DNA from: Bacteriovorax sp.
GTDB lineage: Bacteria > Bdellovibrionota > Bacteriovoracia > Bacteriovoracales > Bacteriovoracaceae
NCBI GenBank assembly: GCA_014377485.1
Contig: JACMPM010000015.1
Span: forward strand, 1 to 64,000
Length of the DNA stretch: 64,000 bases
Direction: 5' to 3'
Each line of letters begins with the position of its first letter. Position 1 is the first letter of the stretch. Both the position numbers and the translations under genes were made by a program. Under the pieces are notes generated by a model, which saw only the letters and a program-made list of their open reading frames with translations, had not been told where the DNA came from and ran no database searches. Below are positions 1 to 64,000 of this stretch, piece after piece.

Positions 1-1
1 A

Positions 2-103
2 TGGTATTCATGGCCTCGCCAATTAAAATCAATAAAAAAATTAATGGATTATCATTTTAATTGGATTTTTCCTGGTCACGGTGGTTGGATTCAAAAAAAC
101 TGA
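2..103 (+). CDS. C-terminal end of an MBL-fold metallo-hydrolase (partial, 5' end outside window)
   Basis: Frame 2 is open from the window edge to a TGA at 101-103, giving 33 residues. It contains SWPRQLKSIKKLMDY followed by FNWIFPGHGGW. The pattern Trp-Pro-x-Gln, a helix, then a hydrophobic strand ending in PGHG is typical of the last third of metallo-beta-lactamase-fold hydrolases, where the PGHG histidine binds the metal. The rest of the domain lies upstream. The frame also stays open after the TGA for about 17 codons (KYNEKEIAEIIGESSDL), so the end could be a recent truncation. The family call rests on a short stretch. Confidence 0.6.
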   Translation, partial: WYSWPRQLKSIKKLMDYHFNWIFPGHGGWIQKN

Positions 104-259
104 AAATATAATGAAAAAGAGATTGCCGAAATAATAGGTGAGAGTTCTGATTTATAAATCTTTATGTTTAATTGATATTTCCTGCATTTTCTACCTGTAT
201 GACATTCGGTAAATTTATTTATTAAAATACACTTATATAAATTTATATGAGGGTTTTTA

Positions 260-1717
260 ATGGGTGCTAGAAAAAGTTTCAGTCAATTTGAATTAGAAAA
301 AGATTTTGAAGAACTTCCACCACAGAGCTTTTTGTACGATAGACGCGGTCCATGGCCTCAGCCATCAGCGAATCATCCCTTTGGAGAAGTTAAAGCTGTT
401 TTGCATGTTCCTTTTGCTGAAACTTTTAATTGGTGGAAAAAAGTAGGCACGCGCTATATAAAAGACCTTGTATTTTATTCTCCAGTGGCCCTGGCCAAAT
501 CAATTCAACAAGGTGGCTTAAAAGAATTGAGCGATTATCAATTCTCTGAATATTTTTATCATACTTGTTATGCCAAATACTTAACTGCAGAAATCTCTGA
601 GAGCGTTAAAGAATTATTCTGTAACTATATAAACCCAAAATACAATTATCATGTGATCGATTTTTCCGCGATGGAACTTTTAGTTCCGATTAATGGACTA
701 CATTGTGAAAAATCTATCACGCTTTTTGAGCTCTATGACGGAATTGCCAAACCTGTGGCGATCAATTTAAAAGATTATGTAGTAGATCCTACAGATGGTG
801 ATTTATGGATGCTTGGAAAATTCACGGTAATGCAGGGTGCTTCAAATCATATCAATGTAGCTGAACATCCGAAACTGCATTTTCCTATGGATGCAATTAA
901 TGCCATTACTAAGTCGGCCGTACCTATGGATCATATTTTATTTCAATTCCTCATTCCGCATTTTGAAATTACATTAAAATTAAATTACCAAGTTCTCAAT
1001 AATCCAACCTCGTTATTAGAAAATAAATGGTGGATGATTTACGGACCGTTTCCAGCGACTAGTAAATCAATGAGAGATTTGATGGTTGTAGGTTATTGCG
1101 GAATAAAAGGCAATCCATCTTATAATAAATATGAATTTCCAATAAACGGACCGAGGAAAGTTCATTCAGATTTTGGTTTATTTCACGAAAAGTATTATAA
1201 GGCCTACTATAATCTTGCGAAAAATATTCTGTCAGAAATTTCAAAGAACGATAAATACGTTACAGACTGGGCCAATTATATTCACCTTGAAATGCCAAGT
1301 TTTCCCAATGGTGTTGAGATATGGGAAAATGATAATTTTGCCAAAGCAGTAGGCGTTTTACTTTGGGACTTAACACTCGGACATGCGGTTGATCATAAAA
1401 CATATTCTGAAATGCCTGCTTATTGGAACCCTATGCGATTAAGAGTGGCGAGTCCGCTGTTGAAAAATCCAGATTTTAAATTGAATCTTAAATCGGCAGT
1501 TACAATTATCGATCAAACAAAATGGATAATGGCGAATAGACTATTTTATCAACCATGGAATATAAAAAATTTAATGGATGTTGATTATGGTTTTAAAATA
1601 CCTAATCTCAATGAACATGTGAAAAAGTTTAAGCATCAAATGAGAATGATTGAGAAAAATCTTACAACTCGAAACTATATGCCAGTAGATGAAATTCCAG
1701 TAAGTATCCAGTATTAA
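260..1717 (+). CDS. Lipoxygenase-family protein with altered iron-ligand positions
   Basis: A 485-residue protein with no signal peptide; GAGGG lies just upstream of the ATG. Two regions align with the lipoxygenase catalytic core. Residues 197-242 (H197, H203, H207, then DHILFQFLIPHFEITLKLN) match the iron-binding helix and the HPI..LL.PH..T..IN block. Residues 369-393 (WDLTLGHAVDHKTYSEMPAYWNP) match the block carrying the third and fourth ligands (H375, H379). The C-terminus IPVSIQY aligns with the canonical IPNSIxI end. Lipoxygenases add O2 to polyunsaturated fatty acids using non-haem iron. By my hand alignment the second His ligand position is Glu202 (His203 is next to it) and the terminal Ile ligand is Tyr485. 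The protein is shorter than plant enzymes and has no N-terminal PLAT domain. Activity is uncertain. Confidence 0.6.
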   Translation: MGARKSFSQFELEKDFEELPPQSFLYDRRGPWPQPSANHPFGEVKAVLHVPFAETFNWWKKVGTRYIKDLVFYSPVALAKSIQQGGLKELSDYQFSEYFYHTCYAKYLTAEISESVKELFCNYINPKYNYHVIDFSAMELLVPINGLHCEKSITLFELYDGIAKPVAINLKDYVVDPTDGDLWMLGKFTVMQGASNHINVAEHPKLHFPMDAINAITKSAVPMDHILFQFLIPHFEITLKLNYQVLNNPTSLLENKWWMIYGPFPATSKSMRDLMVVGYCGIKGNPSYNKYEFPINGPRKVHSDFGLFHEKYYKAYYNLAKNILSEISKNDKYVTDWANYIHLEMPSFPNGVEIWENDNFAKAVGVLLWDLTLGHAVDHKTYSEMPAYWNPMRLRVASPLLKNPDFKLNLKSAVTIIDQTKWIMANRLFYQPWNIKNLMDVDYGFKIPNLNEHVKKFKHQMRMIEKNLTTRNYMPVDEIPVSIQY

Positions 1718-1720
1718 AGA

Positions 1721-3058
1721 TTAGGAATCTAAGGCAGATTGGTCTGCCTTAGAATTCATAGCTTTTGGAAGTAGAAGTTTTACACAAGTTCCACGTTCTC
1801 CATTCGTCAAATTGGTCATATTCTCAATACTTATTTTACCATTTAATCTATCAGTAACTGTGGCAACGATCGGTAGACCAAATCCGGTTCCTCTTTCATT
1901 TCGGGTACCTTTACTGGTGGTAATATCATAGGGAGAAAAAACTTTTTCAATCATTTCTTCTTTTATTCCGACACCATAGTCTCTTATTAGAATAACCAAG
2001 AAGTGTTCTTGAGAGAAAAATGAAATATCAATAGTAGAATTTGCATAAGAAAATTTGATCGCATTAGAAATAATATTATTAATAATTTGATAAAAGATAG
2101 CCGTACGATCACCTAAAATTTCTTGATTATAATTTTCAACATTAAAATTTATTTTTAATTCTTTATTTGTTAATGAATCTTCAAAAGAAAAGAGAATATG
2201 ATCAATGAGGTCATTGATTTTTATCTTTTGAACTTGTAATAATATTTTTCCATCTTTGTGGGCAATCCACGAGCCAACTGATTCTGTAATCCTGTATATA
2301 TCTTCACTTGCTCGTCTTATACGATCTGCTGAACGTGGATTTTGTGGCTTATCTTCAATATTTAGATGTTTACTGGATGCTCTAATAATGGTGAGTGGAT
2401 TACTTATGTCATGACAGAGAATTCTTAAAAGATTTTCAGTCAACTCCTTACTCTTATTTAATTCCTCATTTCTTTCATTATTTATCCTTATGGCCGTAAC
2501 GGTGAAAACTGCAACCAGAATATCAAGGCCCACGTATGAGGAGATGATCATACTATCTCTAAATGCCGGTGGAAGTGAATTGAGAGGTAATAGATCATAG
2601 TGACCCAGCAAATAAAGCATCATAACAATTATAAAATTCAAAACGACTGAAAAAGTAATGAGTCGCTTACTACCAAAAAAACCTAAAATAACTGGATGAA
2701 GAGTCAGCCAAATAGCCGCGGGAGAGAAAACGCCACCAGAAAAAAGACAAAAGAGAGTTTGAAAGCCGAGTCCAGTTAATGAGATGGCCAATCCTGAAAG
2801 AGAAAATGATTGGGTATATTTAAAAACTATAGGTGTTAAAGTATGCAAAATTGTAAATATTAATCCACCCCACGCAACTGGAGATTTATTTCCATAGGCC
2901 ATGAAACAGTAAAGAACATAAAGCCACATTACTACGGTGGTCGAAGTCCAGAGATAAAGTAATGCTTTAGTTTTAGTAAAAATGGCAATACTAGATAGAT
3001 TTTTTTTTGCTAGTAAATTACGCGCAAGAATATCATAAAAATTAGGAATAAATTTCAA
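1721..3058 (-). CDS. Membrane-bound sensor histidine kinase
   Basis: A 445-residue kinase. Residues 35-190 form about six hydrophobic segments without a recognisable extracellular sensor domain. A HisKA domain follows with H-box LCHDISNPL (phospho-acceptor H216), then the HATPase domain with N-box NNIISNAIKF (about 327-336), G1 box DYGVGI (360-365), F-box and G2 box GTGFGL (391-396). It should autophosphorylate in response to a membrane or intracellular cue and pass the phosphate to a response regulator. No regulator lies next to it; the only receiver in the window is 60 kb away. It converges with the lipoxygenase-like gene, leaving 3 bp between stops. Confidence 0.9.
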   Translation of the reverse strand: MKFIPNFYDILARNLLAKKNLSSIAIFTKTKALLYLWTSTTVVMWLYVLYCFMAYGNKSPVAWGGLIFTILHTLTPIVFKYTQSFSLSGLAISLTGLGFQTLFCLFSGGVFSPAAIWLTLHPVILGFFGSKRLITFSVVLNFIIVMMLYLLGHYDLLPLNSLPPAFRDSMIISSYVGLDILVAVFTVTAIRINNERNEELNKSKELTENLLRILCHDISNPLTIIRASSKHLNIEDKPQNPRSADRIRRASEDIYRITESVGSWIAHKDGKILLQVQKIKINDLIDHILFSFEDSLTNKELKINFNVENYNQEILGDRTAIFYQIINNIISNAIKFSYANSTIDISFFSQEHFLVILIRDYGVGIKEEMIEKVFSPYDITTSKGTRNERGTGFGLPIVATVTDRLNGKISIENMTNLTNGERGTCVKLLLPKAMNSKADQSALDS

Positions 3059-3221
3059 TTGAAGTCCTTAGAAGCTAAACAATACTACTGAACTTCTATT
3101 TTCGTTAATTTCTGCAATATATCAAGTGATAAAATCAAGTCGAAATAATTTTCTTTTAGTTGGTTAAAATTTGATAAAAAAGGGCAAATCTTTTTACCTG
3201 AATAGCCTTTTCAAGAGAATA

Positions 3222-3358
3222 TTATTGAATTTTTTCGCACTCTGGAAAAGATAATGATTTATCAAATAGGTGCTGCATATAACTTTCTCCCAAACCGCTG
3301 ACAACCTCTAGTTTGAAATTTCTAGAATAAGTTCTAGAAATTGTCTCCCATTTTATGC
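3222..3358 (-). pseudogene. Coding-like fragment without a start, possible gene relic
   Basis: Minus-strand frame open from about 3358 to TAA at 3222-3224, reading ...NFKLEVVSGLGESYMQHLF then DKSLSFPECEKIQ. Composition and codon use look protein-like, but no start is seen for the full frame. An internal ATG has a GGGAG eight bases upstream and would give an 18-residue peptide. It begins in another frame where the neighbouring small secreted-protein gene ends, so it could be the old 3' end of that gene after a frameshift, or an upstream peptide for the kinase gene. The rest of 3059-3352 shows nothing recognisable. Confidence 0.3.
3317..3342. terminator. Perfect 11-bp hairpin 3' of the small secreted-protein gene
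   Basis: AATTTCTAGAA, loop TAAG, TTCTAGAAATT: an uninterrupted 11-bp stem starting 11 bases beyond the stop of the gene at 3353-3736. No clear U-tract follows, so rho-independent termination is only possible; it could instead be a 3'-protecting stem or a protein-binding palindrome. Confidence 0.45.
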
Positions 3359-3736
3359 TTCACCGCTAGAAGCATTGGATACTGGTGAATATTTACTACA
3401 AATTTTTTCTTCATGGTCGCGTGCAATCACAACTTCTCTCAATTTATAATTCTGACAAACATATTCGATCCATCCTCCAGCTTCAGAGTTTGGCGTTTCA
3501 TGAACAATTTTTTTATATGTTGAACACGTTTTAATTGGATTAATACTCCTTAATTCTTCATCTGTTACACATGTATTAAAAACGCCGGTGGACCCCATAC
3601 TCATGGCAAAACCCGGTTGTAAGATCAAAACATTTTTATTATTGCGAATTGAAGGCCAGCTGTCTTGAGACGTTGCTGAAAAAGCATTACTCGAAATCAT
3701 AGTTGCTGTAGTTATTACTGCCATCTTAAATTTCAT
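3353..3736 (-). CDS. Small secreted protein of unknown function
   Basis: A 127-residue protein. I start it at the ATG at 3736, preceded by GAGGT at good spacing, rather than at the longer in-frame start at 3769. The N-terminus MKFKMAVITTATMISSNAFSA is a signal peptide, so the product is exported. The mature part has four cysteines (in NTCVT, KTCST, YVCQN and KICSK), which could form two disulfides in the periplasm. I do not recognise the family. The next gene upstream on the same strand is the beta-lactamase-family gene, 40 bases away, so the two may be cotranscribed. Confidence 0.65.
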   Translation of the reverse strand: MKFKMAVITTATMISSNAFSATSQDSWPSIRNNKNVLILQPGFAMSMGSTGVFNTCVTDEELRSINPIKTCSTYKKIVHETPNSEAGGWIEYVCQNYKLREVVIARDHEEKICSKYSPVSNASSGEA

Positions 3737-3776
3737 AATTACCTCAAAAGTTTCAGTCACCAATAGCAACTTATAA

Positions 3777-5270
3777 TTATTTTAATGTGCATCCGTATTC
3801 AGCATGATTTGGATCATAAACGGCCATGGCCGAATTTCCATAATGTAATTTAAATATTCTCGCAAATCGCGCAAGCTTAACTTGAATTGCGATTTTTCCA
3901 TCGAGCTCGATATTTTTTTTCACTTCCAATTTGGTTAATAATTTTGAGAGGGTGAAATCATTTCGTTTCACACAAATAGGGATATCCATTTCAGAAACTA
4001 GATGACAGGAACAAATGGTCTTGGCAATGGTAGCCTGAAGGGTATTGGCCTGAACGGCATTTTTTACGTTTCTTATTAACGTTCCAATTCCTAGAGTCGA
4101 AGGATAAAGTGGTGGTATCTCTTTTCCTATGGGATATTTGGGATCATGAAAACATGAAATTGCACGGCTAACAAATTCATCCATTTTAGAATTAAATCCA
4201 AATCCATAACCTGTTCGAATTATGATCATATTTTGTGTTGGAAGCATTATAATTAACTGTCCCAAAAGTCCCATGGCAAAATACATATCTTCTGGCGAGT
4301 AGGGATAGGGTTTGCCATATCCTTCTTTAATTTTTCGATTGAGCCAGATTGATCCGCCATAAACACCATCTGAAGTTATATCCGTGATAACAGTACCTGG
4401 AGAAACATATCCAGGTGCAGGGGTTAACATTTTTTGAATCCATTCTGGCGTAAGAATTACTTCACCATTCCACTGGCCTCCATTTAAATAAAGATAACCA
4501 ATTTTTGCCAAGTCTCTAAGAGTTGCAAAGCCTCCAGATCCTCCAAGAAACGTACCCGCGGGATCTCTTTCAAAAACGGCAGTAGTCATACCAAGGGGAT
4601 TAAAGAGATTTCGCCAGGGCAATTCATCATAAGATTGACCCCCATAAATTTTTTTAAGAACCCCCATGGTTATAGTTGGGATTCCCGTTGAATAATTCCA
4701 TTTATAAGTTGGACCTTCTTTGATTATTTTTCTTCCGGCCGCAAAATTTGCCATATCTTCATGGCCTGTTCCGTAAAGCATTCCTATGACTGGATTGACT
4801 GAGATATCCTGACTTGCTTCATCCCATATAAAACCCGCATCGAGGTATAATAAATTTTTTAATATAATTTTTTTATAATTATCATCTCTTTTTACTTTCG
4901 GATAATAGTTAAATAATTTTTGATTCAAACTAACTCTTCCATCTCTCTCTGCAATTCCGAGAAGAGCTCCAGTAATAGTTTTAGTCACAGACCAAAGTGC
5001 ATGAGGTTTATTAATATTATTTTGAGAATCATAATATTCATATTGAACAAGACCATCTTTAATTACGAGAAGGCCGTCAGTTTTGATATTTTTAGTTTTA
5101 GTAGAAAAATCTTTAAATTTTTGACATTGATTTGAAGACATTTGAAGTGAATTATCGGCACTTTCCCAATCGGGTACAGGCCAGCGTGTGGTCTCAGCAT
5201 AAATATTCGTATTTTGAAATATAACAAATGTATATATTATAAAAAGTGTTAGAACTTTATTTTTTTTCAT
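3777..5270 (-). CDS. Secreted serine beta-lactamase-family hydrolase (class C/esterase type)
   Basis: A 497-residue protein with signal peptide (residues 1-25, ending IYA). The penicillin-binding/class C fold is marked by SVTK (nucleophile S94, K97), the tyrosine motif NYS at 192-194, and conserved blocks WRNLFNPLGM and GGFATLRDLAKIGYLYLNGG. Relatives include esterases, D-aminopeptidases and beta-lactamases, so the substrate cannot be named. Residues from about 385 to the end form an extra domain with a CSC motif and further cysteines not typical of the core fold. Located in the periplasm or secreted. Confidence 0.85.
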   Translation of the reverse strand: MKKNKVLTLFIIYTFVIFQNTNIYAETTRWPVPDWESADNSLQMSSNQCQKFKDFSTKTKNIKTDGLLVIKDGLVQYEYYDSQNNINKPHALWSVTKTITGALLGIAERDGRVSLNQKLFNYYPKVKRDDNYKKIILKNLLYLDAGFIWDEASQDISVNPVIGMLYGTGHEDMANFAAGRKIIKEGPTYKWNYSTGIPTITMGVLKKIYGGQSYDELPWRNLFNPLGMTTAVFERDPAGTFLGGSGGFATLRDLAKIGYLYLNGGQWNGEVILTPEWIQKMLTPAPGYVSPGTVITDITSDGVYGGSIWLNRKIKEGYGKPYPYSPEDMYFAMGLLGQLIIMLPTQNMIIIRTGYGFGFNSKMDEFVSRAISCFHDPKYPIGKEIPPLYPSTLGIGTLIRNVKNAVQANTLQATIAKTICSCHLVSEMDIPICVKRNDFTLSKLLTKLEVKKNIELDGKIAIQVKLARFARIFKLHYGNSAMAVYDPNHAEYGCTLK

Positions 5271-5312
5271 TTATTCTCCCATTCATCATCCAGTTGAAAA
5301 ATTAAAATATAA

Positions 5313-5666
5313 TTATTCTAAGTCTGATTCGGGTATATCCACAGGTTCATCTTTTGTGGCATCGGAATTCTTGATAGTTTTTTGAGTCTTTGTTTCTTGA
5401 TCACAAACCATTTTTCCATCGATTTTTTCACAAGATTCTTCCAGGGTCTTGCGAGTTGTTTTTTTACGTACGGTTGACGAGGCTCCTGTCGAAACGGTGT
5501 CTGAACTAGGCGTTTCGTAACCCGTGGCCCCTGTTGTTGTCGTCGTTCTAGAGCTATTTGCCGGATCCATTGTTGAGTTATAATTTGGAGCTGAACTACT
5601 TGGTGGGCGGTCATTGGCAAAAGATGAGAGAGACGTTATAATTAATAAATTTAAAATTGATTTCAT
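5313..5666 (-). CDS. Small Ser/Thr-rich secreted protein
   Basis: A 117-residue protein with an N-terminal signal peptide (MKSILNLLIITSLSSFA). The mature chain is low complexity: a Ser/Thr/Pro/Asn-rich stretch at about 20-68, then a charged segment with two cysteines (ESCEKIDGKMVCDQ) that could pair in one disulfide. It is probably largely disordered. A purine-rich leader precedes the ATG. I do not recognise a family. Another frame over the same bases is open for 100 codons but lacks a signal peptide and is taken as a shadow. Confidence 0.6.
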   Translation of the reverse strand: MKSILNLLIITSLSSFANDRPPSSSAPNYNSTMDPANSSRTTTTTGATGYETPSSDTVSTGASSTVRKKTTRKTLEESCEKIDGKMVCDQETKTQKTIKNSDATKDEPVDIPESDLE

Positions 5667-5888
5667 TTTTAATCCCCTTTTTAATCCCTTAATTTATCAA
5701 GAGAAAATTGAGTCCTTTAAAGAATAAAAAAGAATATTGGGATTAAAAAATATATTTTCATAATAATCCGAGCGACTTTAATTATGATTTCAAAGTTATT
5801 AACTCTTTAAATTTCATAGGTTAAAAAATTGAAAAAATTAGCTATTTAAGACCCTCAATGTTATAAAAAAGTGTAACCCGAGGTGTTT

Positions 5889-6392
5889 ATGAAAATTGCT
5901 ATTTTACTTATTATGATTAGCTCTCTTTTTTCTTCTGCTGCTCTTTTAGCGAATGAGGAAACTTTATCAATAACTGATAACGACGATAACAATGAAGTTT
6001 ATAATCTAGTGGTAAGTGTCAATGATACCACTCAAACTCTTAAAAACTTATTCAAAGATACTTTTGTAAACGGTAAGAAAATTCGACGAGATGATTTAAA
6101 TGCTCTTGATCTTAAAACCAAAGATGGAGTTATTTTAGAAAAAAGAGACAATTATAATGTTCTTAATTTAAAAAGTGATAACTTCGACTACGATCGAGGT
6201 GGTAAAATTATTATAGATACACTTTATAATGGGATTACAGGCGAGAGAAAAACGCTTGACCTTGAACTTGCTAAAGATAAAAACAGTTGGAAACTTTTTA
6301 AAAACAAAGTGGCCGTTTCAAAATTTCATGTAAAAGTTAATAAAGTTATTGTTCTTGGAACCGTCGGGATAAAAACGATTATTCTGGAATAA
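5889..6392 (+). CDS. Secreted protein of unknown function
   Basis: A 167-residue protein. I choose the ATG at 5889, with GAGG six bases upstream, over an in-frame GTG at 5883. Residues 1-22 form a signal peptide (MKIAILLIMISSLFSSAALLA). The mature part is rich in Asp, Asn and Lys with alternating hydrophobic residues, suggesting beta structure, and contains no cysteine. A gene about 20 kb away (26687-27085) has a similar size and composition but no clear shared motif. It is convergent with rlmF, 2 bp from its stop. Confidence 0.6.
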   Translation: MKIAILLIMISSLFSSAALLANEETLSITDNDDNNEVYNLVVSVNDTTQTLKNLFKDTFVNGKKIRRDDLNALDLKTKDGVILEKRDNYNVLNLKSDNFDYDRGGKIIIDTLYNGITGERKTLDLELAKDKNSWKLFKNKVAVSKFHVKVNKVIVLGTVGIKTIILE

Positions 6393-6394
6393 GT

Positions 6395-7378
6395 TTATTT
6401 CGTTTGCTTATTACGCCATTCTTTTTGCTGATTCGGCCCCAGAAAAGTCCAGACAACAATCCGACTTTTCTTTTGGCCTTGGGCCATATCGATAGTTTTA
6501 AAATCTTGAACACCGGCTTTTTTCAACTCTTCATAGATAAACGGGAGGCTGGTAAATTTTGATATTAGAGTAGAAAACCAAAAGCAATTATTTTTAAATG
6601 CCACACTTTCATCAATCATTCTTGTTGCAAAAGCTACTTCTCCACCAGTACACCAAAGCTCATTGCTGACTCCACCAAAATTAAGGGTCGAAGTGTTACG
6701 TAAGTCCTTTTTTGTGGTGTCTTTACCGCGACCAAGATTTTTAGTTTTGCGCTGATTTCCTTCCTGTGCTTCTTCTAATGAGGAATGAAAAGGAGGGTTC
6801 GAGATTGTTATATCGAAAAATTCTTGCTCATGAATAATTCCTTTAAAAATATTTTCTGGAGAGGTTTGCAGGCGCAATTGAATTGAATTAGATAAATTAT
6901 TGGCATCCACAATTTGTTTGGCAGAATTAATCGCCACGGCATCTATATCACTTCCAACAAACTTCCATCCATACTCGCTATTAGCTATTAGTGGGTATAC
7001 GCAGCTAGCGCCAACGCCTATATCTAACACGCGAATGCTTTCACCCTTGGGAATGACTCCACCATTTTTTGATCCCAACAAATCGGCTATCTGGTGTATA
7101 TAATCGGCGCGCCCAGGAATTGGAGGGCAGAGGTAATTTTTTGGTATATTCCAATTAGTAATATTATAAAAATATTTTAAAATTGCTTGATTTAAGGACT
7201 TAACTGCTTCGGGATTGGCGAAATCTATAGATTCGTCATTGTATTTATTAATTGCAATAAATTTTAAGAGCTCTGGGCAGCTCTTAGTAAGTTCCGAAAA
7301 ATCATAACGTGAGTTATGGCGATTCCTAGGATGAAGGCCGGGTTTAATTTCTTGCTGTGGTTTGATTTCGTTTTTCAA
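6395..7378 (-). CDS. rlmF: 23S rRNA (adenine-1618-N6)-methyltransferase RlmF
   Basis: A 327-residue class I methyltransferase close in length to Escherichia coli RlmF. It has the family N-terminus LHPRNRHNSRYDF, the block PPIPGRADYIHQIADLL, the SAM-binding VLDIGVGASCVYPL, and the catalytic SNPPF motif of N6-adenine methyltransferases. It methylates one adenine of 23S rRNA. The only start upstream of the conserved part is TTG at 7378. It has no good RBS of its own but sits directly after the TAA of a 37-codon ORF, which suggests translational coupling. Confidence 0.93.
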   Translation of the reverse strand: MKNEIKPQQEIKPGLHPRNRHNSRYDFSELTKSCPELLKFIAINKYNDESIDFANPEAVKSLNQAILKYFYNITNWNIPKNYLCPPIPGRADYIHQIADLLGSKNGGVIPKGESIRVLDIGVGASCVYPLIANSEYGWKFVGSDIDAVAINSAKQIVDANNLSNSIQLRLQTSPENIFKGIIHEQEFFDITISNPPFHSSLEEAQEGNQRKTKNLGRGKDTTKKDLRNTSTLNFGGVSNELWCTGGEVAFATRMIDESVAFKNNCFWFSTLISKFTSLPFIYEELKKAGVQDFKTIDMAQGQKKSRIVVWTFLGPNQQKEWRNKQTK

Positions 7379-7492
7379 TTATAATTGTGGAGAGATGCCA
7401 ACCACAATAACTAAAACAGCTAGACATAGAATTATGACATCAATCTTGCTGATCTTTTCAGAAATGACACCGATTAATTTTTTTGAATTCAT
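7379..7492 (-). CDS. 37-residue single-span membrane protein upstream of rlmF
   Basis: Short ORF starting at the ATG at 7492, with GGAGG six bases upstream, the strongest RBS nearby. The peptide starts MNSKKLIGVISEKISK and continues into a hydrophobic run (VIILCLAVLVIVVGI) that could cross the membrane once. Its TAA is immediately followed by the TTG start of rlmF, with no intervening base, so ribosomes ending here could reinitiate on rlmF. It could be a genuine small membrane protein, a translational leader, or both. I recognise no family. Confidence 0.55.
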   Translation of the reverse strand: MNSKKLIGVISEKISKIDVIILCLAVLVIVVGISPQL

Positions 7493-7551
7493 ATAAGCCT
7501 CCAAAGTTTGACTAAGGTTTATGTATGATGAATAAATCTTCTTGCATAGGA

Positions 7552-8859
7552 CTATGGCATTATTTCAGAGTTTTTATGCCAGTACTGTCCTAAATATCCG
7601 AAACTTAGCCAGTAGATACGATCGGCAATGCCACCCAGTGAAAAATGTGCATGATAAATTACAAAGACTGGTAAATGTGAAAGCAAAAAGAGCCCAATGA
7701 TCTGCTTGTTTGGATCTGTTTGGTTAATTCCTCGAAACGCCCCAAAAATCATTAAAATATAGCCTATTATTGCGAAGAAAAAGAGGGGATATCCTCCGAT
7801 TACTGCTGCCGATACAAAGAGATTATGCGGGTCTTTAAATGAGTTATAACTTTCTACTTCGATGCCATCTTGAGAATTATTGAGAAATTTATAGAGCAGG
7901 CCTAATCCAAAATAGGGACTTTTTTCAAACATGCTCCAGCCGCGTGTGACTTCCTCCATCCTGCTTTGCACGCCATCTTGTGCTTTTCTCAAACCAAATC
8001 CCGTTTTGCCTGTTGTTACCTCATACATAAATTGCGATGTAGGAGCTCCGATTAATAATACTGAAACTAAAAAGCACGCAAGAAAAGAAAATTTAAATAA
8101 CCTGATAGATTTCTTTTTAGAGCCAAAGAGAAAAATACCAACAAAGCCGGTTATGGCAATAGTTCCAAATGCTGCTTTAGTTGAAGTCAATAAAACGGCA
8201 AGGGCCAGAATAAAAATAATGACTAGTTTTAGTGGAGTATTATTTTTTAAGGTCCATTTTTTATCGCTAAAAAGATTTGGAAAAAAGAAAATAAATGCGG
8301 CCGTACTTGCTGAGACCATGTGGGGGATATGCTTAAAAAATCCTACAAATCTACCACCACGAAACATGTCTCCAAAAAAAAATGGTAAGCATAAAAAACT
8401 TGCGACGACTAAAGTGACACAAATTTTAGTTATCCAAAAAACGAATTTTTTAATGTCAAATAAAGTTGGAATGATTATGCCGTAAACCAATATGAGCATT
8501 AGGGCCATTCCTAAACCTGCAATTTGCACCATCACAGAACTGCCGATATTTACCAGCGTTATTTGAAACATTGTTTGAATGGAAAGGACTGCCATCAGTG
8601 AGTATATATAACTTTTATAAATAGGTGACAGGGTTACTTCATGCTTTTGCTTTAGCCAGATATATATCAAAATGAGCGTGATGAAAAATTGCAATCCAAA
8701 GTTAATGAACGGATGAAGTCCGTATTGGAAAATAAAGGGAGGAATAGAGTAAGGTATTATTCTTGCCCACTTAAGGGAAACCTTTGAAACGAAAATAAGT
8801 ATCAATAGAGTGATACAACATGCATCAACTAATTTAGATACAGATAACTTCGAGTTCAT
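7552..8859 (-). CDS. O-antigen ligase/polymerase-like membrane protein (Wzy_C/WaaL family)
   Basis: A 435-residue integral membrane protein with about ten or more hydrophobic segments. A large loop around residues 285-345 carries the hallmark DPHNLFV of O-antigen ligases and Wzy-type polymerases, preceded by GLRKAQDGVQSRMEE and YFGLGLLYKF. These enzymes transfer or polymerise undecaprenyl-linked glycans on the periplasmic face. It overlaps the SLBB gene by 4 bp (ATGA), so the two are cotranscribed. Ligase and polymerase cannot be told apart by sequence alone. Confidence 0.8.
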   Translation of the reverse strand: MNSKLSVSKLVDACCITLLILIFVSKVSLKWARIIPYSIPPFIFQYGLHPFINFGLQFFITLILIYIWLKQKHEVTLSPIYKSYIYSLMAVLSIQTMFQITLVNIGSSVMVQIAGLGMALMLILVYGIIIPTLFDIKKFVFWITKICVTLVVASFLCLPFFFGDMFRGGRFVGFFKHIPHMVSASTAAFIFFFPNLFSDKKWTLKNNTPLKLVIIFILALAVLLTSTKAAFGTIAITGFVGIFLFGSKKKSIRLFKFSFLACFLVSVLLIGAPTSQFMYEVTTGKTGFGLRKAQDGVQSRMEEVTRGWSMFEKSPYFGLGLLYKFLNNSQDGIEVESYNSFKDPHNLFVSAAVIGGYPLFFFAIIGYILMIFGAFRGINQTDPNKQIIGLFLLSHLPVFVIYHAHFSLGGIADRIYWLSFGYLGQYWHKNSEIMP

Positions 8860-9380
8860 TTTTTGTATCTGTCTTTTATAACAATTGCCGTTAATATAGA
8901 TGTTAAAACAACCGATATAATTGAAAAAACTCTAAAGGAATCGTTGCTTATCCAGGGAGTTTTATTTTTAATAAGAACGATATCATTTGAAACTAAGGTG
9001 TAATCATTTTTTGCATTTTTAAGGGTTTCTTCTAAGTTTAGGGTAAGATTTTTTTTCTCAGCCCCTTCGCTATTATGAATTGTTTGCTGATCATTACCGA
9101 TAATAATATTTTCTAGATCTGCGTCAGTAGTTGTGCCTCCGGCCAGGGCAAGCAAGGTCGTTAATTTCATATTAGTCGGTATATGATAAAGCCCGGCATT
9201 TTTAATGGCCCCTAGAAGTCTGATAGGAATAAGCTCTTGGTTTGGGTATGATTCGAAAATAAACTCTGAAGAGGTGTTAACATTGTATTTAGTATTGCTT
9301 TTCGATAAATCATTTTGAGCAGCAAAACTTTGACTAACAAGAATACTGTAAAGTATTACAGTGGCAGCTAATCTTCTCAT
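8856..9380 (-). CDS. SLBB-domain polysaccharide export-associated protein
   Basis: A 174-residue protein with a signal peptide ending SFAAQ. An SLBB domain covers about 50-100 (IRLLGAIKNAGLYHIPTN, LTTLLALAGGTTTDADLENI). A hydrophobic C-terminal helix (about 148-167) is followed by a basic tail, KDRYKK. SLBB domains occur in Wza-type export channels, but the Wza-defining polysaccharide export sequence before the SLBB is missing, so this is not a full outer-membrane channel. It is translationally coupled to the downstream ligase/polymerase and divergent from the Wzz-like gene. It may be an inner-membrane-anchored adaptor between synthesis and export. Confidence 0.7.
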   Translation of the reverse strand: MRRLAATVILYSILVSQSFAAQNDLSKSNTKYNVNTSSEFIFESYPNQELIPIRLLGAIKNAGLYHIPTNMKLTTLLALAGGTTTDADLENIIIGNDQQTIHNSEGAEKKNLTLNLEETLKNAKNDYTLVSNDIVLIKNKTPWISNDSFRVFSIISVVLTSILTAIVIKDRYKK

Positions 9381-9461
9381 AGAAGGGACTCCTTTAATTT
9401 TAGAGATTAGAAAAATAACGAAGTTAACAGTAAATTATAAATAGTAAGAGGGACTAAAGTT

Positions 9462-10697
9462 ATGAATACCAGTGATGAAATAAGTCTACATCAAATATTA
9501 CAAATATTTACAAAAAGATGGAAGTATCTCATCGTTCTCGCACTCTTCTTTACCCTAGGTGCTTTAATAAAGCACAAATATTTTCCAAGTTATCCGGGTA
9601 CCGGCAAACTTATTATTAAAGATGTTCGAAATAGTCAACTTCAGTCCGTTATTGGACACGCAGCGGGAGTTAGCGGTGAAACCCCTTCACCAGAGCTAAA
9701 AGGCGACGACCTGGTCACCCGAGCTGAGGCATTATTAGACATTCATGAATTTTACGTTGCTACGACCAACCGATTATTAGTGCTTAAAAACGAAGAGCAT
9801 AATATTTCCTTAATTAATTTCTTCAAGGAATTTAAGAAAGAAGAAAGTGATCCTGAATTTATTCATGATGTCGCCAATAAACTCTCAACAATGATTTCAT
9901 TCAATACATCAAAGGCTGATATTTTAGTGGTTGATACTAAGTCCAATAATAAAGACCTATCGGTCATATTAGTAAATGAGACTTTAAAGGAAGCTCAGAA
10001 AAATTTAATTGATCGCGAACTCGAGGATTTAAATCGAGCTGAAACTTATTTTAAATTAGAAATTGATGGTGTTCGTGGTCGACTTGACCGCATTGAAAGT
10101 TCTACTGTCGCAAAAATGCAGAAGAACCAAATTTTCTCGGTTGATATGGAAAAAGGCGAGAGCTCAAAATATATTGGAGAGTTAAAGAAAAATATCAACA
10201 ACGCTAGAATTGCGCTTTCAAATAACGAAAGCAAAATTACCGAACTTCAAATGAATATAAAAGCTACTTTTGTTAAAAAAGATACTGGAGTCATCAGTAA
10301 ATTTAATGAAGCCTCTCAAATTAGACTCCTAGAAGATGAAAATAAAGATTTGAATCTGGAACTCAAAACCTATCAAACTTATTTGAAAAATTATGAAAGT
10401 CAAAAAAATGGTCTCGTACCTTTTCAATATGAAATAGAAAAAATGAATGCCAGCCACGAATTTGAATATAAAATTTATGCTTCATTAAATGATAGTTTAG
10501 CGCGAATTGGACTTCAAAAAACCTACGTCAGAAATAAAGTTGAAATTCTAGAGTTGGAAAGAATTTCACGAGTTCATTCAAGTCCACCATTATTGATTAT
10601 GATTTTAATCGCACTTACTATTTCACAAGTTTTTGGAATTTTTAGTATCTACGTTTATGAACTTTTCAAGCCAAACGAGCCAAATTTTAAATACTAA
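9462..10697 (+). CDS. Wzz-family chain-length determinant (polysaccharide co-polymerase)
   Basis: A 411-residue protein. An N-terminal cytoplasmic piece SLHQILQIFTKRWKYL leads into a transmembrane helix (about 21-38). A long periplasmic region follows, with predicted coiled coils at about 160-330 rich in Glu, Lys and Asn, then a Pro-containing segment and a C-terminal transmembrane helix (PPLLIMILIALTISQVFG). This is the two-span Wzz layout that sets polysaccharide chain length. No fused tyrosine kinase follows the second helix. It is divergent from the SLBB and ligase/polymerase genes, with 81 bp between starts that should hold both promoters. Confidence 0.8.
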   Translation: MNTSDEISLHQILQIFTKRWKYLIVLALFFTLGALIKHKYFPSYPGTGKLIIKDVRNSQLQSVIGHAAGVSGETPSPELKGDDLVTRAEALLDIHEFYVATTNRLLVLKNEEHNISLINFFKEFKKEESDPEFIHDVANKLSTMISFNTSKADILVVDTKSNNKDLSVILVNETLKEAQKNLIDRELEDLNRAETYFKLEIDGVRGRLDRIESSTVAKMQKNQIFSVDMEKGESSKYIGELKKNINNARIALSNNESKITELQMNIKATFVKKDTGVISKFNEASQIRLLEDENKDLNLELKTYQTYLKNYESQKNGLVPFQYEIEKMNASHEFEYKIYASLNDSLARIGLQKTYVRNKVEILELERISRVHSSPPLLIMILIALTISQVFGIFSIYVYELFKPNEPNFKY

Positions 10698-10700
10698 GTT

Positions 10701-11159
10701 CTAGTGAATAGAAGTAATGGAAATCGAGCTGATTTCGCCGTTTGTTTCTTTAAAAGGAACAATTCTGTAGCGGGCCTTTGTGCCTTTGAAGATGGCGTAA
10801 TCAATATCAGTAAGAATTGATATATGAGATTCATCTTTTACGGTATCACTATAAAGTTTAGCTATTATTTGAGTAGTGGCACTCGTAAAAATATCATCAT
10901 CTTTTGCAATGAAAGGATCAAATGAAATAACAAATCCATCAGTTTCAGGAGTTGCTTCATACTCTACGCCACTTACAAGTAGACCGGTTATGTCAGGGTT
11001 GGTGGTAACTTTTTTTGCCTCAACTATTTTTTTAGAAGACGACACTTTCTTATTTTTGGAAATTGTTGGAGGTTTAACTTTGTTTTCAGTAAGATTATTT
11101 TTTAATTCTGAACAAGAAGATAGAGCTAATACTAATCCGAATAGGGCCATTCTTTTCAT
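10701..11159 (-). CDS. Lipoprotein of unknown function
   Basis: A 152-residue protein whose N-terminus MKRMALFGLVLALSSCSELK has a lipobox (LSSC, lipidated Cys16). A Lys/Thr-rich linker (about 20-55) precedes a beta-rich domain with VEYEATPETDGFVISFDPFI. It converges with the Wzz-like gene with only 3 bp between. I do not recognise the domain. Its position suggests, but does not show, a link to the envelope polysaccharide genes. Confidence 0.65.
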   Translation of the reverse strand: MKRMALFGLVLALSSCSELKNNLTENKVKPPTISKNKKVSSSKKIVEAKKVTTNPDITGLLVSGVEYEATPETDGFVISFDPFIAKDDDIFTSATTQIIAKLYSDTVKDESHISILTDIDYAIFKGTKARYRIVPFKETNGEISSISITSIH

Positions 11160-11265
11160 TTAATTCCATTGGTGTTTTTGGTTCTATAGTGTGATCTTAT
11201 AGGCATGCCAAAAAAAGTCAATCTTGGTCATCTAAGTTATCGAATATAAATAGAATCGGTTTTAC

Positions 11266-11982
11266 CTAACTAATATAGTTGGAGAGTTTTTTGAGATGAG
11301 CCGTTCTTGTCATATGATATTGGATTTGTTCGAGTTTATACTTATGTTGGTCTTGATAGGGACACGCAAGCCTGGCAAGGCAGCGATCCGCACAGCTAGA
11401 GGCTAACTTTAACCGATGATCGGCACATAAATTCAGTTTAAAACTCTCACCTATTTTGGCAACTGCATTTGTAGGGCAAGCGCTGATGCAAGGTTTTGTT
11501 TCGCAAGTTTCACAGGGAGAATTGAAATTTTCATATTTCATTTCACCAATTTTTGTTTTTGTAAGAAAGGCTCCACGAAAAGCAAACCATGGCCCATAAT
11601 CTTTATTGATATCAAGTCCCAATAATGATGCTCTGGAAATATTGAGAAATCTTCCAATTCTTTGCAGTGGAATATTCCATTGGGGATGTGGAAAAAGTAT
11701 TTGGATATTGTCTTCGAGTTTTTTCATTGTTTCGATTGAAAAATTATCTATGGGATGTAAAATTTCATTAAGTGGATGAGTAAGATGCTTCCATAAATCT
11801 CGTCCACCGCTGCCGATTATGCAAAGAGTGTCCTGAGCTTCATGAGGTATATTTTGAGCCTTCAAAATATCTAAAATATCCACTGGCAATTTGGAAACTT
11901 CAACAGCTGCAAAAATATTAAGGCCTGAATGTTTTAGAATTTCTATCTTCAATTTTTTTCTTTTTTTAATAGGGCCAGGCAT
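11266..11982 (-). CDS. 4Fe-4S ferredoxin-type protein, QueG-like C-terminal arrangement
   Basis: A 238-residue protein if started at the ATG at 11982 (MPGPIKKRKKLK). The longer in-frame start at 12087 would lie deep inside the MFS gene. The C-terminal half carries CETCETKPCISACPTNAV, a C-x2-C-x4-C-x3-CP cluster motif, and a second cysteine set (C at NLCAD, SSCADRC, LACPYQ). This resembles the double cluster of epoxyqueuosine reductase-like proteins, but the N-terminal part does not clearly match their cobalamin domain, and the first motif is wider than their usual CxxCxxC. It overlaps the MFS gene by 34 bp. Probably a redox enzyme; substrate unknown. Confidence 0.6.
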   Translation of the reverse strand: MPGPIKKRKKLKIEILKHSGLNIFAAVEVSKLPVDILDILKAQNIPHEAQDTLCIIGSGGRDLWKHLTHPLNEILHPIDNFSIETMKKLEDNIQILFPHPQWNIPLQRIGRFLNISRASLLGLDINKDYGPWFAFRGAFLTKTKIGEMKYENFNSPCETCETKPCISACPTNAVAKIGESFKLNLCADHRLKLASSCADRCLARLACPYQDQHKYKLEQIQYHMTRTAHLKKLSNYIS

Positions 11983-13163
11983 GAAATCGCCAAAAGTGTG
12001 CTTATAAAAATAACTCCTGTCATAGGTGTCGGAGTGCCATTGTGAAAGAAGCTGACAAAAAAGGAAGAGAAGAAAGCAACGGACCACTGAATAGTTCCAA
12101 GTAATGCCGATGCCATTCCCGCTCTATGACCTTGATGGCCTAGTCCTAAAGCAGCGGAGTTTGGAAAAATAAATCCCATGGTTGTCATCAGAAAAAATAA
12201 TGGAATTAAAAGTGCGAACAATGAATGAAAAAAAATCGAATTGATAACTAAAATAAAGGCCATTAATCCCGAAACATACATAACATTTTTAAAAATTGAT
12301 TCGAGAGAATATCTACGCAATAAAAAACGGTTTATTTGTGATGAACCGATAATTCCTATGGCGTTTGTTCCAAAAATCCAGCCATAATTTTCTGCTGGCA
12401 CGCCAAAAAGAGTGATGAAGACAAAAGGCGAACCGGCAATATAAGCAAACATGGCAGCTCTCATCAGTCCCCCGGAAAGTGAATAACTCATGAAGACTCG
12501 ATCCTTGCACAAATCGAAATAACCTAAAAGAGTAGGTTTTAATAAGGCAAAGAATTTTTGTCTTGGAACCTTTGCTAAAGTAGGTTTATGGGTCTCTGGT
12601 AAAAAGAATATGGTGCAAGCAATACTGGTTAAACTTAAAAGCCCAAGCACCAAAAAAATTGCTCTCCATTCAAAAAACTTTGTCAGGTATCCACCAAATA
12701 GTGGTGCGAGGATTGGGGCAACTCCCATAACCAGCATGAGCATGGAATAAATATGTGCAGATCTTTTTTTATCGAAGAGATCACTAACGATTGCTCGCGT
12801 GATAACCATCCCAGAACATCCTCCAAGAGCTTGAAGCACTCTGAAGGTGATGAACATTTCTATATTGGTAGACATAGAACAGCCAATCGAAGCGAAAAAA
12901 TAAATGAGCATTCCTAAAATAAGCGGTTTTTTTCTTCCATAAATATCAGCAAGAGGTCCATAGATTAATTGCCCCAAAGCAAGGCCTATAAAAAAAGCGG
13001 AGAGTGATAATTCAACAGATGAAGCTCCAACTGAAAATGATTTTCCAATTTGGGGAAAAGCGGGAAGATACATATCGATTGATAGGGGATCAAAGGCAGT
13101 GAGAGATCCCAAAAGAATTATAAAAGGAATAGTTTCGTGTGGCGATTTTGCTTCTTGATTCAT
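11949..13163 (-). CDS. Bcr/CflA-family drug-resistance MFS transporter
   Basis: A 404-residue protein from the ATG at 13163 (an in-frame TTG lies four codons upstream) with 12 predicted transmembrane helices. The motif LDPLSIDMYLPAFPQI-type start is present as DPLSIDMYLPAFPQIG, with GQLIYGPLADIYGRKK as loop 2-3 motif A and RVLQALGGCSGMVITRA in helix 4. These identify the Bcr/CflA branch of proton-driven efflux pumps. A LysR-type regulator lies 47 bp upstream on the same strand and the ferredoxin gene overlaps its 3' end, so the three may form one unit. Confidence 0.9.
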   Translation of the reverse strand: MNQEAKSPHETIPFIILLGSLTAFDPLSIDMYLPAFPQIGKSFSVGASSVELSLSAFFIGLALGQLIYGPLADIYGRKKPLILGMLIYFFASIGCSMSTNIEMFITFRVLQALGGCSGMVITRAIVSDLFDKKRSAHIYSMLMLVMGVAPILAPLFGGYLTKFFEWRAIFLVLGLLSLTSIACTIFFLPETHKPTLAKVPRQKFFALLKPTLLGYFDLCKDRVFMSYSLSGGLMRAAMFAYIAGSPFVFITLFGVPAENYGWIFGTNAIGIIGSSQINRFLLRRYSLESIFKNVMYVSGLMAFILVINSIFFHSLFALLIPLFFLMTTMGFIFPNSAALGLGHQGHRAGMASALLGTIQWSVAFFSSFFVSFFHNGTPTPMTGVIFISTLLAISCLALLKKEKN

Positions 13164-13210
13164 TAATTTGCCCAAAGGTGTTTTTTGATCATATAAAGAA
13201 CTTTTCTCTT

Positions 13211-14035
13211 TTACAATTCAATCAGACTTAAAAATTGAATTAAGGCCAGAATTAACTCTTTGTTTTGCAAATCTTTTTTCCACCAAACCCCAAAAGACAT
13301 TGGACTGCTCAATTTAATTTTTAGGTCTACCAGGGATTTATTTTGTAAATCATCCTTAATTACATAATAGGGGATCATGCTCCATCCGTGTTGATGAATG
13401 AGGGCCGAGCGAAGAGTTGAGAGGTCAGAAAAAATGAATTTTGGGTTTAGCTTTATACTCATGTCTTCTTGAAGAGAATTAATATCCGTTCTTTGGAAAT
13501 GGATATAGTCAGATCCATTTAATATTTTACCTTTCTTCTTTATGAATTCACTGGAGGCGGCAATAATCATTTTTTCCGGAGTTACTTTTTTAAAACGAAT
13601 GTCCGGGTGATAAGGTGTTCCACAATCAATGACAATATCGGCCAGGTTACTAAGAAGTAAATTTTCGGAATTCCCATCACTAGTGATAATTTCAATCTGG
13701 TCAGTTGTGTATTTTAAATTTTTCCAATTGGGCATGAGAATACGAGAAGCAAATTCTCTGGTGGTTGCCAAATGAATTTTACTTCCTCGATTTAAAATCA
13801 GGGACTGTTCGTTTGCTGCTCTTTTGGCCCAGTCACAAAGAAGCCTCCCATCTTTAGTGAGAAGCCAGCTTCCATTTTTCTTTTCTAAGAATTGCGTTTC
13901 AGTTTTTATTTTATTTAAGCGACGAGATAATACACTCACGTCTCGCTTCATGAGATCACTCAAATCCATTAAAGATTCAGATTTTTCTAAAGCAAGTAGC
14001 AGTTCACAATCTTCTGAAGACACTAAAAACTTCAT
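13211..14035 (-). CDS. LysR-type transcriptional regulator
   Basis: A 274-residue protein started at the ATG at 14035. The extra upstream codons would read through operator-like repeats. Residues 1-60 form a winged helix-turn-helix (LLLALEKSESLMDLSDLMKR, SVLSRRLNKI), and the C-terminal part has the LysR effector domain with the SSEFIKKKG and GWSMIPYYVI blocks. It probably controls the adjacent Bcr/CflA exporter and itself. The recognition helix is unusual for the family (DVSVLSRRLNKIK), so a distant LysR member is likely. Confidence 0.78.
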   Translation of the reverse strand: MKFLVSSEDCELLLALEKSESLMDLSDLMKRDVSVLSRRLNKIKTETQFLEKKNGSWLLTKDGRLLCDWAKRAANEQSLILNRGSKIHLATTREFASRILMPNWKNLKYTTDQIEIITSDGNSENLLLSNLADIVIDCGTPYHPDIRFKKVTPEKMIIAASSEFIKKKGKILNGSDYIHFQRTDINSLQEDMSIKLNPKFIFSDLSTLRSALIHQHGWSMIPYYVIKDDLQNKSLVDLKIKLSSPMSFGVWWKKDLQNKELILALIQFLSLIEL

Positions 14036-14074
14036 ATAACCAATCTCTTTGTTTTTTGGGAGAGTTGCAAAAAA

Positions 14075-14135
14075 TGCAAATGTATCACGACTATTTGCAA
14101 TGTACAGTAAATTGATTATCACTGTAAATGTATCA
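14075..14135. promoter_or_regulatory. LysR-box-like operators between the regulator and the divergent gene
   Basis: The 123-bp intergenic region holds TGCAAAT-N11-ATTTGCA (14075-14099), a dyad with the T-N11-A spacing of LysR boxes. A second dyad, TACAGT-N12-ACTGTA, lies at 14103-14126, and AAATGTATCA is repeated directly at 14078-14087 and 14126-14135. These are likely binding sites for the neighbouring regulator and may control both directions. Seen directly in the sequence; the function is inferred. Confidence 0.55.
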
Positions 14136-14158
14136 AGACCTATAAAAGGAGGGGAAAA

Positions 14159-15460
14159 ATGAAGTTTTTATTATTAATGTTACTGTCTTTATCTGCGGCC
14201 AATGCCAGTTCTACCTATAATGTCCATGAATGGGGAACTTTTACTTCTCTAGTAGGTTCTGATGGCACAAGACAGGAAGGAATGTTTCATGAAGATGAAG
14301 TGCTGCCGAGCTTTGTTCATAATTTCGGGGAACAGCTTCCTCGTTTAGGATTAATGGCCTTTGCTACCTTGCCGACCTTTCCTCCGTTGCAGCGTCTTCT
14401 GCCGACACCAACACCAACGCCTACGCCACCACCACACCGCAATTGCGGACAGCATTCAAAAGTTGGATGTGATTTTTTAGAAGGACAATCTATTACTCAA
14501 AAAATGGAAACTCCGGTTCTTTATTTCCATTCAGACGTTCCTCTTAGAGTGACGGTTGATGTTGGCTTTCCAACAGGAATAATCAGTCAAACATATCCAG
14601 CACCAGTTTTAAGTCGACCTCTAGCAAATCCAGGAGTGAGTCTTACGAGTGGATTTGCTCGTTTTAATGTAGAAGTTTTAACGAAGACAGAGCTAATGCC
14701 TCCAGTTGTTGAAAGAGGAAATATTTACGCTCATGCCAGAGCAGTAGATGCCAACACTATCAAATCGAATAATGAAGTTGAAAAATTTATTTTTTACAGA
14801 GGTCTTGGAAAATTTGAAACGAAACTTTTAATAACTTCTCATAATGGAAATATTTCAGTTAAAAATAATACTTTAAATATTTCTAAAAACTTTATTCCTC
14901 GAGCCTTTCTAGTTGATACCAACGAGTTTGGTGGGGCCATTCTTTCTATAGGATCTTTTGTTGGCGGGAAAATAAAACATATTTCCGATAAAGATATCCA
15001 ATCATTAAAAAATCACCATCAGGAATTTAGTATTTTTGCGGCATCGGCAAAAGCATTATTAACTAAATCCTTGGTCTCAGAAGGTCTGAATCTTGATGAG
15101 GCCCTGGCAATGGTTAACACTTGGGAGCACGGATATTTCCGTACACCTGGGCTAAGAGTGCTCTATATACTAAATCGTGATGAAGTTGAAAATATTCTGC
15201 CGATGACAATCACTCCAGCTCCTCAAGTTTTAAATCGTGTTTTCGTCGGGCGAATTGAAGTATTAAGAGATGTAGAGGAAAATCAAATCCTGGCCCAGAT
15301 TTTGTTGGAGAAAGAATCGTTTAATGTAATGAGTCTTGGTCGCTTCGCTCCTTCTATTATCAGCAGAGTTTATCAAGTAGCTAAAGAGCGTGGTTTGGTC
15401 GATTTCAAACTGCAATCTCTTTTTGATCAATTTAATTTTAGCATCGCTGAAAATATGTAA
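14159..15460 (+). CDS. Secreted 'HEWGTFTS' protein with Pro/Thr linker
   Basis: A 433-residue protein with an AGGAGGGG RBS and a signal peptide (1-17, ending ANAS). The mature protein begins YNVHEWGTFTSLVGSDGTRQ, a signature shared by uncharacterised exported proteins of several environmental phyla. A TPTPTPTPPP stretch (about 80-93) splits the N-terminal domain, followed by a Cys pair. The rest looks globular with mixed alpha/beta content. No catalytic motif is recognised. It is divergent from the LysR gene and could be one of its targets. Exported to the periplasm or outside. Confidence 0.6.
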   Translation: MKFLLLMLLSLSAANASSTYNVHEWGTFTSLVGSDGTRQEGMFHEDEVLPSFVHNFGEQLPRLGLMAFATLPTFPPLQRLLPTPTPTPTPPPHRNCGQHSKVGCDFLEGQSITQKMETPVLYFHSDVPLRVTVDVGFPTGIISQTYPAPVLSRPLANPGVSLTSGFARFNVEVLTKTELMPPVVERGNIYAHARAVDANTIKSNNEVEKFIFYRGLGKFETKLLITSHNGNISVKNNTLNISKNFIPRAFLVDTNEFGGAILSIGSFVGGKIKHISDKDIQSLKNHHQEFSIFAASAKALLTKSLVSEGLNLDEALAMVNTWEHGYFRTPGLRVLYILNRDEVENILPMTITPAPQVLNRVFVGRIEVLRDVEENQILAQILLEKESFNVMSLGRFAPSIISRVYQVAKERGLVDFKLQSLFDQFNFSIAENM

Positions 15461-15468
15461 TCTTTTTT

Positions 15469-15491
15469 TGGGCACTCTAGCAAAGTGCCCA
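15469..15491. terminator. Hairpin after the HEWGTFTS gene
   Basis: TGGGCACT, loop CTAGCAA, AGTGCCCA: a GC-containing 8-bp perfect stem starting 9 bases after the stop. Seven Ts lie before rather than after the stem on this strand, so it is not a textbook intrinsic terminator for the upstream gene, though it may still stop or stabilise that transcript. Confidence 0.45.
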
Positions 15492-15629
15492 TTCAAAACG
15501 AATGAATTCAGTTTATCAAAAATACTAACGCCTTAATTCATGTGCTCAATATTTCTTTGTTTAAGAGCAAATGTCCTTTAACTAAGCAGAATATTGTAAT
15601 AAGATTTCCTTATATGAGTGAGGTTTTCA

Positions 15630-15956
15630 ATGAGTAAAGATACAAAAATTGAGAGTGCAGAAGTTGGGTGGGGTGAGACAGTTGTAATGATTTGCACCAA
15701 ATGCGGAAAACAATTTCAATCTGCACATAATCAGGCTGCACCTGAGCGAATAAAAGGTGATTTGAAATCTATTGCGAAGGCTGAATTAGGTAAAGGATCT
15801 GTCCGGGTTATTACAACTTCTTGCTTGAATATTTGTCCTGTTGATAAAATTGCAATTGCAGTTGCAAGTAAAAATGAACCGGGAACTTTTAAAGGCTATC
15901 TTGTAGATCCTGACATCTCGGGAGAAGAATTGTTTAAAAAGATTTTAAAAAAATAG
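15630..15956 (+). CDS. (2Fe-2S) ferredoxin-like domain protein
   Basis: A 108-residue protein from the ATG at 15630, with TGAGG upstream; an in-frame GTG at 15618 is less likely. Motifs MICTKCGKQF and TTSCLNICPVDKI provide a CxxC and a CxxxCP set, as in small thioredoxin-fold 2Fe-2S proteins. The C-terminal DPDISGEELFKKIL is also common in that group. It probably carries electrons in the cytoplasm; the partner is unknown. It converges with the methyltransferase gene, with 1 bp between. Confidence 0.65.
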   Translation: MSKDTKIESAEVGWGETVVMICTKCGKQFQSAHNQAAPERIKGDLKSIAKAELGKGSVRVITTSCLNICPVDKIAIAVASKNEPGTFKGYLVDPDISGEELFKKILKK

Positions 15957-15957
15957 A

Positions 15958-16770
15958 TTATTGCTCTGTAAAAAAACGTTCTTTCATCTCGAGTAATCCT
16001 AATTCTTCCAATACTTGGTTTAAACGCTCAGCTGGCTTTTTACGAGGAAGATCTTTATAACTGGCCACTATCAATTCATTTTTCATTGAATGCTCCCAAC
16101 CGACTAATTCTGTGACTGTTACTTGATAGCCGTGGGCCTCAAGTTGCAAACAGCGTAGAACGTTGGTGAGATGACTTCCAAATTCCCGGGTATGTATTGG
16201 ATGTCGCCATATTTCACTGAGAGATGTTCTACCTAAATCACGGCCTTTATTTTTTCTCAAAACACTTGCAAGTTCTGCCTGACAACAAGGAACTAAAACA
16301 ATATGACTGGCCTTTTTCTTAAGAGCAAAAGCAATGGCATCATCGGTTGCGGTATTGCATGCATGCAAGGCCGTCACTACATCTATTTGAGAGGGAAGTA
16401 GCTCTGAGTGAATCGATTCCTCAACTGAAAGATTTAGAAATGACATATATGGAAATTTAAGACGAGTTGCCAGTTCTTTGGATTTAACTACCAATTCATC
16501 TCGAGTTTCTATTCCATATATATGCTTTTTACCTTTTTGATTTTTCATAAAAAGATCATAAAGAATAAAACCTAAATAGGATTTTCCTGCGCCATGATCC
16601 ACGAGAACCACATTTTCGCCCACATCTTTTAACAGGGGCTCAATAAATTGGCATAAATGGTAGACTTGCTTCAGCTTTCGGCGTGAGTCTTGATTCATCT
16701 GTCCATCACGCGTTAGGATGTGCAGTTCTTTTAAAAGTTCAATAGATTGGCCTGGTCTTATATCATTCAT
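15958..16770 (-). CDS. SAM-dependent methyltransferase (GSTCD-like, Methyltransf_32 type)
   Basis: A 270-residue protein. A SAM-binding motif VVLVDHGAGKSYLGFIL (about 54-70) is followed by VTALHACNTATDDAIAFAL and the cysteine motif VPCCQAEL. The LHACNTATD plus PCCQ combination is characteristic of the GSTCD-like methyltransferase group, which has no firmly assigned substrate in bacteria. Cytoplasmic, no signal or membrane segments. It is transcribed alone, divergent from the DUF3445 gene, with 56 bp between starts. Confidence 0.75.
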   Translation of the reverse strand: MNDIRPGQSIELLKELHILTRDGQMNQDSRRKLKQVYHLCQFIEPLLKDVGENVVLVDHGAGKSYLGFILYDLFMKNQKGKKHIYGIETRDELVVKSKELATRLKFPYMSFLNLSVEESIHSELLPSQIDVVTALHACNTATDDAIAFALKKKASHIVLVPCCQAELASVLRKNKGRDLGRTSLSEIWRHPIHTREFGSHLTNVLRCLQLEAHGYQVTVTELVGWEHSMKNELIVASYKDLPRKKPAERLNQVLEELGLLEMKERFFTEQ

Positions 16771-16826
16771 GGAATTAGTTTAAAGGATTTGATGATTTTT
16801 GACAAAAATTGTTTTAAAATTTTACC

Positions 16827-17807
16827 ATGAATAAACAACCTTTGTATTTCCCCATTGAGCGCGGTCTCTATGAAGTTGCCCCAGGCCTTCGTCCTTTAGG
16901 TCATGATTTTGGCAATGGTTCAATGGACAAAAAAATTTTTCAAATCACCGATGAATTTCCTATTTACAGAAAAAACATGCTTGATTGTCGTGAAGAGCGA
17001 TTAAATAAGTATTTCATTACACTTAATCTTTCTGATAAACGAGCTCAGACTCTTACTAAATTTATTGTTCTTAGGCTTGTTGAAGAATATCCCGAACTTT
17101 TTTCTCTCGAAAATAATATTTTATATTGTTCTCATACCGGTGACACAATTGAATTCGACCAAAATTTTAATTTAAAAAGATTTTCTTCACTTGAATTAAT
17201 TAAGACGCCAGTCACTCATCCTATTGATGCTCTTAGTTTACAAGTACCAGAAGATTTGGCCCTTGTTTGTCGTGAAGAAAAAGACAATGCTATGATTGAT
17301 CATTTAGCTATGCTCCATTTATGTTCTTCAAGCCATTGGGCGGCGGAAGATAAAATTGGTAGAAACTTTTTTGACATTCATACTATTATTCCGGGTATTG
17401 ATAAAATTAACCGTGTGGCCGAAAAAATGGTGGAAACTATTATTTTAAAAGGCCCGTTTGTGCGATTTATATGGAGTTTTGTTACAGATAAAAGGCTTAA
17501 CCATCATCCGATAGCACCTGAAGGCATGAATCAAGTAATATGGACGGGAAGAACTTTTAACGAATTTCAGTACATTCCTTTTTATTTTCGAATTGAGCGC
17601 CAGACAACTTTTGGCTTTGCCGAAGACCAGAGTTCACTCTTTACTATCGGTGTGAGTTTTCTCACAGGCCATGAAGTCAGAAATGACCCTCATATGCGCG
17701 ATCAGCTCATATCTGCCTTGTTATCCATGACTCCAGAGAGTCGTGCCTATAAGGGTGTTGAAGGATGCTTTGATCAACTGTTGAAGTGGCTTCAAAGTTC
17801 AGAGTAA
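16827..17807 (+). CDS. DUF3445 protein (haem-dependent oxidative N-demethylase alpha-like)
   Basis: A 326-residue soluble protein with conserved blocks typical of DUF3445: FPIERGLYEVAPGLRPLG at the N-terminus, QVPEDLALVCREE, SSHWAAEDKIGRNFFDIH in the middle, and FYFRIERQTTFGFAEDQSSLFTIG near the end. The characterised member is the haem-binding catalytic subunit of a dimethylamine-type N-demethylase. The other subunits of that complex are not nearby, so this copy may act with partners elsewhere or do something else. Single-gene unit. Confidence 0.78.
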   Translation: MNKQPLYFPIERGLYEVAPGLRPLGHDFGNGSMDKKIFQITDEFPIYRKNMLDCREERLNKYFITLNLSDKRAQTLTKFIVLRLVEEYPELFSLENNILYCSHTGDTIEFDQNFNLKRFSSLELIKTPVTHPIDALSLQVPEDLALVCREEKDNAMIDHLAMLHLCSSSHWAAEDKIGRNFFDIHTIIPGIDKINRVAEKMVETIILKGPFVRFIWSFVTDKRLNHHPIAPEGMNQVIWTGRTFNEFQYIPFYFRIERQTTFGFAEDQSSLFTIGVSFLTGHEVRNDPHMRDQLISALLSMTPESRAYKGVEGCFDQLLKWLQSSE

Positions 17808-17854
17808 ATTTTTGCCCTCTAAGTAAGATGGAGGATCGAAGATATAATTGAGAG

Positions 17855-18436
17855 ATGTTGAAGATTTCTCTCACTTTTATTACTTGGTTGTCCTTAATAA
17901 CTTCGGTCTTTGGGAATGATTATACTCATCTTGATCCTGATCACTTGATTCCTGCAAAATTACTTTCAACAGCTCTCACTTATTTTGATGATCATCTTGC
18001 TAGTATTCCCAATAAAAGATTTATAGGTCTCATAGATTTTAAACAACACAATTCGCTAGAGCGTTTTTATATTGTAGATATGGAATCTGGAAGAGTTGAG
18101 AAATTTCTCGTGGCACACGGAAAAAATTCCGATCCAGATTTTGATGGCCTCGCTACCAAATTTTCAAATATCAATGATTCCAATATGAGCTCTCTTGGTT
18201 TTTACCTGACGGCCGAGACTTATTCTGGAGCTCATGGTTATTCATTGCGATTGGATGGTCTTTCAAGCACAAACTCCAATGCCAGAGCACGCGCCATAGT
18301 TATTCATGCTGCCGACTATGTAGCACCTGGTGGTAAAATTGGAAGAAGCTTTGGTTGTCCGGCCGTTGAGCCTCGTTATCATCAACAAATAATTGATGAA
18401 ATAAAAGAGGGATCTCTTTTATACGCAGCTTTTTAA
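17855..18436 (+). CDS. Secreted murein L,D-transpeptidase catalytic-domain protein (YkuD_2 type)
   Basis: A 193-residue protein with a signal peptide (1-20, ending VFG). The catalytic signature is IVIHAADY (H151) followed by GRSFGCPAV (nucleophile C168), the H/SxGC motif of L,D-transpeptidases, here in the PF13645-like form with LGFYLTAETYSGAHGYSLRL before it. It should work on peptidoglycan stem peptides in the periplasm, forming 3-3 crosslinks or exchanging D-amino acids. In predatory Bdellovibrio, secreted L,D-transpeptidases remodel prey wall; a similar role here is speculation. Confidence 0.85.
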   Translation: MLKISLTFITWLSLITSVFGNDYTHLDPDHLIPAKLLSTALTYFDDHLASIPNKRFIGLIDFKQHNSLERFYIVDMESGRVEKFLVAHGKNSDPDFDGLATKFSNINDSNMSSLGFYLTAETYSGAHGYSLRLDGLSSTNSNARARAIVIHAADYVAPGGKIGRSFGCPAVEPRYHQQIIDEIKEGSLLYAAF

Positions 18437-18450
18437 ATTTTTAAATTAAC

Positions 18451-18873
18451 TTATTTTTCTTCTGGTAGTAAGTCGGCGTCCATTTCTTTGCATACAAGCT
18501 TAGTATCTATTGGATGATTGAAGCCATATAAATTTAATACGCCTTTCAATGTAAGTGATGTTGAGTAATCTATTTTTACAGAACCGACGAAACTATTTGT
18601 GTAAACGACAGGTCCATTCTCTGTCTCTTCTGTTTCAGGTAATTCTAAAAGCTTAACTGCGGGAGAATTATCCTCAATCAATATGCCATCAAGACTATGC
18701 ATTCCATAAAGAAGCTTTAAAGCAGTTTCTCTACCATCTCCGGTGCTGTTTCGGTGCTCTAGTACATTGATAACGAGGTAATTATTTCGACAAGAAAGCC
18801 AAGTACTATCTCTAGCAAATGCTGAATGAGAAAAGACAAACATCATTATCAAAAGTAAGGTTACACGCTTCAT
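18451..18873 (-). CDS. Small secreted protein of unknown function
   Basis: A 140-residue protein with a signal peptide (1-20, MKRVTLLLIMMFVFSHSAFA) and two cysteines in the mature part (LSCRNN and LVCKEM), one near each end, which could close a disulfide. The composition suggests a small beta-sandwich-like domain. The start is preceded by GGAGA. It converges with the L,D-transpeptidase gene with 14 bp between stops. No family recognised. Confidence 0.6.
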   Translation of the reverse strand: MKRVTLLLIMMFVFSHSAFARDSTWLSCRNNYLVINVLEHRNSTGDGRETALKLLYGMHSLDGILIEDNSPAVKLLELPETEETENGPVVYTNSFVGSVKIDYSTSLTLKGVLNLYGFNHPIDTKLVCKEMDADLLPEEK

Positions 18874-18980
18874 TATATTCTCCGATTATATTACTAATTT
18901 GTATTGGCTATATACGAGTAAATATTAATTGGTGTCAATAGTTCAGACGAAAATTGTAACTTATACTTATAAAATATGTG

Positions 18981-20300
18981 TCAAAGCTTAATCACGATAT
19001 CTACCCGACGGTTTTGGGCCCGTCCCGATGATGTATTGTTCGTGGCCAGTGGATTTTCTTCACCTGACCCGATAGCTTTAATACGATTTGCCGGTAATAT
19101 ATCTACGGACAAGAGATATCCTCTCACCGTGAGCGCACGTTCTCTGGAAAGTTTATCATTTATGGTCTTTGTTCCAATTGAATCTGTATGCCCTTCAACC
19201 ACAACCGTACTGTTACTAAACTCTTTGATTACTCGTCTAACTTTACCTAGAAGTGGAAAATTAGAATCCTTCAGAGCAGATTGGGAGCTAGGAAACACTA
19301 ATCCTTTTAAGCGAATCGTTATGGTGCTCCCAAGTTTTTTTACTTCTGCCTCATTCTTTGTGAATTTGCGGCGAGCACGTTCAAATTTTTCATTAAATAC
19401 CTTTTCTGATTCATGATCTTCATTTTTTCGAACAACAGCGCTCTGACCTGTCGATATCCGGTCTTCAATCGATTTATTTTCTTTGCCTCGCATTTTTGTT
19501 GTTGCCAACTTTTCTTGAGACATTTTGTTTGTATCAGCTAATTCATGAGTGGTCTGTAAAAGTTGATAAGCACTTTGATTGGTTTCGCGTGAACGAGTTG
19601 CTATTTGATCAACTTCATGGGGATGAGTTGTAATATAGGCCGAGGTTTCATTGAAATTTTTTATTATAGTCACAAGAGTTTGTGGTGCAAATTTCTTGGC
19701 ACCATCCTTAACTGCTAAAGCGATTGTCAGTCTTGCTTCAGTAAGATTTTGGCGTTTAATTGCTGCTAATTCTAACTCTGAGTAAGCAGTCTTGAGTGCA
19801 GATCGCATTTTTTCTACATTCGCAATATTATTGTATTCGAGATCAGTTGTTATATTTTTAAGAATATTATCTGCTCTTTGAAACTCCGATCTAAAAAAGC
19901 CGAAGGCTCCTGCGCTAACCGCTAGTTGACGAGCAATGATTACGTCTTGAATATTTTGATGAGAAAATTTCGCTGCTTCATTTGCACGATTTAAATAAGA
20001 ACGGGCAATCGTAATCTGATGAGATGTCTCCGATGGAACCTTTTGTTTTTCTATGCTTTTTCTTGCATCATCTAAGTACTCAGTCGCTACATGAAAATTA
20101 CGTGGAGATAATACATCCACTTGATTTGCCAGTGCCGAATTCATATCGGCATTTAAAGACTTAAATTCTTCTACTACGTTTACTGTTTTGGGAGTTTCTT
20201 GAACGGGTGGGCTCCGACTACAGCCAAAGAAAAGAAAACAAATTAAAAAAAAAGCGATTAAATAACTTGATTTCAATTTTATGATCTCCTGTAAAGTCAT
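18981..20300 (-). CDS. OmpA-family lipoprotein
   Basis: A 439-residue protein. The N-terminus has a hydrophobic stretch ending in the lipobox FFGC (Cys27), so it is lipid-anchored. Residues about 40-320 are helical and rich in Ala, Glu, Lys and Gln, with a DUF4398-like repeated helix (ATEYLDDARKSIEKQ, ARSYLNRANEAAK). The C-terminal domain (about 330-439) is OmpA-like and binds peptidoglycan: VVVEGHTDSIG, NDKLSRERALTVRGYL, GSGEENPLATN and RAQNRRVDIVI. It probably tethers the outer membrane to murein. Transcribed alone, with AGGAG before the start. Confidence 0.88.
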   Translation of the reverse strand: MTLQEIIKLKSSYLIAFFLICFLFFGCSRSPPVQETPKTVNVVEEFKSLNADMNSALANQVDVLSPRNFHVATEYLDDARKSIEKQKVPSETSHQITIARSYLNRANEAAKFSHQNIQDVIIARQLAVSAGAFGFFRSEFQRADNILKNITTDLEYNNIANVEKMRSALKTAYSELELAAIKRQNLTEARLTIALAVKDGAKKFAPQTLVTIIKNFNETSAYITTHPHEVDQIATRSRETNQSAYQLLQTTHELADTNKMSQEKLATTKMRGKENKSIEDRISTGQSAVVRKNEDHESEKVFNEKFERARRKFTKNEAEVKKLGSTITIRLKGLVFPSSQSALKDSNFPLLGKVRRVIKEFSNSTVVVEGHTDSIGTKTINDKLSRERALTVRGYLLSVDILPANRIKAIGSGEENPLATNNTSSGRAQNRRVDIVIKL

Positions 20301-20392
20301 GCATTGAAAGATTAAATTTTTTGATTAGGAAAATATAATATAATAAGTCTATAGATGAGATCTGATTTGGTTATGCTTTCTGAAAACTTTTT

Positions 20393-21193
20393 TTAATTTT
20401 TATTTTTCAAGAATTCTTGTTTTAGTTTATTCACATTTTTACTTTGGTTCATATTGTCGATTCCGCGATTGATGATTTCGATCAATTCTTTAGAGTAGGA
20501 AAGCTCACGGCTGACCATAATATGGATCTCAAGAGGGGCCATTCCTTTAAGCTCCCCCCATCCAAAGTTTTTATCATCAGTATAATCGACCCCACTTGTA
20601 AACAGATAGTCAGCAGCATATTCTAGGCGACCTAAAACAACGTCGCAATGACCGGCCTTGAGTTTATCCATCACTTGTGGAAAACTTTTAGCCCCAGTAT
20701 CAACCTCTTCGTTGCGAACCCCAAAATTGACATAATTGAAGCCGGCCTGCCCACACATATTCAGTTTTCGAAGGTCATTAGCACTTTTAATCTTGGCTGT
20801 GGGTTTAAGTTTTGAGTAGAAATAAACATCTTTGACTTTGTAGTATGTCTTGGAAATAAAGTAATTTTTCTCGAGTTCTGGTTTAATGGATCCGTTGAGT
20901 AGCATTGCATAATCGCCTTTTGTGACCATGGCTTGACAACGCTTCCATGGGATCAAGTCCACTTTGGATTCGATGCCTTTAGCGCCAAGAATCTGTTCGA
21001 TATATCGCACTGAAAAACCGGTTACTTCAGTCGTTATTTTTCCATTTACTCTTCTGAAATATGCATAGGCCGGTAGTTCTGCTCCAATATCACAGATAGG
21101 AATAACCTTGGGAAGTTTGGCAAAGGCAGGTGTGGTGATAAAAAGGACAGTTAATAAATAAAGTATTAGTAAGTGTATTAATTTTTTAATCAT
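20393..21193 (-). CDS. Periplasmic solute-binding protein, family 3 (amino-acid type)
   Basis: A 266-residue protein with a signal peptide (1-25, ending AFA). The SBP_bac_3 pattern is visible: ITTEVTGFSVRYIEQILG near the start, LIPWKRCQAMV, NYFISKTYYKVKDVYFY and KLKAGHCDVVLGRLEYAADYL. Such proteins deliver polar amino acids or related molecules to ABC permeases, or serve as sensors. No permease or ATPase is adjacent, so it is an orphan. The start is preceded by AGGAGG. Confidence 0.8.
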   Translation of the reverse strand: MIKKLIHLLILYLLTVLFITTPAFAKLPKVIPICDIGAELPAYAYFRRVNGKITTEVTGFSVRYIEQILGAKGIESKVDLIPWKRCQAMVTKGDYAMLLNGSIKPELEKNYFISKTYYKVKDVYFYSKLKPTAKIKSANDLRKLNMCGQAGFNYVNFGVRNEEVDTGAKSFPQVMDKLKAGHCDVVLGRLEYAADYLFTSGVDYTDDKNFGWGELKGMAPLEIHIMVSRELSYSKELIEIINRGIDNMNQSKNVNKLKQEFLKNKN

Positions 21194-21323
21194 TACTTTG
21201 TCCTCCTTTATTAATTTTTAATGAATTCGTATTCTATGTCTAATTATTTATCTTTTAATAATTAATCTTTAAAGTTTAAAACGCAGGAATTGCTAACTTC
21301 TTAAAACTCTATATGATTAAGTT

Positions 21324-21701
21324 ATGAATAATTACAAAATGACGTTTTCTGTTAGGCATCTTTTAACTCTGACGATATTGATTTATTCAATTGCACAAAC
21401 AGATATCGACTAAAACGCATCTGTTTCAAAGAAGGTGCAACTTATTTTTCTTTTTCAAAAAACAAAAAATTATTTGTTATCAATTGAAGGACTTCTGCTT
21501 CCTATATTGGGATTAACCGCAGACACTTCTTTTTTTGCTGAAGGTGGCTTCGAGGGCAAGCGACAAGTGACAATTTTAAATGAAGCCCGTGAGCTTTATA
21601 ATAAGGATATTAAATCAGCACCCTTTATTGGAGCTGGCCTTAAAATTGGATTTGGAAAGTCACCAGATAAAGATTCACACGAAATCGTTGAAGATCTGTA
21701 A
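21324..21701 (+). pseudogene. Small exported-protein gene broken by an in-frame stop
   Basis: An ATG at 21324 opens a signal-peptide-like N-terminus (MNNYKMTFSVRHLLTLTILI) that ends at TAA 21411-21413 after 29 codons. The same frame then stays open for 95 more codons to 21701, with AEGGFEGKRQVTILNEAREL and a C-terminal SAPFIGAGLKIGFGKS that resembles the last strand of a small outer-membrane barrel. A GTG at 21435 is the only later start and gives a product without an export signal. The simplest reading is one gene with a nonsense mutation. No family recognised. Confidence 0.5.
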
Positions 21702-21703
21702 CT

Positions 21704-22582
21704 TTAGTCTTTTTTTAGTGAAATAATATTTCCTAAAAGACAAAATATTATTCCTCCAATAATAAGAGGAGAGAAGTGCATATCTTCAAATACCGAAGAG
21801 ACGATAACCGCAATCATCGGAGCGATTATACTGCTATAAGCAGCTCGATCGGCACCGATACTCCCTACTAAAGTTTGGTAGGCCCAAAAAGCAATCACAG
21901 TTCCAAAGACGGCCAGATACATTAATGACAAAATGAAACTTAAACTGGTGGGCAAAGCAAAGTTTTCGTGGCGAATAAGTCCAATCGTCAAACTACAAAG
22001 AGCACCATAGAGCATTCCGTAAGAATTAAAGATAATCATAGGAATTTTTAAGAGATGATTTTTATAAGCAAACATATTTCCTGTAGAAGCAAAAAATGTT
22101 GCAATAATTCCAATCAAAATTCCGGCAATAGGTCCCGCTCCCGCATTAAAGCTTAAAATTTCTTTGGAAAAAAGCAAAGCGATTCCGAAGGCACCCATTA
22201 AACCACCCAAAAAAACATTTTTTGAAATAGGCTTTTTAAACCATAATCGAAGTCCCAGCATATTAAAATAAACGAGTGAGGTGAAGGTCAGGGCCACCAA
22301 ACCAGAGCTAAGTTTTTGTTCGGCAGTGTAAGTTAGAATATAATTGAATGAAAAATTGAAAATACCCTGAAGCAAAAAAAAGAGGTGATTCTTCAGAGGA
22401 TAAGAAAGAGATTTTTTAGTAATAAAATAATTGAAGACGAACATTAAAGTAGCAGCAAGTAAAAAGCGATAAAAAACTCCAACCACCGGGCTTGTACTAT
22501 TGATTTGAAACTTAATGACCAACCAGGTTGTCCCCCAAATAAGAGAGCATATGGTAAATAAGAAGTAATTTTTGGATTTCAT
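21704..22582 (-). CDS. EamA/DMT-family transporter
   Basis: A 292-residue membrane protein with ten predicted helices in two EamA repeats. The first has the typical start FTICSLIWGTTWLVIKF and the second includes YGALCSLTIGLI and FGTVIAFWAYQTLVGSIGADRAAYSS, followed by LIIGGIIFCLLGNI at the C-terminus. These are drug/metabolite exporters whose substrates cannot be predicted from sequence. Transcribed alone; it converges with the broken gene at 21324-21701. Confidence 0.88.
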   Translation of the reverse strand: MKSKNYFLFTICSLIWGTTWLVIKFQINSTSPVVGVFYRFLLAATLMFVFNYFITKKSLSYPLKNHLFFLLQGIFNFSFNYILTYTAEQKLSSGLVALTFTSLVYFNMLGLRLWFKKPISKNVFLGGLMGAFGIALLFSKEILSFNAGAGPIAGILIGIIATFFASTGNMFAYKNHLLKIPMIIFNSYGMLYGALCSLTIGLIRHENFALPTSLSFILSLMYLAVFGTVIAFWAYQTLVGSIGADRAAYSSIIAPMIAVIVSSVFEDMHFSPLIIGGIIFCLLGNIISLKKD

Positions 22583-22659
22583 TTTTTGTCTTTTCTCGAG
22601 TGATCCATTAAACTAAGCAGAACCCAAGATTAAAGCTTTTAGCTAGTGGAGTAAACCTT

Positions 22660-23346
22660 ATGAAAATTCTTTTTTTATGCGCACTCAGTTTTCTTAATTT
22701 TGTAAGCCTGGCCCATTCTGCAGAGACTAAAGAATTTGATGGTTCGAGTATTAAAAGACTTGAGATCTCAAATCCTAAAGGCGAAATTCTTGTCGTCGCA
22801 ACTCCAAATTCCAAAAAAATTATTGTGACGATTGATAAAATCCAATTCGATAAAAAATGTCACTTTAACCTCTCGAGCAGTATGGGGACAATCATTGCAA
22901 AGGTTGAACACGAAAATGCTCTTTTTGAGAAGGCCAATTGTATCAGTAAACTAAAAATTGAAGTTCCAAGTAAAATGATTGACCTTGATATTTCCTCTGG
23001 CTCGGCAAGTATTAAATTAGTGGACAATCAAGGGAAAGTAGATTTTAGCACAGCGACAGGGCCAGTTGAGATTCGTGGCGATATGCTAAAGAATATTGAA
23101 GGTAAGACTGCAACTTCCAATATGCGTATTTCTTATAGTAAATGCCCTGCCAGAGCTGATATTAATTTAGTTACAGCAACCGGGGATACAGAAATCTATC
23201 TTCCATCTAATTGTAAAATTCGGGTCTCACATAAAAGTGCTACAGGTGAATTATTTAATGAATTAGGCGAGACTGAGGAATATCAGGTTCATATCAGCTC
23301 TAAGTCAGCGGCCGGAAGCCTAAAGGTCAAGAAATTCCAAAAATAA
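22660..23346 (+). CDS. Secreted DUF4097-like beta-helix protein
   Basis: A 228-residue protein with a signal peptide (1-20, ending AHSA). The mature chain consists of short repeating beta strands rich in Ser, Thr and Lys, such as IDLDISSGSASIKL, VDFSTATGPVEI, INLVTATGDTEIYLP and ISSKSAAGSLKV. This ladder is typical of DUF4097 putative-adhesin domains. Two to three cysteines lie in the middle. Function unknown. It is divergent from the EamA gene with 77 bp between, and 59 bp upstream of the peroxiredoxin-like gene. Confidence 0.65.
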   Translation: MKILFLCALSFLNFVSLAHSAETKEFDGSSIKRLEISNPKGEILVVATPNSKKIIVTIDKIQFDKKCHFNLSSSMGTIIAKVEHENALFEKANCISKLKIEVPSKMIDLDISSGSASIKLVDNQGKVDFSTATGPVEIRGDMLKNIEGKTATSNMRISYSKCPARADINLVTATGDTEIYLPSNCKIRVSHKSATGELFNELGETEEYQVHISSKSAAGSLKVKKFQK

Positions 23347-23405
23347 TATTTTTGTCTAATTGTAATCTTATCCCCAAGTTGTATTTGTTTTATTAAGATA
23401 TAACT

Positions 23406-24332
23406 ATGAGATCATATTTTAGTGAAGAAATTATTCAGAAAATTCTTAAATACGCCGCCGTTTTCAATATTGTTTGTGGTCTCTTTTTAGTTATTTCTCC
23501 CAATGCAATATTTAAATTCTGGGGGGTTCCAATTCCCAATATTATTGAAATTTGGCAATACTTAGGATCGATTTTAGTAATTTTTGGTATCGGATATTAT
23601 ATTGCCAGCTTAGGACCTGATACCTCTTGGCCGATTATTCTCGTCGGTTTTTTGTCCAAGATTTTTGGCGTAATAATGTTATTTAAAGCCTATCTCTTGG
23701 GCTCCCTTGCTTTAAACTTTTTTAGTTTGGTACTGTTTATAGACGTCCTTTGGATTCTTCCCTTTTATTACGCTCTCATTTACGCCTATGAAGTTAATAC
23801 GTTGGAAGAAAGCGCACCAAAAAAGTTTTACGACCTGATTAAAGTAGTTAGAACCAGCAAAGGAGACACTCTCTCCGAATTATCAAAAAAAGAAAATGTT
23901 CTTTTGGTTTTTGTCCGTCATTTTGGTTGCACTTTTTGTCGTGAAACTGTTTCTGAAATTGCTAAACTTGACGAGAGTATTAGAGGCAAAAAGTTAACTC
24001 CAGTTTTTGTCCATATGAGTGATCCTTCTTTTGGTGATGAATTCTTTGCCAAGTATTATAAAGATCCAGTGGCACACGTTTCAGATCCACAACGATTTCT
24101 TTACAAAAGCTTAAACCTTAAGCGCGGAAGTCTGTCTCAATTGTTTGGTCCTAAAATATGGATTCGAGGTCTTTGGGCCGGTATTTTTAAAGGTCATGGT
24201 CTTGGGAGTATAGAAAGCGATGCCCTGCAGTTAGGAGGATATTTTATCCTATCACACGGGCAAATTGTTTTTGAACACAAAACAAAAGATGCTGCCGACT
24301 TTTTTAAACTCCAACTCCTTCCAAAAGCTTAA
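23406..24332 (+). CDS. Membrane-fused peroxiredoxin-like protein (AhpC/TSA_2 type)
   Basis: A 308-residue protein. Residues 14-130 form four hydrophobic segments of a small membrane domain. Residues about 140-308 form a thioredoxin-fold domain with VLLVFVRHFGCTFCRETVSE (CxxC at 175/178) and the block SDALQLGGYFILSHGQIVFE. Both blocks match the AhpC/TSA_2 (PRXL2-like) family, normally soluble. The domain is probably on the cytoplasmic side, but topology was not computed. It may reduce peroxides or move electrons at the membrane. The fusion is the odd feature. Confidence 0.72.
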   Translation: MRSYFSEEIIQKILKYAAVFNIVCGLFLVISPNAIFKFWGVPIPNIIEIWQYLGSILVIFGIGYYIASLGPDTSWPIILVGFLSKIFGVIMLFKAYLLGSLALNFFSLVLFIDVLWILPFYYALIYAYEVNTLEESAPKKFYDLIKVVRTSKGDTLSELSKKENVLLVFVRHFGCTFCRETVSEIAKLDESIRGKKLTPVFVHMSDPSFGDEFFAKYYKDPVAHVSDPQRFLYKSLNLKRGSLSQLFGPKIWIRGLWAGIFKGHGLGSIESDALQLGGYFILSHGQIVFEHKTKDAADFFKLQLLPKA

Positions 24333-24384
24333 ATCGTGATACACTCTTAATGTTCTAATTTCCTTTATGGAACAGGGAGTGTCT

Positions 24385-25977
24385 ATGTGCGGTTTCGTAG
24401 TTATCGAGGGGTCCTTCGATACGTCTGCAACTAATGATTTCAAACATGATTTTCAAAAACTAAACCACCGTGGTCCCGACGATCATCAACTCGTCCCTTT
24501 TTCCAAAGGTCTTATAGGCTTTCATCGTTTAGCGATCATGGATTTGTCCGATCATGGAAGACAGCCTTTTCATTCTCATTTATCTAATTTACTAGTCTGT
24601 AATGGCGAAATTTATAATTACCCCGCTTTGAAGAAAGAATGCACTAAACACACTTTCGTATCCGCCTCTGATTGCGAAGTTCTTCTTCCTCTTTACGAGC
24701 AATGGGGATTAAAAAAAATGGTGGAGAGCCTCGATGCCGAGTACGCTCTAGTCATCTGGGATAATAAATTAGGTAAATTGGTTGCGGCCCGCGACCCAAT
24801 GGGAATTCGCCCACTTTTTTATGGAAAAACTATAAACGGAGGCATCGCTTTTAGTTCTGAAGTTAAAGCACTTCTGGATTTTTGCAATGAGATATTACCT
24901 TTTCCTCCTGGGCATTATTTTGATGGCGATCAATTTCATTCTTATTTAGATCTGGGACATGTTGAAAAGTTCCACGAACTCCCTCAAAAAGAAATTTTAA
25001 GAGGAATCAATACTCGTTTAGTTAGTGCCATTAAAAAAAGATTGCAATCAGATGCTGAAGTGGGATTTCTTTTAAGCGGCGGTCTCGATTCAAGTCTGGT
25101 CTGCGCCATCGCTCAAAATTTAAAACCAAAAAAAGCTATTCGCACTTTTTCAATTGGAATGACCGACGATGCGATTGATTCGAAATATGCACAGGACGTA
25201 GCGACTTTTATTGGCTGTGATCACACCAACGTCGTAATGACCACGAAAGAGGTTTTAGACGCTCTCAAAGAAGTTATTTACCATTTGGAGTCTTGGGATA
25301 TAACAACTGTGAGGGCTTCAATTGGAATGTATTTAGTTTGTAAATACATCCGCGAAAATACCAAAATTAAAGTTCTTCTATCTGGAGAAGTGAGTGATGA
25401 GCTTTTTGGTTACAAGTACACAGACTTTGCTCCGAATGCATCCGAGTTTCAAAAAGAATCACAGAAGCGCATTCGCGAACTCTATCTTTATGACGTGCTT
25501 CGGGCAGACCGTTGTATTTCGGCCCATTCAATAGAGGCTCGAGTTCCCTTTAGCGATAGCGATTTCGTTTCCTTCGTCATGGGCATTAACCCAGAATTAA
25601 AAATGAACACCACAGGAATGGGAAAATTTCTATTAAGAGAGGCTTTTAAAGCAGATAATATTCTTCCAGATCATATCTTATGGCGCGAAAAAGCAGCCTT
25701 CTCCGATGCCGTAGGACACAGTATGGTTGATGAGCTAAAAGCAGAAGCCGAACGATCTTATAGCGACGAAGATGTGAAAAATGCGGCCCAAAAATATCCC
25801 TACAAAACTCCTTTCACTAAAGAGTCTCTTATGTACCGAGACATCTTCGAGAGTTTTTACCCTAATAGAGCTGAACTAATAGCTGACTACTGGATGCCAA
25901 ACTCGTCTTGGGATAATTGCAAAGTATCCGATCCCAGTGCCAGGGCACTTCCTAACTATGGAAAAAGCGGCGCATGA
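24385..25977 (+). CDS. asnB: Asparagine synthase (glutamine-hydrolysing)
   Basis: A 530-residue enzyme. I start it at the ATG at 24385 because the catalytic Cys must follow the initiator Met (MCGFVVIEG); an in-frame ATG lies six codons upstream. The N-terminal glutaminase domain includes LNHRGPDDH and FHRLAIMDLSDHGRQP with CNGEIYN. The synthetase domain has the ATP-binding SGGLDSS (about 231-237) and LSGEVSDELFGY. It forms asparagine from aspartate, glutamine and ATP. Its stop overlaps the start of the next gene by 4 bp (ATGA). Confidence 0.95.
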   Translation: MCGFVVIEGSFDTSATNDFKHDFQKLNHRGPDDHQLVPFSKGLIGFHRLAIMDLSDHGRQPFHSHLSNLLVCNGEIYNYPALKKECTKHTFVSASDCEVLLPLYEQWGLKKMVESLDAEYALVIWDNKLGKLVAARDPMGIRPLFYGKTINGGIAFSSEVKALLDFCNEILPFPPGHYFDGDQFHSYLDLGHVEKFHELPQKEILRGINTRLVSAIKKRLQSDAEVGFLLSGGLDSSLVCAIAQNLKPKKAIRTFSIGMTDDAIDSKYAQDVATFIGCDHTNVVMTTKEVLDALKEVIYHLESWDITTVRASIGMYLVCKYIRENTKIKVLLSGEVSDELFGYKYTDFAPNASEFQKESQKRIRELYLYDVLRADRCISAHSIEARVPFSDSDFVSFVMGINPELKMNTTGMGKFLLREAFKADNILPDHILWREKAAFSDAVGHSMVDELKAEAERSYSDEDVKNAAQKYPYKTPFTKESLMYRDIFESFYPNRAELIADYWMPNSSWDNCKVSDPSARALPNYGKSGA

Positions 25978-26612
25978 GCTACAAGACTGTTTTTGAAAAT
26001 GCTCATTTCATCATTGTAGATAAAGCTCCCAATGTTTTAAGTGTTCCTTCTCGCTTAGGGAAAGAGGATCCCAGGGCCTGTTTAGGTCATATACTGCAAC
26101 AAGATTTAGGGAAAATCATTTTTCCAGTACATCGTCTAGACTATGAAGTCCAAGGTTTAATTATCTACGCTTTAACTCCGGAAGCTCAACGGGCCGGAAA
26201 CGCTTGGTTTGAAAATAAAACGATTCAGAAAATTTATTGTGCCATCTCGAAATCGAGTGGAGCATTTGTTGTCGGTGAAACTTATGAGTGGAAGTCTAAG
26301 CTATTGCGAGGAAAAAAACGTGCCTATGAAGCCTCTCATGGCAAAGACAGTTTAACTCGGGCAAAGTTAATTTCAATAGATGAAAAAGGTTTTTCTCATT
26401 GGGAACTCATGCCTATAACCGGGCGGCCTCACCAGCTTCGTTATGAACTTTTTCGTCACGAAGAAGTGATTGTTGGTGACTCACTTTATGGATCAATTGA
26501 AAAATTTTTTGAAGACGGAATTGCTCTGCGAGCGTATGAAATTGATTTTTCCAAAATAAAAAATCGCGAATTATTTTCTCTTCCAGAAAATATTTTTTCA
26601 AAAAAAATTTAA
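25974..26612 (+). CDS. RluA-family pseudouridine synthase
   Basis: A 212-residue catalytic domain. It begins YKTVFENAHFIIVDKAPNVL and has the active-site motif PVHRLDYEVQGLIIYA (catalytic D56), then the KIYCAI and ITGRPHQLRYEL blocks. There is no S4 RNA-binding domain, as in short RluA-type enzymes that modify uridine in rRNA or tRNA. The family's usual T/S-S-G after HRLD is replaced by EVQG. It is translationally coupled to asnB. The target position cannot be assigned. Confidence 0.88.
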   Translation: MSYKTVFENAHFIIVDKAPNVLSVPSRLGKEDPRACLGHILQQDLGKIIFPVHRLDYEVQGLIIYALTPEAQRAGNAWFENKTIQKIYCAISKSSGAFVVGETYEWKSKLLRGKKRAYEASHGKDSLTRAKLISIDEKGFSHWELMPITGRPHQLRYELFRHEEVIVGDSLYGSIEKFFEDGIALRAYEIDFSKIKNRELFSLPENIFSKKI

Positions 26613-26686
26613 AAGATTTGCCATCGTCTTACCTTTATCTTTATACTAATTCTACTAGGGTATTTTTTTTACTATGAGGGTGAAAA

Positions 26687-27085
26687 ATGGCAAACGTGAA
26701 ATGCTTTTTTAAAAAGCAGTTTTCCTTTCTGGTTATCTTGATCGCTGTTTACGGGGCATTTTCTTTAGAAGCTAAAGCAGATACAAATCCGCAAATGATC
26801 AATCTTAATATGCAGTTTAAGGCGAAAAACAAAACATTGAAATCTGATCTTGCAATGCCATTTTATCAAACGGCAGAGCTTGAAAAACGTTTTGATAACA
26901 AAAATGTTTTAATTGAAGTTAATCCCCGCCGCGGGAAAAACAGCAATGAAGTTGCAATTGAAATGAGATTTTATAAATCTAGTGGCGCAAAAGCTTTTGC
27001 TAAAAAAGAAATAATTGCAAAATTAGGTGAAGAATCCAAAATTACAATAAAAGGCATGACTATTAAAGTGACGCCTATTTTCTAA
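26687..27085 (+). CDS. Secreted protein of unknown function
   Basis: A 132-residue protein with a basic N-terminus and hydrophobic helix (about 12-27), then EAKA as a likely signal-peptidase site. The mature part, about 100 residues, is Lys/Asn-rich with predicted beta strands and no cysteine. GAGGG lies upstream of the ATG. It is transcribed alone, 74 bp after the pseudouridine synthase, and converges with the DUF155 gene. No family recognised. Confidence 0.6.
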   Translation: MANVKCFFKKQFSFLVILIAVYGAFSLEAKADTNPQMINLNMQFKAKNKTLKSDLAMPFYQTAELEKRFDNKNVLIEVNPRRGKNSNEVAIEMRFYKSSGAKAFAKKEIIAKLGEESKITIKGMTIKVTPIF

Positions 27086-27098
27086 TACACCTATGGTT

Positions 27099-28232
27099 TT
27101 ATTTAAATAATTTTTGAATATGCTCAAACAGCGGAATAAGCTCTAAGCTAATTAGAGCAATAACTGTAAGTTCGAGCATATGACTTCTTCGGTGATTAAT
27201 ATTATCGAGAAGGAGTTTAGAAATTTCCGCTAAATTTTCAAGTTTATTATCAATACTGATCTGCCAATCAGCAAATCTAAATTTCTTAGAGGCCATTCTA
27301 AAAACTACCGAATGGTAAAGATCTCCAATAACTTTTAAGGAATTTTCAACTGTTTCTACGATCTCGGCGATTTCAATATAATGCTGACCTGCTTCGAGCG
27401 CTAAGTCTGTATAGCGAGTTGAAAAAATACTCATTTCCTTTAATTCAATCGCCGAATAAATTTCGCGCAATTTTTTATCTAATAAATCGTCGTAATAACG
27501 CACCTCTAACAATTGGTTCAAGGCAAATTCTATTACATCAGGGATATCGAGTGAACCGCTTGGCTCGATAATAAAAGCTGAGTTCCAGTCGATAACGGCC
27601 AGATCATTTTTGTAATATTGTAATTTGGTTTCGTATAAGCGCGTGTAAATCTGAGGTGATAAAGTGTATTTCTCTTCAGTCAAAATAAGAGCAGCTATAT
27701 CTTCTTGTTCTAAAATGAGTGAAGCATCGGCATAATCCTCAGCAAATTTTTCTATAAAATAAAGAATAAAATCTTCGTTTACTTCAGAGTCTTTTATTTC
27801 ATTAATTTTTCCAATGGCCTCATGAATTTGATGACTGAGTTCAAGTGCGCGAGCACGGGCATACATATCGAGATCTTCGTAGTCTTGAATTAATTCTGAT
27901 AGTACTCGGAGTTGATCAATGGTCGTCCCTTCTGGAATCAAATACTCAAAAGTAATAGAAAGAGTACCGAAGTCCCAAAGTTTAGCGCTGATCTCGCAAG
28001 TAAACTCTCGTCCCTGATCAGAGTAAGAATGGCCACCAAGCATAATACTTAATGGGTCATTGGAAACAATAACCGCCTGGCGGTTTATTTTTTTTAAACG
28101 AAATTTTGACCTTGAAGTCGAAGCAATTGCCAATATTTTCTCGGCTTTTTCCAAATCAACTTCTTCCCCGATATCATAGACTCGGTAGACAAGAATTCGG
28201 CCTTTAGTAATTGTATTTGGTATTGCAGTCAT
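27099..28232 (-). CDS. RMD1/YagE family protein (DUF155)
   Basis: A 377-residue protein. The N-terminal part carries FTCEISAKLWDFGTLSITFEY, and the central DUF155 region shows IEPSGSLDIPDVIEFALNQL, LEVRYYDDLLD and LREIYSAIELKE. The C-terminus has HRRSHMLELTVIALISLELI, the usual hydrophobic anchor that follows the conserved block. Family members are best known from yeast mitochondria (sporulation and translation-related); the bacterial role is not settled. Probably an inner-membrane protein facing the cytoplasm. Divergent from sufE. Confidence 0.82.
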   Translation of the reverse strand: MTAIPNTITKGRILVYRVYDIGEEVDLEKAEKILAIASTSRSKFRLKKINRQAVIVSNDPLSIMLGGHSYSDQGREFTCEISAKLWDFGTLSITFEYLIPEGTTIDQLRVLSELIQDYEDLDMYARARALELSHQIHEAIGKINEIKDSEVNEDFILYFIEKFAEDYADASLILEQEDIAALILTEEKYTLSPQIYTRLYETKLQYYKNDLAVIDWNSAFIIEPSGSLDIPDVIEFALNQLLEVRYYDDLLDKKLREIYSAIELKEMSIFSTRYTDLALEAGQHYIEIAEIVETVENSLKVIGDLYHSVVFRMASKKFRFADWQISIDNKLENLAEISKLLLDNINHRRSHMLELTVIALISLELIPLFEHIQKLFK

Positions 28233-28376
28233 GGATTAATTCTAACATATTCAGAAAGTTTCTTGAATGTGAGAAATTTGTGACCTTTTAAGTCTTAATT
28301 TTGTTCACTTTTAATGATATAGTTGTATATAAGAATCAGGTAATAATCTTCGAATTTACAAATTTTGTGAGAAAAA

Positions 28377-28802
28377 ATGATCAATCAAAGAATTGAAAAA
28401 CTAAAAAGCGATTTCAAAAATTTTGGTGAATGGGAAGCTCGTTATAAGCATCTAATCGATCTCGGTAAAAAAATGCCGCCGATGAAAGAAGAATTTAAGA
28501 CTGAAGAAAATAAAGTTAAAGGCTGTCAGTCCCAAGTTTGGCTTCATGCTGAGCTAATTGGAGATAAGGTTCATTTTAGTGCAGACAGTGATGCTTCTAT
28601 CGTTAAAGGGATCGTGGCCCTTTTGGTATTTGTTTATTCTGGTTCAACACCTGACGAGATTCTTATGACCAAACCAACTTTTTTGGAAGACATTGGTCTT
28701 CGCGAACATCTCTCAATGAGTAGGGCCAATGGTCTTACTTCAATGGTTAAGCAAATTTCTTTTTATGCCATGGCCTTTAAAGCAAAACTCCAAATGATCT
28801 AA
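28377..28802 (+). CDS. sufE: SufE-family sulfur acceptor protein
   Basis: A 141-residue protein of normal SufE length. Key blocks are WEARYKHLIDLGKKMP, KVKGCQSQVWL with the sulfur-accepting C50, and IVKGIVALLVFVYSGSTPDEI. SufE takes persulfide sulfur from a SufS-type cysteine desulfurase and passes it to Fe-S cluster assembly. No suf genes lie next to it. It is 15 bp upstream of hemB, so the two are probably cotranscribed, which links Fe-S and haem synthesis. Confidence 0.92.
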   Translation: MINQRIEKLKSDFKNFGEWEARYKHLIDLGKKMPPMKEEFKTEENKVKGCQSQVWLHAELIGDKVHFSADSDASIVKGIVALLVFVYSGSTPDEILMTKPTFLEDIGLREHLSMSRANGLTSMVKQISFYAMAFKAKLQMI

Positions 28803-28817
28803 CACTAAGAGGATTCA

Positions 28818-29804
28818 ATGTTAAATATTTCACGCCCAAGAAGAAACCGTCAAACTCCGGCCATCAGAAATTTAATCCGCGAGACTCATCTTTCAACTCA
28901 CGATTTAATTGCACCATTATTTGTAATTGAAGGAAAAAATATTTCTGAACCCATTGCTTCTATGCCAGGAATTTCCAGGCTATCAATAGATCTTTTAGTT
29001 CGCGAGTGCAAAGAGCTCTACGACCTTGGTATTCCTTGTGTTTCTTTATTTCCAGCGATTGATAATAAATTAAAAGATCAAAAGGCAAGCGAAGCTTATA
29101 ACCCCAATGGACTTTATCAACGGGCCATCCGCGAAATAAAAAACGCACTTCCAGATTTATTAGTAATGACTGATGTCGCTCTTGATCCTTATTCAAGCGA
29201 TGGTCATGATGGCCTTGTCGATCCAAGAAATGGTGAAATCTTAAACGATGCTACGCTAGAAGTTCTAGCTAAGATGTCTATTGTCCAGGCAAAATCGGGA
29301 TCAGATATTGTGGGCCCATCAGATATGATGGATGGCCGGGTTGGATTTATCAGAGACGCCCTTGATGAAGAAAATTTAGCTAATGTAGCAATCATGTCTT
29401 ACGCTGCAAAATATGCTTCAGCTTTTTATGGGCCTTTTAGAGATGCTCTGGGATCTGCTCCAAAAAAAGGTGATAAAAAATCTTATCAAATGGATTACGC
29501 CAATGTTCGCGAGGCCCTTCGTGAAGCTTATCTCGATGAATCAGAAGGCGCAGATATTTTAATGGTTAAGCCGGGACTTCCATACTTGGATGTAATCAAA
29601 ACTCTTCGCGACAACACCACTCTTCCACTTGCTGCCTATAACGTAAGTGGAGAGTACGCTATGGTTAAAGCTGCTGCTGAGAAAGGTTGGATTGACAATG
29701 ATTCAGTGATGATCGAAATGCTCTGGAGCTTCAAGCGCGCAGGCTCAGATATGATCCTTACTTATTTTGCTAAAGAAGCTGGCCGTTTGCTCCAAAAACA
29801 CTAA
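28818..29804 (+). CDS. hemB: Delta-aminolevulinic acid dehydratase (porphobilinogen synthase)
   Basis: A 328-residue enzyme that joins two 5-aminolevulinate molecules into porphobilinogen in haem synthesis. Schiff-base lysines are K198 (SYAAKYASAFYGPFR) and K251 (MVKPGLPYLD). The metal region reads TDVALDPYSSDGHDG, where the three cysteines of the zinc enzymes are replaced, so this is the Asp-rich magnesium-type form. GAGG lies upstream. It probably shares an operon with sufE. Confidence 0.97.
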   Translation: MLNISRPRRNRQTPAIRNLIRETHLSTHDLIAPLFVIEGKNISEPIASMPGISRLSIDLLVRECKELYDLGIPCVSLFPAIDNKLKDQKASEAYNPNGLYQRAIREIKNALPDLLVMTDVALDPYSSDGHDGLVDPRNGEILNDATLEVLAKMSIVQAKSGSDIVGPSDMMDGRVGFIRDALDEENLANVAIMSYAAKYASAFYGPFRDALGSAPKKGDKKSYQMDYANVREALREAYLDESEGADILMVKPGLPYLDVIKTLRDNTTLPLAAYNVSGEYAMVKAAAEKGWIDNDSVMIEMLWSFKRAGSDMILTYFAKEAGRLLQKH

Positions 29805-29832
29805 TTAGGTTTCATGAGACATAAGGGAAGCT

Positions 29833-30765
29833 TTAAAGCCCGGGAACTTTGGTAATTCTCATTACTTTTTCAAAAGTGTTGAGGTACGAGTCTGACAGGT
29901 GACGAGACTCCATACATTGAGTGTCGTAATTAAAGATAAAATCTTCGGCCCCTTGAACTAATATACCTTCAACTTTTCCCGTATTTTTATTAAAGACTGG
30001 AGACCCTGAATTTCCACCATAAGCGTCCAGGTTGGCCGTGAAGTAATTTGCACGAAGAAGCCATGAGCGAAATTTTGTCTCACGTTCATTTTCATTCATA
30101 CGAGAAACTCTCGCTCCATCGGTGATCTTCATTGGAAGTCCCAATGGGTGACCAATGACGACAAGGGGAGTATTGAGATTGACTCGTCCAAGTTTTCTAT
30201 GAGTTAGTGGTTTGCGGTCAAGAACATCGCGATCGAGTTCAATTACAGCATAATCTTCAACAACTTTTTCGGTATAAACATATTTTTGAGCGATAATTCT
30301 TTTACAATTATAGACATTGCTCTTTTTAAATTGAGTAGTCCCTTCTCTGAAATCAAATACCCATTGGTTTGTTGAACATTCTGAAACATTGGACATACAG
30401 TGCCCAGCAGTTACTAATTTATTTGGAGCAATTAAAAATCCAGAGCAATCTCCAACGCTGTACTGTTCGATGAATCTTTCTGTCGAACAGATTTGCGGAA
30501 TAACATTTTTTAATTTTTTAAAGGGAAAATTCAGAAGTGTAGAGTCTTCACGGCTCTCGGATAATCGTTTACTAGGAACACGTAGTGCGACGGAGCGGGA
30601 CTTTTCTATAAAATCGTGATCGGAATAGTCTTCAACTTCATAACGGTCATCTTTACCATAGATTAAATCAGTGTTTTCAAAATCAAAAGTACGAGCTTGT
30701 ACTTTTAAATTAACAGCAAACAGCATAGTTATAAGTGTAACTGCCTTAGTCACTGACATAGTCAT
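29833..30765 (-). CDS. Secreted trypsin-like serine protease (S1/V8 type)
   Basis: A 310-residue protein from the ATG at 30765, which has GGGGGA upstream; the longer frame start at 30813 lies before the RBS. A signal peptide (to about KVQA) and a propeptide-like charged region precede the catalytic domain. The triad motifs are VTAGHC (His), EDYAVIELDR (Asp) and YGGNSGSPVF (Ser). The GNSGSP form and the short length resemble V8-like glutamyl endopeptidases. It contains several cysteines, including CSTERF, DCSG and C near the end. Exported; might act on envelope or prey proteins. Confidence 0.87.
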   Translation of the reverse strand: MTMSVTKAVTLITMLFAVNLKVQARTFDFENTDLIYGKDDRYEVEDYSDHDFIEKSRSVALRVPSKRLSESREDSTLLNFPFKKLKNVIPQICSTERFIEQYSVGDCSGFLIAPNKLVTAGHCMSNVSECSTNQWVFDFREGTTQFKKSNVYNCKRIIAQKYVYTEKVVEDYAVIELDRDVLDRKPLTHRKLGRVNLNTPLVVIGHPLGLPMKITDGARVSRMNENERETKFRSWLLRANYFTANLDAYGGNSGSPVFNKNTGKVEGILVQGAEDFIFNYDTQCMESRHLSDSYLNTFEKVMRITKVPGL

Positions 30766-30942
30766 AATAAAATCCCCCAAAATTGCGAAAGAAAAGGCCC
30801 CCCACACAGGCATATAAGTAAATACAATTAGCTTTTAACTATGGGAAGTCAGTTTGAAAAAATTACCTTGTTTTCACTTAAACTCTCTGCTTTTTGCATG
30901 TTATAATTGCCCTGAATTTATAGTGTTTGTACTGGAGCCTAT

Positions 30943-31797
30943 ATGCTGAATGTTTCTTTAAAAGTTTTCCAACATAAGTCCCAATTTGAATCTATCTGCT
31001 CGATCGAGAGATCGGCAGTGGAAGTCTTTTTTAACGATTCTCTCGATTTGATTTTTCCAGGAATGCTTAGGAAAAAATTTCAAAATTTAGAGGAGTTAAA
31101 CTCATTAATGGGCATGCATTTAAAAGATCTGGAAAGACTTTTAAGTCAGGTATTTATAGTTGGAATAACGGCCACAAGTATTATCGAAGATTACAGCAAT
31201 CAAATTATTCCAATGAGTATAGAAATTGAAAAAGATGCCAAAGCTTTGCTCTTAGGGGACCCCGCCGCAAAGGATTTAATTGAAGTTATTCTTTGTTATC
31301 CGGGGTTGTTTGCGATTGCAGCTTATAGGCTAGCTCATTTTTTTAATAGCCGAAAAGTTTTGATAATTCCCCGCCTCATAAGTGAGATAGCTCATGAAAA
31401 AACAGGAATAGATATTCACCCCGGTGCAGTTATTGGTGAGTCTTTTTTTATTGATCACGGAACAGGGGTTGTGATTGGAGAGACTGCCGTGATCGGCAAT
31501 AATGTTAAAATTTATCAAGGTGTTACTCTTGGAGCTTTGAGTGTTGATAAGAATTTAGCGGAAACTAAAAGACATCCGACTATTAAAGATCATTGTGTAA
31601 TTTACTCTCATGCGACCATCCTCGGGGGAGAAACTATCATTGGTGAAAACAGTGTTATAGGCGGTAACGTATGGATGACCAAAAGTGTGCCGGCCCATTC
31701 AATGGTTTATCATAAAAGTGAAGTCAAATTAGATCGTGTTGATCAAAATATTATATTAGATATAAACAAGCAGGAGGAACTTACTTATGAAATATAA
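30943..31797 (+). CDS. cysE: Serine O-acetyltransferase
   Basis: A 284-residue enzyme that makes O-acetylserine from serine and acetyl-CoA, the first step of cysteine synthesis. The C-terminal hexapeptide-repeat helix includes [20 protein letters not shown], with the catalytic DH pair, and [20 protein letters not shown], then [20 protein letters not shown]. The N-terminal 130 residues are longer than usual in short CysE forms and resemble the extended (EpsC) type. It overlaps cysK by 11 bp. Confidence 0.93.
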
Positions 31798-32710
31798 AAA
31801 TATATTAGACACTATCGGACGGACTCCAACTGTTAAAATCAATAATCTTTTTCCCGAAGCTAATAAAAAAAATATTGAGATTTATTTGAAACTAGAAAGA
31901 AGCAATCCAGGTGGTTCAATAAAAGATCGAATTGCATTATCAATGGTTGAAGACGCAGAAAAAAAAGGGTTCCTTACAAAAGACACTTTGATTATTGAAC
32001 CAACGTCCGGGAATACAGGAGTTGGGCTTGCCATAGTGGCCGCGGTAAAGGGTTATCGTTTAATTCTTACAATGCCGGAGAGTATGAGTCTTGAGCGTCG
32101 TCGCTTATTAGCACTTTATGGAGCCCAGTTAGTTCTCACACCAAAAGAAAAAGGAATGAAAGGAGCAATTGAAAAGGCCCGTGAATTAGTGAGCGAAAAC
32201 ACTCATTCATGGATGCCGATGCAGTTTGAAAATATGGCCAATGTAGAAATTCATCGCCAAACAACAGCTAAAGAAATTGCAGAAGACTTTTCGGACGGTC
32301 TTGATTTTATCATTGCTGGTGTTGGAACTGGAGGGCATATTACTGGTTGTGCTGAAGTCTTGCTAAAAGCGTATCCCAAGTTAATTGTTTTAGCTGTAGA
32401 ACCAAAGGACTCAGCAGTGCTCTCTGGAGGCCCGGCAGGGCCGCACCCCATCCAGGGAATCGGAGCAGGTTTTGTCCCTGCAATCCTAAACCGCGAATTA
32501 ATAAACGGAATAATAACAATCACAAAAGACGAAGCATTTCAATACACACGTGATGCCGCTAAAAAAGAAGGTATTTTAATAGGAATTTCTAGCGGAGCTA
32601 ATCTCGCAGCTGTCGCTAAAAAAATAAATGAAATCCCTGATGGATCAAAAGTTCTCACTTTTTGCTACGACACCGGTGAGCGCTATCTTTCCATTGAAGG
32701 ACTTTTTTAG
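31787..32710 (+). CDS. cysK: Cysteine synthase A
   Basis: A 307-residue PLP enzyme that converts O-acetylserine and sulfide to cysteine. The PLP lysine K46 lies in [11 protein letters not shown]. The substrate loop is [12 protein letters not shown], the PLP phosphate loop is [10 protein letters not shown], and GISSGAN lies near the C-terminus. It starts inside the last codons of cysE with AGGAGG upstream, so the pair is translationally coupled and may form the cysteine synthase complex. Confidence 0.96.
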
Positions 32711-32717
32711 TTTTAAA

Positions 32718-33914
32718 TTAAAACCAGAATGAGATACTCGAAAGCAATTGAAATGCTTCAGCGTTAGCATTAAAGACACCTTTAATAAAAGTTAAGTCTT
32801 TCACGCCATTTTTAGCTGCAATTTTTTTCTCGTATAAAACTCCAGTAGTAATGAATGAGCTTTTTGATAATTTATACTGACCACCAACTTCGATTTTATA
32901 ACTACTAGAGACAACTGTTTGTCCAGCTCTGTCGATTTTAGAGTCAGCAGCATAAGTTATTCCATCAACTGTAAAATTGGTATAAGTGTGTGCCTGATCT
33001 TTTACATGTAGGTATTCCAGGTTGGTTAGCACACTCCAGTATTCATCGAAGTGGTATTGAAGACCAGTTTGCAGAAAATATTCATTTTTTCTATAAGTTG
33101 TATATGCTTCGAATGGGGATTTACTGGTAAAACCATAAATGGCATCAACCCAGAATTCCCAAACTGTAGAATCAAGAGTTGCTCCAAAATCGATTGCATA
33201 ACTTGCTTTATCTTGAAGTTTATTCTTGAAATATGCTTGTCCTGTGGTGAAGGTCCAATCTTGAGTTTTATAAAATTCAAATTTATTGGCAAGTCCTAAT
33301 TGTTTTTGAGTAGTGAATGCTGGAACAGCTTTTGTTTCGTAGGCGGTAATAAATTTTGGACTTATTGTTGTACCAGCGCCACTTGCCGAAAATTTAGGAT
33401 TTCCTTTTTCATCAAATTGGATTTCCTGACTATCACCCCAGATAGTAAAAGTATTTGTAAAACCAAGTCCTTTATTTCCGTAAGCAAAACTAACAAGGGC
33501 CTTATTGCTAATTTTTCTCCAACTGTTTTCACTTTCTAAAACAGTCCCGCCATCTTGATAAGTGTTTTCAATTACACCCCAATGTAGATTCTGGAATTTA
33601 ACAACACCTTTTCCAAGGGTTATTTTCCAATTTTTAAATCCTCTATAAGTCGCATAGGCTTCCTCAAAAAGATTATTTTGAACTGACAAGTTCCCATCGA
33701 TATTTAATTTTATCGCAGCAGTCATATCATCTTGTTCAGCAAATATTTTTAAATCGAGTACACCAATTCCAACATCGAGTGAGTCTTTTGTTCTTTGAAT
33801 TTTTTTGTAGTTGAAAGCATCAAGAGCGATGAAGCCTTTAACAGCTGCATCTAATGAGTAAGAGAGATTAGGCGTAAGAGTAACAACCAAAAGTGTGAAA
33901 ATGAACTTTCTCAT
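32718..33914 (-). CDS. Outer-membrane beta-barrel (porin-like) protein
   Basis: A 398-residue protein with a signal peptide (1-20, ending SYS) and repeated amphipathic strands. It ends in SISFWF; the terminal aromatic is typical of BAM-inserted barrels. Alternating Tyr/Phe-rich strands such as NWKITLGKGVVKF and SSYKIEVGGQYKL recur through the chain, with few long loops, consistent with a 14- to 18-strand porin. Substrate unknown. Transcribed alone, converging with cysK. Confidence 0.75.
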   Translation of the reverse strand: MRKFIFTLLVVTLTPNLSYSLDAAVKGFIALDAFNYKKIQRTKDSLDVGIGVLDLKIFAEQDDMTAAIKLNIDGNLSVQNNLFEEAYATYRGFKNWKITLGKGVVKFQNLHWGVIENTYQDGGTVLESENSWRKISNKALVSFAYGNKGLGFTNTFTIWGDSQEIQFDEKGNPKFSASGAGTTISPKFITAYETKAVPAFTTQKQLGLANKFEFYKTQDWTFTTGQAYFKNKLQDKASYAIDFGATLDSTVWEFWVDAIYGFTSKSPFEAYTTYRKNEYFLQTGLQYHFDEYWSVLTNLEYLHVKDQAHTYTNFTVDGITYAADSKIDRAGQTVVSSSYKIEVGGQYKLSKSSFITTGVLYEKKIAAKNGVKDLTFIKGVFNANAEAFQLLSSISFWF

Positions 33915-33948
33915 GAATCCCCCAAAAATGTCTAATGGGGGTTATGTA

Positions 33949-34143
33949 TCACTTGTCCGATTCTTTTTCTATACACTTTTCTACAGAATCAAAATAAGAT
34001 TGGTACTCACCCTTAACAGAATCCCAACATGACTGCTTTGATTGTGTTGCTATTGCACGATCTTGAGGTTTTTGGTGTGAACATGACACCAGTAAAGTCG
34101 TCAAAGTAAGAGTAAACAAGGGAAGTTTGATTAGTTTTTTCAT
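33949..34143 (-). CDS. Small lipoprotein
   Basis: A 64-residue protein. The N-terminus ends in the lipobox LVSC (Cys21), followed by SHQKPQDRAI and a short polar tail with two cysteines (QSCWDSV and EKCIEKE). No family recognised. Its RBS AGGAGA lies inside one arm of an inverted repeat (34149-34189) that could fold in the mRNA and control its translation. It sits 68 bp after another small lipoprotein gene and may share its transcript. Confidence 0.65.
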   Translation of the reverse strand: MKKLIKLPLFTLTLTTLLVSCSHQKPQDRAIATQSKQSCWDSVKGEYQSYFDSVEKCIEKESDK

Positions 34144-34148
34144 TAGAG

Positions 34149-34189
34149 TCTCCTCAGATCAATTTTAGAGTAAAAAAGGACTGAGGAGA
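34149..34189 (-). promoter_or_regulatory. Hairpin covering the RBS of a lipoprotein gene
   Basis: TCTCCTCAG and CTGAGGAGA are perfect 9-base complements separated by 23 bases. On the minus strand the second arm contains AGGAGA, the ribosome-binding site of the small lipoprotein at 33949-34143, and its start follows six bases later. Folding would hide the RBS. The first arm is not followed by a U-tract directly, so simple termination is less likely. Confidence 0.5.
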
Positions 34190-34211
34190 AGATAAGCGTT
34201 TTTGCCGATTA

Positions 34212-34403
34212 TTATTTCTTTGCAGGAGCTTCTTCTACTGCCTTTGAATCAGCATGTTCGGATTTAATCGGACATTGTTCTTTTTTTCCATCTTTATGCA
34301 TGTCACATTGTGATTCACAACTCTTACTAACACCGTGGTGATGAGCACATGAAGTAAGGATAAAAAGAGCTGAGAGCATTGCAACAGATACAAAAGATTT
34401 CAT
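34212..34403 (-). CDS. Small His/Cys-rich lipoprotein
   Basis: A 63-residue protein with lipobox LTSC (Cys19). The mature part begins AHHHG and has CESQCDMHKDG and EQCPIKSEH. Three histidines in a row plus CxxxC-x-x-H suggest metal binding, for example copper or zinc, but no known metallochaperone motif is complete. The tail is Ala/Glu/Lys-rich. It lies upstream of the second small lipoprotein on the same strand. Confidence 0.6.
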   Translation of the reverse strand: MKSFVSVAMLSALFILTSCAHHHGVSKSCESQCDMHKDGKKEQCPIKSEHADSKAVEEAPAKK

Positions 34404-34468
34404 GATAGTTCCTCTGACAAATTTAATACATGAATTTATTATAAAGAATTTTTTCAGTTGTACTAGAA

Positions 34469-35476
34469 TTAGAAATTAAGGGAGTAATTTTCACACTCAA
34501 TACTTAAGTCTTTTGGTAGGAATTTCAAGGTGTCTAAACCATGATAAGTCCTTGGGTTCAAGGCCGCCAGATAGAGAAGTGGTCTGATCGCAGTCGCTGT
34601 TTCATAGGTAGAGCTGATAACAACATTGTGATGAAAGCTAGCAGCATACTTTATTATTTCAAAACTTTTACTGATTCCAAAAATTGAAGGTTTTAGAATA
34701 AGATTTAATCCTTCAGGTAAATTTCTAAATTGGCTTAATTGGTTTTTATAAACTTCAAGTGATTCATCTATGGCAATGGCATAAGAATAAATTTGATTAA
34801 AAGTATAATAGTCGTAAGCATTCTTCAACGGCTCTTCAATATATTCAATTGCCGAAAATAATAATGGTCCACATCCTCTTTCAAGTTTTTCGATATAACT
34901 TGTTAGGTCTGCGAGTTCAAAGCGGCGATTGCCATCGAGTCTCAAGAGAATATTGGGTTTAATTTTGAAAAGAGATTTAATCAATTCAATTGTTTCGTTG
35001 AGATTATTTTGATGAGGACGAATTTTAATTTTCAGGCATTCGGGAAGATGGTCCATTTTTATAGAACTAGAATAAAGCCCGTTTATTTTAACAGGATATT
35101 TATGAATGAAACTTAATACATCCGGCACACATTTTTCAATCACAGAAAACAAAACACTTTCTATGATAAATAAAAGTTCACCTTCAATTCCTCGAGTGTT
35201 TTTAGACTTCACCATATTAAATAACGGCACATCTAAAATAATATTTTCCAAATTTAAAGTATTATATTGAAAAAAGGAATCCAGCGTGTACTGCCATTCC
35301 TGTAAATTATATTGATGAAATTTAGGCAATGCACAGAGATCCAGATGGTTTATAAATTTTTCATTTTGAAAAATTGAAATATTTAAGACCTGATTTTTTA
35401 TTAAGGAATAGTTTTGTATGATAATCGAAGAAGTATAGGTGAAATCTGAAATTTTAAAACTGAGTTTAATTTTCAC
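34469..35476 (-). CDS. menC: o-Succinylbenzoate synthase
   Basis: A 335-residue enolase-superfamily enzyme from the GTG at 35476. That GTG overlaps the menA stop as GTGA; an upstream in-frame ATG is inside menA. It dehydrates SHCHC to o-succinylbenzoate in menaquinone synthesis. Metal ligands are visible in LLRLDGNRR, EYIEEPL and IAIDESL, and the catalytic lysines in KIKIRP and LILKPSIFGIS. It is the last gene of the men operon here. Confidence 0.88.
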   Translation of the reverse strand: MKIKLSFKISDFTYTSSIIIQNYSLIKNQVLNISIFQNEKFINHLDLCALPKFHQYNLQEWQYTLDSFFQYNTLNLENIILDVPLFNMVKSKNTRGIEGELLFIIESVLFSVIEKCVPDVLSFIHKYPVKINGLYSSSIKMDHLPECLKIKIRPHQNNLNETIELIKSLFKIKPNILLRLDGNRRFELADLTSYIEKLERGCGPLLFSAIEYIEEPLKNAYDYYTFNQIYSYAIAIDESLEVYKNQLSQFRNLPEGLNLILKPSIFGISKSFEIIKYAASFHHNVVISSTYETATAIRPLLYLAALNPRTYHGLDTLKFLPKDLSIECENYSLNF

Positions 35477-36363
35477 AGAATATTGCCACTGGACAATAAT
35501 AATCCCAGCGAAGCCAAGACACAATAAAGCAGAAGGTATTGCGCCGTTTTAGCTAATGCCTGATTGAGACTGCGATCAATTGGTTTAGTATAGATATTGA
35601 GCCAGTTTTTCATAAAGGCAAGTGGCAACAAACTAACTGGAAAAAGATAAACATAATGAAAGGCAATCGCTACTATTAAAACAAGTAAAGACGAGCAGGC
35701 AATTAAGACGATGCATAAGCGTCTTTGAAAAGATTCTCCAAAACGCACGGCTATAGTTCGTTTGCGGGCCTCAGTATCTGTTTGAATATCGCGAAGATTA
35801 TTAATTGCCAGGATTGTCGCAGAAATAAATCCCGGTCCGATTCCCAAAATAATCGCCAGATTTGAAAATTGATGAATTTGTAAATAAGTTGTTCCGCTAA
35901 CAGCGATAATTCCAAAAAAAATAAAGGCTGCGACTTCGCCAAGTCCATTATGGGAAAGTGGAAAAGGTCCACCGGTATATCCGTAAGCAAAGTAGAGAGA
36001 GAGAAGCCCGATAAAAATGATAACTGGACCGCCAATCCACATTAAATAAATTCCCAAAATAAACGCAAGACTCAATACGAGAATAAGAGCGTGTTTCATA
36101 GCTGTTGCAGAAATAAGGCCAGCATGCGTGACTCTAGTAGGTCCTAAACGTTTTTCTGAATCAACACCACGTAGTGAATCGAGATAGTCATTGGCCAGGT
36201 TTGAGGCAATTTGCAAGAGCAGAGCACAAAGAAGAGTTAAAAGAGCGACAATACCATTTAAATAAGACTGGTAAATAAAGGCCACGGTCAATCCTAGGAT
36301 AACGGGGGCCACTGATGCAAAAAGTGTCTTAGGTCTTATAGCCAGTATCCAGTTATTTATCAT
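35473..36363 (-). CDS. menA: 1,4-Dihydroxy-2-naphthoate polyprenyltransferase
   Basis: A 296-residue membrane enzyme with eight to nine helices. It attaches the polyprenyl chain to dihydroxynaphthoate. The two Asp-rich motifs are NLANDYLDSLRGVD and NNLRDIQTDTEARKRTIAVRFG. The N-terminus AIRPKTLFASVAPVILG is typical of MenA. It lies between menD (23 bp upstream) and menC (4-bp overlap). Confidence 0.95.
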   Translation of the reverse strand: MINNWILAIRPKTLFASVAPVILGLTVAFIYQSYLNGIVALLTLLCALLLQIASNLANDYLDSLRGVDSEKRLGPTRVTHAGLISATAMKHALILVLSLAFILGIYLMWIGGPVIIFIGLLSLYFAYGYTGGPFPLSHNGLGEVAAFIFFGIIAVSGTTYLQIHQFSNLAIILGIGPGFISATILAINNLRDIQTDTEARKRTIAVRFGESFQRRLCIVLIACSSLLVLIVAIAFHYVYLFPVSLLPLAFMKNWLNIYTKPIDRSLNQALAKTAQYLLLYCVLASLGLLLSSGNIL

Positions 36364-36386
36364 AAAATTTCATCTCTAAAATACTA

Positions 36387-38132
36387 TTAAAGTTTTATTG
36401 TTCTTAATTGATCGTAAACATCTTTATTAATTTTATTATCAATAAATATTTCCATCAAACAATGTCGATTTTTTTCTTGAAGTTTATTAAAGCTCGGGAC
36501 GAGAGATTCTCTCTCATGCACTTCGATATAATCAATTCCGATAAGTTCAGCAGCTTTTTTAAAAGTCTGACCGTGTGGACTGGTGATATAATCAAGAACA
36601 TTCTGCTCTTTATTGATTGGTAACAAAGTGAAAATTCCACCGCCGTCATTATTGATTAATATTATTTTCAGTGAAGTTTTTAAATCTTTTAAAAAATAAA
36701 GAGAGTTTAAGTCGTGAATAAAAGAAACATCACCAATTACCAGGTATAATTCTTTTTCTACTCCATCAATAAAGCCACAGCTTGAAGCTATGAATCCTTC
36801 AATTCCACTAACGCCTCTGTTTGTTGCAACCGTAATATTTTTTCTATTACTGTAGGAGAAATAAGCATCGAAGGAGCGAACAACAGTGCTATTTCCGATA
36901 TAGAGAATTGAATTATCTTTAATATGATCTACGATAACTTTACTGACCATTGGATAGGCGAGTGGTCCATCATCAATTAATTGTATTTTTGCTAAAGTAA
37001 AAGCTTCGAAATTAAGATCGAATTTTTTTTCAGGAAGGGGTAGACAGATGATTTGTATTAATGCTTTCAATGTTGAAATGATATCAGCATTGATTCTCAT
37101 TTTCGTATGGTGAGAGGGATCTTCTTTTTCTTTATTCAAACTCAGAGTGATTAAATTAATTGATGGTACTTGTTTTAAAAAAGTATAGTAATGCTTGGAG
37201 GTCAGTCTACCTCCAATATGGAAAACAGTTTGGGGTGGATTTTTGATCAAGGCATCCTGGACTTCCGGATGATCAAAAGTGGGAAGAGCATTATCTGTTA
37301 AATTGAATGAATATTTAAGAGAACTGGAAACATCAAAGTATGTTGGCCAGTTTAAAAGCTTTATGAAGTCCACAACTGACTGAGTTTCATCGTAAGGATT
37401 TAAACTTCCTATAACCAAAAGCCCGGTTTTAGAATTTTTCAGAATTTGAGCGATCTCAACCAGATCTTCTTGCAAGGGAGTTGTATTCAAATTCATATAG
37501 CGAGTGCATGGGCCATCGTATTTAACTTGATCAGAGGCAAGTTTTAAATAATCTTCCGGAATAGGTATGATCGTTGCCTCAAGAGGCTCTCTGAAAGCGC
37601 AATTAAAATGAACAGGCCCTTTTTGGGGGAAAAGAGATTTGTGAATAAGGTTTGATAATGAGGATGTTAAAGCGAGCGGACTAATTGAGAGTGTTGGAGC
37701 TCCAAGATTCATTTCACCTTGAACATAATCCCCAAAAAATTTAGTTTGATCCATCGTCTGGTTATCGTCACAAAAAGTAAGTTCTGGCGGTCTATCTGCC
37801 GAGAGAACAATCAAAGGCAAATTAGATTTCTTAGCTTCAATCACCGAGGGCATATAGTTTGCCATTGCGGTACCTGAAGTACAAACAACTACGGCCGGAA
37901 CTCCGGTGGATTTAGCGTAACCTAAAGCTCGGTATCCTGCCGCTCTTTCATCCATGCACATGACTATTTTTATTTTTGAATTAAAATTTTTTGCGTTGAC
38001 CATAGCGGCTATTAAAGGAGCATTTCTCATACCGGGAGAAAGATAAAACTGAGTGATTTTATTTTTTTGAAATTCATCTATTATTAGTGAAGACCAAGCG
38101 CGATTTATATTCTCACTTAATAATTTATTCAT
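36387..38132 (-). CDS. menD: 2-Succinyl-5-enolpyruvyl-6-hydroxy-3-cyclohexene-1-carboxylate synthase
   Basis: A 581-residue thiamine-diphosphate enzyme that condenses isochorismate with 2-oxoglutarate. The N-terminal catalytic glutamate region is seen in FYLSPGMRNAPLIAAM and DERAAGYRALGYAKSTG, then VVCTSGTAMANYMPSV. The ThDP/Mg binding stretch is GDVSFIHDLNSLYFL and INNDGGGIF. It overlaps menF by 8 bp, so the genes are cotranscribed. Confidence 0.95.
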   Translation of the reverse strand: MNKLLSENINRAWSSLIIDEFQKNKITQFYLSPGMRNAPLIAAMVNAKNFNSKIKIVMCMDERAAGYRALGYAKSTGVPAVVVCTSGTAMANYMPSVIEAKKSNLPLIVLSADRPPELTFCDDNQTMDQTKFFGDYVQGEMNLGAPTLSISPLALTSSLSNLIHKSLFPQKGPVHFNCAFREPLEATIIPIPEDYLKLASDQVKYDGPCTRYMNLNTTPLQEDLVEIAQILKNSKTGLLVIGSLNPYDETQSVVDFIKLLNWPTYFDVSSSLKYSFNLTDNALPTFDHPEVQDALIKNPPQTVFHIGGRLTSKHYYTFLKQVPSINLITLSLNKEKEDPSHHTKMRINADIISTLKALIQIICLPLPEKKFDLNFEAFTLAKIQLIDDGPLAYPMVSKVIVDHIKDNSILYIGNSTVVRSFDAYFSYSNRKNITVATNRGVSGIEGFIASSCGFIDGVEKELYLVIGDVSFIHDLNSLYFLKDLKTSLKIILINNDGGGIFTLLPINKEQNVLDYITSPHGQTFKKAAELIGIDYIEVHERESLVPSFNKLQEKNRHCLMEIFIDNKINKDVYDQLRTIKL

Positions 38133-39420
38133 GGTTTACGACCTTCAAAAAAGGATTCATTTTTATTCCAGTCTCTATCCATTCTTCTTCAGCAATTGAA
38201 CCTTTCACAATACCTGCTCCACCAAAAAAAGAAGTTTTTGATCCTTCTATTAAAGCTGAGCGAATTCCTACTGCCAGTTCCGAGTAGTGAGCACTAATGA
38301 CGCCAATGGGGGCCGCATAAGATTTGCGAGCGTAAGGTTCTAATTCCAGAATTTTCATTTTGGCCTTATCCCATGGAAGACCGCCAATGGCCGGCGTGGG
38401 ATGAAGTAGGTTTACTAATTCCAGAGCAGTAATATTTGATTGCAGTTTGGCCTTAATGGGAATTGAGCGATGCTGGATATAGGGCAACTTCATGGTTTGA
38501 AGCTCTGAGACAGTAAGACTAACGGATAAAGGTTTAATCCTTCTGAGTATTTCAGCAGTTACAAAATTGTGTTCGCGGGTGAGTTTATCATTTTCTTTTA
38601 ATTGTTGCTCATATACCTGATCTTCTTTCGGAGTAGCACCCCTCGGGGCACTTGCGGCGAGAGATATTGATTCAAAATTATCATCGGCCAATGAAAAAAG
38701 TTTTTCCGGGGACAGAGAAATAAAAGCCTTGTCGAAAGTCATTTGATAAAAAATGGCATAGCTGGAATTTGCATTGTTATTTTTTTCCATAACAGTTTTG
38801 AAAAAAACAATTGGCTCAACAGGTTCACTGTAATCAAATATTTTTTTTCTCGATAAAACAATTTTCTCCAATTCTCCACTCTCAAAAAGTAAGTCGCACT
38901 TTTCTATCATTTCTGTCCATTGATCATGTTCTGGGTACTCTTCATATGATTCCCAGGGAGGTATGAAAGGATCGTAGAGATTTAAATCAAAATTAAGATT
39001 GAAAAATAAATTTGGTGAAGAGACGTTTTTATACTCAAAACTTGGATGAATTGAGAGTTCTGTTTTTCCATTTTTAGAAACAAAAATCCACTCAGGTAAT
39101 ATGAATTCAGAGGCATTGGGATTTTCTTCAAACATGAATGCAGCAATGAGAAAATTTTTCGGATTCCTGGCAAGATAGTCTTTTAAATCATGGGCCTTTA
39201 TGGTCTCTGAATGTCCAAGTCCCAAAAAACTAAAAGAGTCATATTTTGATTTAAAGAAAAATATCTTCTCACAATTGATGTGATTTAATAGCTCGGTGAA
39301 ATTAATTTCATCGAAAAGAAAAAAAAGGGTATCACCATTTTTATTTATTAAATGTTTTTTAATTTCGGCATTAATATTCTGAAGCTCCTCTTTGAGGAAA
39401 CGATCAGTTTTCATCAGCAT
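38125..39420 (-). CDS. menF: Isochorismate synthase
   Basis: A 431-residue chorismate-binding enzyme. Conserved blocks are LEKIVLSRKKIF, SPEKLFSLADDNFESISLAA, ASAPRGATPKED, REHNFVTAEIL, HPTPAIGGLPWDKA and FFGGAGIVKGS. It converts chorismate to isochorismate, the entry step of menaquinone synthesis. The start ATG shares one base with the ubiE stop (TAATG); an alternative ATG lies two codons later. No anthranilate-type glutamine amidotransferase is associated, in line with isochorismate rather than anthranilate synthesis. Confidence 0.93.
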   Translation of the reverse strand: MLMKTDRFLKEELQNINAEIKKHLINKNGDTLFFLFDEINFTELLNHINCEKIFFFKSKYDSFSFLGLGHSETIKAHDLKDYLARNPKNFLIAAFMFEENPNASEFILPEWIFVSKNGKTELSIHPSFEYKNVSSPNLFFNLNFDLNLYDPFIPPWESYEEYPEHDQWTEMIEKCDLLFESGELEKIVLSRKKIFDYSEPVEPIVFFKTVMEKNNNANSSYAIFYQMTFDKAFISLSPEKLFSLADDNFESISLAASAPRGATPKEDQVYEQQLKENDKLTREHNFVTAEILRRIKPLSVSLTVSELQTMKLPYIQHRSIPIKAKLQSNITALELVNLLHPTPAIGGLPWDKAKMKILELEPYARKSYAAPIGVISAHYSELAVGIRSALIEGSKTSFFGGAGIVKGSIAEEEWIETGIKMNPFLKVVNHE

Positions 39421-40130
39421 TATTTATCGCCAATATAAAGCATGGCTATCCCAAAAGTTAAGGGTTGCATTTTTAGATTTTTGAAACCGGCATTTCTCAT
39501 TAACGCCAAGAAGTTCTCACCGTAAGGAAACTCTTCCACGCTTTGATTTAAGTATGTGTAAGCATCTTTATGTTTTGAAACAAGATTTCCAATTTTAGGA
39601 AGTAAATAGCGAAAATAAAAAAAGTAAATTGCGCGAATAATAGGATTTTTGGGAATCGCAAATTCCATAATCATCAAGCGGCCATCGGGCTTTAAGACTC
39701 TATGTATATCATGCAAAGATTTTTGAGGATCAGAAAAATTTCTAATTCCAAATGATATAGTGGTTAAGTCAAAAGCATTATCCCCGGCCGGAATATTAAC
39801 TCCGTCTCCAAGCATTAAGAAAATTTTCTTCTCCAACCCTTTTTTCTTAACTTTAGCTACTCCAATATCAATCATTCCTTTTGAAAGATCGATTCCGGTT
39901 ATTTTTTTAATTCGTGGGTCACTTACCAAAGTTAGAGGCACGTCACCAGTTCCAGTGGCCAGATCGAGTGCATTTATTGAGTCTTTTTGCGGAAGGTGTT
40001 TTAATAATTTTTTTCTCCAATAGATATCAATTCCAAAAGAGAGGGTGTGATTTAATAGGTCATAGGTTGAAGCGATTTCATTGAAAATTTTGTAGGATTC
40101 TTTCTTTCTTAGCTCAATTTGGTTGTTCAT
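39420..40130 (-). CDS. ubiE: Demethylmenaquinone methyltransferase
   Basis: A 236-residue SAM methyltransferase (UbiE/MenG). Motif I is ALDLATGTGDVPLTL, with GIDLSKGMIDIG, TTISFGIRNFSDPQKSL and PDGRLMIMEFAIPKNP. It adds the last methyl group to menaquinone. It is the first gene of the minus-strand men operon, with about 166 bp separating it from the divergent polyprenyl synthase, where both promoters should lie. Confidence 0.95.
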   Translation of the reverse strand: MNNQIELRKKESYKIFNEIASTYDLLNHTLSFGIDIYWRKKLLKHLPQKDSINALDLATGTGDVPLTLVSDPRIKKITGIDLSKGMIDIGVAKVKKKGLEKKIFLMLGDGVNIPAGDNAFDLTTISFGIRNFSDPQKSLHDIHRVLKPDGRLMIMEFAIPKNPIIRAIYFFYFRYLLPKIGNLVSKHKDAYTYLNQSVEEFPYGENFLALMRNAGFKNLKMQPLTFGIAMLYIGDK

Positions 40131-40296
40131 GGTGTTTTACCTGTCAAAATGGGGGGATCAGCTCTTAATATAACTTCTTATTTGTCTAACCTATTTACCT
40201 TAAAGCGGGTGTTCCTAGCAAGAATTGGATTTACAAAAATGATTGTTTTTGTTAAGTTTTGCCTGACCGAGGTCTAGACAATAATCAAGGTAATTA

Positions 40297-41280
40297 ATGC
40301 TCACAGATTTTCTGGATTCAATCCCATCTCATGTTCTTGATAGATCTAAAAATTTAGATCTTCGAGTGCGTTCTGTGAATGCTCATTCTGCAATTGATGA
40401 GGTGCTCTCACGCACTGTTCTTCGCGGAGGAAAGCGACTTCGCCCATTATTAACATACTTAGTGGCCAATCTTTTAAAAATTGATTTGGAGCGGATAACT
40501 CCTTTTGCCCGTGCTTCAGAATTAGTTCACGCAGCTTCACTTTCTCACGACGATGTTATTGATAACGCTACTGTTAGAAGAGGTTCTCCTTCGATAAACA
40601 TTCTCTATTCAAATAAAAAAGCTGTTTTGGCCGGAGATTATTTACTTTCTTCGGTGATAGTAGACCTTTGTTCCACAGGTGAATTATCTCTTGTGAATGA
40701 AATGTCTCTCGTAATTAAAGATCTCTCAGAAGGTGAATGGCTTCAATTAGATCTTATTTCAAGCCGTGAATACACGAGAGAGCTGATTCGTGAAATCGCC
40801 CTAAAAAAGACTTCATCAGTTATGAGCTATTGCACCTTGGCGCCAGCAATACTGGCAAAAATGCCACAAGAAGTTCAAGATATCTGCCGCAGTTTTGGAA
40901 TCAGCCTGGGGCTTGCCTTCCAATTGATCGACGATACCTTGGATTATTCGGGTAATTCACTAAAAGACCAGGAATTGGATTTAAAAAACGGAATAGTAAA
41001 TGCAGTTGTTTTTGAACTTTTTAGCGTTCGTCCAGATCTTATGAAACGTTTTAAAAATGGCGAAGATTTAACAGGTCTTTTGATTACTGAAGATATGAAT
41101 CCTTCAGTAAAGCTAATTTCTAACGAAGCACTTAATCAACTTGAAAATGCCCGTCTTGCCCTTTCAGAACTTGGGAGTCACTTAGGTACTACTCTCTATA
41201 AAAACCAGCCTAAAGAGCTGGAGCTTGCTCTTGAGCACCTTCAATTAGTCGTCTCCTATATGGCCTTAAGACAAAGCTAA
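40297..41280 (+). CDS. Polyprenyl diphosphate synthase (probable quinone side-chain)
   Basis: A 327-residue all-helical trans-prenyltransferase. The first Asp-rich motif is SHDDVIDNATVRRG and the second is QLIDDTLDYSGN, with GGKRLRPLLTYLV before. It elongates farnesyl or geranylgeranyl diphosphate with isopentenyl units. The residues two to five positions before the first motif are small (HAASLSHDD), which suits a long-chain (C35-C40) product. Placed head to head with ubiE, so it probably makes the menaquinone tail. Confidence 0.88.
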   Translation: MLTDFLDSIPSHVLDRSKNLDLRVRSVNAHSAIDEVLSRTVLRGGKRLRPLLTYLVANLLKIDLERITPFARASELVHAASLSHDDVIDNATVRRGSPSINILYSNKKAVLAGDYLLSSVIVDLCSTGELSLVNEMSLVIKDLSEGEWLQLDLISSREYTRELIREIALKKTSSVMSYCTLAPAILAKMPQEVQDICRSFGISLGLAFQLIDDTLDYSGNSLKDQELDLKNGIVNAVVFELFSVRPDLMKRFKNGEDLTGLLITEDMNPSVKLISNEALNQLENARLALSELGSHLGTTLYKNQPKELELALEHLQLVVSYMALRQS

Positions 41281-41316
41281 TATTTTTAAATTCAATCGAC
41301 ATAATTTCAAATAAAA

Positions 41317-41362
41317 ATCCCCTTTAATCAACGAGTGAATAAAGGGGATAGAATTTTTTTTT
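41317..41362. terminator. Bidirectional intrinsic terminator
   Basis: ATCCCCTTTA and TAAAGGGGAT form a perfect 10-bp stem with a 13-base loop. A run of nine Ts follows at 41354-41362, and an A-run precedes it at 41313-41317, giving a U-tract for either strand. It separates the convergent polyprenyl synthase and the YPNPNP protein genes. Confidence 0.85.
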
Positions 41363-41370
41363 ACAAATTA

Positions 41371-42051
41371 TTAACGAGAAATATTACAAGTCTGACGTCC
41401 TCTTAAATCACGAGTACAATCATTCACAGCACTTCTACAAGCTTCGCCTCGGACATCTGAATCTACCGGTCCAGTTGAAATCGCAGAGTAACTTTGAATA
41501 AACATACCAGCAGGATCTAAGCGGTTTGCTATACATTGTTCTGTTTTATTTCTTGATGGAGGTGGTCTGCGACCAATAAGGCCTCTATTCACACAACGGT
41601 ATCCGTAGCTATCATTTCTAGCTAGTTCAGCTTTACAGAAATTATCTGAAGTGTTGCATGCATCCCATTCACTTGAACCTGGAGCTGTAAATGATCTTAC
41701 TGTTCCACCGTAATAATCTACTAAGTCTGTTTGGCAAAGCAAAGGGTTTGGATAAGGATTAGGATTTGGATACGGATTAGGATTTGGGTATGGGTTAGGA
41801 TTTGGGTATGGATTCGGTCTATCATATTTCATTTCGCAAGTTGCATCGTAGTAACGTCCATTTGATTGTCCGTCAGATAAAGCACGTCCGCAGTCAAAAC
41901 TAGCTTGATCACAAGCTGCTTGTTGTGAATAAGAAGAACGTGTGAAAGTTTCCCATTCATATCCAGAGCGGTCTTTGATTACTGATGTACATACTTCGGA
42001 CATCGCGCTAACTGAAAATCCTAATAATAATATTGCCAATAAAGTTTTCAT
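41371..42051 (-). CDS. Secreted Cys-rich protein with YPNPNP repeats
   Basis: A 226-residue protein from the ATG at 42051 (GAGAC upstream; an ATG four codons earlier is less likely). Signal peptide 1-20 (ending AMSE). The first domain reads VCTSVIKDRSGYEWETFTRS and continues with cysteines in QAACDQ, DCGR and ATC. A proline-rich linker with YPNPNP units follows, then a second Cys-rich part. It is a paralogue of the next gene upstream: the N-terminal domains share CT-VI-DRSGY, FTRSSY, AACD and GRYYDA. Function unknown. Confidence 0.7.
   Translation of the reverse strand: MKTLLAILLLGFSVSAMSEVCTSVIKDRSGYEWETFTRSSYSQQAACDQASFDCGRALSDGQSNGRYYDATCEMKYDRPNPYPNPNPYPNPNPYPNPNPYPNPLLCQTDLVDYYGGTVRSFTAPGSSEWDACNTSDNFCKAELARNDSYGYRCVNRGLIGRRPPPSRNKTEQCIANRLDPAGMFIQSYSAISTGPVDSDVRGEACRSAVNDCTRDLRGRQTCNISR
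41741..41818. repeat. 18-bp coding repeat for YPNPNP units
   Basis: About four near-identical 18-base units (GGATTAGGATTTGGGTAT type, plus-strand reading) encode the Tyr-Pro-Asn-Pro-Asn-Pro linker. Units differ by one or two bases, mostly in codon third positions, so the protein repeat is conserved better than the DNA. This makes unit-number change between strains likely. Confidence 0.75.
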
Positions 42052-42078
42052 ATAAGTCTCCAAAAGTGTTTGTGAATT

Positions 42079-42636
42079 TTATCTACGTGGACCTGGACCT
42101 GGATTTCTTGGTCCTGAACCTGGCTCATTTCTAGGTGGCTCTCTAGGATCACGTGGCTGAGGGTAGTTAGGTTCACGAGGATAATTTGGTTCGCGAGGAT
42201 CTCTTGGGTAACGAGGATAGTTTGGCTCGCGAGGATAATCCGGGTATCTAGGATAATCAGGATACCTTGGTGGATAAGTTGGCGGATAGCTCGGTGGATA
42301 AGTTGGCGGGTAACTTGGTGGATAAGTTGGCGGGTAACTCGGTGGATAAGTTGGCGGGTAACTCGGTGGATAAGAAGGCGGGTAACTCGGTGGGTATGAA
42401 GGTGTTACTTCTCTTACGATACAAACAGCATCATAGTATCTCCCTGTAGATTGATAATCAGAGAGTTTCTGACGACAATCCCAAGTAGCATCGTCACACG
42501 CAGCAGAGTATGCATACGATGAACGAGTAAACACATCATAGTCATAACCAGAACGATCGCGAATCACGACTGTACAAAGGTCAGCGGATGCGATTGTAGA
42601 AAATAATAAAACAAATAAAGTTATTGCGGCTTTCAT
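42079..42636 (-). CDS. Secreted Cys-rich protein with PPSY/PPTY repeats
   Basis: A 185-residue protein with a signal peptide (1-18, ending ASA). Its N-terminal domain (CTVVIRDRSGYDYDVFTRSS, AACDDATWDC, GRYYDAVC) is paralogous to the downstream gene product. From about residue 78 it is almost wholly repeats: YPPSYPPTY units, then YPRYPDYPRE and EPNYP types, ending in a Gly/Pro/Arg-rich tail with no second Cys-rich domain. Probably an extended, surface or periplasm-spanning stalk. The two genes lie 27 bp apart and are likely cotranscribed. Confidence 0.7.
   Translation of the reverse strand: MKAAITLFVLLFSTIASADLCTVVIRDRSGYDYDVFTRSSYAYSAACDDATWDCRQKLSDYQSTGRYYDAVCIVREVTPSYPPSYPPSYPPSYPPTYPPSYPPTYPPSYPPTYPPSYPPTYPPRYPDYPRYPDYPREPNYPRYPRDPREPNYPREPNYPQPRDPREPPRNEPGSGPRNPGPGPRR
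42267..42404. repeat. 24-bp coding repeat for PPSYPPTY units
   Basis: Five to six copies of a 24-base unit (GTGGATAAGTTGGCGGGTAA type, plus-strand reading) encode the 8-residue Pro/Tyr repeat. Three central copies are almost identical at the DNA level, suggesting recent expansion by slippage or unequal exchange. It lies wholly in coding sequence and has no spacer structure, so it is not a CRISPR array. Confidence 0.8.
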
Positions 42637-42721
42637 AAATCTTCTCCATGAATAAAGATCAGCTATCTTTGGGTTTATCCAAAATTGAAGAGATAATCAA
42701 TCGACTCTTTTTAAAGCATGT

Positions 42722-42747
42722 AAAAAAGGACCCAGGAAGGGCCCTTT
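42722..42747 (-). terminator. Intrinsic terminator of lysS
   Basis: On the minus strand: AAAGGGCCC, loop TTCCT, GGGTCCTTT, then TTT. The 9-bp stem has one G-U wobble and is followed by six Us in total. It lies 48 bases after the lysS stop. Confidence 0.85.
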
Positions 42748-42794
42748 GTAAGTAAATATTTTTTGCGGAAAGATATTAGATTATAATGGATTCA

Positions 42795-44387
42795 TTATGG
42801 CACTAGTAGTTTTAACACTCGTTCTTGCCCAATAGTACGGATAAACCCTGCTAACTTAGGACCTTTTTCTAGATTGATAAGTTTTTTGTAAAGTAGCGTG
42901 AAAACTTCCATCGGCTCAAGCTCTAGAGCGTTGATCATCTCATACATTTTTTCATGAAGAGCTTTATCATCTGCAATTGTATTCCACTCACTCACCAAAA
43001 ATTCTCTTAATGTATTAAGGAAACTGGTTTGTTTTTCACTCATATCCATTTTTAGTGGAGTAGTATTCAGTGAGAATTTAAATTCTTCCGGTGCAGAATT
43101 TTCAATCCAGTAAGCTGCTCTTTGAGCTCGCTCAGAAAAGCGGCGTTCATCCCGGTCATTTTTTATATCGTTGTTATAAAATCCACGTGCTCGAGATACA
43201 TTCAGGTCATTAATTTGAAGAACATTGCAAAGGTGACGGAAGGCAGGTTGAAAAGGCATTTCAGTCGGGATCTCTCCAATTGAAGAAAGTTCATAAACTC
43301 TTTTTGCCATCGCAACTTTCTTTTCGTTTCCTGCTTCAAGTCCAAATGCCAGTCTTTCCATACGATCGAAATCTTCATAGTTTTTGACAACATCTAGATC
43401 GAAGCTCAGAGCGAAGTCAGTATTGGTTTTATAACTTGCAAAAATCCAACGAACCATCTCTGGCTCGTAAACTTCCAGAACGTCGTTTACAGTGACAAGG
43501 TTACCCTTAGAAGAACTCATTTTTCCGCCCATGCCTTTGATCGACACGAAATCGTATTGTAAATACATTGGCGGTTTCCAGTCGTAGATCTCAGTAACAA
43601 TTTCTTTGGCCGTAGTGAACGATCCACCTTGAGAAGAGTGATCTTTTCCGCCTGGTTCGAAATCAACTTTTTCAAATGCCCAGCGCATCGGCCAGTCCAT
43701 TCTCCAGGGAAGTTTAACTCTGCTTGAAGTGTTTATATCCTCTGAGCCGCTATGTGCGCATTCTTCAAATTCGCATTTATAAGCAAGTGTAGATACACCA
43801 TCAAAACTAATGATTGCTGTTTTATCTCTATTGCATTTCGAGCAATAAATATTAACTGGCTGCCAGTTATCTTCGAGAGGAGTCGCTCGCCATTTATTTA
43901 AAATTGCTGCAATGGCTTCTTTATTTCTTAGAGTGTGTTTTATTTGTTCTTTATATTCACCAGCACGATATTTTTTTGCCTGATAAAGTGGTTCTGCCAC
44001 AATTCCCATTTTAGCGATTTGCGCTTCAAAGGCTTTTTCGTGGTGAGCAGCATATGATTCGTGTTCTCCAAACGGATCCGGGGTGTCTACGATTGGATTA
44101 AAAAGAAATTTTTGAAGCTCTTCTTGTTTTGGCATATTGGCCGGAACTTTTCTAAAAGTATCGTAGTCATCCCAAGAAAAAATAAAGCGTACTTTTTTTC
44201 CGCGCTTTTTTAATCCGCGAGCAACTAGATCAACAGTGATGACTTCTCGGAAGTTTCCAAAGTGAACAACGCCTGAAGGAGTAATCCCTGAAGCCAATGT
44301 GTATAATTCTTTGTCGTTATTTGCTCTGATAAGTTTATCAGCAGTCAAATCGGCCCAGTGTACGGCATCGTTTAGTGCTTGTGACAT
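42795..44387 (-). CDS. lysS: Class I lysyl-tRNA synthetase
   Basis: A 530-residue class I (archaeal/spirochaete-type) LysRS. The HIGH-like motif is PSGVVHFGNFRE (H42), and KMSKS is KMSSSKG (289-295). A zinc-ribbon-like CSKC (182/185) with C205 and C210 sits between them, and FSWDDYDTFRKVP and HSSQGGSFTTAKEI are family signatures. It charges tRNA-Lys. Most bacteria use the unrelated class II enzyme. A 70-residue ORF lies 10 bp upstream, likely cotranscribed, and a clear terminator follows. Confidence 0.95.
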   Translation of the reverse strand: MSQALNDAVHWADLTADKLIRANNDKELYTLASGITPSGVVHFGNFREVITVDLVARGLKKRGKKVRFIFSWDDYDTFRKVPANMPKQEELQKFLFNPIVDTPDPFGEHESYAAHHEKAFEAQIAKMGIVAEPLYQAKKYRAGEYKEQIKHTLRNKEAIAAILNKWRATPLEDNWQPVNIYCSKCNRDKTAIISFDGVSTLAYKCEFEECAHSGSEDINTSSRVKLPWRMDWPMRWAFEKVDFEPGGKDHSSQGGSFTTAKEIVTEIYDWKPPMYLQYDFVSIKGMGGKMSSSKGNLVTVNDVLEVYEPEMVRWIFASYKTNTDFALSFDLDVVKNYEDFDRMERLAFGLEAGNEKKVAMAKRVYELSSIGEIPTEMPFQPAFRHLCNVLQINDLNVSRARGFYNNDIKNDRDERRFSERAQRAAYWIENSAPEEFKFSLNTTPLKMDMSEKQTSFLNTLREFLVSEWNTIADDKALHEKMYEMINALELEPMEVFTLLYKKLINLEKGPKLAGFIRTIGQERVLKLLVP

Positions 44388-44397
44388 ATGTTTATCC

Positions 44398-44610
44398 TTA
44401 ATCTAGCCCGAGGCGAGCGAGTAATTGAACTTGAGTGAGTGTGCCTTTTTCTACTTCCAGATTTGCGATCACTAAGGCCCTTTGTGCTTGAGGACGCTCA
44501 TCTGCTGTACAAAGCGAAAGGTCGATATGTTTCTGGTTTTTTACTTCAGAGAACTTAACGAATTTTTTTAATAAATTTACTGCTTCATCAAAAGATAGAG
44601 TTGGCGTCAT
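44398..44610 (-). CDS. Small protein upstream of lysS
   Basis: A 70-residue soluble protein: FDEAVNLLKKFVKFSEVKNQ, then HIDLSLCTADERPQAQRALV and a helical C-terminus ending LLARLGLD. AAGGA is upstream of the ATG. It lies 10 bp before lysS on the same strand and is probably translated with it. I recognise no family; the length and even codon use support a real gene. Confidence 0.6.
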   Translation of the reverse strand: MTPTLSFDEAVNLLKKFVKFSEVKNQKHIDLSLCTADERPQAQRALVIANLEVEKGTLTQVQLLARLGLD

Positions 44611-44864
44611 GCAAAATCCTTAAGGAGATTATTTCTAGATATTTTAAATTCGATTAATAATAATGCAATTAGCAGTGCTTGAAAACATGATTTAGGTAAC
44701 TTGCGCAAAGCGAATATTTTTTTATTGAGTAAATTTTGCCAAAATTTTTAAATAAAAAAACATTAAATACTTTTAGCAAGTTCGGAACTAGATACCGACT
44801 TGTGTCTTTTTCATCTGGTGAGACAATTACCTTGCTACGAATCGTTAGCAAATTCATCGAGGTT

Positions 44865-45437
44865 ATGATGAGAACAACTTTTATCGGTACTGCTTTTATT
44901 GCAGTTTTACTTTCGTTAAATCTAGGGGCCACGGAAGTCAGTGGTCGCTTGAGCATTACACCAATCATAGGGCTGGAGAGTGTACAAAAATTTCAACCAA
45001 CGGCCCATATGAAAACTCGGGCCATTTACGGCGCTAGGGCCATTTATAGATTTCCAATATCTGCCCTTGAGGCAGAGTATACCCACGCACAAGATACAAG
45101 TAATGATTCAACTACAAATACTTCGTACAAAGACAGTGAAGATAAACTTCGTTTAGGCCTTCGTGGAAGTTTTATGATGGCCACATTTCTCAATTCTTAT
45201 ATTAGGGGTGGAGCACAGTATAGAAAAAATGAACAGACGCGAACTCTGAGTAATGCAGTAACGACAACCAGTACCAGCAGTAAAGTTCAACCCTATATTG
45301 GAACGGGAATTGATATTAGAGTTATGAAATTTTTTTCAATCACTGCCGATATTTTAGCGACCTATACTCCGACCAGTAATCCAAATTTACGAGGCTATGA
45401 ACTTCAGCCATCAATCGGTTTAAGTTTGAGATTTTAA
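44865..45437 (+). CDS. Outer-membrane beta-barrel protein
   Basis: About 190 residues, from ATG 44865 or 44868 with GAGG upstream; the frame stays open further back but without a signal sequence. A signal peptide (RTTFIGTAFIAVLLSLNLGA) is followed by alternating strands: GRLSITPIIGLE, YGARAIYRFP, LRLGLRGSFMMA, FLNSYIRGGAQY, VQPYIGTGIDIRV, and the end LQPSIGLSLRF with a terminal Phe. This fits an 8-stranded OmpW/OmpX-like barrel. Function unknown. Confidence 0.68.
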   Translation: MMRTTFIGTAFIAVLLSLNLGATEVSGRLSITPIIGLESVQKFQPTAHMKTRAIYGARAIYRFPISALEAEYTHAQDTSNDSTTNTSYKDSEDKLRLGLRGSFMMATFLNSYIRGGAQYRKNEQTRTLSNAVTTTSTSSKVQPYIGTGIDIRVMKFFSITADILATYTPTSNPNLRGYELQPSIGLSLRF

Positions 45438-45443
45438 AGAAAC

Positions 45444-46355
45444 CTAATCCAAAAGATTTTTTAGACCCACTTTATAAATTTTGGCAGCGGCAGGATCTGT
45501 TGTCTCTAGGGCCTTTTTAGCAGCAAAATGCGCTTCTTCTTTTTTTTTCATTGTCATCAAAACTATTGCGTAATTATACCATGCCCCCGACGCATTTGGG
45601 TGACTGTCAGTTGCTTGCTTGAGATGAAAACTGGATTTTTCATAATCATTTAATTGATAATAAATATTACCTAATCCAATTTGTGAGCCTAAACTTTCAG
45701 GCCATTTTTCTAATATTTTTTCATAGGAAATTTTTGCATTATTCATATGGCCTGTTGTTTCTAATCTGGCCGAAGCTTTAATCATGTCTATTTCAGAAGC
45801 TGTTTTTGGAATGCTGCCTGGTCTGACGATTATGAGTCCCCAATTATCTACTCGTTTCCACGTGCTCTCAAATGTTGATATTTTGATTCGATAATTTTTT
45901 GTTTCACCTGAATGCAGTATCATTTCGTTTTGATTTAAATCATATCCGACAACGAGTGCGTAATGCCATTTAGGTATCCAACTCAAACCCAGGTTTTGAA
46001 AAATCAGAATAGGATTGCCATTATTGATTTCGTCGAATATTTGCTTGATATCTTTTACTGGCACAGCAATAAACCCTAGCCTTCTTGTGGCCGCCATTAA
46101 ATCATTTTGAAATGTACCTTTTGCTTGAGGAGTGTAAAGCATACTGGATAATTCTTCAGATGTTGTCTCGACTCCTAGACTATTTGAAACCATCGCAAGT
46201 GCTGCTGGGCCACAATGGTAATCTGTCTGAGCGATAAAAGGAATATCCAGAATTTTTTGATCAGGTGTTATGAGAAATTCAGTTCTTAACTTTTCACCTC
46301 TGGTAGCGCAGCCGGTGAAAAGTAGAGCTAATAATAAAAAACGGAAAAGACTCAT
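45444..46355 (-). CDS. PA2778-family lipoprotein cysteine peptidase with TPR repeats
   Basis: A 303-residue lipoprotein with lipobox LFTGC (Cys16). The C39-like peptidase domain has C48 in TDYHCGPAALAM and H131 in PKWHYALVVGYDL, with the acidic/Asn partner probably in LHSGETKN. From about residue 205 there are tetratricopeptide repeats (SQIGLGNIYYQLNDYEKSSF, GAWYNYAIVLMTMKKKEEA). It overlaps the PA2779-family gene by 4 bp (ATGA). The pair is widespread in proteobacteria. Anchored to the periplasmic face of a membrane; substrate unknown. Confidence 0.88.
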   Translation of the reverse strand: MSLFRFLLLALLFTGCATRGEKLRTEFLITPDQKILDIPFIAQTDYHCGPAALAMVSNSLGVETTSEELSSMLYTPQAKGTFQNDLMAATRRLGFIAVPVKDIKQIFDEINNGNPILIFQNLGLSWIPKWHYALVVGYDLNQNEMILHSGETKNYRIKISTFESTWKRVDNWGLIIVRPGSIPKTASEIDMIKASARLETTGHMNNAKISYEKILEKWPESLGSQIGLGNIYYQLNDYEKSSFHLKQATDSHPNASGAWYNYAIVLMTMKKKEEAHFAAKKALETTDPAAAKIYKVGLKNLLD

Positions 46356-46753
46356 GAACGAATAGAGCGCGTGAAAGAGAAAAATTTTGTTAATCCAACG
46401 ATATCTGTAATGAGTAGTACAATGAAAATAAAAACTAATGCCCCAATAAGTCCACCGACGCCAAAATCGCCTCCGGCCTGAGCTTTTTTAATTTGATTTG
46501 AGAGATCTTTTATTTCTGCATTCGATAAACTTGAAACTCGGTTCAGGGCTTCTTTTGGATCAACGCCAAGTTTAATCAAATATTTTTGAACATCTTCATT
46601 TTTTATATAAGTGATAAAATCTTCCCGAGATTGTAGCGATGAAACTTCTTCGACGACATCCATAGTAGGAAGCATTGATAAATTAGTTTCCGCAGAATGG
46701 ACTGAGAAAGATAAAAGAGCAACAATAAGAAGAAGTGAAAGATGCAGTCTCAT
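46352..46753 (-). CDS. PA2779-family membrane protein
   Basis: A 133-residue protein with a signal peptide (to HSA). A conserved segment follows: SREDFITYIKNEDVQKYLIK, then LGVDPKEALNRVSSLSNAEI and a C-terminal transmembrane helix (GGLIGALVFIFIVLLITDIVG). This arrangement is the PA2779 family, which is nearly always encoded just before a PA2778-type peptidase, as here. It may be the peptidase's partner or substrate. CAGGAG lies upstream. Confidence 0.85.
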   Translation of the reverse strand: MRLHLSLLLIVALLSFSVHSAETNLSMLPTMDVVEEVSSLQSREDFITYIKNEDVQKYLIKLGVDPKEALNRVSSLSNAEIKDLSNQIKKAQAGGDFGVGGLIGALVFIFIVLLITDIVGLTKFFSFTRSIRS

Positions 46754-46911
46754 TTTAGACTCCTGAATAAGTATTATGAGATAATATAGTAAGAACCTAA
46801 GGTAATGTCATTAACTTAAGTATTAAATTAGGCCGAGAACATTTGCTCTTTTTCATATCCATAGTCACTCACTATTTAATCTATTTTAAAAATGTATTTC
46901 TTACAGCAGAC

Positions 46912-46945
46912 AAAAAAAGAGAGATTTTTTTAATCCACTCTCTTT
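46912..46945 (-). terminator. Intrinsic terminator of the DUF883-like gene
   Basis: On the minus strand: AAAGAGAG, 14-base loop, CTCTCTTT followed by TTTT. It lies 7 bases after the stop of the gene at 46952. The stem is 8 bp and moderately stable. Confidence 0.75.
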
Positions 46946-46951
46946 ATAAAC

Positions 46952-47173
46952 TTATTTCTTACGAACTGCTGCTATTGCACCTGCAATTAATCCAACTGCA
47001 CCTACGGTCATTGCAGTTTGCACAGGATGCTTTTTAATTGCACTAATTGTTTTTTCGCTCAATTCAACAGTTGCATCTGCAACTTTGTGAGTGATTTTAT
47101 CAAAAGTATGGCATAAATTATTCATTTCTATTGTGATTGCTCCATTAGTGTATTTACTATTATTATCGTTCAT
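46952..47173 (-). CDS. DUF883/ElaB-like ribosome- or membrane-associated small protein
   Basis: A 73-residue protein from the ATG at 47173, with GGAGG six bases upstream. The helical charged region ITHKVADATVELSEKTISAI is followed by KKHPVQTAMTVGAVGLIAGA, a C-terminal glycine-rich hydrophobic helix, then RKK. This layout matches DUF883 (YqjD/ElaB-like) proteins, which are stress-induced and membrane-bound. Its reading frame continues upstream into the CsbD-like relic with no stop between, an unusual link since both families are stress-associated. Confidence 0.68.
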   Translation of the reverse strand: MNDNNSKYTNGAITIEMNNLCHTFDKITHKVADATVELSEKTISAIKKHPVQTAMTVGAVGLIAGAIAAVRKK

Positions 47174-47185
47174 GTAAACCTCCAT

Positions 47186-47356
47186 TTTTCCTTCAATATT
47201 TCGAAGAAAGTCATTAACTTCTTTATAGGCATCGTCCTTAGATTTGCCGTAACGTTCTTAAAGCTTTCCAACCAAGAAATCTGATCGACCTTCTGCCTTG
47301 ATCAAATCAGCTTCAGTTAACATCCAGTTTGGTCCATGCCACTTACTTAAACCTTT
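47186..47356 (-). pseudogene. CsbD-family stress protein gene broken by one stop codon
   Basis: The minus strand reads KGLSKWHGPNWMLTEADLIK, AEGRSDFLVGKL, TAA, ERYGKSKDDAYKEVNDFLRN, IEGK, then runs in frame into the DUF883-like gene. The pattern W..LTEADL...EG..D.LVGKLQERYGKSKDDA is the CsbD signature; the TAA (47258-47260) sits where Gln (CAA) is expected, a one-base change. No start codon is present upstream in this frame before a TAA near 47383, so the 5' end is also damaged. Confidence 0.65.
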
Positions 47357-47369
47357 AAGACTTATGACT

Positions 47370-47395
47370 AGTTTGTGTAATTATTTACACAAACT
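47370..47395. promoter_or_regulatory. Perfect 11-bp palindrome, operator- or hairpin-like
   Basis: AGTTTGTGTAA, spacer TTAT, TTACACAAACT. The symmetry, with TGTGT and ACACA half-sites, looks like a dimer-binding operator of the CRP/FNR type, though spacing differs from the classical sites. It lies between the CsbD relic and the divergent gene at 47465. There is no U-tract, so a terminator is less likely. Confidence 0.45.
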
Positions 47396-47464
47396 TATGG
47401 AGAAAGTAGTAAATAACGCCGATACTGAAGATGACGTCTGATAACCTCTTTTGAGTTGGTACAT

Positions 47465-48229
47465 ATGAAAGGAACGATTATTTTAAAACCTCTTGAGTAT
47501 AACATTTTTGCTGATGGCGAAAAATGGCGCCAGGGTGACATGATCAAAGGCAGCTTGAAAATCAAAAATCATAGTATGGATAATATTGAATTGCCTGCTT
47601 TAAAAATCTCACTCGCTGTTGGAAATTTTAAGAAGATAAAGTCAAAAGACAAAAAAGCGTGGGAGAGTTTAGCAGAGATAGCTTTTGGTGAAAAAATTTC
47701 GGTTGCTCCTTCAGAGGAAAAAGAATTTACATGGGAGTTTAAACTACCGGAAGATTGTCAGATTACTGAGAACGATAAAAGTATTTTTTTAACTTACAAG
47801 GACCATGATGATACCTGGCCAACAGGTCTGCTTGAATTAGTGGTCGATCCAAAAATTGTAATTATTCAATTTTTAGAAATACTAGATAACTATCTCAGGT
47901 TTAAAGTGGGCACACCGAAATTTTCAAAGGGTCTGGTGGAGATAAAATGTAAACCACCAACATCGAAAGAAATGAGCCATGTCGATTCCCTGATTCTTCG
48001 AATGAAAGAAGTCGATAAAACACTAGATATTCAGTACATCTTCAATTTGCATGTCTTCGAGATGGTGGCCGGAAATATTATGGCCCAAAAGAAAATTACA
48101 CAGGTTGATCAGCAGCTTACTTCTAAACAATATTATATCTATGGAAATTCGCTTAACCACGATTTTCTTATTTCTTCAATTAGCACGGTGATTAAAGAGG
48201 CGACGCCGAGATTTTTTTTGCCGAAATAG
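47465..48229 (+). CDS. Protein of unknown function, possible arrestin-like fold
   Basis: A 254-residue protein; I favour the ATG at 47465 over a TTG three codons earlier. The N-terminal half has beta strands: WRQGDMIKGSLKIKNHS, IELPALKISLAVGNFKKIKS, then SEEKEFTWEFKLPED. This resembles the first domain of arrestin/Spo0M-type proteins (W..GD.I.G.L.I), but the match is weak. It has no cysteine-rich or catalytic motif and no export signal. It converges with livF with 8 bp between. Confidence 0.6.
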   Translation: MKGTIILKPLEYNIFADGEKWRQGDMIKGSLKIKNHSMDNIELPALKISLAVGNFKKIKSKDKKAWESLAEIAFGEKISVAPSEEKEFTWEFKLPEDCQITENDKSIFLTYKDHDDTWPTGLLELVVDPKIVIIQFLEILDNYLRFKVGTPKFSKGLVEIKCKPPTSKEMSHVDSLILRMKEVDKTLDIQYIFNLHVFEMVAGNIMAQKKITQVDQQLTSKQYYIYGNSLNHDFLISSISTVIKEATPRFFLPK

Positions 48230-48237
48230 TTTTTAGA

Positions 48238-48951
48238 CTAATACCCCAAATAAGCCTTTTTAATTTCCGGGTTATTCAAAAGATCCTGCGCATTTCCTTG
48301 AAGTGATATTTCACCATTAGTGAGAACATAGGCCCGATTTGATATATTGAGAGCTAAATAAGCATTTTGTTCAACCAGTAAAATAGTCATTCCAAGCTTG
48401 TTAATATCTTTAATGGCCTTAAAAATGGAACTCACTAAAATAGGCGCAATCCCCAATGAGGGCTCATCAAGTAGTAAGAGTTCAGGTTTGCTCATAAACG
48501 CTCTGGCAATGGCGAGCATTTGCTGTTCTCCACCTGAGAGTGTTTGCGCTAGTTGATTTTCTCGGTCTTGTAATTTAGGAAATAGAGAATAAATATATTT
48601 AAAATCTTCTTTGATTCCGGCAATGTCACGTCGTAAGTAGGCACCCATTTCAAGATTTTCTTTTATACTTAAATTGGCAAAAACTTGTCTGCCTTCCGGC
48701 GACTGAGCAATTCCCAGGGCAGTTATTTTGTGAGCGGGCAAGCTTTGTATAGGCGTCCCCTTAAATAGAATTTCGCCAGAGCTGGCAGATTCCAATCCTG
48801 AAATAGTATGCAAGGCCGTCGTTTTCCCTGCACCATTAGAACCAAGCAGGGTGACAATTTCACCTTTATTTATATGAAGATTGATATTTTTTACAGCGTG
48901 AATTGCTCCATAATGAGTATTGGCATTTATGATATCTAGTATTTTAGTCAT
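48238..48951 (-). CDS. livF: Branched-chain amino-acid ABC transporter ATPase LivF
   Basis: A 237-residue ATPase. Walker A is GSNGAGKTT, signature LSGGEQQ, Walker B LLLLDEPSLG, and switch His region LVEQN. The block GIAQSPEGRQVFANLS is typical of LivF. It overlaps livG by 4 bp and is the last gene of the liv operon. It powers uptake of leucine, isoleucine and valine or related substrates. Confidence 0.96.
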   Translation of the reverse strand: MTKILDIINANTHYGAIHAVKNINLHINKGEIVTLLGSNGAGKTTALHTISGLESASSGEILFKGTPIQSLPAHKITALGIAQSPEGRQVFANLSIKENLEMGAYLRRDIAGIKEDFKYIYSLFPKLQDRENQLAQTLSGGEQQMLAIARAFMSKPELLLLDEPSLGIAPILVSSIFKAIKDINKLGMTILLVEQNAYLALNISNRAYVLTNGEISLQGNAQDLLNNPEIKKAYLGY

Positions 48952-49748
48952 AAACTCTCCTCAATTTCAGCACCCAAATAGGCTTCTATAACTCGCTTAT
49001 TGTTTTGTATTTCTTTTGCGCTTCCTTCAGCTATCAGATTCCCATAGTCGAGTACAAAAATCTTTTCAGCAATTTCCATAACCAGCTTCATGTCGTGCTC
49101 GATTAAAATGATGGCTATATTAAATTGATCTCTTATTAAATGAATAAGTTCCGTCAACTCACGCGTTTCTGTGGGATTCATTCCGGCCGCAGGCTCATCT
49201 AGTAATAGAAGTTTTGGCTCGGTTGCAAGAGCGCGGGCCATTTCAAGCTTTCTCTGTTGTCCGTAGGAAAGATTTTTCGCCAGATAATTTTTTTTATCAT
49301 CGAGTTTAAAAAGCTTGAGAAGATTTATGCATTCCTCTTCAATCTTTTTTTCTTCTTCATGAAAATGTTTATTTCTAAAAATTCCGGCCCAAAATCCATA
49401 ATTAATTCGTGTATGTTTTGCGAGTTTAATATTGTCGATAACTGATAAATTTTTAAATAGACGAATGTTTTGAAAAGTTCTGGCAATTCCTAGTTCTGTT
49501 ATTTTACTCGATTTGATATTTTTGAGATCTTTTTGGCAGAAATTCACATTACCAGTTGTCGGTGAATAAATTCCAGTGATGGTATTAAAAAGAGTTGTTT
49601 TACCGGCCCCATTTGGACCAATGACTGCTACTAGGTCATGTGGGAATACTTTGAAGCTAACATCATTGACTGCGGTCAAGCCCCCAAATTTCATGGTGAC
49701 GTTGAAGAGTTCAATAATGGGGTTTTGATCAATGATTTTTTCCATCAT
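48948..49748 (-). CDS. livG: Branched-chain amino-acid ABC transporter ATPase LivG
   Basis: A 266-residue ATPase. Walker A GPNGAGKTT, the LivG signature TELGIARTFQNIRLFKNLSV, signature motif LSYGQQRK, Walker B LLLLDEPAAGMNPTE and LIEHDM. It overlaps livM and livF by 4 bp at each end, so translation is coupled along the operon. Start ATG at 49748, preceded by a purine-rich stretch. Confidence 0.96.
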   Translation of the reverse strand: MMEKIIDQNPIIELFNVTMKFGGLTAVNDVSFKVFPHDLVAVIGPNGAGKTTLFNTITGIYSPTTGNVNFCQKDLKNIKSSKITELGIARTFQNIRLFKNLSVIDNIKLAKHTRINYGFWAGIFRNKHFHEEEKKIEEECINLLKLFKLDDKKNYLAKNLSYGQQRKLEMARALATEPKLLLLDEPAAGMNPTETRELTELIHLIRDQFNIAIILIEHDMKLVMEIAEKIFVLDYGNLIAEGSAKEIQNNKRVIEAYLGAEIEESL

Positions 49749-50605
49749 CTTTTTCCTTTTTGAGAGGAAAACTCATGGGACCCAAAAATTCCTTCAGGAC
49801 GAGCAAGCATTAAAACAATTAAGAGCACGGAGTATATAGGCATTCTCCAATCAGAGGCATGTCCACCGATAAAACGCAGCACTTCCGGAAAAATTGTAAG
49901 CAGAACGGCCCCTGTTACTGAGCCAGTTACAGAGCCTTGACCACCAAGAATAACCATTACTAAAATTATTACACTCCACATGAAGTTAAAATTTGATGGA
50001 TGTAAAAATTGTTGAGTATGAGCAAAAAGTGCGCCCGCAATACCTGCGATACCTGCACCAACGATAAAAGAAAAAAGTTTATAGCGAAAAAGATTAACGC
50101 CCATATTTTCAGCAGCAATTTCATCTTCCCGGATGGAGATGATGGCCCGACCATAGGTCGTGCGTTTGAGATTGAGCATGAATGCAATTGTCAAAAGGGC
50201 CACGGCATAGACCCAATAGATATTGGCCCAATGGGGAATATTGATAAAGCCTCGAGGACCACCAACTAATTCTGTGTTCATAATAATGATTCTTACTATT
50301 TCTCCAAAACCAAGGGTGGCAATGGCCAGGTAATCTCCCTTTAGGCGAAGACAGGGAACACCTATGATTATTCCGCACAAGCTTGCCGCGAGAAAGCCTA
50401 CAATGCACGCGATTGCCATATTGATGGGAGCGGCAACCGGTAGGGCGAAGAAAACGCTGTAAACGGCACTGGCATAGGCACCAGCTCCCCAAAAGCCCGC
50501 GTGACCTAATGAAAATTGCCCGCAAAATCCATTGATAAGATTTAAGCTTAAAGTAAGTGTAATAAAAATTCCAACGATCAATAATATTTGAAGATAATAA
50601 TCCAT
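49745..50605 (-). CDS. livM: Branched-chain amino-acid ABC transporter permease LivM
   Basis: A 286-residue permease with about eight helices. Characteristic parts are NGFCGQFSLGHAGFWGAGAY, RLKGDYLAIATLGFGEIVRI and SIREDEIAAENMGVNLFRYK, the last being the ATPase-contact loop. VILGGQGSVTGSVTGA follows. It overlaps livG by 4 bp and lies 3 bp after livH. Confidence 0.96.
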   Translation of the reverse strand: MDYYLQILLIVGIFITLTLSLNLINGFCGQFSLGHAGFWGAGAYASAVYSVFFALPVAAPINMAIACIVGFLAASLCGIIIGVPCLRLKGDYLAIATLGFGEIVRIIIMNTELVGGPRGFINIPHWANIYWVYAVALLTIAFMLNLKRTTYGRAIISIREDEIAAENMGVNLFRYKLFSFIVGAGIAGIAGALFAHTQQFLHPSNFNFMWSVIILVMVILGGQGSVTGSVTGAVLLTIFPEVLRFIGGHASDWRMPIYSVLLIVLMLARPEGIFGSHEFSSQKGKR

Positions 50606-50608
50606 TTT

Positions 50609-51505
50609 TTAAACCTTCTCTTTTACATTTTTTCCTAAAATCCCTGAAGGCTTTAGAAGAAGAATAAGAATTAAAAGTAAAAATGAAACACCATCGCGAT
50701 AACTTGATTTATAAAGACCGGCCACCATATTTTCAGCTATGCCTATAATAAAGCCACCAAGGGCCGCACCGGGAATAACTCCGATACCACCGACAACTGC
50801 AGCTACAAAAGCTTTGATCCCGAGATTAAGACCCATCAGTGGTTCAACTGACATTGTGTAGCCCATCAACATTCCGCCAAGGCCTGCTATCGCAGCACCT
50901 AGAAAAAATGTAAAAGAGATAATTTTATTAGTATTAATTCCCATCAACTCAGCAGCTTGTAAATTATAACTGGTCGCTCTCATGGCCTTCCCAATTTTAG
51001 TAAACTTAGTGAGCCACCATAAAAATAACAGAACCAACATTGTGATGATAAAAATACAAAGTTGAATATTAGAGACATTCACTTCACCGTAATTATAAAT
51101 TTTTTCAGTGATAAAAGGCGGAATAGTTTTTGGATCGGCACCAAAGACTAGTTGTCCAGAGTATTCAAAAAAAAGTGAAGTTCCAATTGCCGTAATTAGA
51201 GCGGGAACACGTCCCGATTTTCTAATAGGCCTGTAGACTAAGCGCTCGACAATCACGGCGAGGATTCCTGCAGACAACATCGCAGCTACTATAGCGACTG
51301 GCATGGGAAGATTAGCGCGCAGGACATAGTAGCCACACATCGCACCTATCATTAAAAATTCGCCGTGAGCAAAATTTACGAGGCGTATGATTCCATAAAC
51401 CATGGTGTAACCCAAGGCCACTAATGCATATAGTGAGCCTTGAGAGATTCCATTGATAAAATACTGAAGACAGTCCCAAAGAAAAAAAGTGAAATTTTGA
51501 TTCAT
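50609..51505 (-). CDS. livH: Branched-chain amino-acid ABC transporter permease LivH
   Basis: A 298-residue permease with about eight helices. Typical parts are ISQGSLYALVALGYTMVYGI, RLVNFAHGEFLMIGAM, GKAMRATSYNLQAAELMGIN (ATPase contact) and VVGGIGVIPGAALGGFIIGI. It lies 5 bp downstream of the binding-protein gene and 3 bp upstream of livM, within one operon. Confidence 0.96.
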   Translation of the reverse strand: MNQNFTFFLWDCLQYFINGISQGSLYALVALGYTMVYGIIRLVNFAHGEFLMIGAMCGYYVLRANLPMPVAIVAAMLSAGILAVIVERLVYRPIRKSGRVPALITAIGTSLFFEYSGQLVFGADPKTIPPFITEKIYNYGEVNVSNIQLCIFIITMLVLLFLWWLTKFTKIGKAMRATSYNLQAAELMGINTNKIISFTFFLGAAIAGLGGMLMGYTMSVEPLMGLNLGIKAFVAAVVGGIGVIPGAALGGFIIGIAENMVAGLYKSSYRDGVSFLLLILILLLKPSGILGKNVKEKV

Positions 51506-51510
51506 ATTTA

Positions 51511-52641
51511 CTAAGGATTTACTTTAGTATGGAATACGAATCCAGTTTCAGTTGCTTCAAGAACGACAGCTGCTTTTTTAGGGTTTCTATTTTGGTCCAT
51601 AGTTATAAGACCAGTTACACCTTGATAATTTTTCGTTTTTACTAGTTCAGCATTGATATCTGATGGCTTAGTAGATTTTGCTTTTTGAATAGCAGCGTTC
51701 ATGATTCCCACTGAATCGTATCCAAGAGCTGCAAATCCACCTGGTTTTACACCATATACTTTCGTATACTCTTTTACGAAATTTTGAACAATAGGATCTT
51801 TATCGTCTGGAGCAAAGTGATTAGAAATATAACTTCCTTTTACTGCAGAACCAGCGATTTCGAAAAGTTTTGGAGAATCCCAACCGTCACCACCCATGAA
51901 GGGAGCACTAATTCCTAGAGCGCGAGCTTGTTTAATAATAAGACCAACTTCAACGTAGTAACCTGGAACAAAAATAAAATCGGGATTTGCTCTTTTTACT
52001 TTTCTTAAAAGTGATTGAAAATCTGTGTCTTTCGCCACATAAGTTAACTCTTCATTTGAAGCTAATTTTCCACCAAGTTTAACAAATTCATCTGAAAAAG
52101 ATTTTGCTAAGCCTTTTGAATAGTCAGAAGTGTTTTCAACGAGGATTAATCCTTTTTTCTTTTTAAGAGTGTTTACAGCGAATTTCGCCATAACTACACC
52201 TTGGAAATCATCGGTAAAACAAGCGCGAGAAATATAATCTCCAACTTGGGTCACTTTTATATTAGTTGCAGTTGGTGTAATAAATGGAATTTTTGCTTCT
52301 TGAACGATAGGAGCAGAAGCTAGTGCTAAGGATGAAGTTGGCTCTCCGATCATTGCAGATATTTTATCGATGTTGATTAGTTTTCTTGTAGCGTTTGTAG
52401 ATTCGATAGCATCAGATTTATCATCTTCAATAACTAGTTCGAATTTTCTTCCGGCAGATTTTTTTAGTTTGTCGTAAGCAAGTTTAATACCATTAACATT
52501 TTCTTGCCCGAAAGTAGCAGTTGCACCAGTGATAGGTGAGACCACTCCAACTTTCAGCGTTTCAGCAGCAAAGATTGATTGAGACATGACCAAAGTCAGT
52601 AAAAATGCCCACAATTTGTGTGAAGGATTTTTTAATTTCAT
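51511..52641 (-). CDS. livK: Branched-chain amino-acid-binding periplasmic protein
   Basis: A 376-residue protein from the ATG at 52641, which has AAGGAG upstream; the longer frame to 52710 has no export signal. Signal peptide to about AFAAE (SQSIFAAE). The Peripla_BP_6 pattern is clear: LKVGVVSPITGATATFGQEN, DDKSDAIESTNATRKLI, GEPTSSLALA, PFITPTATN and GYDSVGIMNAAIQKAKS. It leads the livKHMGF operon. The actual ligand might be another amino acid. Confidence 0.93.
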   Translation of the reverse strand: MKLKNPSHKLWAFLLTLVMSQSIFAAETLKVGVVSPITGATATFGQENVNGIKLAYDKLKKSAGRKFELVIEDDKSDAIESTNATRKLINIDKISAMIGEPTSSLALASAPIVQEAKIPFITPTATNIKVTQVGDYISRACFTDDFQGVVMAKFAVNTLKKKKGLILVENTSDYSKGLAKSFSDEFVKLGGKLASNEELTYVAKDTDFQSLLRKVKRANPDFIFVPGYYVEVGLIIKQARALGISAPFMGGDGWDSPKLFEIAGSAVKGSYISNHFAPDDKDPIVQNFVKEYTKVYGVKPGGFAALGYDSVGIMNAAIQKAKSTKPSDINAELVKTKNYQGVTGLITMDQNRNPKKAAVVLEATETGFVFHTKVNP

Positions 52642-52864
52642 TAAGCGCTCCTTGTAAAATGAAGTATATAAACTAGGGTTTAAAAAATTATATAGTAAAT
52701 ACAGTAGCATCAGGAATCGTCTTGTAAAGTCATTTAGTCGAGTTTCGATTAGCTATTTAAGTCACTATAACTTTATGAATTATTGATGATAGGAAATATT
52801 CAGGTCATTCGAGCATATACTCTTTGAAGTCTCGATTATTGAACTCGAGCTCGTAGGGAGAATT

Positions 52865-53110
52865 ATGAACAAAGATGATTTTAAACAAACCTTGATTAAA
52901 CAGTATTCGGAAGTAATCGAGGTGATCATTCTCGAGAGTGAGTCCATATACCGCTCCCATATTGACTATAATGAATTGGATTTCAGAGTGCGTTCACTTA
53001 TTCAGGCAGCAAAAGTAGATGGCCTTGAAGAAACTGTTATTTGGGATATTCTTGAGCACCGTGTACCAGAATACATAAATTTTCTTAGTGGTATGAAAAT
53101 CGCAGCTTAA
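52865..53110 (+). CDS. Small protein of unknown function
   Basis: An 81-residue soluble, acidic, helical protein: MNKDDFKQTLIKQYSEVIEV, then ESIYRSHIDYNELDFRVRSL and VIWDILEHRVPEYINFLSGM. GGGAG lies upstream of the ATG. No cysteine, membrane segment or known motif. Divergent from the liv operon, convergent with the NamZ gene. Its size and hydrophobic pattern fit a compact helical bundle. Confidence 0.62.
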   Translation: MNKDDFKQTLIKQYSEVIEVIILESESIYRSHIDYNELDFRVRSLIQAAKVDGLEETVIWDILEHRVPEYINFLSGMKIAA

Positions 53111-53125
53111 TTTCTTATTTAATTA

Positions 53126-54316
53126 TCAGTACAGCAAAATATTCGCTCTCTCACCTAGAAAATGTTCATGGCCTTGGGTTTCAATCTTCTTAAGTTCAGA
53201 AAGCGACCCTAGGTGATCTACCCAGAGACGAACTTCATCTGTTCCGTTAATTAGATCGATGGCCAATTTATGAAATTCATACTCATATGGTTTCTCATGA
53301 AATTGAAATTCATTTCCTAGTTCGCGTTTAAATTCGCGACAAAGCATTTGAGAAACGCTCCAAGACTGAAATTTATGATTAATGGTGGGGTGAATATGAA
53401 CTCCACCACAATTTTTTCCCTGATGCTTTTGAAATGTAGGAAGAAAAATAACTGGTCGTAAATTAAATCCTTCTGACAATCCTTCTTCATTGAAGCGCTT
53501 CAACACTTTTTCACAAAAAGAAAATGATTCAATTCCAGGAAAGCCTGCCACTTCCAGAGGGCGCGTCGTGCCTCGTCCTTCCGAAACATTAGTACCTTCA
53601 AATAAAACCGTTCCCGCAAAAGTAATAGCTCCTTCCGGAGTTGGTAAATTTGGTGAAGGCAATACCCATGGAAGTTTTGTGTCTTGCCAGTACATTGAAC
53701 GCTTCCATCCTTCCATCTTAATGACTTCTAGATTGCAATCTGTCTTTAATATTTTTTTACCGTACATTCCGACTTCACCCATTGTCATGGAGTGACGTTG
53801 AGGAATTGGGTAGCGTCCCACAAAAGATTTATAATCAGCTTTCAGTACAGGTCCTTCGATCATTTCACCACCAACAGGATTAGGGCGATCGAGAACTAAT
53901 ATTTTTATATCTCTTCCCTGACATTTTTCCATCAATAGAGAAAGTGTCGAAATATATGTATAAACACGGGTGCCAACGTCTTGGAGATCGACAATTAAAG
54001 TGTCGAGACCTTCCAGCATTTCATCAGTAGGAGTTCTCGTTTCAGAATAGAGCGAATAAACCGGAATTTTAAAATAAGGATGTATATAGTGAGTGGTCTC
54101 GACCATATTGTCTTGAACGTCAGTGACGAATCCGTGTTGAGGTCCGAAAAGTTTTTTTAAACGATTACCAAAAACTTTCTGGAGAAGCATGACACCGGTA
54201 TTAAAATGCGAATCTATCGAAGCGCTATGACACAAATATCCAATATTACCTTTCACGTTATGTTGCAAATTTTTATCAGAAGTTAAACGTTCTAGTCCGG
54301 TAATTACTTTTGTCAT
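53126..54316 (-). CDS. namZ: Exo-beta-N-acetylmuramidase NamZ family (DUF1343)
   Basis: A 396-residue protein. The DUF1343 signatures are present: LFGPQHGFVTDVQDNM, PVYSLYSETRTPTDEML, VDLQDVGTRVYTYISTL, VLDRPNPVGG, PSPNLPTPEGAITFAGT and FEGTNVSEGRGTTRPLEV. The characterised member removes MurNAc from the non-reducing end of peptidoglycan fragments. No signal peptide is seen, so this copy probably acts in the cytoplasm in wall recycling, or on fragments taken up from outside. Confidence 0.9.
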   Translation of the reverse strand: MTKVITGLERLTSDKNLQHNVKGNIGYLCHSASIDSHFNTGVMLLQKVFGNRLKKLFGPQHGFVTDVQDNMVETTHYIHPYFKIPVYSLYSETRTPTDEMLEGLDTLIVDLQDVGTRVYTYISTLSLLMEKCQGRDIKILVLDRPNPVGGEMIEGPVLKADYKSFVGRYPIPQRHSMTMGEVGMYGKKILKTDCNLEVIKMEGWKRSMYWQDTKLPWVLPSPNLPTPEGAITFAGTVLFEGTNVSEGRGTTRPLEVAGFPGIESFSFCEKVLKRFNEEGLSEGFNLRPVIFLPTFQKHQGKNCGGVHIHPTINHKFQSWSVSQMLCREFKRELGNEFQFHEKPYEYEFHKLAIDLINGTDEVRLWVDHLGSLSELKKIETQGHEHFLGERANILLY

Positions 54317-54821
54317 TTATAGTTCCTAGATTCCTTCTGGCGAAAATTTTAATTATTATAATTTTGAGTTGTCGACTAATTATTGTAAAGCTAAAAAATT
54401 AAGTAGAGTAGAAGGCCTTACTATTAATTGATATGAAATTTATTCAAAATTTGTTCTATTTTAATTTTTTTAAAGAATCTTCTTTTCTTTTGGTTTCGAT
54501 GATCCGGATTTTTCCTTTTTATTTTCAAGATATTTATTAAAGTGAATAGAACAATATGTCGTTTATAATAAGGTTCGCTGAATTCAAGTCGATCCAATCT
54601 TTCTCGATTATTTAGCATAATCATTTGAATTCATATGCTCAGTTAATTGATTTTAGATAGTGGCCGAGTAAGTTCATTATTACACTATTTCTAAGTTTCA
54701 CGTGATAGTTATGAGTTGAAAAAATTCTAATGATTAAAAAACAAAATTACGTGATAGCAATGTCACGTTGCCTCTTGTGATCTTTGCTCTGCAGGGTAGG
54801 GTTATAAAATGGAGAATTTAT
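54317..54821. other. Intergenic region with repeated ACGTGATAG sites
   Basis: 505 bp without a convincing gene. A minus-strand frame at 54424-54624 (66 codons, very Lys/Arg-rich) has no RBS and is not accepted. ACGTGATAG occurs at 54700-54708 and 54749-54757. The second copy pairs with TCACGT at 54763-54768 to give ACGTGA-N8-TCACGT, ending 53 bp before the lipoprotein start at 54822. These look like regulator-binding sites for that gene. Confidence 0.4.
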
Positions 54822-55850
54822 ATGACTCACAAATCTAAACACAAATATGCTTTTTTAATCTCTGCTTTTTTAATTGCAACTCTAAGCTCATGCGGCGATT
54901 CAGGAAGTTCTACGAATAATTCAACTTCAGGAACTGCGTCTGGAAATCCAGGGATAGAAACTGGAGTCGAAGCCGGAACAACTCCACCGATTCAGACCTC
55001 AATAAGTTTTGACATAAATACTGATATACCTTTTCCAAGCGATAACCCCTGGAATCAGGATATTTCAAGCTCACCACTAGACCCCAATTCTGCAATGTAT
55101 ATAAATGCTCTCGGTACAACTCAAACTTTGCACCCAGCTTTTGGAACAGTATGGGATGGAGCTCCTAATGGGCAAGCATTTGTTGTCGTCAGTGGTACGC
55201 AGAAAAAAGTTCCAATGAGTTTTTATTACCAAAGTGATCCTGGTCCTTACCCAATTCCAGCAGATGCTCCTATTCAAGGTGGACCAAATTCAACAGGGGA
55301 TCGACACGTCATTGTTATCGATAAAGACAATGGTCTTCTGTATGAAATCTGGGACGCTCATCCAGATGGATCTGGTGGATGGAATGCTGGTTCTGGAGCG
55401 ATCTTTAATTTACATTCGAATGGACTTAGACCAGCGGGCTGGACTTCGGCCGACGCTGCCGGGTTACCGATTTATCCAGGCCTCATTCGTTACCAGGAAG
55501 TTAGTGTCCAAAAAGTAATTCGACACGCTATTCGTTTTACAGCTGATAGAACTACAAGTGGATATGTTTATCCTGCCCGCCATTTCGCCGGAATTAGTGA
55601 TCCTACTCTTCCACCAATGGGTATGAGAGTAAGACTAAAGGCCAATTATGATATTTCGGGATTTTCCCCAAATAATAAAGTTATTCTCACAGCAATGAAA
55701 AAGTATGGAATGATTTTAGCGGACAACGGAGTGAGCTGGCAGTTTAGCGGTGAACCCAGTCCAAATTGGGATGATAACGAGCTTCATGATCTTAGAAGAG
55801 TTCCAGGTAGCGCATTTGAAGTCGTTGAGATGGGAGCTATTCAACGTTAA
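54822..55850 (+). CDS. Secreted lipoprotein of unknown function
   Basis: A 342-residue protein from the ATG at 54822, with GGAG upstream; the frame opens earlier without a signal. The lipobox is TLSSC (Cys24), followed by a Ser/Thr/Asn/Gly-rich linker (about 25-60). The globular part has FPSDNPWNQDISSSPLDPNS, YEIWDAHPDGSGGWNAGSGA, GWTSADAAGLPIYPGLIRY, HAIRFTADRT and SGYVYPARHFAG. These blocks recur in uncharacterised secreted proteins of several phyla, sometimes near carbohydrate-active enzymes. The His/Asp-rich motifs hint at a catalytic domain, but I cannot name it. Confidence 0.7.
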   Translation: MTHKSKHKYAFLISAFLIATLSSCGDSGSSTNNSTSGTASGNPGIETGVEAGTTPPIQTSISFDINTDIPFPSDNPWNQDISSSPLDPNSAMYINALGTTQTLHPAFGTVWDGAPNGQAFVVVSGTQKKVPMSFYYQSDPGPYPIPADAPIQGGPNSTGDRHVIVIDKDNGLLYEIWDAHPDGSGGWNAGSGAIFNLHSNGLRPAGWTSADAAGLPIYPGLIRYQEVSVQKVIRHAIRFTADRTTSGYVYPARHFAGISDPTLPPMGMRVRLKANYDISGFSPNNKVILTAMKKYGMILADNGVSWQFSGEPSPNWDDNELHDLRRVPGSAFEVVEMGAIQR

Positions 55851-55873
55851 AATAATACTGGAATAATCGTAAA

Positions 55874-56935
55874 CTAATTCCACCCCTTGCTGAAAAAATT
55901 TTTCAAATTTACTTTTTTAACTTTAAAAATATCTTTCGGCTTACCAGTTTTCAAATCAATCTCGGTAGATGTATATAATTTGGTAATTTTCCCTGTTTTA
56001 TCAATTTCATAAACACTACCTCCGTTAGTAATATCACTAAAAAGTATCTTTTGATCTTCTATCATTTGAACACTTCCGCAGCATCCAGAATACATCTTGG
56101 ATTCGGACAATTTTGGAGGATATTGCCAAATTAATTGAAGTGAGAAAAGATCAAAAATTTGAAGAGCAGTTCTCGATTTCTCTGGAAACTGATTGCGATA
56201 AAGAAGCAGTTCTCCATGCTCGGTAACTTGAGCATCATGAAAGTCTATGTTCTGAGAAGGATCAATTTTAACAGCTTTTAATAATTTTAAATGTCGATTG
56301 AAAAAAAGTACAAGTGATACACCTGCACTAATAATTAAATTCCCCTCGCTCATTTCACTATGATTAGAATATCCATATTTATTTATAGGGATGAGATTGA
56401 TAGAGTTGAAATGCAAAAATTGATGTTTTGCTTTTTCTTTATAATTTCCCCAGGAGTTTGGCTGATTATTTTTATCATAAATCCAGCCTGCACTGCTTTC
56501 GAGTTCATCCGCATGTTTAAAACTACTCCATTCGGCAATAACTTTAGAACTTTGAATATCTATACTTACAACTTTATCAAACCTAGTCAGCTCTCCTCTA
56601 AATGACTGATAATCATTCCCAAGCATGTATAAAACTAATTCATCGTTAGACATTTGAATGTGGTGATGCGAATCAATTTTTTTGGTCCAAATTAATTCAT
56701 TCTTATTTGTGTAATAATCAATTTGATCTTTTTGTGCCATGATGATTGACCCATTTTTCAAAAAAAGACAATCAAATCCATTAAAGGCGTTAACCAGCTC
56801 AAAATCTAAATTATAAATCTGACACCCAATTTTATAATGAGTATAGGTAGGTTCTTTATGTAGAAGTATTGCTTTATAGGCAAAAAAGATAAAAGAACAA
56901 GCTGCAAAAAGTAATATAAAATATTTTTTTTTCAT
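55874..56935 (-). CDS. Arylsulfotransferase-like beta-propeller protein
   Basis: A 353-residue protein with an N-terminal hydrophobic anchor (about 5-23). Repeated strands with WTKKIDSHHHIQMSNDELVL, NIDFHDAQVTEHGELLLYRN, FDLFSLQLIWQYPP and GSVQMIEDQKILFSDITNGG follow. The order of histidine motif, ...L.NGN.L.. strands and ...GSVYEID is that of the arylsulfotransferase-like (ASST) propeller, or a related PQQ-like propeller. A catalytic His is not certain. Probably periplasmic. Converges with the lipoprotein gene. Confidence 0.55.
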   Translation of the reverse strand: MKKKYFILLFAACSFIFFAYKAILLHKEPTYTHYKIGCQIYNLDFELVNAFNGFDCLFLKNGSIIMAQKDQIDYYTNKNELIWTKKIDSHHHIQMSNDELVLYMLGNDYQSFRGELTRFDKVVSIDIQSSKVIAEWSSFKHADELESSAGWIYDKNNQPNSWGNYKEKAKHQFLHFNSINLIPINKYGYSNHSEMSEGNLIISAGVSLVLFFNRHLKLLKAVKIDPSQNIDFHDAQVTEHGELLLYRNQFPEKSRTALQIFDLFSLQLIWQYPPKLSESKMYSGCCGSVQMIEDQKILFSDITNGGSVYEIDKTGKITKLYTSTEIDLKTGKPKDIFKVKKVNLKNFFSKGWN

Positions 56936-57017
56936 GTAATTAAATTCTAGCTTTCGTATTGAATCTTATTTTAACAAGATTTTTAAAAAAGTGTAAAAAT
57001 ATAAACTACATAGTTAC

Positions 57018-57251
57018 ATGGTCGGTCTTTTAAATAAGTATTTTAACCACGCATTCGTAAAAAACCCATATTATATATTAAAAGCATTCGGATGTTTAAA
57101 AAATGAAAAAGAATGTGAAGGATTAGGTAGTTTTGAATTTGAATCAGAAATGTGGCAAGATGTCGCTAAATAGTTGGATGCCTTTTTTGAAGCGAGAGCT
57201 TTATTTGAAGGTGAATTTGAACTTGATTCTAAGAGCAGAGTTACGAAATAG
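57018..57251 (+). pseudogene. Small 'FVKNP' protein gene with in-frame TAG
   Basis: ATG 57018 opens MVGLLNKYFNHAFVKNPYYI, LKAFGCLKNEKECEGLGSFE and FESEMWQDVAK, then TAG at 57171. The same frame continues LDAFFEARALFEGEFELDSK to TAG at 57249. Composition stays protein-like across the stop, so it is probably a broken 77-codon gene; a 51-residue product is also possible. No good RBS is seen. A second relic with KYxxxxFVKNP lies at 58895-59014. Otherwise 56936-57333 shows nothing. Confidence 0.45.
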
Positions 57252-57333
57252 CTCATGTTTTAATTAATAGCTTGTTGTCTGGCAAATGTTTGTCTACTTT
57301 ATTTTTATCTTACAATGACCGATAATGGGACTT

Positions 57334-57882
57334 ATGGAAAAAAAAAACAATACCTATCGTTCTCAGATTTTGTTTATCGGTCTGACGACTGCTGAAATGA
57401 TGAACGTCGAAACGGTATTTAATCGTTATAGTGTTTTTTACAAAGATACTATGTCGAAATTCAATAGATTTGATAACTACGATTTAATTTGCCTCACTGA
57501 AGCAGAATATGTAATGAAAGGTCACCACCTGGCTGAAATAAAAATTCCATTTTTTGTTATAGGCGAAGAAAGTGTCAAGGGATGCGCTGGTATAATCAAA
57601 CGATCAGAGTTTATTAGATTGTGGCTAGAGACCGTTAAACAAATTCTACCTCCTGCAAAAACACCTGAAATTGAAAAAATAATGATTGGTTCAGTTGTGC
57701 GCGCTAAGTCAATGCCTCTTTTTGGAAAGGGCGTGGTGACTGCATTTGTAACCGAGAGTGAGGTGTTGGTAAAATTTCCGACAACAAATCTTCTGTCAAA
57801 GGATATGGCGATCAAGTGTCATTTGTCTCAACTGCAGAACTTAGGCAAACTAGAAGACTTAGCAAAAAAGTTAGTTAATTAA
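57334..57882 (+). CDS. Two-domain protein of unknown function (Rossmann-like plus SH3-like)
   Basis: A 182-residue protein from ATG 57334 (an in-frame ATG three codons earlier at 57325 is an alternative). Residues 1-105 have the strand-helix pattern of a receiver-like fold: RSQILFIGLTTAEMMNVETV, YDLICLTEAEYVM, IPFFVIGEES. The phospho-acceptor Asp and the acidic pair are absent. The C-terminal part, IGSVVRAKSMPLFGKGVVTA then SEVLVKFPT, reads like an SH3/CarD-tudor barrel. It lies 18 bp before the next small gene on the same strand. Possibly a regulator that binds protein or nucleic acid. Confidence 0.6.
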   Translation: MEKKNNTYRSQILFIGLTTAEMMNVETVFNRYSVFYKDTMSKFNRFDNYDLICLTEAEYVMKGHHLAEIKIPFFVIGEESVKGCAGIIKRSEFIRLWLETVKQILPPAKTPEIEKIMIGSVVRAKSMPLFGKGVVTAFVTESEVLVKFPTTNLLSKDMAIKCHLSQLQNLGKLEDLAKKLVN

Positions 57883-57900
57883 ATTTATCTTGGAGATGAA

Positions 57901-58206
57901 ATGAAAAAGGTGCAACTACTAAACGAGACGGGGCTTATTTCAGACGAAGCTGTTGAATCGCTAATAAAGCGGGCACCGGATGTATCTTGTCAATGCCCAG
58001 GACATTTGATAAAAATTTTCCGAAGCATTCAGGCCTTCACTGAATATCAAAAAAATTGTATCAATGCCAAACCACAAGATGAGCTTATTCATAAATGGCT
58101 TGAGTCTACTAGCTTAAACTTAGAACACATTCTCTCTAATTCCATAATCACCTTGGCAAGAATGGAAGGAATGATCGACAAGAATAACCAGATAATCGAA
58201 GATTAA
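57901..58206 (+). CDS. Small protein with CQCPGHL motif
   Basis: A 101-residue helical protein. It begins MKKVQLLNETGLISDEAVES and has APDVSCQCPGHLIKIFRSIQ, then AFTEYQKNCINAKPQDELIH and a helical C-terminus. The CxCP-x-HL arrangement with a later Cys could bind a metal. Similar short CxCP-HL proteins occur in other Gram-negative bacteria, but I cannot name a function. GGAG lies upstream, and it is probably cotranscribed with the gene at 57334. Confidence 0.6.
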   Translation: MKKVQLLNETGLISDEAVESLIKRAPDVSCQCPGHLIKIFRSIQAFTEYQKNCINAKPQDELIHKWLESTSLNLEHILSNSIITLARMEGMIDKNNQIIED

Positions 58207-58291
58207 ACTTCACATTTCATTTCAAAAAAGAGGCAGAGAGATCGGTATTGCATTTTGTGAGAAAGGTAGTCTGATTTATCCTACAGTCTGA

Positions 58292-58759
58292 CTACGCTTC
58301 CACCAGAATGCTGTCGCTAATATTTACGAGGGTGAACTCGTTGAACATTATTTTTTTACCAGCTATTTCAATTGAAGCTTCAAAGCGAAAAGAGTTATCA
58401 ATATTTTGTAAAAGCTTCACTTTGATATCAAGAATGTCATCTGGACGAGCGAATGTTTTAAATTTTGAATTGTGTATGGCCCTTAATACTCCTAGTGCGT
58501 GTCCCTTTGTTTTTTCCGAGTCGTAGTCTGGAACGGGTGAGTAGTGCTCAGCCAAAAGTGCACCGGCCGCTTGAGTAGTCATTTCTTGCAACATGGCACC
58601 GGGAACTACTGGCGCGTGAGGGAAATGACCTTGAAGGTAATGCTCACTTAGTTTACAAACTTTCCTAGCATGAATGTATTGATAAGAATGTTCTATAATC
58701 TCGTCAATCATTAAATAAGGTGGTCTTTGATGAAGTCTTTTAAAAATATTAAAGGTCAT
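58292..58759 (-). CDS. FabZ-like (3R)-hydroxyacyl-ACP dehydratase
   Basis: A 155-residue hot-dog-fold protein. The catalytic region YLQGHFPHAPVVPGAMLQEM contains H45 and E59, with TTQAAGALLAEHY after; the Glu in place of Asp is FabZ-like rather than FabA-like. The N-terminus HQRPPYLMIDEIIEH also fits. It should dehydrate beta-hydroxyacyl thioesters in fatty-acid or related lipid synthesis. No lpx or fab genes lie nearby, so it may be a second copy for a special lipid. Confidence 0.82.
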   Translation of the reverse strand: MTFNIFKRLHQRPPYLMIDEIIEHSYQYIHARKVCKLSEHYLQGHFPHAPVVPGAMLQEMTTQAAGALLAEHYSPVPDYDSEKTKGHALGVLRAIHNSKFKTFARPDDILDIKVKLLQNIDNSFRFEASIEIAGKKIMFNEFTLVNISDSILVEA

Positions 58760-58894
58760 AAAAGTTAGCTCCAGATTTTATTTTTTAAATAATCAGTGAT
58801 CTCTAATTGAGAATATTTTAGAACGTAAAAATGGTATCCGCCAAAAGAGATCTTTAAAATAATGGTCACTCCAAACTTGGCGCTAAAGACTTAA

Positions 58895-59014
58895 ATAAGA
58901 CATCTCAAATATACTAAACAGGTATTCGTAAAAAATCCCTTAATAAATATTACTATAGCCGCCAAACGCGTTTCATTTCTCTACAAAGAGGATTTAACTT
59001 CTAGTCCTATCTAA
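58895..59014 (+). pseudogene. Relic of a second 'FVKNP' protein gene
   Basis: After a TAA at 58892, the frame reads IRHLKYTKQVFVKNPLINIT, IAAKRVSFLYKEDLTSSPI, then TAA at 59012. The LKYxxxxFVKNPxxxI part resembles the start of the broken gene at 57018 (NKYFNHAFVKNPYYI), and flanking DNA also matches (ATTCGTAAAAAA shared). No ATG, GTG or TTG start is present, so this is a decayed fragment. The family is unknown to me. Confidence 0.4.
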
Positions 59015-59019
59015 AATAT

Positions 59020-60390
59020 TTATTTCAATTTTTTTAAATGCCTAGCAAAAGACTTCATAACTATTAAGTGAACTATCGCTTGAGTATATTTATAAACAAT
59101 CCACGGAAGCGCAGGACGAAAATCATGAATACCAGCTATAATATATTTTTTTTCTAAAACTTCACGAAATTCTAAACGTGCTCTGGTTTGTTTAGCGGCA
59201 AATAATCCACCTTTTATATAAAGAAGTTGCCTATCACTTGTGCTTCGATCAATTGATTTTTCCAAGAGCAACAAAGTGATCTTTGGATGAAGAAAATAAA
59301 ATGTGCAAAGTCGATTACGGACTTTTGTCTTAATAATAAAAGAGAAAAATCCTGGTAACCATTTAAAGTATTCATCAGCGACCCAAGCTGCATCTCTTCC
59401 CCGCGGAAGTGGAAGTCTTTGAACTGAACGGACATGTTTTGGTGCTTTAAGAACAACTGGTGTTTGGAAAGCATGAACCTCTTCTTCTTTTTTTGAAACC
59501 AAACGGGCAATGGATTCTTCAATTGGTGTTGCTGTTAATTCTAAAAAGGGAAATCGCGCTTCATCACGCACGAGCATTGAATGCCGCAAACTTTGCACTA
59601 ATGGGTAGACAAGGGCTTTGGGAGCTCCAGTAATTAAAGTTACCCATAGCCAAGACAGTGTTGGATAAAAAATATTGATGCTAAAAAATGGAAGTTTTTT
59701 ATTTAAAATATCTGCTGTTAATTTCATCATTTGTTGATAAGAGAGAATTTTATTTCCACCTACATCCCAAGTTTTACCTTGCACGGCTGGATCGCTGATA
59801 CATTTTTTGAAAACTAAAATCAGATCGTTCAAATCGATAGGTTGCGCCAGTGTTTTTGTCCAACTTGGACACAACATAACGGGTAATCTCTCAACTAATC
59901 TTCTCATGATAACAAAAGAAGAACCACCTTCGCCTAAAACCATTCCCGCTCGCAAAATAGTTAATTCAGGTGTTGTGTTTCTTAGACATTCCTCTACTTC
60001 CAAACGACTTTTTAAATGCCAAGATAGATTACTTTGATCACGAGGAAGTAATCCCCCTAGATAAATAATATGAGAAATATTATTTATCTTTGCCGCCCTG
60101 GCAAAATTATCGGCCAAGATTAAATCTAAATCATAAAAAGTTCCTTGAACTAAAGAGGCAGAGGGAAGCATTGAATGAACTAAATAAACGGCTTGATCAC
60201 AGCCTTGCATAGATTCTGCAATATCTTTTAGAGAAAAAAGATCTGCTTGCCTCCACTCCAATCTAGAGTGAAGAACATTATTTTTTTGACGAGAAAGAGC
60301 GACGATGCTTAGACTAGTATCAGCTTCTAAACTTTTTATAAGTGCTTTCCCAACAAAACCTGAGGCACCAGCAATGAGTATTCTTGACAC
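59020..60390 (-). CDS. SDR-family NAD(P)-binding protein with DUF2867-like C-terminus
   Basis: A 456-residue protein. I favour the GTG at 60390, which has TTGGAG nine bases upstream; a GTG at 60426 is the alternative. The N-terminal 210 residues are an extended/atypical SDR domain: RILIAGASGFVGKALIKSLE, CDQAVYLVHSMLPS, SHIIYLGGLLP. The C-terminal part has SVQRLPLPRGRDAAWVADEY and FKWLPGFFSFIIKT, matching DUF2867 associated with such SDRs. It lacks a canonical YxxxK, so oxidoreductase activity is unproven. Confidence 0.75.
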   Translation of the reverse strand: MSRILIAGASGFVGKALIKSLEADTSLSIVALSRQKNNVLHSRLEWRQADLFSLKDIAESMQGCDQAVYLVHSMLPSASLVQGTFYDLDLILADNFARAAKINNISHIIYLGGLLPRDQSNLSWHLKSRLEVEECLRNTTPELTILRAGMVLGEGGSSFVIMRRLVERLPVMLCPSWTKTLAQPIDLNDLILVFKKCISDPAVQGKTWDVGGNKILSYQQMMKLTADILNKKLPFFSINIFYPTLSWLWVTLITGAPKALVYPLVQSLRHSMLVRDEARFPFLELTATPIEESIARLVSKKEEEVHAFQTPVVLKAPKHVRSVQRLPLPRGRDAAWVADEYFKWLPGFFSFIIKTKVRNRLCTFYFLHPKITLLLLEKSIDRSTSDRQLLYIKGGLFAAKQTRARLEFREVLEKKYIIAGIHDFRPALPWIVYKYTQAIVHLIVMKSFARHLKKLK

Positions 60391-60953
60391 TTTTTTATTC
60401 TCCAAAGAATTTCTCAATGATGACACTAGGGAAATTTTACAATATCCTCCAATGCTCTCTCAAATTTTATTTCATGGAAAGAATTGTTAACAGTAGTATC
60501 AATTTTGTCTAACAGACTTATAACTGGAAATGGCGTTGACGCTGTTAAAAACGATTTGAGAAGTGTCATTTTTCTGAATTTGAATTTGTAGAGACTCTTT
60601 CAGACAAAAAAATTAACGCCAGAATTTGGTGATTGATGACGTAACTCATTGCAATATGCCGCCGCCTCTCGATTGAATCTTTTAGATCAAATGCTCGGCT
60701 TTCTTCAATCGTTTGTCATGATGAACAAGATTTACTGCTCTTTTAGAAAACTTTGGGAAACTAACGATTAACAAAATTTATCACTTCGATGAATGCTCGG
60801 TATTTAAAAGTTAGATTGATTCCCTTTAAATAGATTGGAGTTCTTTCTTAAGATTTTGTCCCTCTTAGATACATCTTATACACATGGCATTTTAACTATT
60901 TAGTTTTATTTACTACTTTGCTTTCTATGCTTTTTTAAGATAACTTTTATTAC
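60391..60953. other. Intergenic region with possible degraded coding remnants
   Basis: 563 bp with no intact gene. On the minus strand, LIVSFPKFSKRAVNLVHHDK followed by RLKKAEHLI and a stop can be read between about 60775 and 60680. In another frame, SKRFNREAAAYCNELRHQSP and NSGVNFFV end at a TGA near 60605. Both look coding-like but are broken by stops and a frame change. They may be remains of one gene; I could not assign a family. Confidence 0.3.
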
Positions 60954-61430
60954 ATGGGCGATGAAAAAAAACCTATTCCAATTGATGTTAGTAAAATTAA
61001 TCTTGAGTTAATGAAACTTAAAGTTACTGATATGCCTTCCTTGCTAGAGTATGCTCATACAGTTGGTGGCTTTTCTTTTTTTCCAACAAATGAAGGTCAA
61101 ATTAAAAGTCACGCTCGCGAAGCAATGAAAGAGCAGACCGAAGAGCAACTTAATTTAATTTTTGAACAAATGAAAACTCTCGCAAGACAAGTCCAAGATA
61201 TAAAAAAACGCGTTTTTATTTCTGATCTTATTTATAATGTGGAGATGACATTTACTCCCGTTATTGGAAAATGTTACTATTTATACGAAATAGATAATGG
61301 AAAAAGATTTTTGTCACTTATTTCACCTAAGGAATGGGGCGAAAAAATGAAGGATAAATATATTGCCGAAGTCCGACTCAATGCCGATCACACCTGGAAA
61401 GTAATCAATTCAACAATTGAATTTGATTAA
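60954..61430 (+). CDS. DUF2452 protein
   Basis: A 158-residue protein. The DUF2452 blocks are clear: LLEYAHTVGGFSFFPTNEGQ, IKSHAREAMKEQTEEQLNLI, FEQMKTLARQVQDIKKRVFI, GKCYYLYE and LNADHTWKVI at the end. Cytoplasmic and helical with a small beta part. The family is uncharacterised. It is 5 bp before the FAD enzyme gene on the same strand, so the two probably work or are regulated together. Confidence 0.85.
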   Translation: MGDEKKPIPIDVSKINLELMKLKVTDMPSLLEYAHTVGGFSFFPTNEGQIKSHAREAMKEQTEEQLNLIFEQMKTLARQVQDIKKRVFISDLIYNVEMTFTPVIGKCYYLYEIDNGKRFLSLISPKEWGEKMKDKYIAEVRLNADHTWKVINSTIEFD

Positions 61431-61435
61431 TAATA

Positions 61436-62374
61436 ATGATTAAAGATTATATAATTATCGGCGCAGGCTTAAGTGGTTTAAACACCGCGAGAAAGATAAA
61501 AGAAATTGGACTTGGAAGTGTTTTAATCCTTGAGAAATCTCGAGGAATTGGTGGACGGATGGCCACCAGAAGAACTTTAGAGACTCGTTTTGACCACGGT
61601 GCTCAGTTTTACCGGGTCAAGTCTGATATTTCTGAACTTCATGAGTGGTGGAAAGTTAAAAATATTAGCCACAGATGGTTTGTGTCTTTTAAAGGTGATC
61701 ATTGGTGCTCAGATCAGGGAATGACTGCTCTTGCTAAAAGTATCGTGGACGGATTAGAAATCGCTTTAGAAAAACAAATTCATACAATTCGTTATGATAA
61801 TAATATTTGGAAACTAGTCTCAGATAAAAATGAAGAATGGGAGTGCCGCAACTTAATTATTTCAGCCCCCCTTCCACAAGCGTTGTTGATTCTAGAGCGA
61901 TCAAGTCTTAAGCAAATTGATTTACAGGAAATAGCTGAGCTAAAGAAAATTCAATATACGAAAGCGCTGATTGGCCTGCTGATATTAGAGCAGGATATTT
62001 TGATCAATGAGTTTGGTTATGAGGAATTTCAAAGTGGAGACTTCTTTTCAATAACTGATCAAAAAATGAAAGGCGTTAGCAAAATTTCTGCAATAACTAT
62101 TACGATGTCGCCTACTTTTTCTGAGTCTGAATTTGATAATGCAGATGATGTTGTCATGACTAAAATTTTAAAAATTTTCAAAGAAAAATATCCAATGGCG
62201 ATGATTACAGGATCTGAATTAAAAAAGTGGCGTTATTGTCAGCCTCTCTCCAAATATAAGAGTTTTTATTTTGAGGTGGCCCCAAAGCTTTATTTGATTG
62301 GTGATGCCTTTGGAGGAGCAAGCTTATTAGGAGCTGTGCGGTCCTCAGAAGCACTTTGTGACTACATTTTTTAA
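61436..62374 (+). CDS. Renalase-like NAD(P)/FAD-dependent oxidoreductase
   Basis: A 312-residue flavoprotein. The dinucleotide-binding motif is DYIIIGAGLSGLNTARKI (GxGxxG), then LEKSRGIGGRMATRR and RFDHGAQFYRV, the signature of bacterial renalase-like amine-oxidase-fold proteins. The C-terminal LYLIGDAFGGASLLGAVRSS is the second FAD block. Bacterial renalases oxidise misreduced forms of NAD(P)H; that substrate is likely but not proven here. Cotranscribed with the DUF2452 gene. Confidence 0.85.
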   Translation: MIKDYIIIGAGLSGLNTARKIKEIGLGSVLILEKSRGIGGRMATRRTLETRFDHGAQFYRVKSDISELHEWWKVKNISHRWFVSFKGDHWCSDQGMTALAKSIVDGLEIALEKQIHTIRYDNNIWKLVSDKNEEWECRNLIISAPLPQALLILERSSLKQIDLQEIAELKKIQYTKALIGLLILEQDILINEFGYEEFQSGDFFSITDQKMKGVSKISAITITMSPTFSESEFDNADDVVMTKILKIFKEKYPMAMITGSELKKWRYCQPLSKYKSFYFEVAPKLYLIGDAFGGASLLGAVRSSEALCDYIF

Positions 62375-62468
62375 GCTCTTTTTAGTCTTTATCTGTAAAA
62401 TTTACAACAATATACCATGGCTTAATCCTTCCTAGTATTATCCATTTTTATATTATTTGGAGAATGTA

Positions 62469-62540
62469 ATGCGAGCTTTGAGTTTTACTAAAACGGCACT
62501 GATCACTTTAAAGCGAAGAGCGATAAGTGATTACGATTAA
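62469..62540 (+). CDS. 23-residue peptide ORF with strong RBS
   Basis: ATG 62469, with TTGGAG eight bases upstream, gives MRALSFTKTALITLKRRAIS DYD written in two parts: MRALSFTKTALITLKRR and AISDYD. It is short and basic with a hydrophobic patch. An ATG at 62464 is followed at once by TAA (ATGTAATG), so a start-stop element overlaps its start. It precedes the response-regulator gene by 61 bases on the same strand, so it may be a leader peptide. Coding is plausible but unproven. Confidence 0.4.
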   Translation: MRALSFTKTALITLKRRAISDYD

Positions 62541-62601
62541 AAAATTTCAGAAAGCCTGATTTTTTTAACAAATGGAAAAATAAAAATTAATTAGGGAAAT
62601 T

Positions 62602-62991
62602 ATGAAACAGCCATACCGAATTCTTTTAACTGAAGATGATCGAGATATTAGAGAATTAGTTTTTGAACTACTAAAAGGCGAAGATTTTGACTGTGTCCAA
62701 GCATCTGATGGACTAGAAGCTAAACAAATTCTTGAAAAAGAAAAATTCGATCTCCTGATCACCGATTTAAGAATGCCTAGAATGGATGGTGTAGAACTGC
62801 TTGAATGGTGTCGCCAATCAAAAATCCATTTTCCGGTTATTTTTATTTCGGCCAATACTGAATTATTGCCTAAAGAACAACTGGCCTTGGAAGATTGCTG
62901 TGCGGCCATTATTAATAAACCAATGGATATGGATTCAATTCTCAGGGCAATTGCTGAAGCAAAAACCAGAAATCATCTTTTACATTGTTAG
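62602..62991 (+). CDS. Single-domain response regulator (CheY-like receiver)
   Basis: A 129-residue receiver with the acidic pair D12/D13 (TEDDRD), phospho-acceptor D55 (LLITDLRMPRMDG), switch Ser83 (VIFISANTE) and the conserved K106 (INKPMD). There is no output domain. A Cys pair lies at CC 99-100 near the end. It accepts phosphate from an unlinked kinase and acts by protein contact. Clear upstream RBS (AGGGA). A 23-codon ORF precedes it. Confidence 0.92.
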   Translation: MKQPYRILLTEDDRDIRELVFELLKGEDFDCVQASDGLEAKQILEKEKFDLLITDLRMPRMDGVELLEWCRQSKIHFPVIFISANTELLPKEQLALEDCCAAIINKPMDMDSILRAIAEAKTRNHLLHC

Positions 62992-63126
62992 TCCCTTGAA
63001 AGAAGCCGCTGTTATGTCTTCTCCAAACGGGCCGCCGACATTGGGTTCATAGTCTTCAGGATTATTGCAATCCTCTAGATCTATGCGGCCAAGGGCACCT
63101 ATACCTCTTAAAAAAACTATTTTTTA
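62980..63126 (-). pseudogene. Coding-like fragment antisense to the receiver end
   Basis: The minus frame reads IVFLRGIGALGRIDLEDCNN, PEDYEPNVGGPFGEDITAAS, FKGLTM, then TAA at 62980-62982. The codon pattern and composition look like real protein, but upstream there is a TAA and no standard start. It overlaps the 3' end of the receiver gene by 12 bp. It may be the end of a decayed gene. The rest of 62992-63256 shows nothing. Confidence 0.4.
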
Positions 63127-63256
63127 TTATTCAAACTAAAATTTAAGTTGATAAAATATTTTCTGCCTATTATGTTAAGAATACATTCCCGACAAAAAGA
63201 TTACAGTTATCAAAAAAGGCTCCTGGAGACTTGTAAATAGTGCTATTCTACTCCCC

Positions 63257-63805
63257 ATGCATTCTCTTAAAAATCTCTGGGACGTTCTGCTTCTCTTTTT
63301 TCTTCCTATTGGTGGCGGAATTCCTGCTGGTGTAATGCTTGCACAAAAGCGCGGCTTTGAATGGCCCGTGATGATGCTCCTTTATTTATTTTCGGATGTT
63401 ATTTTAGCCTGCGCCTTTGAACCCTTTATGCTTCTTTTCATGAAGTACGGAAAACGCATTCAATTCTTCGCTCGTGTAAGCGAAGTCATGAAACTCATGA
63501 TTGCAAAATCACTCGAGCACTACGGAAATAGTACAGGTATATTTCCTCTCATAATGATTGCTTTCGGAGCTGATCCAATGACTGGTCGAGCGGTTGCACT
63601 AGCGGCGGGCCACGGTTTTTTTGTAGGTTGGATGATCGCCATTGCGGGCGACATGATTTATTTTACTGTTGTGATGGCCTCTACTCTCTGGCTTAAAAGT
63701 ATCGTTGGTGATGGAACTTGGACCATGATTATTATCTTTACTTTTATGATGATGATTCCAATTGTCTTTCGACGGATTCAACAAAAATTTCAAAAGAATA
63801 AGTAA
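63257..63805 (+). CDS. Integral membrane protein of unknown function
   Basis: A 182-residue protein with about four to five membrane segments: VLLLFFLPIGGGIPAGVMLA, VMMLLYLFSDVILACAFEPF, AVALAAGHGFFVGWMIAIAG and WTMIIIFTFMMMIPIVF. A cytoplasmic-type loop (KYGKRIQFFARVSEVMKLMI) is basic. A GADPMTGRAVALAAGHG stretch between helices could be functional. The C-terminal tail is basic (RRIQQKFQKNK). Small DedA-like or unknown transporter scaffolds look similar, but no family motif is definite. Confidence 0.6.
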   Translation: MHSLKNLWDVLLLFFLPIGGGIPAGVMLAQKRGFEWPVMMLLYLFSDVILACAFEPFMLLFMKYGKRIQFFARVSEVMKLMIAKSLEHYGNSTGIFPLIMIAFGADPMTGRAVALAAGHGFFVGWMIAIAGDMIYFTVVMASTLWLKSIVGDGTWTMIIIFTFMMMIPIVFRRIQQKFQKNK

Positions 63806-63860
63806 CCCTAGAATATATGTTTTAAAACTATTCTAGAAACATAACTATTTCGTAATGAAT

Positions 63861-63877
63861 TTGGCACATCTCTTGCT
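63861..63877 (+). promoter_or_regulatory. Sigma-54 (RpoN) promoter
   Basis: TTGGCACATCTCTTGCT matches the consensus TGGCAC-N5-TTGCW, with GG (63863-63864) and GC (63875-63876) ten bases apart as required. The start of transcription would be near 63888, leaving a leader of about 90 bases before the ATG at 63978. This implies control by RpoN and an enhancer-binding activator. The downstream gene is cut by the window end. Confidence 0.8.
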
Positions 63878-63977
63878 ATTTATATGCTGACAAACGGCGG
63901 AGACAATATTTACAGAGGTGCTTTTGCCACAGCACTTGTTAGTGAAGCCGCAAACTTAATACAAGAAAGGAGAAAGT

Positions 63978-64000
63978 ATGAAAGGTTTTATAGGAAATAT
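63978..64000 (+). CDS. Start of a gene cut by the window end
   Basis: ATG 63978 is preceded by AAAGGAG at ideal spacing and opens MKGFIGN. It lies about 100 bases after a sigma-54 promoter. Only seven complete codons are visible, so the product cannot be named. Confidence 0.65.

Follow-up and report, generated by a model that had tools for sequence, protein, structure and literature searches.

Lipoxygenases (LOXs) are enzymes that add oxygen to fatty acids, and the HX4H stretch of canonical members is pi-helical. Their metal ligands are three fixed histidines, a further residue that is His, Asn or Ser, and the terminal carboxyl group, usually of Ile and very occasionally of Val (PMC13059375). 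For instance, the iron of CspLOX2 (5MED) is held by His257, His262, His449, Asn453 and the carboxylate of Ile569 (PMC5437038). On the role of bacterial LOXs, experimental data are scarce, a function in signalling is an unconfirmed hypothesis, and a link with multicellularity has been proposed and not confirmed (PMC11011848). One review glossary names an oxylipin-dependent quorum-sensing system for bacteria (PMC9524268). Quorum-sensing synthases and their sensors, for example CqsA/CqsS and LqsA/LqsS, are usually encoded by adjacent genes (PMC3376566), and sensors of these types share a six-transmembrane (six-TM) design (PMC4821796).

Our literature search found no paper on lipoxygenases of Bdellovibrio-type bacteria. 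The locus described here comes from the Bacteriovoracaceae, a lineage that preys on other bacteria. It was read in a window of 64,000 bases at the start of a 64,900-base contig, in a genome of 3.95 Mb. We consider it likely that the locus encodes an active single-domain LOX, cytoplasmic or at the membrane edge, which belongs to a divergent Bacteriovoracaceae clade and whose product is possibly a signal read by a histidine kinase.

A divergent lipoxygenase family

The reading frame given by the first-pass annotation begins with ATG, encodes 485 amino acids ending in IPVSIQY, and is open and full length in relatives at identities down to about 27%. That annotation had also aligned two core blocks with LOXs by hand, a similarity that profile methods recover. 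With the window protein as query, phmmer against the PDB returns mostly LOXs at marginal scores (best E 0.0066). A 34-row family profile (A1) reaches a LOX at E 1.7e-07, and its significant matches are all LOXs; among the 52 distinct sequences matched, the sole non-LOX is the last and weakest (E 0.96). The Pfam search that had been suggested as a check gave a divided answer. The window protein as a lone query has no match in Pfam or NCBIfam up to E 1, and PF00305 is matched at E ≤ 0.1 by 24 of the 34 family members, one of which (from genome G003) lies above the curated cut-off. The family profile also aligns with that of canonical bacterial LOXs found on plasmid records of Acaryochloris, Nostoc, Rhodococcus and Pantoea (A4), from residue 116 to the C-terminus (hhalign, 98%, E 2.2e-13, 344 columns). 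These three lines of evidence place the family in Lipoxygenase (PF00305) by catalytic-domain homology, and the label 'lipoxygenase-like' is supported at family level. Judged by its sequence, the protein is a real, strongly diverged LOX homologue. Divergent LOX enzymes of this kind are probably under-annotated, since several clade members fall below single-sequence Pfam detection.

The alignment is gapped at the substrate-orientation (Coffa) and Leu-clamp positions. AlphaFold2, run on an alignment of only three sequences (the window protein and two relatives), gave a pLDDT of 36.7. A simple hydropathy scan found neither a signal peptide-like nor a TM segment in the protein. The suggestion that the enzyme might act on host lipids, as some bacterial LOXs do, finds no support in a protein of this kind from a Bacteriovoracaceae-type host.

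Table 1. Positions of the predicted features in the window
Feature	Position	Strand	Basis
CDS, 485-aa PLAT-less lipoxygenase homologue (mini-LOX)	260..1717	+	ORF; profile against PDB 1.7e-07; hhalign 98%
E202 codon, ligand proposed by the first-pass annotation, not conserved	863..865	+	column 202 mostly V/T/E
H203 codon, predicted first metal ligand (soybean H499, CspLOX2 His257)	866..868	+	34/34; aligns with canonical first ligand
H207 codon, predicted second metal ligand (soybean H504, CspLOX2 His262), HX3H	878..880	+	34/34; residue spacing
H234 codon, counterpart of non-ligand soybean H531	959..961	+	invariant
H375 codon, predicted third metal ligand (CspLOX2 His449)	1382..1384	+	invariant; alignments
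H379 codon, predicted fourth ligand (CspLOX2 Asn453)	1394..1396	+	invariant; alignment
Y485 codon, C-terminal, carboxylate as predicted fifth ligand (Ile/Val in known LOXs)	1712..1714	+	shared end column
Multi-TM (about 6) sensor histidine kinase, 445 aa	1721..3058	-	HATPase_c 6.5e-20; HisKA 6.3e-05; hydrophobic segments
Inverted repeat CTAAGGCAGA-TTGG-TCTGCCTTAG where the convergent genes meet, inside the last kinase codons	1729..1752	.	read in the sequence

Of 129 Bacteriovoracaceae genomes, 30 carry a homologue, as do 33 of 369 phylum-wide (one match being weak), other families included; many relatives are incomplete metagenome-assembled genomes, which makes the absence counts soft. In the tree, the family members group together with full support, separate from the four canonical bacterial LOXs. 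A deeper subclade (L039, L041, L042, L043, L044, L086), with about 27-36% identity to the window protein, consists partly of second copies (in G029 and G002) and extends to two other families of the phylum. An apparent second copy in the genome of the window (G000:C38:2-166) was rejected as an assembly artefact, because its 119 bases identical to the LOX gene (L134, 1-119, equal to window 652-770) sit at a contig end shared in the assembly graph.

No relative of the window LOX was found among the viral contigs or the plasmids searched, the latter having supplied the canonical LOXs that served as comparators. Two more distant proteins were encountered. A plasmid of Aureibacter tunicatorum (L093, 2089-3930) encodes a divergent LOX-like protein that ends in Thr and, as aligned, lacks several ligand positions. 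In Burkholderia stagnalis (L094, 1-3652), a CDS named FAD-dependent oxidoreductase encodes a protein of more than 1,200 amino acids with a LOX-like C-terminal part ending in -NTIQT.

The register of the predicted metal ligands

Four histidines, H203, H207, H375 and H379, are invariant in all 34 members, giving three predicted His ligands at the conserved helix positions and a fourth of the His/Asn/Ser type. They belong to 25 invariant columns of the A1 alignment, five of which are His; the fifth falls on the conserved soybean H531. The chain ends at the same column in every member with -SIQ(Y/F) or similar, the last residue being Tyr or Phe and in one case Ser, and neither loss of a ligand nor a C-terminal extension occurs in any of the 34. 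H375 and H379 had already been proposed as third and fourth ligands and the terminal Tyr as a replacement for Ile, assignments that the family alignment upholds.

The first two ligands had been read differently, with H197 as the first and E202, or else H203, as the second. In this reading, to which we give very little credence, the metal site would contain a carboxylate side chain. E202 can indeed be matched to the first-ligand column with no gap, as can H203 once a gap of one residue is allowed, and ungapped local alignments, such as that with CspLOX2 chain 5mee, set E202 there. However, column 197 varies among C, H, A, G, S and R, and column 202 among V, T, E and others, so that H197 and E202 are missing from most members, and the profile alignments (PDB profile, canonical comparators and hhalign) locate the missing residue between H203 and H207. 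In addition, H207 precedes H225 by 18 and H234 by 27 residues, exactly as soybean H504 precedes H522 and H531, their respective counterparts. As H203 and H207 are invariant while columns 197 and 202 vary, they are the predicted first two ligands, with HX3H rather than HX4H spacing, and by this evidence E202 would not be a ligand. The Glu appeared at a ligand place because the register had been set one histidine too early. The idea of a ligand shifted by one residue survives in part: the His-to-His distance is one residue shorter, although the residues named were one histidine out of register. A different, Glu-containing site is contradicted by the variability of column 202.

The HX3H spacing is found in every member, whereas the four canonical bacterial LOXs have HX4H, a feature that is typical of LOXs and not strictly defining. 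As four His and the chain end are kept at ligand positions, the predicted metal site is shifted by spacing, not lost. Alignment thus points to three family-wide peculiarities, namely HX3H, His as fourth ligand, and a C-terminal Tyr or Phe in place of Ile or Val. HX3H may represent an alpha-helical version of the pi-helical HX4H stretch. The first two ligands would then stand at i and i+4, one alpha-helical turn apart, rather than at i and i+5, and the one-residue bulge found in canonical LOXs would be missing from the ligand-bearing helix. Fixed throughout a clade, the shorter spacing and the aromatic C-terminus offer a natural test of how far LOX metal sites can vary.

These departures from known LOXs would also suit a lipid-binding pseudoenzyme that has kept the fold around a non-catalytic, altered metal site. 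Yet relaxed selection would not keep four His and an exact chain end invariant over 34 members that diverge to 27% identity, and we regard a pseudoenzyme as unlikely. The window protein is very probably a catalytically active LOX. In such an enzyme, H203, H207, H375, H379 and the C-terminal carboxylate would together coordinate a single non-heme metal ion, iron (or manganese). As in known LOXs, its M3+-OH form would remove hydrogen from a bis-allylic (or allylic) carbon of an unsaturated acyl chain, and addition of O2 would then yield a hydroperoxide.

The histidine kinase beside the gene

Immediately downstream, a sensor histidine kinase gene runs towards the LOX gene, with 3 bases separating the two stop codons. 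The inverted repeat where the genes meet could be a two-way terminator; a terminator scan of these positions found none. The kinase combines about six hydrophobic segments with a complete HisKA and HATPase_c core, as a synthase-receptor pair would require. Its sensor region belongs to no confident Pfam family and weakly resembles MASE6, MASE7 and MASE11.

Clustering of the neighbours of 23 LOX loci shows that kinases of the window type recur. Counting any related kinase core, the LOX gene has a histidine kinase as its direct neighbour at 11 of 33 loci, and four arrangements are seen. A profile of the sensor region alone finds the same sensor at eight of these: convergent with the LOX gene in G000, G011, G018 and G056, co-directional and downstream in G053 and G047, divergent in G077, and co-directional and upstream in G115. 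The others are in G045, in G116 and at the second copy in G002. The kinase of locus L076 was left out of the eight, its core grouping with that of the window kinase and its sensor differing. At G024 and the loci of genus g16 (G049, G050, G048), a histidine kinase lies about one gene away. At the g16 loci (L070-L073), the gene after the LOX encodes a multi-TM protein of 243-284 amino acids. Near the LOX of G050 there is a 1,701-aa Pkinase-AAA_16-GAF-HATPase_c protein, a kinase partner unlike that of the window, and G052 carries the same Pkinase-AAA-GAF-HATPase_c protein, cut by the end of the region examined.

Gene counts predict 0.025 same-sensor adjacencies against the 8 observed, and even with only four independent cases, to allow for shared ancestry, P(≥4) is 1.6e-08; both figures assume random gene order and were calculated after the pattern was seen. 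Across genomes, the same-sensor kinase (E ≤ 1e-19) accompanies the LOX in 24 of the 30 genomes that have one and also occurs in 19 of the 99 that lack it (Fisher 2e-09), as detected by a profile built from the group of the window kinase, which favours that group over other kinases. A shuffle within genera leaves the co-occurrence at p 1.5e-4. In the kinase tree, LOX-linked kinases are scattered over at least six places, supported branches forcing at least six changes; the adjacency has therefore been repeatedly gained or repeatedly lost and does not trace to one recent event.

The LOX may still be an ordinary catabolic or protective enzyme that oxidises unsaturated lipids of the prey or of the cell itself during predation (membrane remodelling, oxygen scavenging), with a kinase that only controls when it is produced or is linked to it for other reasons. 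This is a possibility of some weight, though we lean against it. An adjacent kinase is absent at two thirds of the LOX loci, the kinase occurs in 19 genomes that have no LOX, the convergent genes of the window share no promoter, and no conserved hydroperoxide-processing partner was found among the neighbours of LOX loci. However, regulation by a kinase needs no adjacency, and yet the two genes adjoin in four orientations and co-occur across genomes.

Since synthase and sensor genes are usually adjacent in quorum-sensing pairs and this kinase is repeatedly linked, we propose, at somewhat less than an even chance, that the LOX product, directly or after reduction, is a signal read by a sensor histidine kinase, whose gene would adjoin that of the LOX or lie at another locus of that genome. 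More tentatively phrased, the Bacteriovoracaceae may use a dedicated pair of HX3H LOX and sensor kinase in which an oxylipin serves as a density, prey or developmental signal. With adjacency in about a third of relatives, oxidised fat may be a signal, and the recurrent linkage of LOX and sensor kinase in this clade provides a concrete gene pair for the hypothesis of bacterial LOX signalling.

Fatty-acid desaturases were found in 114 of 129 genomes, LOX-positive and LOX-negative alike, and not in one LOX-positive genome; their presence does not discriminate between the two groups. A search for PUFA synthase (TIGR02813) gave mostly ketosynthase cross-hits, with a single genome of the 129 exceeding the cut-off, and is uninformative on substrate. 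A frame of about 2,190 amino acids at about 24182-26290 of G000:C114, also present in several relatives, has below-cut-off similarity to PfaA and encodes a putative large polyketide or fatty-acid synthase. Upstream of the LOX gene, positions 2-100 of the window (+, frame 2) hold a C-terminal remnant ending in FNWIFPGHGGWIQKN and a stop codon, cut by the contig start, which we take from its motif to resemble the end of a metallo-beta-lactamase-fold hydrolase. A conserved upstream gene of this fold was rejected as a candidate, as it is found at the window edge only and not beside the LOX in relatives.

Known lipoxygenases and synthase-sensor pairs

CspLOX2 of Cyanothece is, like the window LOX, a mini-LOX that consists of the catalytic domain only, and it is among the profile matches in the PDB. 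Its ligands His257, His262, His449, Asn453 and Ile569 align with H203, H207, H375, H379 and Y485. The two are far diverged (single-sequence phmmer E 0.11), and CspLOX2 has HX4H, Asn and Ile where the window family has HX3H, His and Tyr or Phe. The best matches of the family profile in the PDB are mammalian 12/15-LOXs (3rde, 1lox). These share His as the fourth ligand with the window family but, unlike it, have a PLAT domain, HX4H and a C-terminal Ile.

The 13R-MnLOX of Gaeumannomyces has HX3H at its first two ligands and a C-terminal Val instead of Ile. On that basis, HX3H would not be unique to the Bacteriovoracaceae clade. Fungal manganese LOXs differ from the window LOX as secreted fungal enzymes with an Asn ligand, and they are absent among the PDB matches listed for the profile. 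In Magnaporthe oryzae MnLOX, His284, His289, Asn473 and Val605 surround a docked inhibitor (PMC10997076), and the numbering of the two His fits HX4H.

The chemistry of CqsA and LqsA is unrelated to that of a LOX, and the likeness of the sensors here is confined to a weak MASE6/MASE7 resemblance. What CqsA/CqsS and LqsA/LqsS have in common with the LOX locus is the arrangement, in which the gene for a lipid-signal synthase adjoins that for a multi-TM histidine kinase (PMC3376566).
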